Positions 1-38,562 of a DNA stretch of 38,562 nt are shown piece by piece. The notes beneath the pieces are model-generated. The model made no database searches, was not told the origin of the DNA, and was given only the letters and a program-made list of their open reading frames with translations. Source of the DNA: a virus; IMG/VR virus record IMGVR_UViG_3300009788_000196, positions 1 to 38,562 of that record, one strand, 5' to 3'. A program made the translations under genes and the position numbers. The stretch's first letter is position 1, and every line of letters begins with the position of its first letter.

Positions 1-489
1 CCCTGCTGCATAAACATAGAAAGTTATATCTGTTGAGGTATCCAATTTATTGAAGAAAAACCCGCCTGCTGAGACTGCTATTGCATGGCCCGTATCTGCA
101 GCGGTTAAGGTTGTATCGACTCCGCAAAGACCAAAAAGAAAGTCTGAAGTTGTTGCTTCGTCAAGGCTCATCTTCGCACCGAAATAAAACGGTTTTGCTG
201 AAACTGCTGCAAAAGCTGAACCTTTGACCTGGGAGCTATATCCGTTAAAATCAGTCGCCCCGGTTGTCATGGTAATAAGACTATTTGCCGTTACGCTATT
301 AACAGTCGTATTGGTTCCGGTCTCGGTCGCGATCCATGATGTCATTTCCCCGGTCGAGTCGTCTGTTGGTATACCATTTGACGGGATATATTTTGCAACT
401 TTATTACCCCATGCATCCAACCATCTGAAAGGTAGATTTTCATCTATCAATACCAGGCTATCATTTACTTGACTAAATTGATTAAACAT
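1..489 (-). CDS. Virion protein with beta-rich (LamG-like) character, C-terminus cut by window edge
   Basis: The 163 codons seen start at ATG 489 behind a strong AGGAGG site and stay open to the left edge, so the C-terminus is missing. The protein is rich in Thr, Ser, Ala and Gly. Its second half alternates hydrophobic strands (FYFGAKMSLDEA, AIAVSAGGFFFNK), a pattern that recalls beta-sandwich, LamG-like phage head proteins. It follows the capsid and decoration genes by 10 bp and probably belongs to the same late transcript. A capsid accessory or head-fibre role is inferred from position only. Confidence 0.6.
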   Translation of the reverse strand, partial: MFNQFSQVNDSLVLIDENLPFRWLDAWGNKVAKYIPSNGIPTDDSTGEMTSWIATETGTNTTVNSVTANSLITMTTGATDFNGYSSQVKGSAFAAVSAKPFYFGAKMSLDEATTSDFLFGLCGVDTTLTAADTGHAIAVSAGGFFFNKLDTSTDITFYVYAAG

Positions 490-499
490 TTTCTACCTC

Positions 500-922
500 C
501 TAAGTATTGAACGTTTCTACTGAAGTACCGCCGGTGACGGTATATCCCAAAATAGTAGTGTTAGCTACTGTCAATGTGTCTGTTTCACCGTTAGCCCATG
601 TTGCGGCGTCGCCTGATACAACTACAATCACCTCGCCTTCGACAAGTGTCATTGTGGTTGAGACTATTGTAGCGGTTCCCCCGCCAGTATCTGCAATTGA
701 TAGTATTGTTGCGAATGCCCCATCAAGCCATGTATGCACTGCTCCAGCTGCTGTCTGGACAGAGATTTTTACATCTCTTGTCCATGCCGAAGTCGTTATA
801 GTCCTATCAACAGTTTCGGGGTCTATGACTATTACCATATCCCCGGCACTTGCTAAATCACGAAGCAAAAAAGCCTCTTTCACTACAGGGGAAATGCCCT
901 CTTGTTTATTTATTACTGACAT
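500..922 (-). CDS. Putative capsid decoration protein
   Basis: The protein is 140 aa, starting at an ATG with a GGGGG-type ribosome binding site 11 bp after the capsid gene. It is soluble, has no membrane segment, and is rich in Val, Thr and Ala with alternating beta-strand-like stretches (MVIVIDPETV, ATIVSTTMTLVEGEVIVVV). In siphoviruses the slot just after the major capsid gene usually encodes a head decoration or stabilisation protein, and composition and length fit that. I did not recognise a specific family. Confidence 0.55.
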   Translation of the reverse strand: MSVINKQEGISPVVKEAFLLRDLASAGDMVIVIDPETVDRTITTSAWTRDVKISVQTAAGAVHTWLDGAFATILSIADTGGGTATIVSTTMTLVEGEVIVVVSGDAATWANGETDTLTVANTTILGYTVTGGTSVETFNT

Positions 923-932
923 ATTAAGCCCC

Positions 933-1907
933 CTAGCTTGTGCTTGTTCCGGTTACTGTACCATGGAAAAATGAAGATCCATAGTCAACACCCATCTGAC
1001 CGAATAACTGCCAATCTTCTGAGGCTCCAGTTTTAGCAAGCAGTTCCAAAGTCACTCTATTATCGCCGGCTGGTTTATTAGGTACAGGCTGAAAAACCAT
1101 TCCAAGTTTGCTCATGTTAGCTACAAGAATAGTTGCTGCAGGTACTCTAGGAACATAAACGATCCCCATTGTACCGAAATCAGTGATAATCTGCTGTATA
1201 GCGGATCCACCAATAGTTCTATCCATCGGTACGAAATCATAAGCATTTGTCAATTTCTGCTTATTCCACGCATCAACAAAAATGGTAAAACTTCCACCCT
1301 GAGTAAATGCGCCATTGTCAGCCATCTCTTTAAAGAGTGAATCCATGATTGTACGGGTAATATCAACACTACCGGCTGCTACTGTGTTAGTAACACTTGC
1401 GGTTATGATACCTCTCATTTTTGCTGCCACACCTGCGGATGTTGGAAGCTGATAAACCCCGTTTAATACAGAATATTCAAGATCCATTTTTATCTGATTC
1501 ATTGTTGCTTGAATCTGAAATGCAAGTTCATCCTGTACAGGATTTTCACCGGCCTCATCATAAGCGAATCCACTTGTGGATACCTCGACTCTTTTCAGTC
1601 TGTTTGCATTTGACAGTTTAACATAAGATACACTGACTTTTTCCTGAAATATCTGAGTAACATTTTTCTCGTTACTTCTGACATATCCGGTTGCAGTTGG
1701 TGCGGTTAATGAAGCTGTCTCTGTGATTGCTGGCTGACTTGCTGCTTCCTGGTCATAACTTGAACTCATTGCGAATTCATTAGCCTGAACATCGCCTGCC
1801 ATGGTGATCTGATCTAAAAATGGTGTTGCTATCTCTGAAGCTGTGAATAACTGCCCTGCGAAATTAGGCAAGTTCCAAAGTGTTCCTTGTCCTGATACAT
1901 TAGCCAT
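933..1907 (-). CDS. Major capsid protein
   Basis: The protein is 324 aa with an AGGAGG site 6 bp before the ATG. It lies directly after the scaffold gene and has the layout of the SU10/DUF5309-like HK97-fold capsid proteins: an N-terminal arm, a central acidic helix (DELAFQIQATMNQIKMDLEY) followed by 'SVLNG', and a C-terminal beta-rich domain. No N-terminal protease-cleaved delta domain is evident and scaffold is a separate gene. It forms the procapsid shell. The family assignment is by pattern; the capsid role is well supported by position between scaffold and decoration genes. Confidence 0.85.
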   Translation of the reverse strand: MANVSGQGTLWNLPNFAGQLFTASEIATPFLDQITMAGDVQANEFAMSSSYDQEAASQPAITETASLTAPTATGYVRSNEKNVTQIFQEKVSVSYVKLSNANRLKRVEVSTSGFAYDEAGENPVQDELAFQIQATMNQIKMDLEYSVLNGVYQLPTSAGVAAKMRGIITASVTNTVAAGSVDITRTIMDSLFKEMADNGAFTQGGSFTIFVDAWNKQKLTNAYDFVPMDRTIGGSAIQQIITDFGTMGIVYVPRVPAATILVANMSKLGMVFQPVPNKPAGDNRVTLELLAKTGASEDWQLFGQMGVDYGSSFFHGTVTGTSTS

Positions 1908-1936
1908 TGTGGCCTCCTATGCAACAGGACAATTTG

Positions 1937-2602
1937 TCACTGCTGCGGTTTTTTATTTTTTTTCATTAGTAATGTCAAAGCAAGCCCGGCATTCCCTGCC
2001 TCTCTTGCTGTTCTTATCTGTTCATCAATATCTTTCGGTGTTTCTATTTCTGATTTATTAGGCGGTGTGTTATTACCGTATAATTCTTTCTGAATCTTTT
2101 CTTTTTCTTCCTTAAGATATTCTGTGTTTTTTAAATGATAGGCTTCCATAGTTTCAACTGCTTTATCACCAAGATGCATAAACATATCAATGTCTCTGGT
2201 GTATCCAATTTCTTTGGCCTTCGCTGCAAGTGCTATTTTCAAGTCCTTTTCAGCATCAGATTTATCTCTCGCCTTTGCATTATCCTCAAGTTCCCTGATT
2301 CGTTTCTGTTCTGGTGTTTCTTCTGGGTTGGCTTCCTTGATTGCTTTTTCCCTTTCCTCTTTGAGTAACCCCGGTAATTTGTCAGTTTTGAACTTTGAAT
2401 CATGCTTTTCAATCGCTTGTGTTTCATGTTTCTTCAATCCCTTTTCAAATAACGGATTGCGCCCCATAAAATCAAGTGCTTGGTCTGGTGTGGTTATGCC
2501 TGATAATGGATCAAGATCTTTTTCAAGTTTTTCAACCTCAGATAAATCTATTCCTTCTGCTGGTGTAAAGTTTTCTTTTACATAATCAGCTATCTGTCCC
2601 AT
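1937..2602 (-). CDS. Capsid scaffolding protein (GP20-like)
   Basis: The protein is 221 aa. The start is placed at ATG 2602 (MGQIADY) because an AGGAGG site lies 6 bp upstream; a longer in-frame extension to 2632 lacks a site. It is highly charged and mostly helical, with a central Lys/Glu-rich coiled-coil stretch (residues about 65-180) and a basic C-terminus ending KKNKKPQQ. These are features of phage scaffolds that bind capsid subunits through a basic tail. It is preceded by its own promoter and leader hairpin and followed by the capsid gene. Confidence 0.8.
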   Translation of the reverse strand: MGQIADYVKENFTPAEGIDLSEVEKLEKDLDPLSGITTPDQALDFMGRNPLFEKGLKKHETQAIEKHDSKFKTDKLPGLLKEEREKAIKEANPEETPEQKRIRELEDNAKARDKSDAEKDLKIALAAKAKEIGYTRDIDMFMHLGDKAVETMEAYHLKNTEYLKEEKEKIQKELYGNNTPPNKSEIETPKDIDEQIRTAREAGNAGLALTLLMKKNKKPQQ

Positions 2603-2648
2603 GTTGCCTCCTGCCCTGCGGTTATTCCCCACGGCTAAACTTTGGGAG

Positions 2649-2675
2649 GTGGGAAGGGCACTACCTTCCTCTCAC
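2649..2675 (-). promoter_or_regulatory. Leader hairpin of the scaffold-capsid mRNA
   Basis: On the minus strand GGAAGG (2669-2664) pairs with CCTTCC (2657-2652), extended by GTG/CAC across a 3-nt bulge. It lies between the predicted promoter and the scaffold ribosome binding site. A stable 5' hairpin could protect this mRNA, which must be abundant; that role is inference. Confidence 0.4.
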
Positions 2676-2689
2676 AACCCTATTATAAT

Positions 2690-2717
2690 AATATATCACT
2701 TTACTAAAAAAGGTCAA
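2690..2717 (-). promoter_or_regulatory. Promoter for scaffold and capsid genes
   Basis: The minus strand reads TTGACC (2717-2712), a 16-bp spacer, then TATATT (2695-2690); TATTAT at 2693-2688 with an 18-bp spacer is an alternative -10. It sits just downstream of the terminator of the 2.8-3.4 kb cassette, so it would restart late transcription. It lacks the TAGGCTAGTAT motif found in most other promoters here. Confidence 0.55.
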
Positions 2718-2724
2718 GTGCAAT

Positions 2725-2748
2725 AAAAAAGCACCCGTTAAGGTGCTT
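2725..2748 (-). terminator. Rho-independent terminator
   Basis: On the minus strand AAGCACC pairs with GGTGCTT around a short loop (TTAAC or similar), followed by a run of six T. It ends the small accessory operon 3414-2780 and would also stop late transcription coming from the portal side, consistent with the new promoter directly after it. Confidence 0.8.
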
Positions 2749-2779
2749 GATTGATTATCATTAAAGAGTGTTAAGATAT

Positions 2780-2857
2780 CTAAATTGCTAAATATGCAAG
2801 AGCAATAAAGAACATTCCGGCAATCCCAAAAAATAAAATTTTATCAATAACTTTCAT
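2780..2857 (-). CDS. 25-aa single-pass membrane peptide
   Basis: ATG 2857 opens a 25-codon frame, almost wholly hydrophobic after residue 7 (ILFFGIAGMFFIALAYL), with a weak GGGGA site 8 bp upstream. It is the last gene of a three-gene cassette that has its own promoter and terminator. There is no recognisable family. The regular position and upstream site make it plausible, but such a short frame needs expression evidence. Confidence 0.4.
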   Translation of the reverse strand: MKVIDKILFFGIAGMFFIALAYLAI

Positions 2858-2869
2858 ATCATCTTCCCC

Positions 2870-3253
2870 TTATTCCGGTGGTATGTCTGCTGATTCTCTG
2901 CCTATGAACTCTTTTTTTGTGAAGGCTATAAAATCATTATCAAAAGGATCTGGGAAATAGTATAGACCATCCATATAATAAAGTATTTTAAGCCATCCTC
3001 TATCCTTATCAGTAAAGTTCCACCACAAATCTGATTTTGTTATCTCCTCATGTGTTGGTGCTTTGGGTTCTGGTTTGCGGTAACGGTATTTAGTGCCGAA
3101 CTTTATCACTGTTTCTATAATATCCATTCTTTCCATTCTAGTCTTGAAATATAACCGCCTTCCTGTTTCATCACCTATTTGATAAAACTCATAACCCCCT
3201 GTTAAAATATCAGGCGGTAAATTGTCGATCTGTAGCTCTTTCCATTCGTTCAT
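2870..3253 (-). CDS. Hypothetical accessory protein, 127 aa
   Basis: The start is placed at ATG 3253 (MNEWKEL), preceded by AAGGAG and overlapping the stop of the upstream membrane gene as ATGA. The longer frame to 3310 is only the shadow of that gene. It is a soluble, aromatic-rich, mixed-charge protein (WWNFTDKDRGWLKILYYM). I recognise no family. It lies in a cassette with its own regulated promoter inserted between the minor head and scaffold genes, so it is probably not structural but an accessory (moron-type) protein. Confidence 0.7.
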   Translation of the reverse strand: MNEWKELQIDNLPPDILTGGYEFYQIGDETGRRLYFKTRMERMDIIETVIKFGTKYRYRKPEPKAPTHEEITKSDLWWNFTDKDRGWLKILYYMDGLYYFPDPFDNDFIAFTKKEFIGRESADIPPE

Positions 3254-3414
3254 GATTTCTCCTTGTCCTCTTCTTGTTTCATAGCAAGAACTATAATAAC
3301 CCCTAACCATGATAAAAATAGTCCTAAAATAAACCCTACTCCGCCTTTACCTTTTTGGTTTCCTATCATTGTTGCTACTACAATTGATACAATCCAAAAT
3401 ATTACTAATGTCAT
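3250..3414 (-). CDS. 54-aa two-pass membrane protein
   Basis: ATG 3414 follows an AAGGAGG site. Two hydrophobic segments (about residues 3-17 and 26-45) are separated by the polar turn GNQKGKGG, with a charged C-terminus. The pattern resembles small bacterial inner-membrane proteins of unknown function. It is first in the accessory operon and translationally coupled to the next gene. A role in superinfection exclusion or host-envelope alteration is possible from type and context only. Confidence 0.65.
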   Translation of the reverse strand: MTLVIFWIVSIVVATMIGNQKGKGGVGFILGLFLSWLGVIIVLAMKQEEDKEKS

Positions 3415-3474
3415 GATGTCGCCTCCTTATATATTGCCCTATATTTCAGGGATTATAATTTAATTATATACTCT

Positions 3475-3503
3475 ATTCTACTCTTAATACTAGCCTAAGT
3501 CAA
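3475..3503 (-). promoter_or_regulatory. Promoter with TAGGCTAGTAT operator (accessory operon)
   Basis: The minus strand carries TTGACT (3503-3498), a 17-bp spacer and TAGAAT (3480-3475). The shared motif TAGGCTAGTAT (3497-3487) fills the spacer directly after the -35 box. It drives the three-gene cassette 3414-2780. A small CCCT/AGGG hairpin lies in the leader. Confidence 0.75.
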
Positions 3504-3515
3504 GGAAAATAAAAA

Positions 3516-4595
3516 CTATTTGAGCACCCATCGACCGGTTTTATTCTGTACCATGCCATTATCTTTTGCCCATGTATCGAAATCCTTGAATGTCATGGTT
3601 TCATTTTTACCTGTTACCGGATTTCTGCCTGTTCTTGTCTCAGGTGGTTGATCGTCAATAATTTCTATAGATCGACCTCTTTCGTTAATATCAAAACCGG
3701 CAACTCCACTATTTCCGATGATATCAACTTTAAGACCTCCAGGATAAGTGAATTGGTCGTTTTCATCTGTCAAAGTTCCATCTATGAATTGACTTTGCGC
3801 CCGTGTTCTATCGTCAAGTGTTTCTATCGCCTTACGTTTAATATCAAGCCCTTGAGATAATCCGTATTTGTGATCTGCATAAGCACCTGAATTCATGTTA
3901 CGGCCTGATTCCGTTCTAACCACTCGTAATGCTTGCGAGGCGGATCCGTCTAAAACCTTCTTGACATCCTTTGCAGTTTGGGTAAATGATTTCCCTTGAA
4001 TAAGCCCCTGGTTTATCGCTGTCTTAATACTTGCCAAATCGGACGCCCTGTTTTTAATCAAAGTCGCTGATAATGTCCCGTGTCGGGGTACGTATTTTGT
4101 AGGATTGCCGAAAGTTGCCTCGATCCTGTCTTGAACAGATTTTCTCAAACCATCCCATATTTTAGTAGTCCCTAACACTGAGGCTTCGACTACTGACGGA
4201 TTAAGTACGGCAAATGATAACGGTTCTATGCTTGCAAAGTCTAAAGCGAATTGTTGCCTGAAAAAGTTATTGATTGTTGATAGCTTCCCGGCTTCGACCG
4301 TCTGGTTTGCTGCTTTTAATGATGTTTTTAGATAGATATCTTTGACTGTTTTTTCAAGTGATGTAAGGCGATTAAACTTCGCTGCTTCTGTGAAGAGGAA
4401 TGCCGGATTTGCTTTTATTAACGCTGCAATCTGAGCAGGTGATTTATCGCCTAATACTTTATCGTATATCTTGCGTAAATCTTTATTGATTGCTGTGAGT
4501 GCTGTTTGATATTCTTTGATGATAATAGGCTCTAGCGCTTTGACTTCTTTTGCTGTGAGGTCGAAACCTTCTAAACCCATTTGTTCTAAATTCAT
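3516..4595 (-). CDS. Minor head protein, Mu F-like (SPP1 gp7 type)
   Basis: The protein is 359 aa. The C-terminal half shows the Phage_Mu_F head morphogenesis pattern: VVRTESGRNMNSGAYADH (about 226-243), then ETLDDRTRAQSQ (about 258-269) and LDIKRKAIE between them. The N-terminal half is helical. Family members are a few copies per virion, bind the portal and help procapsid assembly or DNA delivery. Its start overlaps the stop of the upstream small gene as ATGA. It lies between portal and scaffold, the usual place. Confidence 0.85.
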   Translation of the reverse strand: MNLEQMGLEGFDLTAKEVKALEPIIIKEYQTALTAINKDLRKIYDKVLGDKSPAQIAALIKANPAFLFTEAAKFNRLTSLEKTVKDIYLKTSLKAANQTVEAGKLSTINNFFRQQFALDFASIEPLSFAVLNPSVVEASVLGTTKIWDGLRKSVQDRIEATFGNPTKYVPRHGTLSATLIKNRASDLASIKTAINQGLIQGKSFTQTAKDVKKVLDGSASQALRVVRTESGRNMNSGAYADHKYGLSQGLDIKRKAIETLDDRTRAQSQFIDGTLTDENDQFTYPGGLKVDIIGNSGVAGFDINERGRSIEIIDDQPPETRTGRNPVTGKNETMTFKDFDTWAKDNGMVQNKTGRWVLK

Positions 4596-4762
4596 AGTTT
4601 AATAATATATCCTATTCTCTTAAAGAATTGTATAATAGCCTTTTTAATTAGAAATGATTTCTTATGTGTCTTGTCATATGAATCATTAAAAACTTCACTA
4701 AATGTTTTTTGTGGTGGATAGACTGTCAAATCTATCGGGAATACTTTTGATATTTCACTCAT
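4592..4762 (-). CDS. Hypothetical 56-aa protein coupled to the minor head gene
   Basis: ATG 4762 stands behind AGGAGG (6-bp gap), and the frame ends in an ATGA overlap with the minor head gene, so it is very likely translated. It is basic, with Lys-rich stretches (DKTHKKSF, FFKRIG). I recognise no family. It lies after the ParB-like cassette and may be a remnant or part of the head operon. Confidence 0.6.
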   Translation of the reverse strand: MSEISKVFPIDLTVYPPQKTFSEVFNDSYDKTHKKSFLIKKAIIQFFKRIGYIIKL

Positions 4763-4778
4763 ATTGCCTCCTGATAAT

Positions 4779-4794
4779 AGCCCCCGAAGGGGCT
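4779..4794. terminator. Strong hairpin, possible terminator of the ParB-like cassette
   Basis: AGCCCC and GGGGCT pair around a tetraloop (TTCG on the minus strand). It sits 8 bp after the ParB-like gene stop and 15 bp before the next ribosome binding site. The minus strand has no T-run after it (ATTATC), while the plus strand is followed by TTTGTGATTT, so the direction is uncertain. On the minus strand it may instead stabilise a 3' end. Confidence 0.45.
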
Positions 4795-4801
4795 TTGTGA
4801 T

Positions 4802-5560
4802 TTATAATCCAGAAGAAAATTTTATCCTATTTTTTAATCTCTTATTATATAAACTTGAAAATACTTCTGTATAATCAGCACTAATTTTACATTTAGCTAT
4901 ACTTCCAGGTGATTCATATAAAACACGCATCATCCTTTTATGGTCGTAATCAAGGTTTATTATGACCCCTAAAATAGCGGCTATAAATGGTCCACTATTT
5001 CTAAATCCTTTATACGATTCGCTACTATCACGTATATCATTTAAATGTTTTATCCTAGTAGCTATTTTTTCTCTTTGTCCATGTGTAAATGTTAATTCAC
5101 CTTTCCTGTATTTTTCTTTTGTCAACGTATTTTCTTTATTGCCAGTAACTGAAGCAATTCTTAATAAATGAGAAATCCTTAAACATTCCCTATCTACAAT
5201 ATTACTCATATAAACATAAGTTTCTTTGTCTAATGATACCCACATATTTAGAAAATCTTCGTTAGACCAATTTCTGCTAGTTGTGTTAACTGTTGATATT
5301 AAAATTGGCAATATTTCATCTGTAATATTAAACTGAATATACAACACTTCACTATTACATTTTCTAGCAGCTTCTAATCTGTGCTGACCGTCTACAACCA
5401 TATAATTCTGGTTTATTAAAATTGGTAGAATAAAACCGTGTTTTTTTATACTTTCCACAATTTTATCTATTCTAGGCATCATTATTTCCCTATTATAATT
5501 AAGCCTTTTAAATAAATCATAATCCTTTGTACTTCTAACTTCTGCTAATTCTAAGTTCAT
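4802..5560 (-). CDS. ParB/Srx-like nuclease-domain protein
   Basis: The protein is 252 aa, with the start at ATG 5560 behind GGAGG; an ATG 30 bp upstream lacks a site. Residues 20-70 carry the ParB N-terminal fold signature: a basic start (NYNREIMMPRIDKIVESI), HGFILPILI, then VVDGQHRLEAARK with the DGQHR motif (57-61). The rest has no visible ParB HTH or partner ParA, so classical plasmid partition is unlikely. Related phage proteins are ParB-like nucleases or regulators. It is a solitary gene with its own operator-bearing promoter inserted between portal and head genes. Confidence 0.75.
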   Translation of the reverse strand: MNLELAEVRSTKDYDLFKRLNYNREIMMPRIDKIVESIKKHGFILPILINQNYMVVDGQHRLEAARKCNSEVLYIQFNITDEILPILISTVNTTSRNWSNEDFLNMWVSLDKETYVYMSNIVDRECLRISHLLRIASVTGNKENTLTKEKYRKGELTFTHGQREKIATRIKHLNDIRDSSESYKGFRNSGPFIAAILGVIINLDYDHKRMMRVLYESPGSIAKCKISADYTEVFSSLYNKRLKNRIKFSSGL

Positions 5561-5586
5561 ATCAGAACCTCCATAAAATATTATGT

Positions 5587-5603
5587 TCAATGCAACGCAT
5601 TGA
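5587..5603. repeat. 17-bp inverted repeat upstream of the ParB-like gene
   Basis: TCAATGC-AAC-GCATTGA is a perfect 7-bp inverted repeat with a 3-bp centre, located between the -10 box and the ribosome binding site. It could be an operator (ParB-family proteins bind palindromes) or a leader hairpin. Confidence 0.6.
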
Positions 5604-5614
5604 TTTACCTTTAC

Positions 5615-5643
5615 AATATATCACATATACTAGCCCTTGTCAA
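5615..5643 (-). promoter_or_regulatory. Promoter with shared operator (ParB-like gene)
   Basis: The minus strand has TTGACA (5643-5638), a 17-bp spacer and TATATT (5620-5615). The spacer begins with AGGGCTAGTAT, a one-mismatch copy of the shared motif, abutting the -35 box. It starts 3 bp beyond the portal stop codon. Confidence 0.75.
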
Positions 5644-5645
5644 GA

Positions 5646-6998
5646 TTAGTCCTCTATATTCAATTCCAAATCAACCTCTTCTTGATCTCCCTCAAGTCTT
5701 AATAGTTCGGCTTCCACATCCTTCACGATATCTTCAGGAAGAAACTTCAACAATGTTTCTTTGCTCAATATACCGTTTAACTTAACCACCATGTCAATAA
5801 TTGCCGGTTTATCCATCGGTAAATTACGCTTTGATATTATCTCCATCTTATAATCATCCGTGTTGAATTTGCTGTTCATGGATATTACATCATTGATTAG
5901 TTTATTACGCTGTCTTAAGCCCTTGTAGAAATACATGTCAATTTTAGCTGCAAGGAATTCTAAGCCTATCAGTTTAAAAGCCATAGCCAAACCTGATTGT
6001 GCATTGACAAAGTTTTCATCTGAAAAGTCGGGTATCTTGATTGATTTGTGGAAGAACTTTTCAAGCCTTTCTGATACCATTGTGTAAAATTCTTTGACTC
6101 CGTTCAAATCTTTCTGTAGATACTGAGGCCATTTCTCGAACTGTTCAAGGTCGTCAATGATTTTCATTTCAACCAATTTATCGGCCATTTCTTTACCGAC
6201 TAATTGAGGAAATAAGGCAATCATAGCATTAAATCTGTCTACCTCATTTACTGACTTATTAAGTAGTTTATCGTTACCCGTGATGATATCTTTTTCGGCT
6301 TGAAATATTGATACTGTATCAGAGTTGATTGAATATATTGCGAGGGGTACTTCTGTATAAGGATATTTTGTGTCAAACTCTTCATCACGTATCCATGTAT
6401 TTTTCCCGTCTAATTTATTCCATCTCTCGGAAAATAAAGGACGATAAACATCAAGAAAATGATTCTTTCCACTAACCCAAAACCGTAATGCTGCTTCAAG
6501 TTTCCGTTTGATATCACTTGACCACAAAAGCACTATTTCAACATTAGGTATTTTCTTATATTCAGGTGTCATCATACTGGATAGTTTTAACTCTTCTGAT
6601 ACCCAAAACAATTCGTATGATTCGCCCTGTGTAATTCCAACCTCATAAAGCTGTGATGTTTCAAGTTCCATTTCATTATGTTCTGCAATCTCTTTTTGTA
6701 GTTCGATATACGGATCTAATTTAGCGGCCTTTTTGCTCGTGGCTTCCTCTTCGATAGTGGTGATATTCTCCCAGTTAATAGTAATATCACCAGCTCGCCC
6801 TGCATAACCACATAGAGTTTCAACTGCCATTTTTGCAAAGGGAATTGTAATCCTGTTATCGGGTTTCTTGTGTGGTGCTTCATTCAACGTCTCAGGATTA
6901 TTGCCCTTTACATACGCCCTATTCTCCCATATTAACAAATTACGCTTTCCCCGTATTGCGTCAAGTTCTTTTATTGTTTTATCGTCTATTACTGGCAT
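5646..6998 (-). CDS. Portal protein (SPP1 gp6-like)
   Basis: The protein is 450 aa. It shows the gp6-type portal pattern: an N-terminal block RGKRNLLIWENRAYVKG, PDNRITIPFAKMAVETLCGYA (about 46-66), a central acidic region on electron-rich helices, and a long C-terminal helical domain ending in an acidic tail (about 430-450). The dodecameric portal sits at one head vertex, takes in the terminase and later the connector. Position after terminase supports it. SD and start are ordinary. Confidence 0.9.
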   Translation of the reverse strand: MPVIDDKTIKELDAIRGKRNLLIWENRAYVKGNNPETLNEAPHKKPDNRITIPFAKMAVETLCGYAGRAGDITINWENITTIEEEATSKKAAKLDPYIELQKEIAEHNEMELETSQLYEVGITQGESYELFWVSEELKLSSMMTPEYKKIPNVEIVLLWSSDIKRKLEAALRFWVSGKNHFLDVYRPLFSERWNKLDGKNTWIRDEEFDTKYPYTEVPLAIYSINSDTVSIFQAEKDIITGNDKLLNKSVNEVDRFNAMIALFPQLVGKEMADKLVEMKIIDDLEQFEKWPQYLQKDLNGVKEFYTMVSERLEKFFHKSIKIPDFSDENFVNAQSGLAMAFKLIGLEFLAAKIDMYFYKGLRQRNKLINDVISMNSKFNTDDYKMEIISKRNLPMDKPAIIDMVVKLNGILSKETLLKFLPEDIVKDVEAELLRLEGDQEEVDLELNIED

Positions 6999-7001
6999 TG
7001 T

Positions 7002-7223
7002 TTAGCCTCCGTTAATAGGTGTATCGGTATTATTGGAAACAGGAGGTTTACTCATAAATATTTCACCTTCTTTTGCTTCCCACCAATATCCTTCATAGAA
7101 TATTTCAAACCCTGAATCTCTCATACAAATATTTAATTCTTCACCTGCATCTGATACAAACCCTATTCCGCTATATACTTCTTTTAAAATTATCTCACTA
7201 TTTTCATTAACTTCTAATTTCAC
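7002..7223 (-). CDS. Hypothetical 73-aa protein, GTG start
   Basis: The frame opens with GTG at 7223, 9 bp after the AGGGGG of the repeated junction sequence, and ends just before portal. It is acidic, with a compact beta-like pattern (GIGFVSDAGEELNICMRD, FEIFYEGYWWEAKEGEI). I recognise no family. Position next to portal hints at a small head- or packaging-associated role, but it may equally be one of the inserted tiny genes of this block. Confidence 0.6.
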   Translation of the reverse strand: MKLEVNENSEIILKEVYSGIGFVSDAGEELNICMRDSGFEIFYEGYWWEAKEGEIFMSKPPVSNNTDTPINGG

Positions 7224-7239
7224 AATCGCCCCCTATAAG

Positions 7240-7353
7240 CTAATCCGTAAATTTATTAATATTATTTTCTTCTTTATACCCTTTTTTATACCCTATATTA
7301 TATAATATCCGTGATACCACAATAGTTAATATTACAATTAAAACAATTTCCAT
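7240..7353 (-). CDS. 37-aa single-pass membrane peptide
   Basis: ATG 7353 follows the AGGGGG of one junction repeat; the stop TAG at 7242-7240 lies inside the next. The N-terminal 18 residues form one hydrophobic segment (IVLIVILTIVV), followed by a Lys/Tyr/Glu-rich tail. No known family. The regular repeat-bounded layout supports it as a gene. Confidence 0.5.
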   Translation of the reverse strand: MEIVLIVILTIVVSRILYNIGYKKGYKEENNINKFTD

Positions 7354-7368
7354 ATCTCCCCCTATAAG

Positions 7369-7560
7369 CTAATCATTCATAAACTCTTCTACAGTATCAA
7401 ACGAATCTGCTTTATATATTTCCATTCCCCATAAAAGCCAATGAAATCCGAAAGATGGCCCTATTGAAATCCTGAAAGTAGGTATCAGATAGAATCCATA
7501 TCCTCTTCTGTAATCTTTCAATCCTAATAAGTCTATGTGCAATTTATTTCTCTGTATCAT
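7369..7560 (-). CDS. Hypothetical 63-aa protein
   Basis: ATG 7560 is preceded by AGGGG from a junction repeat and the stop TAG lies in the next repeat. It has an aromatic, glycine-rich centre (GYGFYLIPTFRISIGPSFGF) and an acidic end (EEFMND). It may be membrane-associated (WLLWGMEIY), but no clear transmembrane helix is present. Unrecognised; likely a non-structural inserted gene. Confidence 0.55.
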   Translation of the reverse strand: MIQRNKLHIDLLGLKDYRRGYGFYLIPTFRISIGPSFGFHWLLWGMEIYKADSFDTVEEFMND

Positions 7561-7569
7561 AATTATCCC

Positions 7570-7767
7570 CTATAAGCTAATCGGTAAACTATTTTGCTTA
7601 CTCCAATATCTACAATGCATATTACTATCTATGCTACTCCATTGACCTTTTAAAATCTCTGGTTTATTTTCCGATGTAGTGCAATATCCTGAACCTAATC
7701 TAGTAAATGACTTGTAGAACTCTGCATGTTCACAGTTATGGCATATTTTTTTTATCTTTCTTCTCAT
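7570..7767 (-). CDS. Small Cys-rich (zinc-binding type) protein
   Basis: The protein is 65 aa with an N-terminal basic stretch, then C-x2-C (residues 9 and 12), C29 and C52 followed by RYW. This four-Cys layout suits a small zinc site. The 58-aa protein at 32146-31970 has the same C-x2-C, C, C-x-x-(aromatic) plan, suggesting related proteins in two structural modules. The C-terminus SLPISL is encoded by a junction repeat and matches the terminase C-terminus. Confidence 0.6.
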   Translation of the reverse strand: MRRKIKKICHNCEHAEFYKSFTRLGSGYCTTSENKPEILKGQWSSIDSNMHCRYWSKQNSLPISL

Positions 7768-7775
7768 CTCTGCCC

Positions 7776-9212
7776 CTATAATGATATCGGTAAACTACCT
7801 ACTGACATTTGGCGTTTGCCTGTTTTTTCCACAAGCCCTGTTAATGTATCCGGTGCATCATCATGCTTGTTTTTACCCTCTTTCTGATAATTAGTTACAG
7901 CCTCATAAAATACAGGCCATTTCTGTTTCCAGTCTTCAGGCATTAAAACATATTTCTGAACAGTGCTTGATTGTGTTAATATTCTGGCTTTTTTATTTTT
8001 GCTTTGATGAAACCAACGAATAAAAGATCTGAAGCCGCGGTCTTTAATTATCCTAATCACATTTCTTGCAAATGCCCGACCGCCATTATTAGATTCTATC
8101 ATATCAAAGGTGGTTTCGTTTTTAATCAACATATCTGCCACTTCTACCTCTGTAACTTCTTGCGCTTCTTGCGTATAAATCACGTCAACAACATACCAAA
8201 ATAACCCTTGTGTTTTGGCAACAATAGTATTAAGAAAATCGTCACCCTCATCTGCTGTATCGGTATAACTTACCGTTCCTGTTGTATCTTCTGGTAGTTT
8301 TAAGTATGTATTAAATCCTGAATAAAGTCTACCTTTGATATCAAGCCGTTGCATTAAGTAATTAGCTGCCAAGATATGAGGATCTGCAACCGCTTCTATT
8401 TCTGCGTATGCTTGCCTGTCTAAAATCGTATCACATAGCATATTTTCATGCTCATCAATTACCGGCATGGATAATCTGTACCATTCTTCTGGCTGTAAAT
8501 CTAACAATCTACCAGTTGGATCTTTCCTTGCCCAGGGAGTATTGCAAATTATATCCATGACAACAGGACCGCCCCGCCGGGATATCCATGTTCCTGTATA
8601 CCATGTCCAAAGTTTATCAAGCGCATTTTCGTTATATGCTACTTCTGCCGACTTCACAGGATCATCAATTATTCTAACTGTTGCCCCTTTCCCAGTTATA
8701 GTTCCATTTACACCAGTCCCTTTGTAGTTGAAAAACTGCCCTTCTAAGGCCCATTGTTTATAAGATGCATCACCACGTTTTATTCTTACATGTGGGAATA
8801 TATCAGAGTAAACTATCTCTCCTGTGTTGCTTATAGCCTGTATAATGTCCCTGGTATACTTAGAAAAGTCTTGTGCAAGATCATCATTGTAAGATCCTGT
8901 GATTACTCTTTCTTCTTGGTTATGCCCTAAAATCCACGCTGTGAAATTGGTTAATGTCCTTGATTTCCCATGTTGTGGAGGCATTTCGATAATCATCTTA
9001 TTATGAAATAATCCATTAGGTTTTAATAATCGTCGCTCGTAAAATGCTTGCAGTTTCGTGCATAATACCTCAAGGTGTATCTTTTCGTCTGTGTAATAAT
9101 CGGGGGACAGTGTCTTACAGAATTCCCAGAAGTCAGAACGGGATAGTTCTATTTCGGCCTGATCCATAGCAGTGATTAAATCAAGATTTTCTTTTTCTAT
9201 TAAGTCTTGCAA
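7776..9212 (-). CDS. terL: Terminase large subunit
   Basis: The protein is 478 aa. The ATPase domain has Walker A MPPQHGKS (77-84) and Walker B VRIIDDP (179-185). The C-terminal RNase H-like nuclease shows YTDTADEGDD (about 316-325), IESNNGG (372-378) and a late HDDAPD acid pair near 453. It pumps DNA into the procapsid through the portal and cuts concatemers. It overlaps the small-subunit gene by 32 bp. Its last residues are encoded by the diverged junction repeat, so the C-terminus may have been remodelled by insertion. Confidence 0.95.
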   Translation of the reverse strand: MQDLIEKENLDLITAMDQAEIELSRSDFWEFCKTLSPDYYTDEKIHLEVLCTKLQAFYERRLLKPNGLFHNKMIIEMPPQHGKSRTLTNFTAWILGHNQEERVITGSYNDDLAQDFSKYTRDIIQAISNTGEIVYSDIFPHVRIKRGDASYKQWALEGQFFNYKGTGVNGTITGKGATVRIIDDPVKSAEVAYNENALDKLWTWYTGTWISRRGGPVVMDIICNTPWARKDPTGRLLDLQPEEWYRLSMPVIDEHENMLCDTILDRQAYAEIEAVADPHILAANYLMQRLDIKGRLYSGFNTYLKLPEDTTGTVSYTDTADEGDDFLNTIVAKTQGLFWYVVDVIYTQEAQEVTEVEVADMLIKNETTFDMIESNNGGRAFARNVIRIIKDRGFRSFIRWFHQSKNKKARILTQSSTVQKYVLMPEDWKQKWPVFYEAVTNYQKEGKNKHDDAPDTLTGLVEKTGKRQMSVGSLPISL

Positions 9213-9741
9213 GATCTTTTAATTCCTGTTTTGTAAAATTACTCATATCGGGTTCTTTTATTTTTATATTGAGGTTTATATTATCATTCCATAAAGTACC
9301 ATATTTACCAAGCAATTCAAGAGCCTTTGTCTTATCATGGTATTTTACTTCAATCCCTTTATCTGTTTTCTTTATCCCTGCAATGGCTTTTGATTGTTCG
9401 CTATTTTTTGTGTCTATAATTTCTACTCTTTGATATTCTAATTCTTGACCATCTCTTATGACTGTTTCTGTTACTACATTTATATCTTTTGTTACATCTG
9501 TAAAAGCTATGATGTTTAATTCTCTAATAACTTTTAATCTAAGCTCATCTCTCTGAGTCCCTAACTGTTCATTTATCAATTCTGAAATGCGTTCTCGAAT
9601 GTCAACTTTTGACAACGTATCACTTCCTATCTGTCTTGCTGTACTTTTACTATATTTTGCCCTGATAGCCGCCTGAGTTGCATTGAAATCTATTATGTAT
9701 TCATTACAGAAAAGTTCTTGTTTATCAGATAGCTTACCCAT
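9181..9741 (-). CDS. terS: Terminase small subunit (Terminase_2 family)
   Basis: The protein is 186 aa. The N-terminus LSDKQELFCNEYIIDFNATQ followed by AAIRAKYSKSTARQIGS is the classic HTH of the Terminase_2 family, which recognises pac/cos DNA. An oligomerisation region and a C-terminal portal/TerL contact region follow. The ribosome binding site is unusual: GGAG lies about 14 bp before the ATG and is part of a small TCCATT/AATGGA hairpin. The gene follows a structured leader RNA. Confidence 0.92.
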   Translation of the reverse strand: MGKLSDKQELFCNEYIIDFNATQAAIRAKYSKSTARQIGSDTLSKVDIRERISELINEQLGTQRDELRLKVIRELNIIAFTDVTKDINVVTETVIRDGQELEYQRVEIIDTKNSEQSKAIAGIKKTDKGIEVKYHDKTKALELLGKYGTLWNDNINLNIKIKEPDMSNFTKQELKDLARLNRKRKS

Positions 9742-9774
9742 AGTCTAATATTACTCTCCATTTTTAATGGAATA

Positions 9775-9860
9775 ATATACACTGTCCGGCGTCGACCCGG
9801 CGAGGTAGGCATTATACCTTTAAGCCTAGAAGCCTTTCTCCTTGCTCCCTCAGTGCATAT
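9775..9860 (-). ncRNA. Cloverleaf-like structured leader RNA of the terminase operon
   Basis: Read on the minus strand, a 10-bp closing helix forms between 9860-9851 (ATATGCACTG) and 9784-9775 (CAGTGTATAT). One pair is G.U, which is only a mismatch on the other strand, supporting a minus-strand RNA. Inside are three arms: GGAG/CTTC (9848-9845 with 9832-9829), TAGGCTTA/TAA-T-GCCTA (9828-9821 with 9814-9806), and CCGG/CCGG around the 7-nt loop GTCGACG (9796-9790). The predicted promoter places +1 at about 9858, the very base of the closing helix. It is not a standard tRNA: the T-arm has 4 bp and there is no CCA end. Confidence 0.55.
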
Positions 9861-9864
9861 ATCA

Positions 9865-9893
9865 ATAATAGCCTATTTATGATTGATTTTCAA
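9865..9893 (-). promoter_or_regulatory. Promoter of the terminase operon
   Basis: The minus strand carries TTGAAA (9893-9888), a 17-bp spacer and TATTAT (9870-9865). A one-mismatch copy of the shared motif, TAGGCTATTAT (9875-9865), overlaps the -10 box instead of abutting the -35 as in the other promoters. Confidence 0.65.
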
Positions 9894-9897
9894 GTAT

Positions 9898-10080
9898 CTA
9901 CTTCTTTGTAAATCTTAATTCTATAACATTATAAGGAACTGTACTTTCATTGAACTCACTTAATAAATGAAGATTACACAATTCTTTTATTGTCATATCT
10001 GATTTAATATCTAAAGCTATAGATACTTCTCTTCCATGATCTCCAAGATTTTGCACTGTTTTTAATATTGCATTTATCAT
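9898..10080 (-). CDS. Hypothetical 60-aa protein, paralogue of 11912-12112
   Basis: It shares VQNLGDHGREVS and the following AL..(6)..TI.EL pattern with the 66-aa protein at 12112-11912, and the two genes share about 33 identical bases over that block. It starts as part of an AAATAGATG junction 4 bp after the previous stop. Function is unknown. A conserved polar His/Asp/Glu block suggests a ligand or protein contact rather than a structural role. Confidence 0.6.
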   Translation of the reverse strand: MINAILKTVQNLGDHGREVSIALDIKSDMTIKELCNLHLLSEFNESTVPYNVIELRFTKK

Positions 10081-10084
10081 CTAT

Positions 10085-10264
10085 TTACTCTCCTTGTTTA
10101 TAATAAAAATCTCTTATATATCCTATGCTTCTTTTATGCCAATAAGTAAGCCAAAATATCTGTAAAGTTCTGTACCATGCTATTCTTGGTAAACATTCCA
10201 ATGTCCCTTGACTGTTAGTTTTTACATAAGCATTGTTACTCATAATTACTAAATCGCCTATCAC
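10085..10264 (-). CDS. Hypothetical 59-aa basic, aromatic protein
   Basis: A GTG at 10264 follows an AGGGGG site, and an internal ATG at 10243-10241 would give a 52-aa form. It is rich in Trp, Tyr, Arg and Lys (RIAWYRTLQIFWLTYWHKRS). It ends 4 bp before the next start. Unrecognised; real translation is likely from the spacing but the start is uncertain. Confidence 0.5.
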   Translation of the reverse strand: MIGDLVIMSNNAYVKTNSQGTLECLPRIAWYRTLQIFWLTYWHKRSIGYIRDFYYKQGE

Positions 10265-10273
10265 ACATTCCCC

Positions 10274-10435
10274 CTATACTGGATCTGTCCCATCATTAAA
10301 ATCTTCCACCTCGTCAGGCGTAAACTTTTCTTTTACCACTTCTGTTAGTCTATCAACCATATCATCAACCAGGTTTATTATTACCTCTTGTTCTGTATCT
10401 TGCTTTTTGTTTTCCTTACCTTCTGAGTTTATCAT
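10274..10435 (-). CDS. Hypothetical acidic 53-aa protein
   Basis: The start is placed at ATG 10435, behind AAGGAG and overlapping the upstream stop as ATGA. It is strongly acidic with a helical middle and the phrase VVKEKFTPDEVEDF, which resembles the N-terminus of the scaffold protein (YVKENFTPAEG); this is probably chance. No known family. Confidence 0.6.
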   Translation of the reverse strand: MINSEGKENKKQDTEQEVIINLVDDMVDRLTEVVKEKFTPDEVEDFNDGTDPV

Positions 10436-10758
10436 AATAGCTCCTTGATTTCTTCCCATAGTCGATGTTGTGGATCTGCTTTTTCAATAATTTTGATTAA
10501 TACATGATTCGCTTGTTCACATTGTATTGTTATTTCTTCGATAGATTCACTGTCACCTCTGTCATTTGATGTATCAATCCAGAGTTCTATCCGTTCAAGC
10601 ATATTATTTATTAAGTAATCAAGCATTTCATTTCTTTGCTGTTCGACTTCTCTGACCTTAGCAGTTTCTATATATCTTCCCAAATCATAGCCAAATGTCG
10701 TATACATCATCTCGTCTTCTATCGGTGTTATCCCCAACTTCTCAATTATATCTTTCAT
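10432..10758 (-). CDS. Hypothetical 108-aa helical acidic protein
   Basis: ATG 10758 stands behind AGGAGG; the longer frame to 10818 overlaps the upstream gene and lacks a site. It is mostly helical and acidic (EVEQQRNEMLDYLINNMLER). It lies in the run of small early genes controlled from the 12.5 kb promoter. I recognise no domain. Confidence 0.65.
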   Translation of the reverse strand: MKDIIEKLGITPIEDEMMYTTFGYDLGRYIETAKVREVEQQRNEMLDYLINNMLERIELWIDTSNDRGDSESIEEITIQCEQANHVLIKIIEKADPQHRLWEEIKELL

Positions 10759-10912
10759 TCTGCCTCCTGTATATTCGACTATTTTTAGCATACCATCTTG
10801 ATTCAGGTCTCTGTCCAAAAGAAAAATCCAGTATTATCCCTATTTCAGCAAAATATTCTACTAATTCATCTACTGTCATTTTGTCTAATATCCACTTTCT
10901 AATTATATTCAT
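10742..10912 (-). CDS. Hypothetical 56-aa protein
   Basis: ATG 10912 is preceded by GAGGT and the frame overlaps the next gene by 17 bp. It has a helical start (IIRKWILDKMTVDELVEYF) and a basic C-terminus (RIYRRQNERYN). No family recognised. Confidence 0.5.
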   Translation of the reverse strand: MNIIRKWILDKMTVDELVEYFAEIGIILDFSFGQRPESRWYAKNSRIYRRQNERYN

Positions 10913-10934
10913 ATAGTTACCTCATCTCTATTCA

Positions 10935-11243
10935 TTATTCTATTTTAATTGCATCTGTTAATTCTTCGCTATCAATTTTACTTTCTAGCCATGAAGTTAC
11001 TTGTCTTATATTATAATCAGTTATTTTTTGTGTCCGACTTTCTTTATTTTCAAGTACAAGCTCTTTTAATATTCTATTGTTAGAATCTGCTATACATAAT
11101 CTATTTCCATTTGATATTTCATCAATAAGATATTTATACAATACAACTGCATTTCTTAATACTTCACATATATCTTTTACATTATGATTACTTATTATTT
11201 CTTCAATATCTTTTTCAAGAGCTGGTGAAAATGAAATTACCAT
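10935..11243 (-). CDS. Hypothetical 102-aa protein
   Basis: A mostly helical soluble protein; the N-terminal half (SPALEKDIEEIISNHNVK) followed by DICEVLRNAVVLYKYL faintly recalls short ribbon-helix-helix or antitoxin-like proteins, where an RHH helix is followed by 'R.AV..Y'. That resemblance is weak. It is part of the early small-gene operon, 4 bp after the upstream gene. Confidence 0.6.
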   Translation of the reverse strand: MVISFSPALEKDIEEIISNHNVKDICEVLRNAVVLYKYLIDEISNGNRLCIADSNNRILKELVLENKESRTQKITDYNIRQVTSWLESKIDSEELTDAIKIE

Positions 11244-11247
11244 TATT

Positions 11248-11538
11248 CTATTCTCCTTTTTTTATAAAATGTCGCATACCTGAAAATATCTCCATGTAAT
11301 ATTTATTCTTATGCAACAAATCTTTTTTATCTAATTTCAACCTCATATTTTCTTCATTCAATCTTGTGACTTCATCATCATATATCTCTCGCATATGATG
11401 CTTTTTTAAGTGATTTAAAGCTGTTGCTCGGCCTAAAAGGAAAACCAGAATAAGAAATAATGCTAATGTACCTGATATTATGAATATAATAATTGGATCG
11501 CCGAGTTTTTGTAATAATCTAATCAATGTTAGATTCAT
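11248..11538 (-). CDS. Membrane-anchored coiled-coil protein, 96 aa
   Basis: One transmembrane segment (about 15-37: IIIFIISGTLALFLILVFLL) is followed by a charged coiled coil (about 45-80: DDEVTRLNEENMRLKLDKKD). The topology is like an inner-membrane spanin, but it lies far from the lysis genes and among early genes, so an early membrane function is more likely. Two tiny frames (12 and 10 codons) lie between it and the next gene upstream and are probably not meaningful. Confidence 0.65.
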   Translation of the reverse strand: MNLTLIRLLQKLGDPIIIFIISGTLALFLILVFLLGRATALNHLKKHHMREIYDDEVTRLNEENMRLKLDKKDLLHKNKYYMEIFSGMRHFIKKGE

Positions 11539-11613
11539 TGTTCATACTCCCTCCAATAGTGTTTCATTGTTTTATTATTCACCATCCTTTTTAACGTCTA
11601 TTATTTTATCCAT

Positions 11614-11919
11614 TCAATCCTCCGGTCTGTAATCTGCTGGTGGTTTTCCTGATTTAGTGTCTATAACAATATATTTCATAGGCCATTCAATAGCTATGTG
11701 TTTTTCACATAAAACCCATGCTCCACCATCAGCTAAATACCACACAGAATCATTATCAGGCCATTCTTCCCCTGTTCGCTGTTTGTACATTTCAGGTGTT
11801 TCATATACTGGTACTGTGCCTTTACCGTTGCATGTTCGACACGTATATTGTCTTAATCCTCTGGAATCAAATTCTTGGATATATTTCTTTCCACCACAAT
11901 TAGGGCATGTTTTATTCAT
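11614..11919 (-). CDS. DnaJ-type zinc-ribbon protein
   Basis: The protein is 101 aa. The N-terminus has CPNCGGKKY (Cys5, Cys8) and CRTCNGKGT (Cys27, Cys30), i.e. two CxxCxGxG-like knuckles as in the DnaJ cysteine-rich domain. The rest is unrelated to DnaJ and includes a Trp-rich stretch. There is no J domain, so it is not a chaperone by itself. It may bind zinc and a protein or nucleic acid partner. It overlaps its downstream paralogue gene by 8 bp. Confidence 0.65.
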   Translation of the reverse strand: MNKTCPNCGGKKYIQEFDSRGLRQYTCRTCNGKGTVPVYETPEMYKQRTGEEWPDNDSVWYLADGGAWVLCEKHIAIEWPMKYIVIDTKSGKPPADYRPED

Positions 11920-12112
11920 CTGTATTCTCCAATGCTTTAGCCAATCTTATTTCTATATGATTATTATATGCCGGAAGTTCAGGATACGGATTAAACAAGG
12001 TTAAATTGACTAATTCCTGAATAGTTATTTTTGGATCAACTTCTAAGGCTGTGCTTACTTCTCTTCCATGATCTCCAAGATTTTGCACTTCACATAATAT
12101 TATACTTATCAT
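11912..12112 (-). CDS. Hypothetical 66-aa protein, paralogue of 9898-10080
   Basis: It contains VQNLGDHGREVSTALEV, shared nearly unchanged with the protein at 10080-9898; the DNA is identical over about 33 bases there. It starts in an ATGA overlap with the upstream gene stop (12112-12109). Function unknown; the duplication lies 2 kb apart in one operon. Confidence 0.6.
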   Translation of the reverse strand: MISIILCEVQNLGDHGREVSTALEVDPKITIQELVNLTLFNPYPELPAYNNHIEIRLAKALENTDE

Positions 12113-12492
12113 CTATTTACACCTTCTACTTTTTCTATTAAATCCATAGCTTTATAATATTTAGTAACACCTTCTTCATTTTTTTTTATAGGATTAACCA
12201 TTAACGCCATATCATTTAAAGCATATAATAGCTCTCTATTCTGCTCTTCCAGTTTCTTTATTTTATTATCTCTATTGTTTATAATATGGTTTAATCCTTT
12301 TTGAAGTTTATTTATGTTTATTTCATACCGTTCTACCTGATCGCCTAAATGTAAATTGTGTTGTAATGCTTTCTTATGCCATCCATGTAGTTTTTTAAAT
12401 AGATTATCTTGTCTTTCAATATCTGAATATTTTACCCATTCAATATCCGGTTCTTCACAAAATATCATATTAGTATATTTATATCGTTTCAT
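12109..12492 (-). CDS. Hypothetical 127-aa coiled-coil protein
   Basis: First gene after the 12.5 kb promoter. The N-terminal half is aromatic and charged; residues about 60-90 form a heptad-rich helix (NINKLQKGLNHIINNRDNKI). No family recognised. Its position as promoter-proximal gene of the leftward early operon suggests early host takeover or regulation. Confidence 0.65.
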   Translation of the reverse strand: MKRYKYTNMIFCEEPDIEWVKYSDIERQDNLFKKLHGWHKKALQHNLHLGDQVERYEININKLQKGLNHIINNRDNKIKKLEEQNRELLYALNDMALMVNPIKKNEEGVTKYYKAMDLIEKVEGVNR

Positions 12493-12507
12493 ATTATCCC
12501 CTTACTT

Positions 12508-12535
12508 ATTATAACACAATACTAGCCTATTGCAA
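12508..12535 (-). promoter_or_regulatory. Promoter with shared operator (leftward early operon)
   Basis: The minus strand carries TTGCAA (12535-12530), a 16-bp spacer and a consensus TATAAT (12513-12508). The shared motif TAGGCTAGTAT (12529-12519) abuts the -35 box. It drives 12492 to about 10085. Confidence 0.75.
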
Positions 12536-12543
12536 GGTTTATT

Positions 12544-12906
12544 TTATTTATTTTCCACTTGTTTTTTGAATGCCTCTGATAACCCTTGTTTGAATAATTC
12601 AGCCACTTGTTTATCTTCCTCTTGAGTATTCGGCCTTTCAGTATCATGCGGTGTAAAATTGCTTGAATGTACATCCTCACCTTTCTTTCTGTACAATGCT
12701 TCTGATATGCTTTTTTCAATCTCAGCAATCCCAGGAGCGCCAAATCTGTGAGAATGATGATATGTAACAAACCGGAAAAGCCTGTCAAGTTTTGATTCGT
12801 TAATATCACGCTGTAAATAACTGAATACATATTGAGGTACTGCTGAATTTTCCTTATAACCGCCATAATACTTTTGTATTTCTTGCATGAACTCACTGTA
12901 ATTCAT
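12544..12906 (-). CDS. Hypothetical protein next to the replication gene, 120 aa
   Basis: It is soluble, with an N-terminal helical block (MNYSEFMQEIQKYYGGY) and VPQYVFSYLQRDI. Small proteins with this type of N-terminus occur next to DUF4373-type replication genes in phages of low-GC bacteria and may help helicase loading, but this is inferred. A second overlapping frame is a shadow. Confidence 0.6.
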   Translation of the reverse strand: MNYSEFMQEIQKYYGGYKENSAVPQYVFSYLQRDINESKLDRLFRFVTYHHSHRFGAPGIAEIEKSISEALYRKKGEDVHSSNFTPHDTERPNTQEEDKQVAELFKQGLSEAFKKQVENK

Positions 12907-12915
12907 GATATCTCC

Positions 12916-13599
12916 TTAAAACTTAACAGGTGCAAATTCTGTAACTATTTTATTTTCCGGTTTATTCTCGTTACGCTGCCATGATAGTATTGCTAAATAA
13001 TGGCTTTTGTATTTATAGCCTTTCATCTCAATACCCTCATCCATCTTTTTTATCCATGCTTCATAGTCTAGTAAGGTGCTTTTTAGTTTTTCGTATTCTT
13101 TATCTGTCAATAACACATGTTTATATTGTCCGTATTTATGCTTTATATCTTTCTCTTCTTTCTTTCTATTCTTTCTATTCTCTTCTTTCTTGCATGATGG
13201 TGTCATGACGGTATCATGATTATTGGTGGTTTTAGCTTCAGTTATCAGCTTTCTAAAATTAATATTTGATGTCATCGAAGTATCAATTCTTTTAAGTAAT
13301 TTAAAGCAGAATATCTTTTCACCTTCAGATATAAACAACCCTAAAGTGATAATATACCGCATAATTTCTTCAACAATTTCTATCCCGCTTTTATCTGTCG
13401 TTCCTTTTATTTTCAGGTTATCCGCTATTATTTCGCTATCATGCTCAAGCTCAAATGTTATATTTGTTTTGTTTACATCACCACAAATTAATTCAAGGCA
13501 ATGGAAATATATTGCATATCCTAAAGCACCATATCTGATTAAAAGTTTCTTTACTTTTGCATCACTTGAAGCACTACTGTCATGTTTAAACCATTCCAT
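12916..13599 (-). CDS. Replication initiator/organiser-like protein (DUF4373, Lin1244-type)
   Basis: The protein is 227 aa and opens with EWFKHDSSASSDAKVKKLLI followed by RYGALGYAIYFHCLELI, the hallmark of the DUF4373 (Lin1244/Lin1753) N-terminal domain, a winged-helix-like region found in phage replication organisers. The C-terminus is basic (NEKIV-type tail). It probably binds the phage origin and recruits host helicase. No helicase or polymerase was found here, so the phage likely uses the host replisome. Confidence 0.75.
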   Translation of the reverse strand: MEWFKHDSSASSDAKVKKLLIRYGALGYAIYFHCLELICGDVNKTNITFELEHDSEIIADNLKIKGTTDKSGIEIVEEIMRYIITLGLFISEGEKIFCFKLLKRIDTSMTSNINFRKLITEAKTTNNHDTVMTPSCKKEENRKNRKKEEKDIKHKYGQYKHVLLTDKEYEKLKSTLLDYEAWIKKMDEGIEMKGYKYKSHYLAILSWQRNENKPENKIVTEFAPVKF

Positions 13600-13853
13600 T
13601 ATTTAAATACCATTCCACAATCTACACAATAATCATAATCTGGTTCTTTTATACATTCCCCAGAAATATAACTCCACTTTGTATCAACATGAAAATGTTT
13701 ACATTCTCCTTGATTATCTAAAAGTTGTTTTCTACAAGGAGAATCTTTGCTTTTACAATATTGATTTTCATGTATCTCTGAGCCTTTTTTTGTAAGATTT
13801 TTTTTACCACAATAAGAACACTGATAAACCGTTTGATTTGTTAATATTTTCAT
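13599..13853 (-). CDS. Small zinc-finger protein, 84 aa
   Basis: Cys-rich: CSYCGKKNLTKKG (Cys12, Cys15), C-x4-type Cys33 and Cys39, then C51, C67, C76 and C79 (YDYCVDCGMVF). It looks like two zinc knuckles. It overlaps the replication gene by one base and the upstream gene by 4, so it is translated with them. Function unknown; nucleic-acid or protein binding is likely. Confidence 0.65.
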   Translation of the reverse strand: MKILTNQTVYQCSYCGKKNLTKKGSEIHENQYCKSKDSPCRKQLLDNQGECKHFHVDTKWSYISGECIKEPDYDYCVDCGMVFK

Positions 13854-14038
13854 TTATAATCCTCGTCCCAATCATACATACTATTGTATCCATCATCTTC
13901 TTCATATGTTTCATATTCATCATCAAGATTTTCTGGGCAATCTTTTACGCTATCACATAGCATATAAAATACATCATAATAACTACAATATATTCTAGCA
14001 CCTAACATATGATTCATTGTGCAATCTATTCTATCCAT
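13850..14038 (-). CDS. Acidic 62-aa protein
   Basis: ATG 14038 behind AGGTGAT. The C-terminal half is extremely acidic (NLDDEYETYEEDDGYNSMYD). It is the first gene after the structured RNA at 14.05-14.16 kb. Strongly acidic small early phage proteins are sometimes DNA mimics that block restriction or other DNA-binding proteins; there is no sequence match to support that here. Confidence 0.6.
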   Translation of the reverse strand: MDRIDCTMNHMLGARIYCSYYDVFYMLCDSVKDCPENLDDEYETYEEDDGYNSMYDWDEDYK

Positions 14039-14052
14039 AAATCACCTCAAAT

Positions 14053-14161
14053 AAAAAAGGCACTCAATATACCCGGCTTGCGCGAAAGACGCTTGGCGAC
14101 TTCCCCAGGTATATCAAATGCCCTTATAACTTAATATCTTCACGCAAGAAAAGATACCCTA
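14053..14161 (-). ncRNA. Candidate small structured RNA ending in a U-run
   Basis: From a predicted +1 near 14161, the minus strand first gives a TATCTT/AAGATA hairpin, then a long hairpin: AAGGGCA (14125-14119) with TGCCTTT (14062-14056), and ATATACC (14114-14108) with GGTATAT (14073-14067). The apical part contains a GCG/CGC hairpin. It ends in TTTTTT like an intrinsic terminator. Promoter, compact structure and U-run together suggest a free RNA of roughly 110 nt, or a terminating leader of the acidic-protein gene. The apical GGGGAAGTCGCCAAGCG resembles a tRNA acceptor and D-arm start, but no T-arm exists. Confidence 0.55.
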
Positions 14162-14167
14162 TACTTA

Positions 14168-14196
14168 ATAATACACTATCTGTCATATTGTTTCAA
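14168..14196 (-). promoter_or_regulatory. Promoter for the 14.1 kb RNA
   Basis: The minus strand has TTGAAA (14196-14191), a 17-bp spacer and TATTAT (14173-14168). The -35 box overlaps the stop codon of the methyltransferase-like gene. The shared TAGGCTAGTAT motif is absent. Confidence 0.6.
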
Positions 14197-14807
14197 GCGC
14201 CCCATTGGGTTGCCATTGCTTCTGCTATTCCTGTCCAGAATTTAGCTCTGTTTTTAGCCCTATCTTTTCCACCCAAACAAGCATCCGAAAAGTGGACATT
14301 TTTACCGTTCTTATTTATATATATCGGCTCTGGTTTTCCGCTTGAAGTTTTCTGATTAAACAAATCATCCTCTTCATAATGTATCAATAAAGGAAGATTT
14401 TTAAGCCATAACCACGTAGTTTTATAATACTCATCACCCCAATAATAAGGCTGTATTGATTGGGAGTATTTCGCTATTGTCGGACTTGCACAACCTTTCG
14501 GATTCTCTAAACAAATCTTTTCAATAGGTGCTTCCCATAATCTCCTGAAAAAGTCCAGACCTTCAAGTCTTAATTTACATCTTCCAGGTGCATTCCAGTG
14601 TGCTGTTCCGGCATATGATAAATAAGTACATGGTGGATGTCCAATCATTAAATCAAACCCATTATCTATTATATCAAAAACATCACCTTGATAATGTGGT
14701 CCAGGTGTTTCAGTTGGCAGCAAATCGCAACTCATTGCATCATGGCCTTGTTTGATAAATGCATCACGAACTGTTCCTGAATACTCACATGCAATTAAAA
14801 CTTTCAC
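14193..14807 (-). CDS. DNA cytosine methyltransferase-like protein
   Basis: The protein is 204 aa. VLIACEYSGTVRDAF (3-17) fits the SAM-binding motif I of C5-type methylases. GHPPCTYLSYAG (about 56-67) carries the PPC catalytic motif, and CLENPKG (about 98-104) the ENP/ENV motif. It is shorter than standalone Dcm enzymes and lacks an obvious target recognition domain; such short phage versions are common. It probably protects phage DNA from restriction, possibly together with the second methylase at 16.7 kb. Confidence 0.75.
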   Translation of the reverse strand: MKVLIACEYSGTVRDAFIKQGHDAMSCDLLPTETPGPHYQGDVFDIIDNGFDLMIGHPPCTYLSYAGTAHWNAPGRCKLRLEGLDFFRRLWEAPIEKICLENPKGCASPTIAKYSQSIQPYYWGDEYYKTTWLWLKNLPLLIHYEEDDLFNQKTSSGKPEPIYINKNGKNVHFSDACLGGKDRAKNRAKFWTGIAEAMATQWGA

Positions 14808-14833
14808 TATCTTCCTCCATTGAATAAATGTCC

Positions 14834-15103
14834 TTACAATAGATAATCTACTCTGAATTGTTCAGCATGTTTATTATGCTGTTTTGCAACTTTAACCAGT
14901 CTTTCATATTCTATCTGTGGAGATATTAACTCCCAATTTACAGGACCCCAAACATATTGATTATTTTCTAACTTCTTTTCCAATTCTCCAGGTGACATAA
15001 TTACACCTTGATAATAACTTCTAAATAATAACTTTTCTCTTTTTGCATTTTCGATCATTGGTTTCAAACTTAATTTAATTCTTGTTATATTTTCTTCTTT
15101 CAT
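14834..15103 (-). CDS. Hypothetical 89-aa protein
   Basis: A soluble basic protein with helical ends (KLSLKPMIENAKREKL, ERLVKVAKQHNKHAEQF). Its start overlaps the upstream gene stop as ATGA. No family recognised; part of the 18.1-14.2 kb leftward operon. Confidence 0.55.
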   Translation of the reverse strand: MKEENITRIKLSLKPMIENAKREKLLFRSYYQGVIMSPGELEKKLENNQYVWGPVNWELISPQIEYERLVKVAKQHNKHAEQFRVDYLL

Positions 15104-15288
15104 TTTTTATCTCCTTGATAAAACAAATTTCCCTGTGCGAATATCAAATATCGTTCACGCATAACCCTGGCTGTTTCGTATTCTGCCTCATCCCGGGTAA
15201 GTTCGTTATCAAATTCCATCTTGCCGGCGTATTCTTCCATTTCGTTTTTCAGATCCGGCCGGTTGATTATGATTTCCTGGTATGTCAT
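15100..15288 (-). CDS. Hypothetical 62-aa charged protein
   Basis: An acidic helical protein (EMEEYAGKMEFDNELTRDEA) joined by 4-bp ATGA overlaps on both sides. No family recognised. Confidence 0.55.
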   Translation of the reverse strand: MTYQEIIINRPDLKNEMEEYAGKMEFDNELTRDEAEYETARVMRERYLIFAQGNLFYQGDKK

Positions 15289-15542
15289 TTATTGATTTCC
15301 TTATCACAGGCTAAAATTCCCATATGACAGAAATTAGCTATGTCTGCAAATTCGCGCCTTGTGGCTTTATAATCTGTTGTCGTCTTATATATTTCCGCTT
15401 GCAATTCTTTTGTTTCTTTCATCATAAGATAGTATGATTCACAAGCATCTAAATTATCAAAGCTTTCTTTATGCCCGTTCTGCTCTAACTTTTCAAGTTG
15501 AGCCTTAACACCTGCGTCTATTAATGCTTTTAAATCTCTCAT
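15285..15542 (-). CDS. Hypothetical 85-aa helical protein
   Basis: Helical, with ESYYLMMKETKELQAEI and then RREFADIANFCHMGILACD. The latter resembles the C-terminal helix of MazG-like or other small phage proteins with 'E.ADIANF', but the catalytic EExxE helix pair of MazG is not complete. Function unknown. Overlaps its neighbours by 4 bp. Confidence 0.55.
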   Translation of the reverse strand: MRDLKALIDAGVKAQLEKLEQNGHKESFDNLDACESYYLMMKETKELQAEIYKTTTDYKATRREFADIANFCHMGILACDKEINK

Positions 15543-15694
15543 TTATCCTCCGTTCTTTTTAATCTTTTTAATAATATTTCTTTATTTATTATTGACCAAC
15601 AATTTTGACATTGAATATATTTTCCCGCACACTTAAAAGGGATATCCCAATATTTATATTTACCACATATAGGGCATTTTATTTTTATCGACAT
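15539..15694 (-). CDS. Small zinc-ribbon protein, 51 aa
   Basis: The start is set at ATG 15694; the longer frame to 15802 is a shadow of the upstream gene. It has CPICGKYKYW (Cys7, Cys10) and CAGKYIQCQNCW (Cys22, Cys29, Cys32), a zinc-ribbon arrangement, and a basic C-terminus. Possibly nucleic-acid binding. Overlaps the next gene by 4 bp. Confidence 0.6.
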   Translation of the reverse strand: MSIKIKCPICGKYKYWDIPFKCAGKYIQCQNCWSIINKEILLKRLKRTEDK

Positions 15695-15695
15695 T

Positions 15696-15869
15696 TTATT
15701 CTTCCCCCAATAATCTATCTTCCTTGCGTTTATCATGGTCAAAATCAGCTGCCATTTCCTCCATGCCTTGTTCATAATCCTGTCTGATAGGACAGCCCGC
15801 ATTTACACAACCATATGGGTTAATGTTATCATCACATTGACAGCATTCGTCGCTAATGTATTTAGACAT
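15696..15869 (-). CDS. Small Cys-rich acidic protein, 57 aa
   Basis: ATG 15869 overlaps the methylase stop in another frame. The N-terminal part has CCQCDDNINPYGCVNAGC, five Cys within 18 residues, followed by an acidic helix. It could bind one zinc ion. Too short for automatic calling but bounded by real genes with coupled starts. Confidence 0.5.
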   Translation of the reverse strand: MSKYISDECCQCDDNINPYGCVNAGCPIRQDYEQGMEEMAADFDHDKRKEDRLLGEE

Positions 15870-16671
15870 TGAATAACTCCTTATTTTGTTGTTTATATTT
15901 TGCTTTATTATTTTGAGTATAAAAAAGAGAAGGCTCTGAAATGCTTAAAATCTGTTCATTTGCCATTTTAAAAAAGTCTTTTTTGATCTCAAAACCGTAC
16001 GCTCTTCTATTCATATTCTTTGCTGCTAATCCTGTCACAAACGAACCTGCCACCGGATCTATTACTACTTCATTCTCATCGGTAAAAATCTCTATCAACC
16101 GTTCTAATAATCTTATAGGTTTTTGAACAGGATGAATTTTTGGCGTTTCGTTATCTCTCGGCCAATCCATTACATTGAAAACCATGTTTCCGTTGTTATT
16201 GAATTTAGGTAATTTATCACGATAAAATAAAAGTGCATATTCAGCATTTCCAACTATTCTCATATTTGCTTTTAAAACCTGTGGTGAAAAATTCTTTCTA
16301 AATACTAAATTGATATAGTTTGGAAAACCATGTTTTATTCCGTATTCTATTAACATAAATTGTTGTTGGAAAGAACAGAATACAATCATACATGGAGCTT
16401 TCCCTTTTTCTTTAGGTTCTTTTCTCATCATACGACTACAGAAATGGAAAAACTCCGGTATCTTGAACCTTTCATCTGTATCAAAAAATGCTTTACCTGC
16501 AAGATCACTTTCACCGTTTTTATTATCACCATCAACATACCATTGTGGGCTACTTCCATATGCGTTTATACCAACATTATATGGTATATCGGCAATCAAT
16601 AATTGAGCTTTTGGAATTCCATATTTTTTATAATTCTGGAAATGGTCATTAAATAATTCTACTCTATTCAT
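15862..16671 (-). CDS. DNA N6-adenine/N4-cytosine methyltransferase
   Basis: The protein is 269 aa, starting at ATG 16671 (MNRVELF), which overlaps the upstream gene; the longer frame to 16719 is not needed. Motif IV is DIPY (28-31), a variant of the usual DPPY. The C-terminal part has HPVQKPIRLLERLI, then VVIDPVAGSFVTG (motif I, SAM-binding) and GFEI. The order motif IV before motif I is that of beta-class N6/N4 methylases. No cognate restriction nuclease lies nearby, so it is a solitary phage methylase, probably for self-protection. Confidence 0.8.
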   Translation of the reverse strand: MNRVELFNDHFQNYKKYGIPKAQLLIADIPYNVGINAYGSSPQWYVDGDNKNGESDLAGKAFFDTDERFKIPEFFHFCSRMMRKEPKEKGKAPCMIVFCSFQQQFMLIEYGIKHGFPNYINLVFRKNFSPQVLKANMRIVGNAEYALLFYRDKLPKFNNNGNMVFNVMDWPRDNETPKIHPVQKPIRLLERLIEIFTDENEVVIDPVAGSFVTGLAAKNMNRRAYGFEIKKDFFKMANEQILSISEPSLFYTQNNKAKYKQQNKELFNV

Positions 16672-16843
16672 CCCTATCTCTCTTCCTTTCCTCTTCTGTC
16701 TGGAGGTGAAATGTTTCATCCGGCCTGTGCTTGATATTACCCCATTCCTCTTCTCGTCTGCCCTCTGTTTTCTCGTTTACTTGCTTTGTTCCTGTGATTC
16801 TTAGGAAGAATGGAATAAACTTGTTATTGTATTCTGTGGTCAT
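16664..16843 (-). CDS. Hypothetical 59-aa charged protein
   Basis: ATG 16843 overlaps the upstream stop as ATGA; the longer frame to 16954 is a shadow. It is very polar with an Arg/Glu-rich end (EEERKRDRDE). No family. May serve mainly as a coupled small gene ahead of the methylase. Confidence 0.45.
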   Translation of the reverse strand: MTTEYNNKFIPFFLRITGTKQVNEKTEGRREEEWGNIKHRPDETFHLQTEEERKRDRDE

Positions 16844-17325
16844 AAGTTGGCCTGTAATTCGTGAGGGGTTGCGAGACTGATTTGTTCTATATTTTTCCAG
16901 AAGATGGAATGGGTTTTGTCTGCCAATATACATGCACTGGTATCGATTCCCCATAGTATGTATTTAAAACTATATCCATCTTCAACAACTATCGGCCTTA
17001 ATTTAGCAATCTCATCTGTCAAACCTTCTTTTTCGATTTCGGAGAAGGGTTTCCAAGCTCCAGCAACTTCAGTAGTTTCTGTATGAGTATAAAATAAACT
17101 AGGTGGAGTTTCTTTTTTTGTTCCCATAATTAATAAATAATCAACACCCTTCCAATGAGCTACCCACGTACCACCCGATTTTACTATCAGTGGTTTTTCC
17201 GGTTCAGGTTTTCGGATATCGGCATTACAGGAGTTACACCATATTATCTGTGAAAAACTTTCATAAACAGGATTGAAACCCTCACACGGTTCAAACTTTC
17301 CATCTTTCCATTCACATTTTTTCAT
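16840..17325 (-). CDS. Hypothetical 161-aa protein with N-terminal Cys cluster
   Basis: AAGGAG precedes ATG 17325. Cys4 and Cys14, then IIWCNSCNADIR (Cys30, Cys33) may form a zinc site; the rest is beta-rich (GGTWVAHWKGVDYLLIM) and resembles no enzyme I know. It follows the deformylase gene by 2 bp in the same operon. Confidence 0.6.
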   Translation of the reverse strand: MKKCEWKDGKFEPCEGFNPVYESFSQIIWCNSCNADIRKPEPEKPLIVKSGGTWVAHWKGVDYLLIMGTKKETPPSLFYTHTETTEVAGAWKPFSEIEKEGLTDEIAKLRPIVVEDGYSFKYILWGIDTSACILADKTHSIFWKNIEQISLATPHELQANL

Positions 17326-17326
17326 T

Positions 17327-17761
17327 TTATTCTCCTTTATTTTTACAGCTTATACCTTGTATATGGTCAAACTCATGTTGAAATACTTGTGATTCTCTTC
17401 CAGACATTTTACGATATACTTCCATACCGTTTATATCAAACCATCTTGCTCTTATTTGTTTAGCTCTTTTGACTATGAATATCTCTCCCGGATATGTTAA
17501 ACAACCTTCCCTAAAAGTACCGATCTTATCACCATATTTTATTATCTCAGGATTGATTACAATCTCAATTTTATCATTTCCTCTGAAATCTTTCATGATA
17601 AAAAATCGTGTAAATATCCCGACTTGTGGAGCCGATAAACCTATACCGTTGTTTTTAACCATAATTCTATTCATTTCTTCTGCATCTTTTTTAGTTTGTT
17701 TATAATTATTAACTTCCCTACATTTGCAATTTTCAACATATTTTGCATTAACTAATATCAT
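17327..17761 (-). CDS. def: Peptide deformylase
   Basis: The protein is 144 aa with all three deformylase motifs: GIGLSAPQ (39-46), EGCLTYPG (85-92) and QHEFDHIQG (128-136). The metal ligands Cys87, His129 and His133 and the catalytic Glu130 are present. It removes the formyl group from new proteins. It is shorter than typical bacterial enzymes (about 165-190 aa), lacking much of the C-terminal helix, as in other phage-encoded deformylases. It lies 1 bp after a stand-alone release-factor domain, suggesting a translation-adjusting pair. Confidence 0.88.
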   Translation of the reverse strand: MILVNAKYVENCKCREVNNYKQTKKDAEEMNRIMVKNNGIGLSAPQVGIFTRFFIMKDFRGNDKIEIVINPEIIKYGDKIGTFREGCLTYPGEIFIVKRAKQIRARWFDINGMEVYRKMSGRESQVFQHEFDHIQGISCKNKGE

Positions 17762-17762
17762 T

Positions 17763-18092
17763 TTATTCTCCTATATATTCAACTTTAATATTCTTGTCTT
17801 GCATAGCTTCGTCAACTTTTCTTTCTATGGCTTCAGTATCTAAATCAATTTCAAATATCTTTCTATTCAGCCATACTTTGAACTTAGGATTTTTTGTCAA
17901 TCCAATAAATGCCTCTCTTTGATTTGCTACTCTTGATCTGTTAGATTGACCTGTACCAATAACACCTGATTCATTGTGTTTAATTCTACAACAATTTTGA
18001 TGTTTATTTCTATGTTGTCCACCTGCTCCAGTCCCTGAAAACCATGTTAATGTAAAATCTTTTTTAGTTAATGAAAATAGTAATTTATTCAT
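17763..18092 (-). CDS. Stand-alone GGQ release-factor domain (ArfB-like)
   Basis: The protein is 109 aa. SGTGAGGQHRNKHQNCCRI (19-37) is the peptidyl-tRNA hydrolysis motif of class I release factors, with GGQ at 24-26 and the following RNK..N..RI. No stop-codon recognition domain is present. ArfB, which has this plan, frees stalled ribosomes through a basic tail; here the C-terminus is acidic (DEAMQDKNIKVEYIGE), so it may act differently. It is the first gene after an operator-bearing promoter and directly precedes the deformylase. Confidence 0.8.
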   Translation of the reverse strand: MNKLLFSLTKKDFTLTWFSGTGAGGQHRNKHQNCCRIKHNESGVIGTGQSNRSRVANQREAFIGLTKNPKFKVWLNRKIFEIDLDTEAIERKVDEAMQDKNIKVEYIGE

Positions 18093-18105
18093 TGTTATCC
18101 TCCCC

Positions 18106-18155
18106 TTGACTAAATAGGCTAATTCATATTATCATGTAACTAGCCTATAAGTCAA
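18106..18155. promoter_or_regulatory. Overlapping divergent promoters with two operator copies
   Basis: Plus: TTGACT (18106-18111), 18-bp spacer, TATCAT (18130-18135). Minus: TTGACT (18155-18150), 16-bp spacer, GATAAT (18133-18128). The whole is a large inverted repeat: CCTTGACT and AGTCAAGG at the ends, TAGGCTA (18115-18121) and TAGCCTA (18141-18147) inside. The plus-side motif is TAGGCTAATT, the minus-side TAGGCTAGTT, both close to the shared TAGGCTAGTAT. The two promoters cannot be occupied at once, so this looks like a genetic switch between the HTH operon and the deformylase operon. Confidence 0.75.
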
Positions 18156-18164
18156 GGAGATTTT

Positions 18165-18347
18165 ATGGAAAGTTTCGCAGAGTTTTTAAAGGATGCTAAA
18201 GATAAGCTCAAAATGAATAGAATGGAGTTTGCTTCATTGTTAGGATATCCAATAGATACAGTGACAAAATACTATCAGGGATACTTTATGCCGTCTAAGG
18301 AAAAGCAAAAAAAAATTATCAGGATTATTAAGAAGGCTTTAGGATGA
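18165..18347 (+). CDS. Small HTH (XRE/Cro-like) regulator
   Basis: The protein is 60 aa; the SD is AAGGAG, itself part of the promoter inverted repeat. Residues about 17-50 (LKMNRMEFASLLGYPIDTV) fit an XRE-type helix-turn-helix. There is no extra dimerisation or effector domain, much like Cro-sized regulators. It lies downstream of the divergent promoter pair carrying two copies of the motif found at most phage promoters, so it is the best in-window candidate for the factor that binds them. That link is inference. Confidence 0.7.
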   Translation: MESFAEFLKDAKDKLKMNRMEFASLLGYPIDTVTKYYQGYFMPSKEKQKKIIRIIKKALG

Positions 18348-18538
18348 TATGCCATAATTGTGGAATAGTGGAATTAGGAACAGCAGATACATACGGACTT
18401 TGTTATAAATGTAAACCTAACTCACAGTATCCTACTGTGTATAATCCCGGTTGGGTATGTCCTAAATGTGGAGCTGTATACGGCCCATTTGTTCATGAAT
18501 GTGGACGTTGTAATGGCCCTATGGAAATAACCTGTTAA
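18344..18538 (+). CDS. Double zinc-ribbon protein, 64 aa
   Basis: Four CxxC-type pairs: CHNCG (3-7), CYKCK (20-24), CPKCG (39-43) and CGRCN (53-57). It is coupled to the HTH gene by an ATGA overlap. It may bind DNA or an RNA polymerase subunit together with the HTH protein. Its stop codon overlaps that of the opposing holin-like gene in a shared TTAA, so no terminator fits between the two operons. Confidence 0.65.
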   Translation: MICHNCGIVELGTADTYGLCYKCKPNSQYPTVYNPGWVCPKCGAVYGPFVHECGRCNGPMEITC

Positions 18539-18933
18539 GGTTGATTCCAAGTCCTAGCAACTGTTTCGGCTGATCGCCCGATCACATAACCGCCTAATCC
18601 TATCTTGAGTAATCCCCAAGCCTCTTTTGCCAGTCTGAAAGGAAGAACCCCGAAAGAATCAAGTACTACAAGAGTTAAAAAAGTTAGCATTGTTATCGGT
18701 CTCCATGATCGCTGTAACCATGATTTACCCCCGGCTTCTGCCATTATGACATTAGCCTGGACTTTGAGTATATCACTCTCTAATGTCAATAATTGCGCTT
18801 CAAGTTTGCCTTTAGTTTCAGGATTCATTTCTCCTGTTATTGCTGATCTGATATCTTTTGCAAGGCTCCCGGCCCCTTCAAGAGTCCCTTTTATTGTATC
18901 ACCACCTGAAAAAATCTTGCTAAATAATCCCAT
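18535..18933 (-). CDS. Holin-like protein (3-TM, GTA/phage holin family)
   Basis: The protein is 132 aa. A soluble N-terminal helix region with AEAGGKSWLQRSWRPITML (65-83) is the signature of the 'holin of 3TMs' family, followed by hydrophobic segments TFLTLVVLDSFGVLPF and LLKIGLGGYVIG. It would make the membrane lesion that lets the lysis enzyme out. Next to two other small membrane proteins and the YkuD-like enzyme, it belongs to the lysis cassette. Confidence 0.75.
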   Translation of the reverse strand: MGLFSKIFSGGDTIKGTLEGAGSLAKDIRSAITGEMNPETKGKLEAQLLTLESDILKVQANVIMAEAGGKSWLQRSWRPITMLTFLTLVVLDSFGVLPFRLAKEAWGLLKIGLGGYVIGRSAETVARTWNQP

Positions 18934-18936
18934 AGA

Positions 18937-19119
18937 TTACTCCTTCTTAAATAAACTAACTATAGCCGAAATAAATCCAGTAATAAGAGATCCAAGAACC
19001 ATAAACATTACTTCCCGGTTCCCTTCTGGAATTTCTTTATAAAATAAACCTACTACTGTACCAGTAATCATCACAGCAAGTATTATAATAACTGTAAGTT
19101 TCATGCTGTTAATTCTCAT
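18937..19119 (-). CDS. Small two-pass membrane protein, holin/antiholin candidate
   Basis: The protein is 60 aa behind GGAGG. Two hydrophobic segments (about 7-26 LTVIIILAVMITGTVVGLF and 38-56 MFMVLGSLITGFISAIVSL) with a short charged loop and a basic-acidic KKE tail. The size and topology fit a class II holin or antiholin. It lies between the lysis enzyme and the larger holin-like gene. Confidence 0.65.
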   Translation of the reverse strand: MRINSMKLTVIIILAVMITGTVVGLFYKEIPEGNREVMFMVLGSLITGFISAIVSLFKKE

Positions 19120-19607
19120 AATACCTCCAAATATACTATATCATCATTCTCTAAAACAGGCTCAATAATTTTTGCAATATGTATCATTTCTGATTCTGTA
19201 CTACCACCCCTAATGCAGCCATATGTAGTTAGATACTTGTGAGTATGATGTATATAATATCCTGTATCAATCTGAGTTTTACCAGTTGGTTTCCAATAAT
19301 TCCCTTCTCTGTCAAGATCCCATGTGAAGATTTCTCGTATAGCATCCGTCTTAATTATTACAGGGCCGAATTCCTCATATCGTTTAGTCCCCTTTTTAAC
19401 CCATTCTATTTCTGTTATTGTATGTATCCCTGATGGAAAAGTCCGCGGATAATATGGTTTTGGATGTTTTGTCACAGTATAAACAATTTGATCAGGTTTT
19501 CTGCGCTTGTTTATCTCGTTACGGACTTTACAAGTTGCAGGATACCTGACAATTTCAACTATACTATTAAGTATAATTATTTCCTTCCATGTAAATATTA
19601 CTTTCAT
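19116..19607 (-). CDS. YkuD-like (L,D-transpeptidase fold) lysis enzyme
   Basis: The protein is 163 aa. The C-terminal part has GYYIHHTHKYLTTYGCIR (116-133), matching the YkuD active-site plan H...(8-14)...S/T-x-GC-I/V-R with Cys131 as nucleophile and His120, His121 or His123 as partner. No signal peptide or lysozyme/amidase motif is seen. As the only cell-wall-type enzyme among holin-like genes it is the likely endolysin, cutting or remodelling peptide cross-links. A cross-link-forming rather than cutting role cannot be excluded. Confidence 0.6.
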   Translation of the reverse strand: MKVIFTWKEIIILNSIVEIVRYPATCKVRNEINKRRKPDQIVYTVTKHPKPYYPRTFPSGIHTITEIEWVKKGTKRYEEFGPVIIKTDAIREIFTWDLDREGNYWKPTGKTQIDTGYYIHHTHKYLTTYGCIRGGSTESEMIHIAKIIEPVLENDDIVYLEVL

Positions 19608-19625
19608 TTGTCCAATCCTCCCGGA

Positions 19626-19835
19626 TTATTTAGCAAACAATGTTAAGAAAAATACAATTATACCGCCTGATATTAGCAAATCTTTAATAAACATAATAAC
19701 TGTATTCTTGCCTCTCGATTGCAAAAACCATTCATACAATTCTTCCACTTTATTTACTATTCCCTTCTGACCAGGTACTCCATGTAATATCTGTTCATGT
19801 TTCAATGTCATATCCTCATGCTCTGCTGTTGTCAT
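19626..19835 (-). CDS. XhlA-like lysis-associated membrane protein
   Basis: The start is set at ATG 19835 (MTTAEHE) behind GGAGG, giving 69 aa. It has an N-terminal polar helix (HEDMTLKHEQILHG), a middle helix VNKVEELYEWFLQ, and one C-terminal transmembrane segment (FIKDLLISGGIIVFFLTLF). This resembles XhlA/hemolysin-type phage proteins that work with holins. First gene of the lysis cassette after a terminator. Confidence 0.6.
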   Translation of the reverse strand: MTTAEHEDMTLKHEQILHGVPGQKGIVNKVEELYEWFLQSRGKNTVIMFIKDLLISGGIIVFFLTLFAK

Positions 19836-19854
19836 ATAGTCCTCCAATCCTTTT

Positions 19855-19890
19855 AAAAAACCGGACAGCACTCGAAAGCATCTGCCCGGT
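19855..19890 (-). terminator. Rho-independent terminator between regulator and lysis genes
   Basis: On the minus strand ACCGGGCAG (19890-19882) pairs with CTGTCCGGT (19868-19860), including one G.U, around a 13-nt loop, followed by six T. It lies between the LuxR-type gene and the lysis cassette. Lysis genes would therefore need read-through, antitermination or a promoter I did not find. Confidence 0.75.
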
Positions 19891-19935
19891 AATGGATTGG
19901 ACAGATAATCTTACCATATATTACTATCTTAATAA

Positions 19936-20610
19936 TCATTTGTCTATTTTTAGACTAATATATCCTTTATCTTGACATATCGCCAACAAATGATTTGTAT
20001 TTCTTGCATTCATTGTAATTCTAGCCCTTCCAATCCTCTTTGAAACTGCATCATTAGTTAAGTATATCATGTCTGATATCTCTTTGACACTACACCCTAA
20101 GTATAGTTTTTGTAAGATTTCGACTGTAATCGAGTCCAATTCTGGACAAATGACCATTATTTTGTTGTCTGATTTTTGACGTGGATGAATATAATGTTGA
20201 TATAAAACTATAATAAAAGATGAACCTGCCATTATAACAAAAAATTGAGGTATATTTAAACCTAGAAAAGAGAATTTTAAAAGGATAGATACGATAAGAA
20301 AACCAGAATATATATAAATAGTTCGTTTATTTTTTATACCTATATAAATTGCGAAGCAGAAAAGTGTTGCACTGACAAGATTTGTATCACCACCAAACCA
20401 TATTCCAATACATGATAATGATAAAAGAATTATGGAAATAATTGTATCTTTGGGAGATTTTGGGAATAACAATAGAATGATTATAATAGGAATGAATATT
20501 CCAACATACATAATATAATAAAATAGAGATTCGTTTCTAAGAAATCCATTCACTGTATTACCTATAGATATAATTCCCAATGAAATAGATAATTTTTGTC
20601 CAATCCTCAT
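19936..20610 (-). CDS. Membrane-bound LuxR-type transcription regulator
   Basis: The protein is 224 aa. The first 145 residues hold about six hydrophobic segments (for example YIMYVGIFIPIIIILLLF, TIISIILLSLSCIGIWFG). Residues about 157-222 form a GerE/LuxR HTH: ELDSITVEILQKLYLGCSVK followed by EISDMIYLTNDAVSKRIGR. A DNA-binding domain tethered to the membrane suggests sensing of a membrane state or signal. It lies immediately upstream of the lysis cassette, separated by a terminator. There is no response-regulator receiver domain. Confidence 0.78.
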   Translation of the reverse strand: MRIGQKLSISLGIISIGNTVNGFLRNESLFYYIMYVGIFIPIIIILLLFPKSPKDTIISIILLSLSCIGIWFGGDTNLVSATLFCFAIYIGIKNKRTIYIYSGFLIVSILLKFSFLGLNIPQFFVIMAGSSFIIVLYQHYIHPRQKSDNKIMVICPELDSITVEILQKLYLGCSVKEISDMIYLTNDAVSKRIGRARITMNARNTNHLLAICQDKGYISLKIDK

Positions 20611-20632
20611 CTATTTACCTCACTATATGATA

Positions 20633-20929
20633 TTAACCTCTCCACCATCCCATAATACCTATTTCCTGTTGCTCATCTGTAAGATCAAGGGATAAAGCTT
20701 CCATTTCTTTACTCATATCTTCTCCATGCTTTTCTTTTCGATGTTTTGCAATAGCAAGCGCAAAAGTGTTTATAACTGGTAGCATAGCAACCTGTAACAT
20801 CCCTGCTGATCTTTCTTTACATGAATTGAATACTTTCTGTGGCATAAAATCTGGCTCATTGATTTCTTTCTCTATTACTTTTTCTATTTCTGTTTCAAAA
20901 ATCTTTGCAAGTTCATGTGATAATTTCAT
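20633..20929 (-). CDS. Hypothetical 98-aa protein co-transcribed with the LuxR-type regulator
   Basis: GGAGG precedes ATG 20929. It is helical; the N-terminus is acidic/basic (ETEIEKVIEKEINEPDF) and the middle is moderately hydrophobic (LQVAMLPVINTFALAIAKH). No family recognised. As first gene of the operon it may modulate the membrane regulator. Confidence 0.6.
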   Translation of the reverse strand: MKLSHELAKIFETEIEKVIEKEINEPDFMPQKVFNSCKERSAGMLQVAMLPVINTFALAIAKHRKEKHGEDMSKEMEALSLDLTDEQQEIGIMGWWRG

Positions 20930-20955
20930 AATATCCTCCAGTTCTGTATAGTTTT

Positions 20956-20984
20956 ATTGTATACCTATATAGGATTTCTTTCAA
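20956..20984 (-). promoter_or_regulatory. Promoter of the LuxR-type operon with palindromic operator
   Basis: The minus strand has TTGAAA (20984-20979), a 17-bp spacer and TACAAT (20961-20956). A perfect 10-bp palindrome CCTATATAGG (20964-20973) sits in the spacer, and a second element CTTGT-TT-ACAAG lies at 20997-21008. This operon lacks TAGGCTAGTAT, so it seems to be under separate control, perhaps by the LuxR-type protein. Confidence 0.65.
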
Positions 20985-21031
20985 TAAGTAAAACTACTTG
21001 TTTACAAGCCCCTAATATCTCCAATAGATTA

Positions 21032-21078
21032 AAGTTCTCCAAGTGCCATTATAAGCGACTTGAGAGCGAAACTTTTTT
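21032..21078 (+). terminator. Terminator-like hairpin facing right
   Basis: AAGTTCT-C-CAAGT (21032-21044) pairs with ACTTG-AGA...AACTT (21058-21074) with small bulges, followed by six T. The only plus-strand transcript that could reach it is one started at 18.1 kb and running antisense through the lysis and regulator genes. It also insulates the 21.1 kb promoter. Confidence 0.5.
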
Positions 21079-21087
21079 ATTATTTTG

Positions 21088-21116
21088 TTGACAGGGTTAG
21101 GCTAGTATGATACATT
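21088..21116 (+). promoter_or_regulatory. Rightward early promoter with shared operator
   Basis: TTGACA (21088-21093), 17-bp spacer, TACATT (21111-21116). TAGGCTAGTAT lies at 21098-21108 within the spacer. The 13 bases TAGGCTAGTATGA are shared exactly with the promoter at 22856. Confidence 0.8.
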
Positions 21117-21144
21117 AAAGGTAGATCAAAGCAAAGGAGCTTAG

Positions 21145-21348
21145 ATGAACGAATCAATCCTAATTAAAACAGTTACCGATAATATCAAATCACTCAAAAA
21201 AGATCTGAAATTCTGGGAAAATACAGGGCATAGAGATGATCAAACAATACATACTATTGAAACTATAAAAGAAGATATCAAAAATGAGCAGTGGAAAATT
21301 AATCAGGTTAAGAAGAGTATTGAAAGATCTTTCTTTAAAGGAAAATAA
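21145..21348 (+). CDS. Hypothetical 67-aa coiled-coil protein
   Basis: First gene of the rightward operon, behind AAGGAG. Lys/Glu/Asp-rich and helical (NIKSLKKDLKFWENTGHRDD), possibly a coiled coil. No family recognised. Confidence 0.6.
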   Translation: MNESILIKTVTDNIKSLKKDLKFWENTGHRDDQTIHTIETIKEDIKNEQWKINQVKKSIERSFFKGK

Positions 21349-21349
21349 C

Positions 21350-21592
21350 ATGTTTCATGAAACTAGCCGTATATTTACAATAAATACAGTAATGATCAAC
21401 GGTAAAGAATATCAGGTAAAACGAGTTTCCTATTATGTTATGAAAGCTTCAAGATGTGGATATAAATATATTTACGGTTGGGAATTATGGAACAAAGGTA
21501 AATATATTAAAGGTGGTATTTCTCATGATTCTATAACAGAATCTAATTTTCCGATGTATCCTACACTGAAATTATTATTAGAAGATAAATAA
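21350..21592 (+). CDS. Hypothetical 80-aa protein
   Basis: The start is set at ATG 21350, 1 bp after the upstream stop with AAGGA upstream; the longer frame from 21284 is a shadow. It is basic and rich in Tyr and Gly (MKASRCGYKYIYGWELWNKG), suggesting a small beta fold. No family recognised. Confidence 0.55.
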   Translation: MFHETSRIFTINTVMINGKEYQVKRVSYYVMKASRCGYKYIYGWELWNKGKYIKGGISHDSITESNFPMYPTLKLLLEDK

Positions 21593-21626
21593 ACCCCTCA
21601 CATAGAGGATATAAGGAGAAGGAAGT

Positions 21627-21791
21627 ATGAAAGAATATATTTTAATTACAATAATAATTATTTGTTTTGCTATTATTCAAGTGCAACATTTTACATTAAA
21701 ATATTCAATGCAATCAAATAGAAATGTTATTACAGAAACTATATCTACATTGAAAGTAGTTGCAGATTATGCCTATTCACTAGATAAATAG
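21627..21791 (+). CDS. 54-aa single-pass membrane protein
   Basis: AAGGAG precedes ATG 21627. Residues 4-18 are hydrophobic (ILITIIIICFAIIQV), followed by a polar helix. It ends just before the long structured non-coding region. No family recognised. Confidence 0.5.
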   Translation: MKEYILITIIIICFAIIQVQHFTLKYSMQSNRNVITETISTLKVVADYAYSLDK

Positions 21792-22256
21792 ATTCAAATA
21801 TCCTGTATGGGATTAAATGAATAACCTAATACATCACGGTGTATTAGTTCACGAATTTTTTAGTCGATACAAAAGAGTTAATTTTCAATTTATGGCAGTT
21901 CCTAAAACAAGCCGAGATCTTTTCACATGTGATTTATTGTAGTTCGTACACAGGGAGGCCGTGAACTCCCTACTATTGGTCAATATATTTTTTTAATAGG
22001 TTCGTTGTGAACCAAGGATAGAAGAATCCAAAAACAGCGGTAGCAAGGGCGCAAAGATAAGCGCAAAGGTTTACACGGTTCTTGGAGGAAAGCCAAGGGG
22101 ATGCACCTATTATCTACCAAACTATTAGTGGTTAGCCGTGCATTGAAAAAGATAATAAGCAGGGTTTGACTCCCTGTCTTGCTAAAAGGGCAAAAGCAGA
22201 AATTAGCAAGCCCGCCTTAACCGGGGATAGGCTCCCGGACTTTTAAGGAGATAACA
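21792..22256 (+). ncRNA. Large structured RNA / riboswitch-like leader of the RusA-like gene
   Basis: No gene is seen in these 465 bases. Plus-strand pairings: CTAATACA/TGTATTAG (21826-33/21840-47); AGGGAG/CTCCCT (21952/21966); GGTTC/GAACC (21999/22009); TAGCAAGG (22041-48) with TCTTGCTA (22177-84), enclosing GCGC/GCGC, CTTGG/CCAAG (22081/22093), a pseudoknot made by ATGCAC/GTGCAT (22101/22138) and TATTATCT/AGATAATA (22108/22150), and a T-arm-like CAGGG-TTTGACT-CCCTG (22160-76). TTAGCAAG (22203-10) competes for the same CTTGCTAA (22178-85). CCTTAA (22215-20) with TTAAGG (22243-48) around CCGGG/CCCGG masks the AAGGAG ribosome binding site. I could not assign it to a known class. Confidence 0.6.
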
Positions 22257-22649
22257 ATGGAAACTGAACCATGTATTTTTATTTTACCATTATTTGTAAC
22301 ATTACCCAGGAAAAGAAACCCTGACAAAAAGGTTATGCTTAATTTGAATATCTATAGAAATATGCATTTCCAAGTTAATAATCAAGTTAAAGAATTATTT
22401 AAGCCGATTTCTATATATGCCTTCAGAGCTGAAGTAATAGAAATATCTTACACAGTTTATAAAACTACTAAACGAAAATATGACACCATGAATATAATAT
22501 CTATTGTTGACAAGTTTTTTCTTGATTGGTTAGTTGAAAATAATTATCTACTTGATGATACTTGTTTAAATGTGAGATATGGAAGTATAGAAGGGAAAAA
22601 TGATTGCTCTGAAAATAATGTAATAGCAAGCATAAAGATTTTAAAATAG
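22257..22649 (+). CDS. RusA-like Holliday junction resolvase
   Basis: The protein is 130 aa. The C-terminal half has YDTMNIISIVDKFFLDWLVE followed by NNYLLDD, matching the RusA plan D-x-D/M-N...K...D...DD, where the acids bind metal. It resolves branched recombination or replication intermediates and fits with the ERF and YqaJ genes downstream. Sequence is diverged, so the call rests on motif spacing. Its AAGGAG site lies in a hairpin at the end of the structured leader, suggesting translational control. Confidence 0.65.
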   Translation: METEPCIFILPLFVTLPRKRNPDKKVMLNLNIYRNMHFQVNNQVKELFKPISIYAFRAEVIEISYTVYKTTKRKYDTMNIISIVDKFFLDWLVENNYLLDDTCLNVRYGSIEGKNDCSENNVIASIKILK

Positions 22650-22657
22650 AGGTTGTT

Positions 22658-22852
22658 ATGTATAAAAGGAAATACGAAAAAGGTCATAAGATAACAAGCA
22701 TGGAAGAATTATCTTTCTGGTTGTGGAAAGAGGAATGGATATATTACCGGCATAAAGCTATGCATCCCGGATGGATTGAAAGTATGACTTTTAGATCCTT
22801 AAAGATTGCAATAGAGAAAGATTATTTATTCATAGCAAACTTAGTAAAATAA
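22658..22852 (+). CDS. Hypothetical 64-aa aromatic protein
   Basis: Follows the resolvase gene by 8 bp with a weak site. Rich in Trp, Tyr, Lys and Glu (LSFWLWKEEWIYYRHKAMHP). No family recognised. The next promoter begins within a few bases of its stop. Confidence 0.55.
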   Translation: MYKRKYEKGHKITSMEELSFWLWKEEWIYYRHKAMHPGWIESMTFRSLKIAIEKDYLFIANLVK

Positions 22853-22855
22853 TAC

Positions 22856-22884
22856 TTTACATTACTAGGCTAGTATGAGATAAT
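22856..22884 (+). promoter_or_regulatory. Promoter with shared operator (recombination operon)
   Basis: TTTACA (22856-22861), 17-bp spacer, GATAAT (22879-22884). TAGGCTAGTAT at 22866-22876 in the spacer, same offset from the -35 box as in the 21.1 kb promoter. Confidence 0.8.
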
Positions 22885-22913
22885 GAAGTATATCAATTTA
22901 AGGGAGATAAAGA

Positions 22914-23090
22914 ATGATGACAAAAGAATTAAATCCAGAAATTAAAAGCAAACTATCAGAGTTAATAGAAACTATTGCTGTCACTCACATAATAGGTAAA
23001 CCGGCACTACTAGCTACTTGTATGTTTTTCTCCACGGAAAAGTTTTTAATTGAACAGATAAATGAAATCGAAACAACATTCAAAGATTAA
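22914..23090 (+). CDS. Hypothetical 58-aa protein
   Basis: Two consecutive ATG codons (22914, 22917) follow GGGAG. Helical with a hydrophobic centre (IAVTHIIGKPALLATCMFF). First gene after the promoter. No family recognised. Confidence 0.5.
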   Translation: MMTKELNPEIKSKLSELIETIAVTHIIGKPALLATCMFFSTEKFLIEQINEIETTFKD

Positions 23091-23101
23091 GGGAGAAGTA
23101 A

Positions 23102-23254
23102 ATGAAACGTAAAAGTTTAGGCAGATGGCCGAGCAAAGGCACCATGTGGAATAAAGGAACAAAAATTAGAAATAAAGGTCAATTGTTACGTTGTCGGCCT
23201 ATGGTTTTTATTGGTAAAAAAATTATGAGTATGGGTGAAAAGGAGTATGTATGA
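23102..23254 (+). CDS. Hypothetical 50-aa strongly basic protein
   Basis: GGGAG precedes ATG 23102. Many Lys/Arg (MKRKSLGRWPSKGTMWNKG), no acidic stretch, so nucleic-acid binding is plausible. Its stop overlaps the ERF gene start as ATGA. Confidence 0.5.
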   Translation: MKRKSLGRWPSKGTMWNKGTKIRNKGQLLRCRPMVFIGKKIMSMGEKEYV

Positions 23255-24018
23255 AAATGGAAGTTGTATCAGAAAATAAAATTGTACCTAAAAAGAAACC
23301 TGCTGCAAAGAAGAAATCTGTTGCAAAAACAAAGGCCGTAACAGTTCAGAAAAAACCATTACAATCTGAATCAGGCGCATTATTGAAAATGGCAATTGAT
23401 AAGGATCTTGATGTTGATAAGTTAGCTAAAATTATAGATATGAATGTAGAAGAGAAAAAGAGACAGGCAAAAGCAAACTTTGATTTACATTTTGCCAAAA
23501 TGCAAGCGGAATTTCCACCAGTTAAAAGATCAAAAGAGGGATACGGATATAATTACACACCTCTTGAAGTCATGCAAAATAGCCATAATCCAATTATTAC
23601 AAAGCATGAATTTTCTTACAAATGGAAAGAAGAATCTTTAGAGAATGGGAAAAAGATAATCCTGATAATCAGCGGTTATGGCCATGATGATAAAACCTCT
23701 TTTGACGTTCCTATTTTACAGGCAACTAAACAACAAAATGCAGTACAGGTATTAGGTAGCATGACGACATACGGAAAACGTTACACATTTGTATCTGGTT
23801 TCGGTGTTACAATCGAAGATGAAGATGATGATGCAGCAAGCCTAACTTTTGCCGATGGTGTTCAATATGCACAACAGGTTCAGTGGTTAGAATCCTGTGA
23901 GACTAAAGAGGATCTTATCAAAACATGGAAAGAGATTTACAAAGAACTTGGTAATGATAAAGTTGGATTGCAGATTCTTACTGTCATCAAAGATAAACAG
24001 AAAGGAAAAATCAAATGA
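23251..24018 (+). CDS. erf: ERF-family single-strand annealing protein
   Basis: The protein is 255 aa. A Lys/Ala-rich N-terminal tail (KKKPAAKKKSVAKTKAV) precedes the ERF core: FAKMQAEFPPVKRSKEGYGY, YTPLEVMQNSHNPIITKHEF and GSMTTYGKRYTFVSGFGV. It anneals complementary single strands in phage recombination, paired with the exonuclease encoded just downstream (4-bp overlap). The basic tail resembles histone-like repeats and may bind DNA. Confidence 0.88.
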   Translation: MKMEVVSENKIVPKKKPAAKKKSVAKTKAVTVQKKPLQSESGALLKMAIDKDLDVDKLAKIIDMNVEEKKRQAKANFDLHFAKMQAEFPPVKRSKEGYGYNYTPLEVMQNSHNPIITKHEFSYKWKEESLENGKKIILIISGYGHDDKTSFDVPILQATKQQNAVQVLGSMTTYGKRYTFVSGFGVTIEDEDDDAASLTFADGVQYAQQVQWLESCETKEDLIKTWKEIYKELGNDKVGLQILTVIKDKQKGKIK

Positions 24019-24638
24019 TCTATACAGATATTATTCAAGGTACTCCTGAATGGCATGATATCAGGAGAGGGAAAATTACAGGTTCTAAGACAGTTAGAAT
24101 AGTCCCAGGTGTTAAGGGTAAATATCTTGCAAGTCGGAAAAATTATATGGCTAAATTAATATGTGAGATTTTAACAGGTGAAACAGCCGAGGAATTTATA
24201 TCTGAAGAAATGCAATGGGGAACTGATAACGAACCTTTAGCAAGATCGGCCTATGAAGCTATAACCGGTAATTTTGTTGATGAGGTTGGATTCATTGATC
24301 ATGATATAATTCAATTATTTGGATCTTCACCGGATGGGTTGATAGGTGAAGATGGTAGCATTGAAATTAAATGTCCTAATACTGCCACTCATATTGATAC
24401 ATTGATTAACGGTAAAGTTAAACGGGATTATATTTATCAAATGCAAAGTTTAATGATGTGTGGTAATAGACAATGGTGTGATTTTATATCTTTCGATCCT
24501 CGACTCTCTAACAATCTACAATTATCTATCAAGCGGTTTAATCGGGATGAGGTTATGATTGCTGAAATCACAATGGAAGTTGAAAAGTTTAAAAGTGAAT
24601 TATCAGAAATGCTAAGAAAGCTCAAGGAGATAAAATGA
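24015..24638 (+). CDS. YqaJ-type recombination exonuclease
   Basis: The protein is 207 aa of lambda-Exo/YqaJ type: GTPEWHDIRRGKITGSK (9-25), MQWGTDNEPLARSAYE (about 65-80), FGSSPDGLIGEDGSIEIKCP (about 98-117, holding the D-x(n)-ExK metal site) and DYIYQMQSLMMCGNRQWCDF. It chews 5' ends to expose single strands for the ERF protein. Coupled to ERF by an ATGA overlap. Confidence 0.9.
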   Translation: MIYTDIIQGTPEWHDIRRGKITGSKTVRIVPGVKGKYLASRKNYMAKLICEILTGETAEEFISEEMQWGTDNEPLARSAYEAITGNFVDEVGFIDHDIIQLFGSSPDGLIGEDGSIEIKCPNTATHIDTLINGKVKRDYIYQMQSLMMCGNRQWCDFISFDPRLSNNLQLSIKRFNRDEVMIAEITMEVEKFKSELSEMLRKLKEIK

Positions 24639-24817
24639 AATACAGAAAAGATGTAGATTTTAGTGATGAAGAACAAGCCGAAGGATATATTAATGAGATA
24701 GAAGATTTAATTAATAATGCATTAGATTTATTAGATAATATTTTAAAAATAGAAGATTTATCTAATGTAGAAGAATGTAGAGATATTCTAAAAGAAATCG
24801 CAACTGCTATTTATTAA
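24635..24817 (+). CDS. Acidic 60-aa protein after the exonuclease
   Basis: ATGA overlap with the exonuclease. Very acidic and helical (DFSDEEQAEGYINEIEDLIN). Could be a partner or inhibitor of a nuclease; no family match. Confidence 0.55.
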   Translation: MKYRKDVDFSDEEQAEGYINEIEDLINNALDLLDNILKIEDLSNVEECRDILKEIATAIY

Positions 24818-24827
24818 AGGAGATCAA

Positions 24828-25823
24828 ATGAACGATTTATTAGTACAGGAAACTGAACAGTTAAAAGGATTGGATGAGAGTAAAGCAAAACAGATAAAAG
24901 CTGTATTTGATCCAATGGTTAAAATGTTGGAAGGGTTTGAGGATTCTTTTAATGGTATTATTGCCCTTGATATATCACCTAAAAAATGTGTCCTTGCAAA
25001 AAGGCTCCGGCTTGATATTTCTAAAATCAGAGTAAGTGCCGATAAGGAAAGGAAAATTTTAAAAGAAGAATATTTAAGGGGAGGCAATGCAGTCCAGGGA
25101 GTTTATAATATTCTGAAATTTGCAGTTGTTGACAAGGAAGAAAAACTCAAAGATATTGAATTGCATTATGAAAAAATTGAGGAAGAAAAGAAAGCAAAAT
25201 CACAGATTGATAGAGCCTTGGAATTATCTAGATATGAGGCAAGTGGTGAATTTGTAGATCTCGGTAATATGCCTGATGAAGTCTGGAATAATTACCTTGC
25301 AGGTGTAAAGAATAATTATGAGGCAATCAAAGAAGCTGAGAGAAAAGCTGAAGCCGACCGGATAGAACAAGAAAAAAAGGAAGCTGCTGAACGTGAAGCC
25401 ATGAGAGCCGAAAATGAAAGACTTAAAATTGAAGCAGAAAAGGCAGAGAAAAAAAGAATTGCTGAACAGAAAAAACTTGATAAAGCAAAAGCCTTACAAG
25501 AAGAAAAGCTCAGGATTGAAAGAGAAAAAGTTGAAGCTGAAAAACGGATACAGGATGAGATTATCAGAAAGGAACGTGAAGCCAAAGAAAAACTCGAAAG
25601 AGAAATACAGGAAAAAGAAACTGAAAGATTAAGACTTGAAAAAGAAGAATCTGACAGATTAAAAGCTGAACAGAAAAAAGCCAAAAATGCACCCGATAAA
25701 CAGAAGCTTGAAAAGCTTGTATTCTATATGGAAGAAATCGGTAGAGGTCTTAAAGGTGAAGAGGCTAAGGAAATTGTCAGAGAAGCGTATCGGCTGATTA
25801 AAGGGTTCAGTAAAAACCTATGA
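24828..25823 (+). CDS. Long coiled-coil protein in the recombination operon
   Basis: The protein is 331 aa behind AAGGAG. The first 130 residues are globular and helical; residues about 150-290 are an almost continuous Glu/Lys/Arg coiled coil, and a short helical C-terminus follows (YMEEIGRGLKGEEAKEIV). Similar proteins (DUF1351-like) often lie near phage recombination genes, function unknown. Long A-rich codon runs create many spurious frames on the other strand. Confidence 0.7.
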   Translation: MNDLLVQETEQLKGLDESKAKQIKAVFDPMVKMLEGFEDSFNGIIALDISPKKCVLAKRLRLDISKIRVSADKERKILKEEYLRGGNAVQGVYNILKFAVVDKEEKLKDIELHYEKIEEEKKAKSQIDRALELSRYEASGEFVDLGNMPDEVWNNYLAGVKNNYEAIKEAERKAEADRIEQEKKEAAEREAMRAENERLKIEAEKAEKKRIAEQKKLDKAKALQEEKLRIEREKVEAEKRIQDEIIRKEREAKEKLEREIQEKETERLRLEKEESDRLKAEQKKAKNAPDKQKLEKLVFYMEEIGRGLKGEEAKEIVREAYRLIKGFSKNL

Positions 25824-26329
25824 AAATCTTAATCCTTGAAAAAGAACAATACATGGTGGAGTCGAAAGACTCCCCAATAATCGGCAGACATTACAATCTT
25901 GAAGATGCTGACAGTGGTACGGCTGCACAAAACAAAGCATTTCACGCACTACTGAATGAATACTATATATCAGGTATGCATAGTTATGATAATGTGGATC
26001 TTGTCCAATTCAAGAAGCTGATTAAAAAGAATCTTGGTGCAGGTTTTGAATCGTTTGTTTATGCTGAAATTGAAGCTGAAGTAGTTGGCGATGCGGTAGA
26101 GTATAATGCCAGAATTCATAGTGTTAAAAAGTTTAAAGACCTTCCTGAGTATATTAGGCAAGATTCAGATATGGATTTAATGGTAAGAGGCAAATTAAAA
26201 TCATGGGCAGACTACACAAAAAAAGAACGTATGAAAACTATGGATAATCTAATCTCTGAAATGCATCAGGTCGGGATTAACTCGAAAAAGTTTATGGAAA
26301 TTCTGGAGGGAATGGAAAATGATGATTAA
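25820..26329 (+). CDS. Hypothetical recombination-module protein, 169 aa
   Basis: ATGA overlap with the coiled-coil gene. The middle has GTAAQNKAFHALLNEYYISG and later KLKSWADYTKKERMKTMDNL, a plan also seen in NinB-like or other phage recombination accessory proteins. I cannot confirm the family. Soluble, mixed charge. Confidence 0.6.
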   Translation: MKILILEKEQYMVESKDSPIIGRHYNLEDADSGTAAQNKAFHALLNEYYISGMHSYDNVDLVQFKKLIKKNLGAGFESFVYAEIEAEVVGDAVEYNARIHSVKKFKDLPEYIRQDSDMDLMVRGKLKSWADYTKKERMKTMDNLISEMHQVGINSKKFMEILEGMENDD

Positions 26330-26483
26330 AGAATATACAAATGGTAAATGGCGTTTGCGGTGTGGCCAATGTAATAGAATTTCTATAACGATAGATTACA
26401 ATATATTTCCATCATATATGAAGTGTATGTGTTGTGGTTATAAATCCTTGACATTTAAAGTACGGAAAACAAATGATGGATAA
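26319..26483 (+). CDS. Small zinc-ribbon protein, 54 aa
   Basis: Overlaps the end of the previous gene in another frame, starting at ATG 26319 or 26322 behind GGAGGG. CGQCN (Cys15, Cys18) and CMCCGY (Cys36-39) form a likely zinc ribbon. Ends inside the next gene's start. Confidence 0.55.
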   Translation: MMIKEYTNGKWRLRCGQCNRISITIDYNIFPSYMKCMCCGYKSLTFKVRKTNDG

Positions 26484-26655
26484 AGATATAATAAACGCTC
26501 TCAACTTTGAAATGGTTCATTTAAAAAAAATGGGAATATTATGGCCTAAACGAGAATTGATTAAATCAATAGGTTATAAATGGTATTTGTTATTTTGGAA
26601 AAGAAATTATCTAATGCAAAAAGAAATATTAAGGAGAGTTTGGAGTGAAGGATAA
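26473..26655 (+). CDS. Hypothetical 60-aa basic protein
   Basis: Starts in an ATGATG overlapping the zinc-ribbon gene. Basic, aromatic C-terminal half (IGYKWYLLFWKRNYLMQKEI). No family recognised. Confidence 0.5.
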   Translation: MMDKDIINALNFEMVHLKKMGILWPKRELIKSIGYKWYLLFWKRNYLMQKEILRRVWSEG

Positions 26656-26983
26656 AGAATTTGAACAGCTTGTACATATGTACACTATCCATAATCATAA
26701 ATGCTTTGTAACAGGAAACCAGGCAACACAAAGAGCGCATATAATCGGCAATACTTTATCTAATAGAAAATTGTACGGTAAACGGATAATTGACAACTGG
26801 CTAAATTGGCTTCCTGTAGACTCTTTAAAATCAAATGCACTTGTAGATGTTGGTAATAATCAATTATTAAAAGAGAAGGTTGCTTCTATCATAGATTCAC
26901 TAATGGATACTGCTGATAAACGGGATGGGATAGAAGGGTTGGTAATTGAAAATATCGCACGTAAGCAGGGGAAAGTTCATTGA
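26645..26983 (+). CDS. HNH-like nuclease-fold protein, GTG start
   Basis: The protein is 112 aa from GTG 26645 behind AGGAGAG. CFVTGNQATQRAHIIGNTLS and IIDNWLNWLPVDSLKSNALV resemble the HNH plan in which the first His follows a C..TG..A.RAHI pattern and an Asn follows. Only one Cys of a normal zinc pair is present, so activity is uncertain. Possibly a phage nuclease or a homing-type gene. A promoter follows its stop. Confidence 0.5.
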   Translation: MKDKEFEQLVHMYTIHNHKCFVTGNQATQRAHIIGNTLSNRKLYGKRIIDNWLNWLPVDSLKSNALVDVGNNQLLKEKVASIIDSLMDTADKRDGIEGLVIENIARKQGKVH

Positions 26984-27001
26984 CTATCCTGTGTTTACCT
27001 A

Positions 27002-27047
27002 TTGACCATTGAACGCTAAAAACGTATAATTACATACAGGGCTGTAT
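27002..27047 (+). promoter_or_regulatory. Strong promoter with palindromic operator before the RHH gene
   Basis: TTGACC (27002-27007), 17-bp spacer, consensus TATAAT (27025-27030). A perfect palindrome ATACAG-GG-CTGTAT (27034-27047) covers the expected start site. It suggests autoregulation by the RHH-like protein. The TAGGCTAGTAT motif is absent. Confidence 0.75.
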
Positions 27048-27066
27048 ACAAATTAAAGGAGTTAAG

Positions 27067-27291
27067 ATGAATACAACGTTACATATTGATAAGGATCTGG
27101 AAAACAGTATAAAAACCCTTTTATCGGGAACTGAAACCGTAAGTCAATTCTGTTTCAAAGCTACTGTATCACAGGTTAAAAGATTAGAAGCAAGGAATGA
27201 AAGGGCAAGATTGCAGATGATGGAAAAGGATAGATCTATAGTCGAACCTATCATAATGGATATCCTTAGAGGGCAAGGAGTAATAGAATGA
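27067..27291 (+). CDS. Ribbon-helix-helix-like regulator, 74 aa
   Basis: AAGGAG precedes ATG 27067. The start TTLHIDKDLENSIKTLLS is a short beta strand then helix, as in RHH/YlcI-type proteins, and the rest is helical. Together with the palindrome in its promoter an autoregulatory DNA-binding role is likely. No toxin partner is evident next to it. Confidence 0.6.
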   Translation: MNTTLHIDKDLENSIKTLLSGTETVSQFCFKATVSQVKRLEARNERARLQMMEKDRSIVEPIIMDILRGQGVIE

Positions 27292-27677
27292 GAGAAATAA
27301 AGTTTAGAGCATGGGATGAGATCGAGAATGAGTATATCTACGAGCCTATAGAGTTTGAAATGAGACGCCTAAATAGAGCTGTTATAATAGATAAAACATG
27401 GATAGGCTACCACCAAAGTGAATCTTTTACTATGGAACAATACACCGGCTTAAAAGATAAGAACGGTAAAAAGATATATGAGGGTGATATTGTAACATTT
27501 AAAGATATCTCTGCTTTTCCATTAGATCAATACCAAAACTGTGAGGTTGTATGGATAGAGCATAAATCTTCTTTTATGCCAAGAGATAAAGAGCAGAACC
27601 ATAGAGCAGGTTATTATTTACATTTTTGGGATCAATTAGAAGATATTGAAATAATTGGAAACATCCATGAACAATAG
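27288..27677 (+). CDS. YopX family protein
   Basis: The protein is 129 aa. REIKFRAWD at the start, MEQYTGLKDKNGKKIYEGDI (about 49-68) and IIGNIHEQ at the end are the YopX hallmark. The family is widespread in phages of low-GC bacteria, with an SH3-like beta-barrel and unknown function. Overlaps the RHH gene by 4 bp. Confidence 0.88.
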   Translation: MREIKFRAWDEIENEYIYEPIEFEMRRLNRAVIIDKTWIGYHQSESFTMEQYTGLKDKNGKKIYEGDIVTFKDISAFPLDQYQNCEVVWIEHKSSFMPRDKEQNHRAGYYLHFWDQLEDIEIIGNIHEQ

Positions 27678-27894
27678 ACAAGCAACATTTGCACTATTAA
27701 ATAATATCCCTGTAATGAAAAGATTCTACAGTCAGAACCTACGTAATGTTGTATGTCGAAAAACAGGCAATCAGCCGTTTGTTGGAACTTGTCTGAGATA
27801 TTTGAGATTGTGGAATACTGAACAGGTGAATAAAAAGGCGGTTTGCATTTCTAAAAGTAAAAGTTTATATCAGATTCAAGGGAGAGAAATATGA
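27667..27894 (+). CDS. Hypothetical 75-aa basic protein
   Basis: Starts at ATG 27667 inside the end of the YopX gene in another frame, with only a weak site, so translational coupling is likely. Basic (FYSQNLRNVVCRKTGNQPFV). Family unknown. Confidence 0.5.
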   Translation: MNNRQATFALLNNIPVMKRFYSQNLRNVVCRKTGNQPFVGTCLRYLRLWNTEQVNKKAVCISKSKSLYQIQGREI

Positions 27895-28010
27895 AAGAAT
27901 ACTTTAAGGAATTATTTAGTACTCAGGAATTTTATATAGGAGTATTGGTAGGTACTACAATGATGACAATTGCAATGTGTATCAATTTAATTATAGAGGG
28001 GATAATATGA
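27891..28010 (+). CDS. 39-aa single-pass membrane peptide
   Basis: ATGA overlap with the upstream gene and with the downstream lipoprotein gene. Residues 15-37 are hydrophobic (YIGVLVGTTMMTIAMCINLII). The double coupling supports translation. Might be a spanin or holin-like partner of the lipoprotein; unproven. Confidence 0.5.
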   Translation: MKEYFKELFSTQEFYIGVLVGTTMMTIAMCINLIIEGII

Positions 28011-28462
28011 ACAGAAACGAAAACGACAAGCGAACATTTTGTTATATGATATCATTATTGATTATAGTGATAATAACTATTGTCATGATTTCGTTACAAG
28101 GTTGTTCTAATGAAGAGCCTATATTTGAATATGGCGTTATAGGTTATTCGAATAATTTAATTAAACTCGAATCAGAGACAATGGTAGTTCTTGATAACGG
28201 GATGGGACACTTTGACAAGTGGTTTCTTTCTGAAGGAATTACTTTTGAATTGATTGTGCATGAAATTGATGACTATGTACGATTCTATGATACGCCTGAT
28301 TTCACCGTTTCGTCAGATAGGATTTATACAGTAGGTGAAGGCCGTGATCATGTAACTGATTTCACGGCTTTAAATCCACCCGTTGATTTATATTACTTTT
28401 CAATGGATGTTATTATCAATGGCGTTAGTAATACTATTGATTATGTAATTGACAGTAATTAA
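28007..28462 (+). CDS. Lipoprotein, 151 aa
   Basis: Start at ATG 28007 behind GAGGGG. A signal sequence (MISLLIIVIITIVMISLQGC) ends in the lipobox LQGC with Cys at about 33. The mature part is beta-rich and acidic. It could act in superinfection exclusion or as an outer-membrane spanin; it is longer than usual o-spanins and sits far from the lysis genes, so exclusion or host-surface alteration is more likely. Its stop overlaps that of the opposing tail gene in TTAA. Confidence 0.7.
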   Translation: MNRNENDKRTFCYMISLLIIVIITIVMISLQGCSNEEPIFEYGVIGYSNNLIKLESETMVVLDNGMGHFDKWFLSEGITFELIVHEIDDYVRFYDTPDFTVSSDRIYTVGEGRDHVTDFTALNPPVDLYYFSMDVIINGVSNTIDYVIDSN

Positions 28463-28887
28463 AGTTTAAGATAATCAAGGGTCACGTCTCCACCTGAACT
28501 ATTTAATACTCTTACAAGTGACCCATTTGTAAAAAAGCATCCTGCTGCTGTACTTTTAAAACCACTTGAGTTAATTTGTACAATAACATTATTTATATCT
28601 TCGATAATATAAAATCCTGCCGATGGAGTCCATGAAGCTCCATTTGATATAAATATATTTGCAGCTGTCATAGCATTTGGATTTATATCACCTACATTTA
28701 AAGTTGTTACATTTGCTGTTGTAGTATTAGAAGTCGTAACGGTTTCAGTTATATAAGTAGGGCTATCACCATCTTGATTTTTACTATCTTCAAGAGCTTG
28801 TAGATTAGATCCGACTTCGTTAAAATCAGAAAAGGAGACACCATCGTCAGATTCAAAGTTAGTTTTCGGTACAGTATCTAAGCTCAT
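28459..28887 (-). CDS. Putative tail fibre/receptor protein
   Basis: The protein is 142 aa, last gene of the tail operon. A polar N-terminus and a Thr/Ser/Asn-rich beta region (TETVTTSNTTTANVTTLNVG) precede a C-terminal beta domain. This is typical of short fibre tip proteins. Coupled to the upstream gene as ATGA. The receptor role is inferred from position and composition. Confidence 0.55.
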   Translation of the reverse strand: MSLDTVPKTNFESDDGVSFSDFNEVGSNLQALEDSKNQDGDSPTYITETVTTSNTTTANVTTLNVGDINPNAMTAANIFISNGASWTPSAGFYIIEDINNVIVQINSSGFKSTAAGCFFTNGSLVRVLNSSGGDVTLDYLKL

Positions 28888-29405
28888 ACTTTAACCTTTT
28901 TGATTGCTACAATACTTTTGCAATCGTCAACCAATTTAGTTATATCACGCAATCTATCACGCTCTGCAACTGCAACAGATAAGGCCGACATATCACCTTC
29001 AATATTTGCATCTCTGATTTTTAAATCATTGGCAAAAAATAAAGGCTCTCTATCCCGTCTTAATTTCTCTTTCCAGATTTCTTTTGACTTTAGGATATCT
29101 TCTTTTAGATCGTAATTCCATGCATTGCGAAAAGTTCTATCGTGTGGAAGTTCTGTATCTTCAATGATTTTATATGTTGCACCTTCAGGAATATCTTTCA
29201 TCGCTCTTTCAAATCCTGATCTGGTTTCCATGTGGAATTCATATATTGCCGGTTTAATTACTCTTGCAGGAATTAACTTTCCATCTTCTATCTTTGCAAG
29301 TTCAACAACCGCCGGTATATCTCGGTCAACTATTTTTTCCTGATAATCTTTTGATGGTGTAATAACTGCTATTCCTGTTTCTCTTTCGTATACTATTTTT
29401 TTCAT
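28884..29405 (-). CDS. Putative tail-tip accessory protein
   Basis: The protein is 173 aa behind AAGGAG. The C-terminal half has LPHDRTFRNAWNYDLKEDIL, a pattern frequent in phage proteins that lie next to fibre genes, followed by a charged helix. Likely a fibre-associated or assembly protein. Family name not certain. Confidence 0.6.
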   Translation of the reverse strand: MKKIVYERETGIAVITPSKDYQEKIVDRDIPAVVELAKIEDGKLIPARVIKPAIYEFHMETRSGFERAMKDIPEGATYKIIEDTELPHDRTFRNAWNYDLKEDILKSKEIWKEKLRRDREPLFFANDLKIRDANIEGDMSALSVAVAERDRLRDITKLVDDCKSIVAIKKVKV

Positions 29406-29414
29406 ATTATCTCC

Positions 29415-29837
29415 TTATGATCCGAAAATTATAATCATGACATCAGTAGAATCAGTTGCGGCAGCAGGATCATTTGTTGTTATTACGGTGCAATTATTTA
29501 CTGTTTTGGCAGCATTTTCAAATATATGCCTCCCATCAGTAGATACACTGGAACCGCATGTTGCAATTACATAGTTTATATCACTCATAACATTTGTATA
29601 ATTTGCTTGATAATTACCAGTTCCAAGATCTGTAATTGAACTTACATTGAAGTCGTCACGAATAGCCACAACTCCTGTCCCGTCAAAATTAACCCACGCT
29701 TTACAAACCTGTGTATCATCCATAAGCACGTCATGATCCACACTTTTATTAACCCCTGATTGTACTATTGTCATTAAGTCGCCACTATCATAACTTGTAG
29801 CCACTGTCTGTGCTGATATCTTTTGACCTGTTGCCAT
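29415..29837 (-). CDS. Putative tail fibre protein
   Basis: The protein is 140 aa behind AGGAGG. AWVNFDGTGVVAIRDDFNVS followed by SITDLGTGNYQANYTNVMSD is a motif common in phage and prophage fibre proteins. Beta-rich, no membrane part. Supports a tail-tip fibre function. Confidence 0.65.
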   Translation of the reverse strand: MATGQKISAQTVATSYDSGDLMTIVQSGVNKSVDHDVLMDDTQVCKAWVNFDGTGVVAIRDDFNVSSITDLGTGNYQANYTNVMSDINYVIATCGSSVSTDGRHIFENAAKTVNNCTVITTNDPAAATDSTDVMIIIFGS

Positions 29838-29846
29838 AATTTCCTC

Positions 29847-31976
29847 CTATTCCAAAACTATAAATAAATTATCTTCTGTAATTAAATTATCCCCGGTTTC
29901 AGTCAACATTACTGTCGTCTGTGTAACCCGTCCTTTTTGTTCCATACTCAAACCGCCATCATATTTAATTCTCTGGCTTATTAAATTATACTCTTTTGTA
30001 CTATACAAATCAACTATGCTGATTCTGTCTGTGTTTTCAAGTGCCGGATTTCCTCCGGGTGAGAATGTCACGGTCAAATCTCTCTGTGGATCCTTGAAAG
30101 ATTTCAACAATGTATTTGCAATTTTCCCTGCAAGATTATTATTCTGTAAGAAATCATTCTCTTTATAATTTAAAAAGAAAGTCCCGTTGTCATCTATAGA
30201 ATCCTGATCTAATGCCGTAATAGTTTTCTGCCCTTCGACTGCATAAGTAGACCCAACAACTTTTATTCTGAAATCCTGTGAACTTGCGTTTGTATTTGTA
30301 ACCTCTACCGTTCCACCCCATGCAAATAAATCAGAATCAGTAACCGTTACACCAGCAACAGGAGGATCCACCGTTGGCACTCCATCAGATATTGGTTTAG
30401 TTCTGAAAGTTATTTCATATTCTGTTACGCTATTTGCAAGTATTGTTTCAGGATCTGCTGACGTTGTTTGATAAACTGTTTGACTGGTTGTCTTTTCTAA
30501 TGGCTGAGTAGTTACAGATATTTTATTAACTATATTTTCATAAATCGGTTGATTTGATTTGTCCATGTAATCTGATCGGTTATAACTTAATTCAGAATCT
30601 AAATTATTAACCTCAAAATAATCAACAGACTGTACCTGTATCAATCCTGATCTATCAACGTAAACCGCTGCACTTGCAGACTCGGCTAATATCTGTAAGG
30701 CTTTCCTGTGAGTGATATTATTAAACCATCCAAACGGTACAACGTAAATAGAACCATCTAAAACAGGGTCTATATTAAATTCCGTATTTGCTAAACCACC
30801 ATCATTTAAAACAAGTTCAAACCAATCTAAGAAAGTATTATCTACTATAACTGTTGATGTTGTAATCATGGACTGGTTTAGAATATCCAATCTATCTCTT
30901 ACTCTAACACTTGCTATAATAGCATTATCAGGAACATTCCAACCGCCTGACCATCCGGTAATTACTGGAACAAATTCAAACATTCCTGAAGATGTTAAAA
31001 CACCTATTTCTATATCTACTTTATTATTAGGTTTTATGAGTCCGAATAATGGGCTTGCTGTATTACCTGCGTCAAATCGTCTATCAAAATTCATGATAGA
31101 CAAATCAGCTTCGTTACTTGCTATATTTCCTGTCGGCACTGAATTATTATTACTAATTTCACGTTGTTCTGTTACAGTGAAATCTTTTATATTTGTAGAG
31201 GTGTAAGTCTCGAAAACACTTGTAACAAGTTCTATTATTTTAGGCACTTTGTAAGGATCTGACCATAAAGTAATATGAAGCTCAATAGATGTTATCCCGG
31301 TTAAGGGTGTAATGTCCTGTGAATAGTTGACTAAAGTATTTGTTGTTATTGTTTCGGTTCCTTCAAGGCTTGCACCTGCATAAAACTCAACTGTAAAATC
31401 TACTGGGAATTCATTTCGTTTATCATCCCCGACAACCTGAAAAGATGTAACACGTCTGGCTGAAAATGTTACTACAAGCCCCTGGTCACCTGGAACTACA
31501 TCATTTAAATCACTTACTGCATCTCCCCACCATCCTATTTCATTAAAGTTGGCTGCCTCCGGTGATGGTGCAAAATGCCATGTTCCATCAAGTCTATTAA
31601 CAGGCTGTTCAAAATCAACCTCTGTTTGTATAAAGTCAACAGCATCCTCTGTGATAATATCCTGGCCATCTTGAGTGATCATATTATTAAGTAGGTTTTC
31701 AATTTCAAAAGAAAACCATTTGTGTGTAGTTTCCGACCGACCATTAACAACCTGATCATTTTGACTCACTCGGTTATTACCCTCAGTTTTTAACGCCTGA
31801 TCATCTTCTGTAATAATTATATCGCTTGCATCTTCTAATAAAAAATCAGTCCCGATTGAATCAGCAGATATAGTCGTATCCAAAAAAGCATCTGTATAAT
31901 TTATCTTTATCCTTGCGGTTACCTTCCTTGCGTTGGCTGCTATTGCTGTATCAAACTCAGGGGTTGTGGTTAGCAT
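29847..31976 (-). CDS. Baseplate hub / tail-associated protein
   Basis: The protein is 709 aa, beta-rich and acidic. The N-terminus starts ATARKV-type (NARKVTARIKINY), residues about 270-500 resemble hub domains (FGLIKPNNKVDIEIG, SVRVRDRLDILNQS, RKALQILAESASAAVYVDRS), and the C-terminus is a barrel-like region. Five short stretches of IITEDD/IITED/LITED type recur (residues about 54, 97-108 and 690-705), an internal repeat. No peptidase motif seen. The start lacks a site and overlaps the previous stop, so it is coupled. Confidence 0.7.
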   Translation of the reverse strand: MLTTTPEFDTAIAANARKVTARIKINYTDAFLDTTISADSIGTDFLLEDASDIIITEDDQALKTEGNNRVSQNDQVVNGRSETTHKWFSFEIENLLNNMITQDGQDIITEDAVDFIQTEVDFEQPVNRLDGTWHFAPSPEAANFNEIGWWGDAVSDLNDVVPGDQGLVVTFSARRVTSFQVVGDDKRNEFPVDFTVEFYAGASLEGTETITTNTLVNYSQDITPLTGITSIELHITLWSDPYKVPKIIELVTSVFETYTSTNIKDFTVTEQREISNNNSVPTGNIASNEADLSIMNFDRRFDAGNTASPLFGLIKPNNKVDIEIGVLTSSGMFEFVPVITGWSGGWNVPDNAIIASVRVRDRLDILNQSMITTSTVIVDNTFLDWFELVLNDGGLANTEFNIDPVLDGSIYVVPFGWFNNITHRKALQILAESASAAVYVDRSGLIQVQSVDYFEVNNLDSELSYNRSDYMDKSNQPIYENIVNKISVTTQPLEKTTSQTVYQTTSADPETILANSVTEYEITFRTKPISDGVPTVDPPVAGVTVTDSDLFAWGGTVEVTNTNASSQDFRIKVVGSTYAVEGQKTITALDQDSIDDNGTFFLNYKENDFLQNNNLAGKIANTLLKSFKDPQRDLTVTFSPGGNPALENTDRISIVDLYSTKEYNLISQRIKYDGGLSMEQKGRVTQTTVMLTETGDNLITEDNLFIVLE

Positions 31977-32146
31977 TTAATTGCCTTTGTTGTAGTATGT
32001 TCTGCATTTTTCTTTAATGTTAATTCACCCCAATGTGATTCACAACCATTTAAAAATTCTTCCGGTATTATCCACGGGTCTGATTGATTGCAGATATTTT
32101 TATTTTTATCTTTTGCATAATGCAAACAATTATAACAATTCAACAT
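31970..32146 (-). CDS. Small Cys-rich (zinc-binding type) protein in the tail module
   Basis: The protein is 58 aa from ATG 32146, which overlaps the upstream stop as TAATG. Cys4, Cys7, Cys19, Cys35 and Cys58; the plan C-x2-C, C, C..HW matches the 65-aa protein at 7767-7570. Too short for routine calling, but both junctions are coupled. Confidence 0.5.
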   Translation of the reverse strand: MLNCYNCLHYAKDKNKNICNQSDPWIIPEEFLNGCESHWGELTLKKNAEHTTTKAIKC

Positions 32147-32526
32147 TAAACTTCCTCTAAATTGATAGTAACGCCATTATGATAAAATATATCTTTCACG
32201 ACAACCGCCCCGAATGATGGAGGTGACATTTTTACAGTCTTGTTAACCGTTGCCCCTGATTGTATGGTATAAATAAAACTTAAAAAAGTACCGTTTGATA
32301 TTTGCAGTTTATAGATGTTTGTTATTACGTCCTTATTGGCTTCTGTTACTACTGCATATACTATCACAAATCCTTCTTTATTATTAGTAAAATCAGTATG
32401 TAAAGTCCCGTCTGCGCTTCGCCCCTCTGTTGAAATTAAAGCATTATCGAAAGCTGTAAATGACCTCGACTCGGTAGGGAGGGTAGTTTCTGAACCTGAT
32501 AAACCTAATTGTAATATTTGACTCAT
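32146..32526 (-). CDS. Minor tail / distal tail protein candidate
   Basis: The protein is 126 aa directly after the tape measure (4-bp overlap). Beta-rich: RSFTAFDNALISTEGRSADG, GFVIVYAVVTEANKDVITNI. The slot between tape measure and hub usually encodes a distal tail protein, here a short one. Family not recognised. Confidence 0.55.
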   Translation of the reverse strand: MSQILQLGLSGSETTLPTESRSFTAFDNALISTEGRSADGTLHTDFTNNKEGFVIVYAVVTEANKDVITNIYKLQISNGTFLSFIYTIQSGATVNKTVKMSPPSFGAVVVKDIFYHNGVTINLEEV

Positions 32527-34430
32527 ACAGTTATCCCCCTTCTTATATCTTCGTCACGCATGAAAGGAAATAATAATCTTGCTGCTTCCCTTAATTGATT
32601 GTCATCGTTTAAGCTGAAAGTGCTATTAAAGTTCTGAGTATTGTTATTCGTAGTTGTTGAGATCCTTGAAGCAACCGCATCCGCAAAAGGGTTGATAGCT
32701 GAACTTGTCAAAGGCATTGCCATTTCTGCAACTCCTGCCTCTGCCATGATTGCCGGCGTTCCTCCGCTTGATGGTTGTAAAACTCCACCCTCTGCAAGGT
32801 TTTGTACAAGGCCAGCCCCGGCAAATGCTGCCGCCGATGCTGCTGCAAATCTTATACCGCTTGGTATACCTATCCCTAAAGGGAAAGCAAATTGACGTAA
32901 TGATTCAACTAATAATTGCTGACCTAATCCTTTTAATATTGCTGATATTGCATCTTTCCCGGCTTGCTTTACAACATCCCATGCCGTAACGCCTTCTTGA
33001 CCTACCATCTGAAAAGCTGAGACGAAAGAACCAAGCCCATCTTCTGCTAAAACTTTATAATCTATTTCTAGTTGTTTAATTGCTTCTGATTGTTCTTTAG
33101 CTTTAACCATGCCATTATCAAACATAAAGTCTTGAGCTGTTGCAACTTCATCAATTATGTCTTTCTGATCTTCTAATAATTCATTACGCTGTCTCACAAG
33201 TTCATTTATTAAAGTTTGTACTTCTGCACCCTCTGTTCTAAGGGTCGCCCAATGATCTATTTGTTCTTGTAATAATTCTATTTCTTTTTCTTCACTGCTT
33301 AAAGCTTCAAAACGTAATTCTTCCAGTCTTAATAATGCTGATTCTTCTATATCCAATAGAGCTTGTTTTGCTGTTGCTGAATCTACATCAGCTCTGGCAA
33401 GTGCCAATTGTGATTCTGCAGCTTTAATTAAAAATAAGTCCTGTGTTCCATAGGCTGCAATTAAACCCTCGACTGCTGCGATCTCTTCTTTTATTCTTTT
33501 ATTAACTCCAAGTGCTGAACCGGCTGCCTGTTCTGCATTCAATCTTGCAAGAGAAGCCTCCAAAGCCTCAATACTTGCACCTGAAACGTCCGACCCGTCT
33601 CTTAAATCTTTCATTAACTTATTGGCTGCTGTTGCCTCTGTTATTAAATCAGCGAACCCTTTTGTTACATCTGCAAGAGCGGATTTCATTGGTGTTAATC
33701 CTTCATTGATTACTACACCAAGAGCAATACCTAAATCCTTTGTTGCTGCTTCAAGTCTTATACCAACATTGGTTGCACTTTCTTGTGTTCTTAACAAATC
33801 ACCTTGTGCGTCATTAGTTCCTTGAATAATTAAATCAAGCGCAATCTGTGCTTTTACTTGAGCATCAACAACACCTTTACCGCTAAACAATCCACGGTTA
33901 AAAGCTTCTTGCTTTATGACTGCCTCATTAAGTACTACACCATATTTTTTAGTAACCTCAAAGTTTCCGACCATTGCCGACTGAATATCTCTCATAACAT
34001 CGGCTGTCGGCATATCATTAAAAGAGCCTAAATCATTCGCAAGAGTTACAACTACTTTTGACAAATCGTCAACAGCTTCTTTTTGAAATCCTAACGGTTT
34101 TAATAAATCACCAATAGAGCCTAGAAAATCCAAACTATCACTTATGCTTCTACCGACTGAATCAGAATAAGTTTTAGCCCATTCTTGAACGTCTTTAGCT
34201 GTTCTGCCAAATACAACATTAAACTTACTTTGTATTTCCTCTGCACTCGCTGCAAGTTTAGAAAACTTTCTACCAACTGCTATAATTGCAACCCCGACAA
34301 GTGCATAAGCCCCGACCGCAAATTTAGAAAACTTCTTGATTGAGCCTTCTGATTTTTTAACTGATTTATCCAGACTTGAGTTATCGCCTTTTATCTCTAC
34401 AAGTAAACTGCCTAGAAATGAACCTGCCAT
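32523..34430 (-). CDS. Tail tape measure protein
   Basis: The protein is 635 aa. N-terminus GSFLGSLLVEIKGDNSSLDK, an early hydrophobic segment (AVGAYALVGVAIIAV, about 36-50), long helices with GRTAKDVQEWAKTYSDSVGR, and a glycine/alanine-rich hydrophobic C-terminal part. At about 1.5 angstrom per residue this predicts a tail near 95 nm. It determines tail length and forms the DNA channel plug. The start overlaps the frameshift product's stop as TAATG. Confidence 0.9.
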   Translation of the reverse strand: MAGSFLGSLLVEIKGDNSSLDKSVKKSEGSIKKFSKFAVGAYALVGVAIIAVGRKFSKLAASAEEIQSKFNVVFGRTAKDVQEWAKTYSDSVGRSISDSLDFLGSIGDLLKPLGFQKEAVDDLSKVVVTLANDLGSFNDMPTADVMRDIQSAMVGNFEVTKKYGVVLNEAVIKQEAFNRGLFSGKGVVDAQVKAQIALDLIIQGTNDAQGDLLRTQESATNVGIRLEAATKDLGIALGVVINEGLTPMKSALADVTKGFADLITEATAANKLMKDLRDGSDVSGASIEALEASLARLNAEQAAGSALGVNKRIKEEIAAVEGLIAAYGTQDLFLIKAAESQLALARADVDSATAKQALLDIEESALLRLEELRFEALSSEEKEIELLQEQIDHWATLRTEGAEVQTLINELVRQRNELLEDQKDIIDEVATAQDFMFDNGMVKAKEQSEAIKQLEIDYKVLAEDGLGSFVSAFQMVGQEGVTAWDVVKQAGKDAISAILKGLGQQLLVESLRQFAFPLGIGIPSGIRFAAASAAAFAGAGLVQNLAEGGVLQPSSGGTPAIMAEAGVAEMAMPLTSSAINPFADAVASRISTTTNNNTQNFNSTFSLNDDNQLREAARLLFPFMRDEDIRRGITV

Positions 34431-35025
34431 TATGTCAAGCCTCCATACAATGCTTTAAGTTTTGCCCGTTTTTCGTCTGCTTGCTCAAGGGTTGTTTTCT
34501 CTTCAAACTTAAATCCATGCCTTATCATATCGTATTTATACCCATCTTTCCAAAACTGCATTAACTCGCTTGCACTGAGTCGGTTGTAGATATAGTCTTT
34601 TGTCCATCCGTAAATGCAAGCTGTTTCTGCAATAATTCGCTGAGTTCCTCTGGTGTTATCTTCTCCAATAGTTTCTCCAGTATCATGTCTATGTTTTCCC
34701 TTGCTTTCAGTTCTTTTTTTTTATCTCCCAGGATCGGTTCAAGAGCAACCTCTAAAAAATCAGAAAGTTCGGTATATCCTAAATGACGTAAAATATATTT
34801 ACGTGTTATCAATCTTCGTCTTAGCCAATCAAATGAAAAATTGAAATCTTTCTGTATTAAAATAATAACAGCATCAACAATAATCGGCACTACTGCGCTG
34901 TTGGTTTTTTGCTCTGTTTTAAATGCGCTGAAATAAATATCTGAGGCTCTAATAGTTCGCCCAACACTTATCCATGAGTAATCAAATTCTCTTTTACCTA
35001 TTTTTAAAATCTTCTTTTCCATCAA
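34430..35025 (-). CDS. Tail assembly chaperone, -1 frameshift product (lambda GT type)
   Basis: The upstream frame (35025) meets GAT followed by nine A (34722-34714) and G. Slipping back one base there enters an open frame bounded by a TAA that overlaps the A-run itself, and this frame continues without a stop to TAA 34432-34430. It adds about 94 residues, including RIIAETACIYGWTKDYIYNR and ELMQFWKDGYKYDMIRHGF. This is the classic gpG/gpGT arrangement; the extension usually binds the tape measure. Total about 198 aa. Confidence 0.7.
34561..35025 (-). CDS. Tail assembly chaperone (unshifted product)
   Basis: The protein is 154 aa. Globular N-terminal part (IGKREFDYSWISVGRTI, VDAVIILIQKDFNFSFDWL) and a helical C-terminal tail. 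It lies between the tail tube and tape measure genes and contains the A9 slippery run at codon 102-104. It coats the tape measure during assembly and is absent from virions in related phages. Overlaps the upstream gene by 4 bp. Confidence 0.75.
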   Translation of the reverse strand: MMEKKILKIGKREFDYSWISVGRTIRASDIYFSAFKTEQKTNSAVVPIIVDAVIILIQKDFNFSFDWLRRRLITRKYILRHLGYTELSDFLEVALEPILGDKKKELKARENIDMILEKLLEKITPEELSELLQKQLAFTDGQKTISTTDSVQAS

Positions 35026-35294
35026 ACCCTCTTTAACATATGATCAGTGAAACTATTTATTGCATCTCTTGTTAAATATTCACATTTATTACATAAAGCA
35101 TTCCATTTATTATTCTGCTCTTTAACTATAGCTAAAATCCCAATATCAGTTGATACATTTCTAACCTCAGAAAGTTCTCTTATTTCATAAACAAACTCTT
35201 TTAAAACGTCTCTACATTTTCTAGTTAGTTTATCTGTATCATTAAGTAATTCAACTTCTAAGATTTCTTTATAATATTCCTTTGCTTTTTTCAC
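35022..35294 (-). CDS. Hypothetical helical protein in the tail module, 90 aa
   Basis: Charged helical protein (YYKEILEVELLNDTDKLTRK) with three Cys (about 27, 69, 72). It lies between the tail tube gene and the chaperone, after a terminator-like hairpin, where most siphoviruses have no gene. Could be an inserted accessory gene. AAGGAAG site upstream. Confidence 0.6.
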   Translation of the reverse strand: MKKAKEYYKEILEVELLNDTDKLTRKCRDVLKEFVYEIRELSEVRNVSTDIGILAIVKEQNNKWNALCNKCEYLTRDAINSFTDHMLKRV

Positions 35295-35307
35295 TTCCTT
35301 ACTCCTT

Positions 35308-35344
35308 AAATAAAGGGACGCTCACAAGGAGTAATGAACGCCCC
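35308..35344 (-). terminator. Attenuator/terminator hairpin after the tail tube gene
   Basis: On the minus strand GGGGCGTTCA (35344-35335) pairs over 10 bp (two G.U) with TGAGCGTCCC (35324-35315), followed by TTTATTT. It would lower expression of downstream tail genes relative to the abundant tail tube protein. Confidence 0.65.
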
Positions 35345-35352
35345 TGAGTGGG

Positions 35353-36237
35353 TTACTGTGCTACTATTGACGAAGTTACTTTTTTAAGCTGATCACCTAA
35401 TGTTGCTCTGTCCTGATCTATCTCCGCCATTAAAGAAAGAACATAAGGATCTTCAGGGCTTGTATCGTCCTTGCTCTTAAAAGTCAAAGCGTCTCCTGCA
35501 TTGACTGTACAAGAATAAAAATCAAATATTCTGCGCCTAAAAATTGAATCATCTTCGCTTATTCCTGCGTTTGCTGTTGCGTCTGCTGCGTCTGCTTTAT
35601 CCGGTACATCATTTGTAAATCTCCACCAAATAGGAACCATAGAGGAAAGCCCACCAGTCGATAATGAAGTACTTGCGGAAGGTGTGTAGTCTGTATCAAT
35701 CAAGATGTTCTGAACTTCAGTTGTTAGTGTTGCTGAATCAAGTACAACTATTGACCATATTCCATCAGGAGTTTTCAGGGTTGTATAATCAGTTAGTAAA
35801 ACTATTGCGCCGTCAACGCTTCCGGTAACACTGTTTATAGTTGGTATTAAACCACTCTGATTTTGACCCGTCATTTCTATTGGAATATCATAAGCCCAGT
35901 CCCCCGATGCTACTGTCTGAACTTCATCTTCAACAAGAGAAGATGCAACAGATGATAAAATATCAATACCACCTCTGATTGCATTAAGTTTAGTTAAATT
36001 ATACTCCCATAGATTCCCAGTTATTATTGCTATCTGAGTTGCTACACCTCTTAAAATATCTGGCGCAGTTCCATTTTCGGGTGCTGAATCCAATGCTGTA
36101 ATCTCTTCAGTAAAACTAAAACCATCACCAAGCCCTACATTTGTAAATGAATTTCCGTTATCTGTTGAATATTCAGCTTTTGCCGATCCAATTATAATTG
36201 TCTTGGGATCTTGTGCAGTCGTTTGATTTGTTGCCAT
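35353..36237 (-). CDS. Major tail (tube) protein
   Basis: The protein is 294 aa. The N-terminal half has GDGFSFTEEITALDSAPENG and later TGNLWEYNLTKLNAIRGGID, a beta-rich tube-like pattern; the C-terminal half ends with FDFYSCTVNAGDALTFKSKD, typical of major tail proteins. It lies after the tail terminator gene and before the chaperone. A terminator-like hairpin follows, consistent with high expression. Confidence 0.75.
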   Translation of the reverse strand: MATNQTTAQDPKTIIIGSAKAEYSTDNGNSFTNVGLGDGFSFTEEITALDSAPENGTAPDILRGVATQIAIITGNLWEYNLTKLNAIRGGIDILSSVASSLVEDEVQTVASGDWAYDIPIEMTGQNQSGLIPTINSVTGSVDGAIVLLTDYTTLKTPDGIWSIVVLDSATLTTEVQNILIDTDYTPSASTSLSTGGLSSMVPIWWRFTNDVPDKADAADATANAGISEDDSIFRRRIFDFYSCTVNAGDALTFKSKDDTSPEDPYVLSLMAEIDQDRATLGDQLKKVTSSIVAQ

Positions 36238-36241
36238 GATA

Positions 36242-36646
36242 CTACCTCCGTATGTATGTAACCTTTATATTTACGGGAGTATTATTATAAGTCCCGTCAC
36301 TCACTGTACTAATTATATCACTTGTAGACTTAAAAGCATAGTCACTTGCAAATACGAAAGAATCTGTAAATAACTCATCTACTGCTTCTGCTAAAATTAC
36401 ACTTGCTGTCATCGTCTCTGCCCAACAATCGCATATAAAAAAACCTGTCTCAATTCCGTTTAATTTATCTTTCGTTAAACGTCTTAAAGATATAGCAGGA
36501 TAAACAACTTGATTATCTGGTAAATCGCCAAACATAACAGCAGGAAAAGCCGTTGCGGATCCTGCATTATTTATCAGTTTTGCAACCTTATCAGTAATAG
36601 AGGATTCATTTAATAGTACGTCAATTATAGCTTCATAATCTGTCAT
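36242..36646 (-). CDS. Tail terminator / completion protein
   Basis: The protein is 134 aa with an N-terminal helix (YEAIIDVLLNESSITDKVAK), the pattern FPAVMFGDLPDNQVVYPAIS and a C-terminal beta strand. The length and slot between the gp10-like gene and the tail tube gene match tail terminator proteins. 4-bp overlap with the upstream gene. Confidence 0.65.
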   Translation of the reverse strand: MTDYEAIIDVLLNESSITDKVAKLINNAGSATAFPAVMFGDLPDNQVVYPAISLRRLTKDKLNGIETGFFICDCWAETMTASVILAEAVDELFTDSFVFASDYAFKSTSDIISTVSDGTYNNTPVNIKVTYIRR

Positions 36647-37089
36647 CTATGCACCCACTTTAAATTAATATTATTCTTTGCAAATACTGCGATAATCTTT
36701 TTAACATTCTTGAGTAGAGCAGGCAATAAGAAAGGTTGTGCTTTTGTACCTTTTCTTTTTATGCTCATCCATACTGCCCCGACTGGTATCCCGTGTCTAT
36801 CTGCCCATCCTTGAAGTGCTGATATCGGTGCTGCATGTGGACGAGTCCCAAACTCAATATGTGGAGCCTTTGCGTCATTAGTTCCTATTACTGCTTTAGT
36901 TGAACTAACTTGTTTAGTTATGGATTGCAATAATTGACCTAAATCAGTTGATTGACCTGATACAGTAGCAGCTGCCTGACCTTCTACTATAGAGGCACCT
37001 GTGAATAATGATTTAAACATAGCTTTATCAAAGTCTTTCATAACCTCTTTTCCATTCCATTCTGTTTTAACTTCTGTTTTTAATGGCAT
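36643..37089 (-). CDS. HK97 gp10-like head-tail joining protein
   Basis: The protein is 148 aa. N-terminal KTEWNGKEVMKDFDKAMFKS helix and the core APHIEFGTRPHAAPISALQG (about 79-98), with the E-FGT-x-PH signature of the HK97 gp10 family, then RKGTKAQPFLLPAL at the C-terminus. It joins the tail to the filled head. Confidence 0.82.
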   Translation of the reverse strand: MPLKTEVKTEWNGKEVMKDFDKAMFKSLFTGASIVEGQAAATVSGQSTDLGQLLQSITKQVSSTKAVIGTNDAKAPHIEFGTRPHAAPISALQGWADRHGIPVGAVWMSIKRKGTKAQPFLLPALLKNVKKIIAVFAKNNINLKWVHR

Positions 37090-37098
37090 AAAATCCCC

Positions 37099-37293
37099 TT
37101 GTTAAATTGTTTAATTTGATATACATTGATAAATAAGGAGAATATTATGGAAAATACTTTAGAAGATAAATATGCAAAATTACTTGATAGATTGTGGAAT
37201 ATACAACTCGAATATGTCAACCTCATGAATGACCACCTTGACTTAAAAAAAACATATCATGATTTGATAACTGAATTGAATAATAAACAATAA
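37099..37293 (+). CDS. Plus-strand 48-aa gene with own promoter inside the minus-strand tail module
   Basis: The coding part is 37147-37293: ATG with AAGGAG 6 bp upstream and TAA at 37291. Its promoter is TTGTTA (37099-37104), 17-bp spacer, TACATT (37122-37127). The protein is acidic and helical (MENTLEDKYAKLLDRLWNIQ), likely a short coiled coil. It faces opposite to all surrounding genes, in the 210-bp gap between the head-closure and gp10-like genes. No family recognised. A moron-type insertion is the best reading. Confidence 0.6.
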
Positions 37294-37299
37294 TCGTAA

Positions 37300-37650
37300 T
37301 CATCTACGAATCCTTACAGTAAACTGTGTTACGTCTCCAGATTGGATAACATCATCCGGTACATACATGTCATAAGTTTTGCTGTCTATTACTGCGGTGT
37401 CAAATGGTGCAAGAGCAAACAATATATCATCTGGTAAAATTACAACTTTGTGAGTCGAAGGATTACCTATTCTATCATATGCAAATATTTCATTTGCTGA
37501 TAATTGCCAAAATGCACAAAGGCCGGTATATTTAGTTATACCCGTTGCATAGGTTAATTGACCATCAGCTCCTTGACCTGTTGGATCGCCCCTACCGGAT
37601 ATTACTATTGAGGTATTAAATTCTTCTGTAAATGCATCTAACCAAGCCAT
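37300..37650 (-). CDS. Head-closure (stopper) protein candidate
   Basis: The protein is 116 aa from ATG 37650 (MAWLDAF); an upstream GTG at 37662 is possible. Beta-rich small barrel pattern: FNTSIVISGRGDPTGQGADG, YDMYVPDDVIQSGDVTQFTV. It follows the connector gene, where SPP1 gp16-like stoppers lie. Confidence 0.65.
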   Translation of the reverse strand: MAWLDAFTEEFNTSIVISGRGDPTGQGADGQLTYATGITKYTGLCAFWQLSANEIFAYDRIGNPSTHKVVILPDDILFALAPFDTAVIDSKTYDMYVPDDVIQSGDVTQFTVRIRR

Positions 37651-37651
37651 T

Positions 37652-38335
37652 CTAGTGACCACTCATATAAACAGGGAAGGCTTTAACGAACCACGAAGGC
37701 ATTCCATAACGTCCATCAATTTGAGATTGTGACACGCTCCATGATAATCTTGTGGGTCCTATGGACCGTGAAAGTAAACCGGCTAATGGTGTGTTCTGAT
37801 TTTCCTCATTAATTAACCAGGCAATGCCTTTTGCAACTGTTGTCTGTAAGCCAATATTAAAGCCTAAGAATATCTGTACTCCGGCTGCTGTCTCGGTCGC
37901 TGCTGTTGAAAGTGTTATTGTCGGTATTGCGAAAGTATCAGAACCCAATGCTACAGAAAAACCATTATAGAAAACCTCATCAATATAAACATCTGCCGGT
38001 ATACTACCACCAGATATTAACATTCCTATGTCAAGATATTCCTGTAAATCCTCAATACACCATGAATTATTTATCCCTAAATTACATGTATCAAACCATC
38101 TTGGATTAGCAAAAAAATCCAATTGCCCTAATGTGTTATTAAGAATTGATTTTAATTTAACCGTTGTTGAATCTGCTGTTGTATCACCAAGCACCTGAGT
38201 GTTGTATCGGTTCTTTGTTATCAGTTTCACTTTAGCGTCAATTATAGGAATATATCTTGTTATCTCTGTATCAAGATCAGTATTTGTTATACCAAGTAAT
38301 TCTTTAGTTTTTGCGAGTGTTATTATTTTACCCAT
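37652..38335 (-). CDS. Head-tail connector protein (gp6-like adaptor)
   Basis: The protein is 227 aa. N-terminal IITLAKTKELLGITNTDLD followed by ITRYIPIIDAKVKLITKNRY is the adaptor plan of phage gp6/connector proteins; a beta insertion and a C-terminal aromatic stretch follow (MPSWFVKAFPVYMSGH). It binds beneath the portal after packaging. Begins 1 base after the upstream stop (TAAATG). Confidence 0.75.
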   Translation of the reverse strand: MGKIITLAKTKELLGITNTDLDTEITRYIPIIDAKVKLITKNRYNTQVLGDTTADSTTVKLKSILNNTLGQLDFFANPRWFDTCNLGINNSWCIEDLQEYLDIGMLISGGSIPADVYIDEVFYNGFSVALGSDTFAIPTITLSTAATETAAGVQIFLGFNIGLQTTVAKGIAWLINEENQNTPLAGLLSRSIGPTRLSWSVSQSQIDGRYGMPSWFVKAFPVYMSGH

Positions 38336-38562
38336 TTATTCCCCACTTGTAAATGAACCTATTATTGATACTGTTAATAATGCCATACCTGATACTGCAT
38401 CGATATCATCTCTGACATCGCTTGTGAATTTATCTCCTAATCTAGGGTCTAATCTTATAACTTGACCAAATATTTCTTCAATATTAAATACAATATTAGT
38501 TCCATTCGTTCCTGCAGGTGCTTTTGTGGTATATTCAACAATTCCGCCATCGGCCTTAAAAG
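38336..38562 (-). CDS. Small virion protein, N-terminus cut by window edge
   Basis: The reading frame is open from the right edge to TAA 38338-38336, giving 75 codons. Visible residues begin FKADGGIVEYTTKAPAGTN and end MALLTVSIIGSFTSGE. The start 'VEYT' and the final beta strands recall small capsid cement proteins (DUF2190-like), which also lie between capsid and connector genes. Only a few N-terminal residues may be missing. It does not join in frame with the partial gene at the left edge. Confidence 0.5.
   Translation of the reverse strand, partial: FKADGGIVEYTTKAPAGTNGTNIVFNIEEIFGQVIRLDPRLGDKFTSDVRDDIDAVSGMALLTVSIIGSFTSGE

Follow-up and report, generated by a model that had tools for sequence, protein, structure and literature searches.

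A structured intercistronic RNA with a predicted tRNA-like cloverleaf upstream of a RusA-like gene in a tailed phage

What is carried by 465 nt of phage DNA that lie directly before a recombination gene and encode no protein of their own? We addressed this question in a 38,562-base virus record (the window, meaning the whole stretch of DNA analysed), which comes from a tailed phage according to its terminase, portal and head genes and has an overall G+C content of 34.7%. Most genes between 500 and 20,929 point leftward; a rightward block spans 21,145-28,462, and beyond it the orientation is leftward once more. A small two-gene unit at 18165-18538 (+), with a weak match to a transcriptional-regulator family followed by a 64-aa frame, opposes the leftward genes around it. 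The region at 21792-22256 falls within this rightward block. A 54-aa frame of unknown function precedes it and the gene for a RusA-like resolvase follows it, downstream of which lie genes for an Erf-like annealing protein and an exonuclease (Table 1). An earlier reading, made by a model from the letters alone (the sequence-only reading), had described the region as free of genes and rich in complementary segments. Both descriptions were borne out: no genes are predicted between 21791 and 22257, no substantial open frame is found there, and all of the pairings that it named exist at the positions it gave.

Composition and folding both set the region apart. The G+C content is 0.44 at 21940-22256 and 0.42-0.46 at about 21980-22220, while neighbouring genes lie at 0.24-0.28; we counted this G+C island in AT-rich DNA in favour of a structured RNA, which such an island suits. 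Compared with dinucleotide shuffles, the whole 465 nt fold modestly better (z about -1.9 to -2.25), and 21940-22256 ranks first in stability among 256 plus-strand stretches of equal length. Five perfect helices of at least 8 bp were observed, with 1.2 expected (0.6% of shuffles). The minus strand is roughly equally foldable, as expected for long helices. Predicted structure extends over more than 300 nt and includes several possible pseudoknots; the CGTGAACT strand of the long-range helix, for example, falls mostly inside the loop of a hairpin formed by AGGGAG (21952-21957) and CTCCCT (21966-21971). The sequence and the comparisons with chance support a structured non-coding RNA with two predicted competing helices.

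Table 1 Features of the structured region and its surroundings, in window coordinates.
Feature	Position	Strand	Details
Likely promoter of the RNA-bearing transcript	21088-21116	+	TTGACA, 17 nt, TACATT, extended -10; consensus scan and repeated TAGGCTAGTATGA
Non-coding intercistronic region	21792-22256	+	No ORF of at least 50 aa, short stop-to-stop frames only; G+C 0.40
8-bp hairpin	21826-21847	+	CTAATACA/TGTATTAG
Long-range 8-bp helix	21846-21967	+	AGTTCACG (21846-21853)/CGTGAACT (21960-21967); single-sequence pairing only
tRNA-like cloverleaf, whole domain	22041-22184	+	144 nt; unconstrained minimum-energy fold of 22035-22256
Acceptor-like stem, 5' strand	22041-22047	+	TAGCAAG; 7 bp with 22178-22184
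D-like arm	22049-22064	+	GCGC-AAAGATAA-GCGC; 4 bp, 8-nt loop; pair probability 0.98
Anticodon-arm-like hairpin	22081-22097	+	CTTGG-AGGAAAG-CCAAG; 5 bp (extendable to 7), 7-nt loop; pair probability 0.92-0.95
H-type pseudoknot of the variable region	22101-22157	+	ATGCAC/GTGCAT and TATTATCT/AGATAATA
T-arm	22160-22176	+	CAGGG-TTTGACT-CCCTG; 5 bp, 7-nt loop; pair probability 0.99
Acceptor-like stem, 3' strand	22178-22184	+	CTTGCTA; one base past the T-arm; next base A; no encoded CCA
Competitor strand	22203-22210	+	TTAGCAAG; partner CTTGCTAA (22178-22185)
Ribosome-site hairpin	22215-22248	+	Pair probabilities 0.92-1.0
RusA-like Holliday junction resolvase gene	22257-22649	+	130 aa; PHROG matches, E 9.5e-17 to RusA-like family

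The best lead was an aside in the sequence-only reading, that a T-arm-like hairpin adjoins a helix as on the 3' side of a tRNA, as the surrounding sequence is predicted to form a complete tRNA-like cloverleaf. The fold resembles a tRNA in its 7-bp acceptor, which stacks, with one base between, on a T-arm of 5 bp whose 7-nt loop is of the T type. The D-like arm begins one base past the acceptor 5' strand, and a 16-nt insert separates it from the anticodon-like arm. In the variable region, ATGCAC/GTGCAT (22101-22106/22138-22143) interleaves with TATTATCT/AGATAATA (22108-22115/22150-22157), and the resulting pseudoknot encloses a short ACCA/TGGT hairpin (22116-22119/22129-22132); in the cloverleaf fold of 22035-22256, one of the two pseudoknot helices is present as a stem. 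A pattern search matched an identical T-arm on a viral contig (L181), where it is part of an actual tRNA-Lys; the T-arm is thus compatible with real tRNAs. Its loop has U in place of the canonical tRNA C56, and by inspection of this single sequence we conjecture that this U56 could pair with the A of GA in the D-like loop, replacing the usual G19-C56 pair. The loop AGGAAAG at 22081-22097 places GAA (phenylalanine) at the anticodon position, without U33, and an A follows the acceptor.

How readily would such an arrangement arise by chance? In minimum-energy folds, acceptor, T-arm and D-arm occurred together in 0 of 5000 shuffles, and acceptor and T-arm alone in 3. Because the motif descriptor was chosen after the sequence had been seen, the chance figures overstate the case somewhat: the full motif (Watson-Crick stems, T-loop consensus) appeared in none of the 100,000 shuffles of the region, and 1500 shuffled windows contained it 3 times (about 0.002 per shuffled window), and with G-U pairs allowed it was far less rare, at 17 of 20,000 regional shuffles and 0.17 per shuffled window. 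Among 303 other loci (3.2 Mb), the sole match of at least 100 nt was at the lowest level, acceptor plus T-arm alone, and no other match had a D-like arm and a span of at least 95 nt. The pseudoknot was rejected as evidence in itself, showing no excess over chance: an equal or better one was present in 427 of 4000 regional shuffles (10.7%), and the whole window holds 26 pseudoknots as good, with 22.7 expected. The significant part is the combination of T-arm and acceptor, which the sequence-only reading mentioned only in passing.

No known RNA class accounts for the region. An Rfam search, which the earlier reading had named as its first check, returned no match at the gathering threshold and no relevant one when E was relaxed to 10; specifically, covariance models of ROOL, GOLLD, group I and II introns and HEARO had no match at either level. 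ARAGORN predicted neither tRNA nor tmRNA genes (0 of both), and relaxed settings gave scattered, inconsistent calls only. Of the tRNA hallmarks, GG is missing from the D-loop (AAAGATAA), U33 from the loop AGGAAAG and CCA from the 3' end, where the flank reads AAAAGG. Given these absences and the negative ARAGORN and Rfam results, we call the domain tRNA-like rather than a tRNA. Three further candidates were rejected: a tmRNA, as there was no ARAGORN or Rfam match and no tag reading frame was identified; an HDV-type ribozyme, suggested by the strand order of the pseudoknot, as inspection showed that P4 is missing and that the joining strand offers no candidate for the catalytic C; and a group I intron, suggested by AAGATA before the last strand, as there was no Rfam match and no recognisable core.

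Relatives were sought by blastn against phages and plasmids, by DNA patterns in viral and genome contigs, by nhmmer on fetched loci and through the flanking genes, with the RusA-like, exonuclease, terminase and Erf-like proteins as queries. A one-sequence covariance model was also run against 100 sources and against 796 genomes, 398 from each of two phyla, the large-sample genome search using stricter filters at which weak matches could be lost. No homologue of 21792-22256 was found in the phage, viral, plasmid or sampled genome collections. Patterns, profiles and the covariance model yielded chance or explained matches only (for one pattern scan, among the matches listed). L092-L094 were chance matches with no further similarity; the tRNA-Lys contig was set aside, its match being a true tRNA with an identical T-arm; a hit in one of 398 genomes (L305, E 2.6e-4) proved to be the end of a response-regulator gene with a terminator-like hairpin; L306 was coding sequence; and a weak nhmmer match (L187) lay far from the seed and had heavy composition bias. 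Close relatives of the neighbouring genes were absent from the viral collection (for the exonuclease, among the matches listed); two relatives of the terminase (85% and 65%) were on short contigs that stop short of this region, and the 85% identity of the closer one indicates that sister phages exist.

The promoter-like site at 21088-21116 stands before the first rightward gene, with a near-copy at 22856-22884 before the next gene group, and no plus-strand terminator was found between them. With two such similar promoters and no terminator between, the RNA most likely lies within the first early, rightward transcript and is made with it as one unit. The repeated element TAGGCTAGTATGA, between the -35-like hexamer and the -10, occurs exactly at 21098 and 22866 (+), with near-copies at 3485 and 12517 (-).

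We propose, with a probability of roughly one in three, that the domain is a tRNA-like processing or control element in the early phage transcript. Through mimicry, the stacked acceptor/T-arm helix would be shown to the host machinery that handles tRNAs, most plausibly RNase P, which might cleave the transcript at the acceptor's 5' boundary, near 22041, and so part the RusA-like cistron from the small genes that precede it. The cloverleaf would fold first, before 22203-22210 are made; once they are made, the acceptor 3' strand could pair downstream and the mimic would dissolve, limiting the time or the fraction of transcripts in which it is recognised. The RusA-like gene would stand behind a hairpin of its own that covers half its ribosome site. 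The predicted acceptor probability is about 0.97 prior to transcription of the competitor, and in the ensemble of 22035-22256 the acceptor stands at about 0.55 versus about 0.43 for the competitor.

Recognition by the tRNA machinery, cleavage and an effect on RusA output are steps that we infer, and recognition by the tRNA-processing machinery, RNase P first of all, would be the simplest role for a tRNA-like domain at this position. The acceptor/T-stem helix expected of an RNase P substrate is present in the sequence and its predicted fold, and both phage RNAs and tRNA-like structures with pseudoknots are among the reported substrates of RNase P (PMC12710915). However, its cleavage of a pseudoknot model substrate depended on a 3' RCCA (PMC12710915), and the lack of RCCA here weakens the RNase P reading. 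Also standing against mimicry are its derivation from a single sequence, the competitor hairpin, which prevails in the full 465-nt fold, the missing U33 and D-loop GG, and the 16-nt insert. A bolder form of the proposal, which we regard as unlikely, is a new class of phage RNA: a tRNA mimic, pseudoknotted in its variable region, that can be switched off. Within the early transcript it would engage the host tRNA machinery, be it RNase P, a synthetase or defence enzymes that cut tRNAs, until a downstream strand dissolves its acceptor.

Several other explanations bear on the same evidence. The region may instead encode a free-standing structured RNA that belongs to no described class, is built around a tRNA-like core and works in trans as a scaffold or as a decoy for host factors that bind or cut tRNAs, being made with the early operon by chance. 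The extent of the predicted structure, its several possible pseudoknots and the want of an Rfam family suit such an RNA, and ROOL and GOLLD, large structured phage RNAs without known function, offer a precedent (PMC12286853). The surroundings argue the other way, as neither a strong promoter nor a plus-strand terminator was found around the region, which abuts the RusA-like gene and whose last hairpin includes the ribosome site; we consider a trans-acting RNA improbable.

That last hairpin is the centre of a further explanation, an ordinary intercistronic leader in which it alone matters, lowering translation of the RusA-like gene through AAGG, and the cloverleaf is incidental. The sequence-only reading had claimed that it covers AAGGAG of the RusA-like gene, and indeed CCTTAA/TTAAGG (22215-22220/22243-22248) pairs the AAGG of this motif (22245-22250). 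The hairpin is among the most certain elements predicted, and AAGG is covered in every modelled state: with the acceptor or the competitor forced, its predicted unpaired probability does not exceed 0.02 in one state or 0.07 in the other. A simple leader would nevertheless leave unexplained about 400 nt of GC-raised, unusually stable sequence together with a cloverleaf, and seems doubtful to us.

Less likely still is a feature of the DNA or a relic without RNA function, such as the remnant of a captured tRNA or foreign insert, an attachment site, or the repeats of an operator or origin. The G+C content unlike that of the neighbours, short words that recur directly or inverted (GTGAAC/GTTCAC and TAGCAAG, for example), and the identical T-arm of a real tRNA are all compatible with such an origin. 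However, both strands of the cloverleaf stems and the stacked T-arm are intact, unlike the partial tRNA of an attachment site or a decaying gene, and there is no repeat array.

The sequence-only reading had seen riboswitch logic in two exclusive folds beside a masked ribosome site. The competing helices stand, but the predicted pairing of the ribosome site is barely affected by them: as its hairpin overlaps neither the acceptor helix nor the competing hairpin, the accessibility of AAGGAG is nearly constant, and the modelling does not support a ribosome-site riboswitch step from exclusive helices. A metabolite riboswitch controlling the RusA-like gene is accordingly very unlikely, despite one strand common to two helices of nearly equal stability, given also that no known riboswitch family and no plus-strand terminator was found and that the gene is not metabolic.

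Other structured or repeated sites occur in the window. On the minus strand, a very stable long hairpin with a T run at its end (14039-14192, z -4.37) lies downstream of a DNA methyltransferase gene and resembles an intrinsic terminator whose tip is elaborate. The leader of the terminase small-subunit gene (9742-9897, minus) is predicted to fold into a closed junction (z -1.7 to -2.4) and has no Rfam match; it may be a site for packaging or another structured leader. A 109-nt direct repeat, 77% identical, occupies 9980-10088 and 12012-12120, 2 kb apart.

Mimicry of tRNAs is a familiar property of plant RNA virus ends and a less familiar one inside the messenger RNAs of DNA phages. If real, the proposed processing or control element would be a tRNA-shaped phage switch that times the processing of a recombination gene or baits host tRNA enzymes, and it is small enough for direct in vitro work. 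Among known systems, ROOL and GOLLD are likewise large, pseudoknot-rich, phage-encoded RNAs of no known function, although the RNA here is shorter, has no Rfam match and lies in a window with no tRNA genes. A tmRNA shares the tRNA-like acceptor/T-arm end and a pseudoknot between the halves, whereas here there is one short pseudoknot and no tag frame was identified. Canonical tRNAs, including class II tRNAs with a long variable arm, share the acceptor-T-arm stack, a D-like arm, a 5-bp arm with a 7-nt loop and the A past the acceptor; unlike them, this domain spans 144 nt, has the insert and a pseudoknotted variable region, and lacks U33, the D-loop GG and CCA. Viral tRNA-like structures, such as the TYMV 3' end, differ in bearing the pseudoknot in the acceptor rather than the variable region and in having a terminal CCA, absent from this element internal to a DNA-phage transcript; what they and the phage RNAs cut by RNase P have in common with it is the viral imitation of a tRNA with a pseudoknot.
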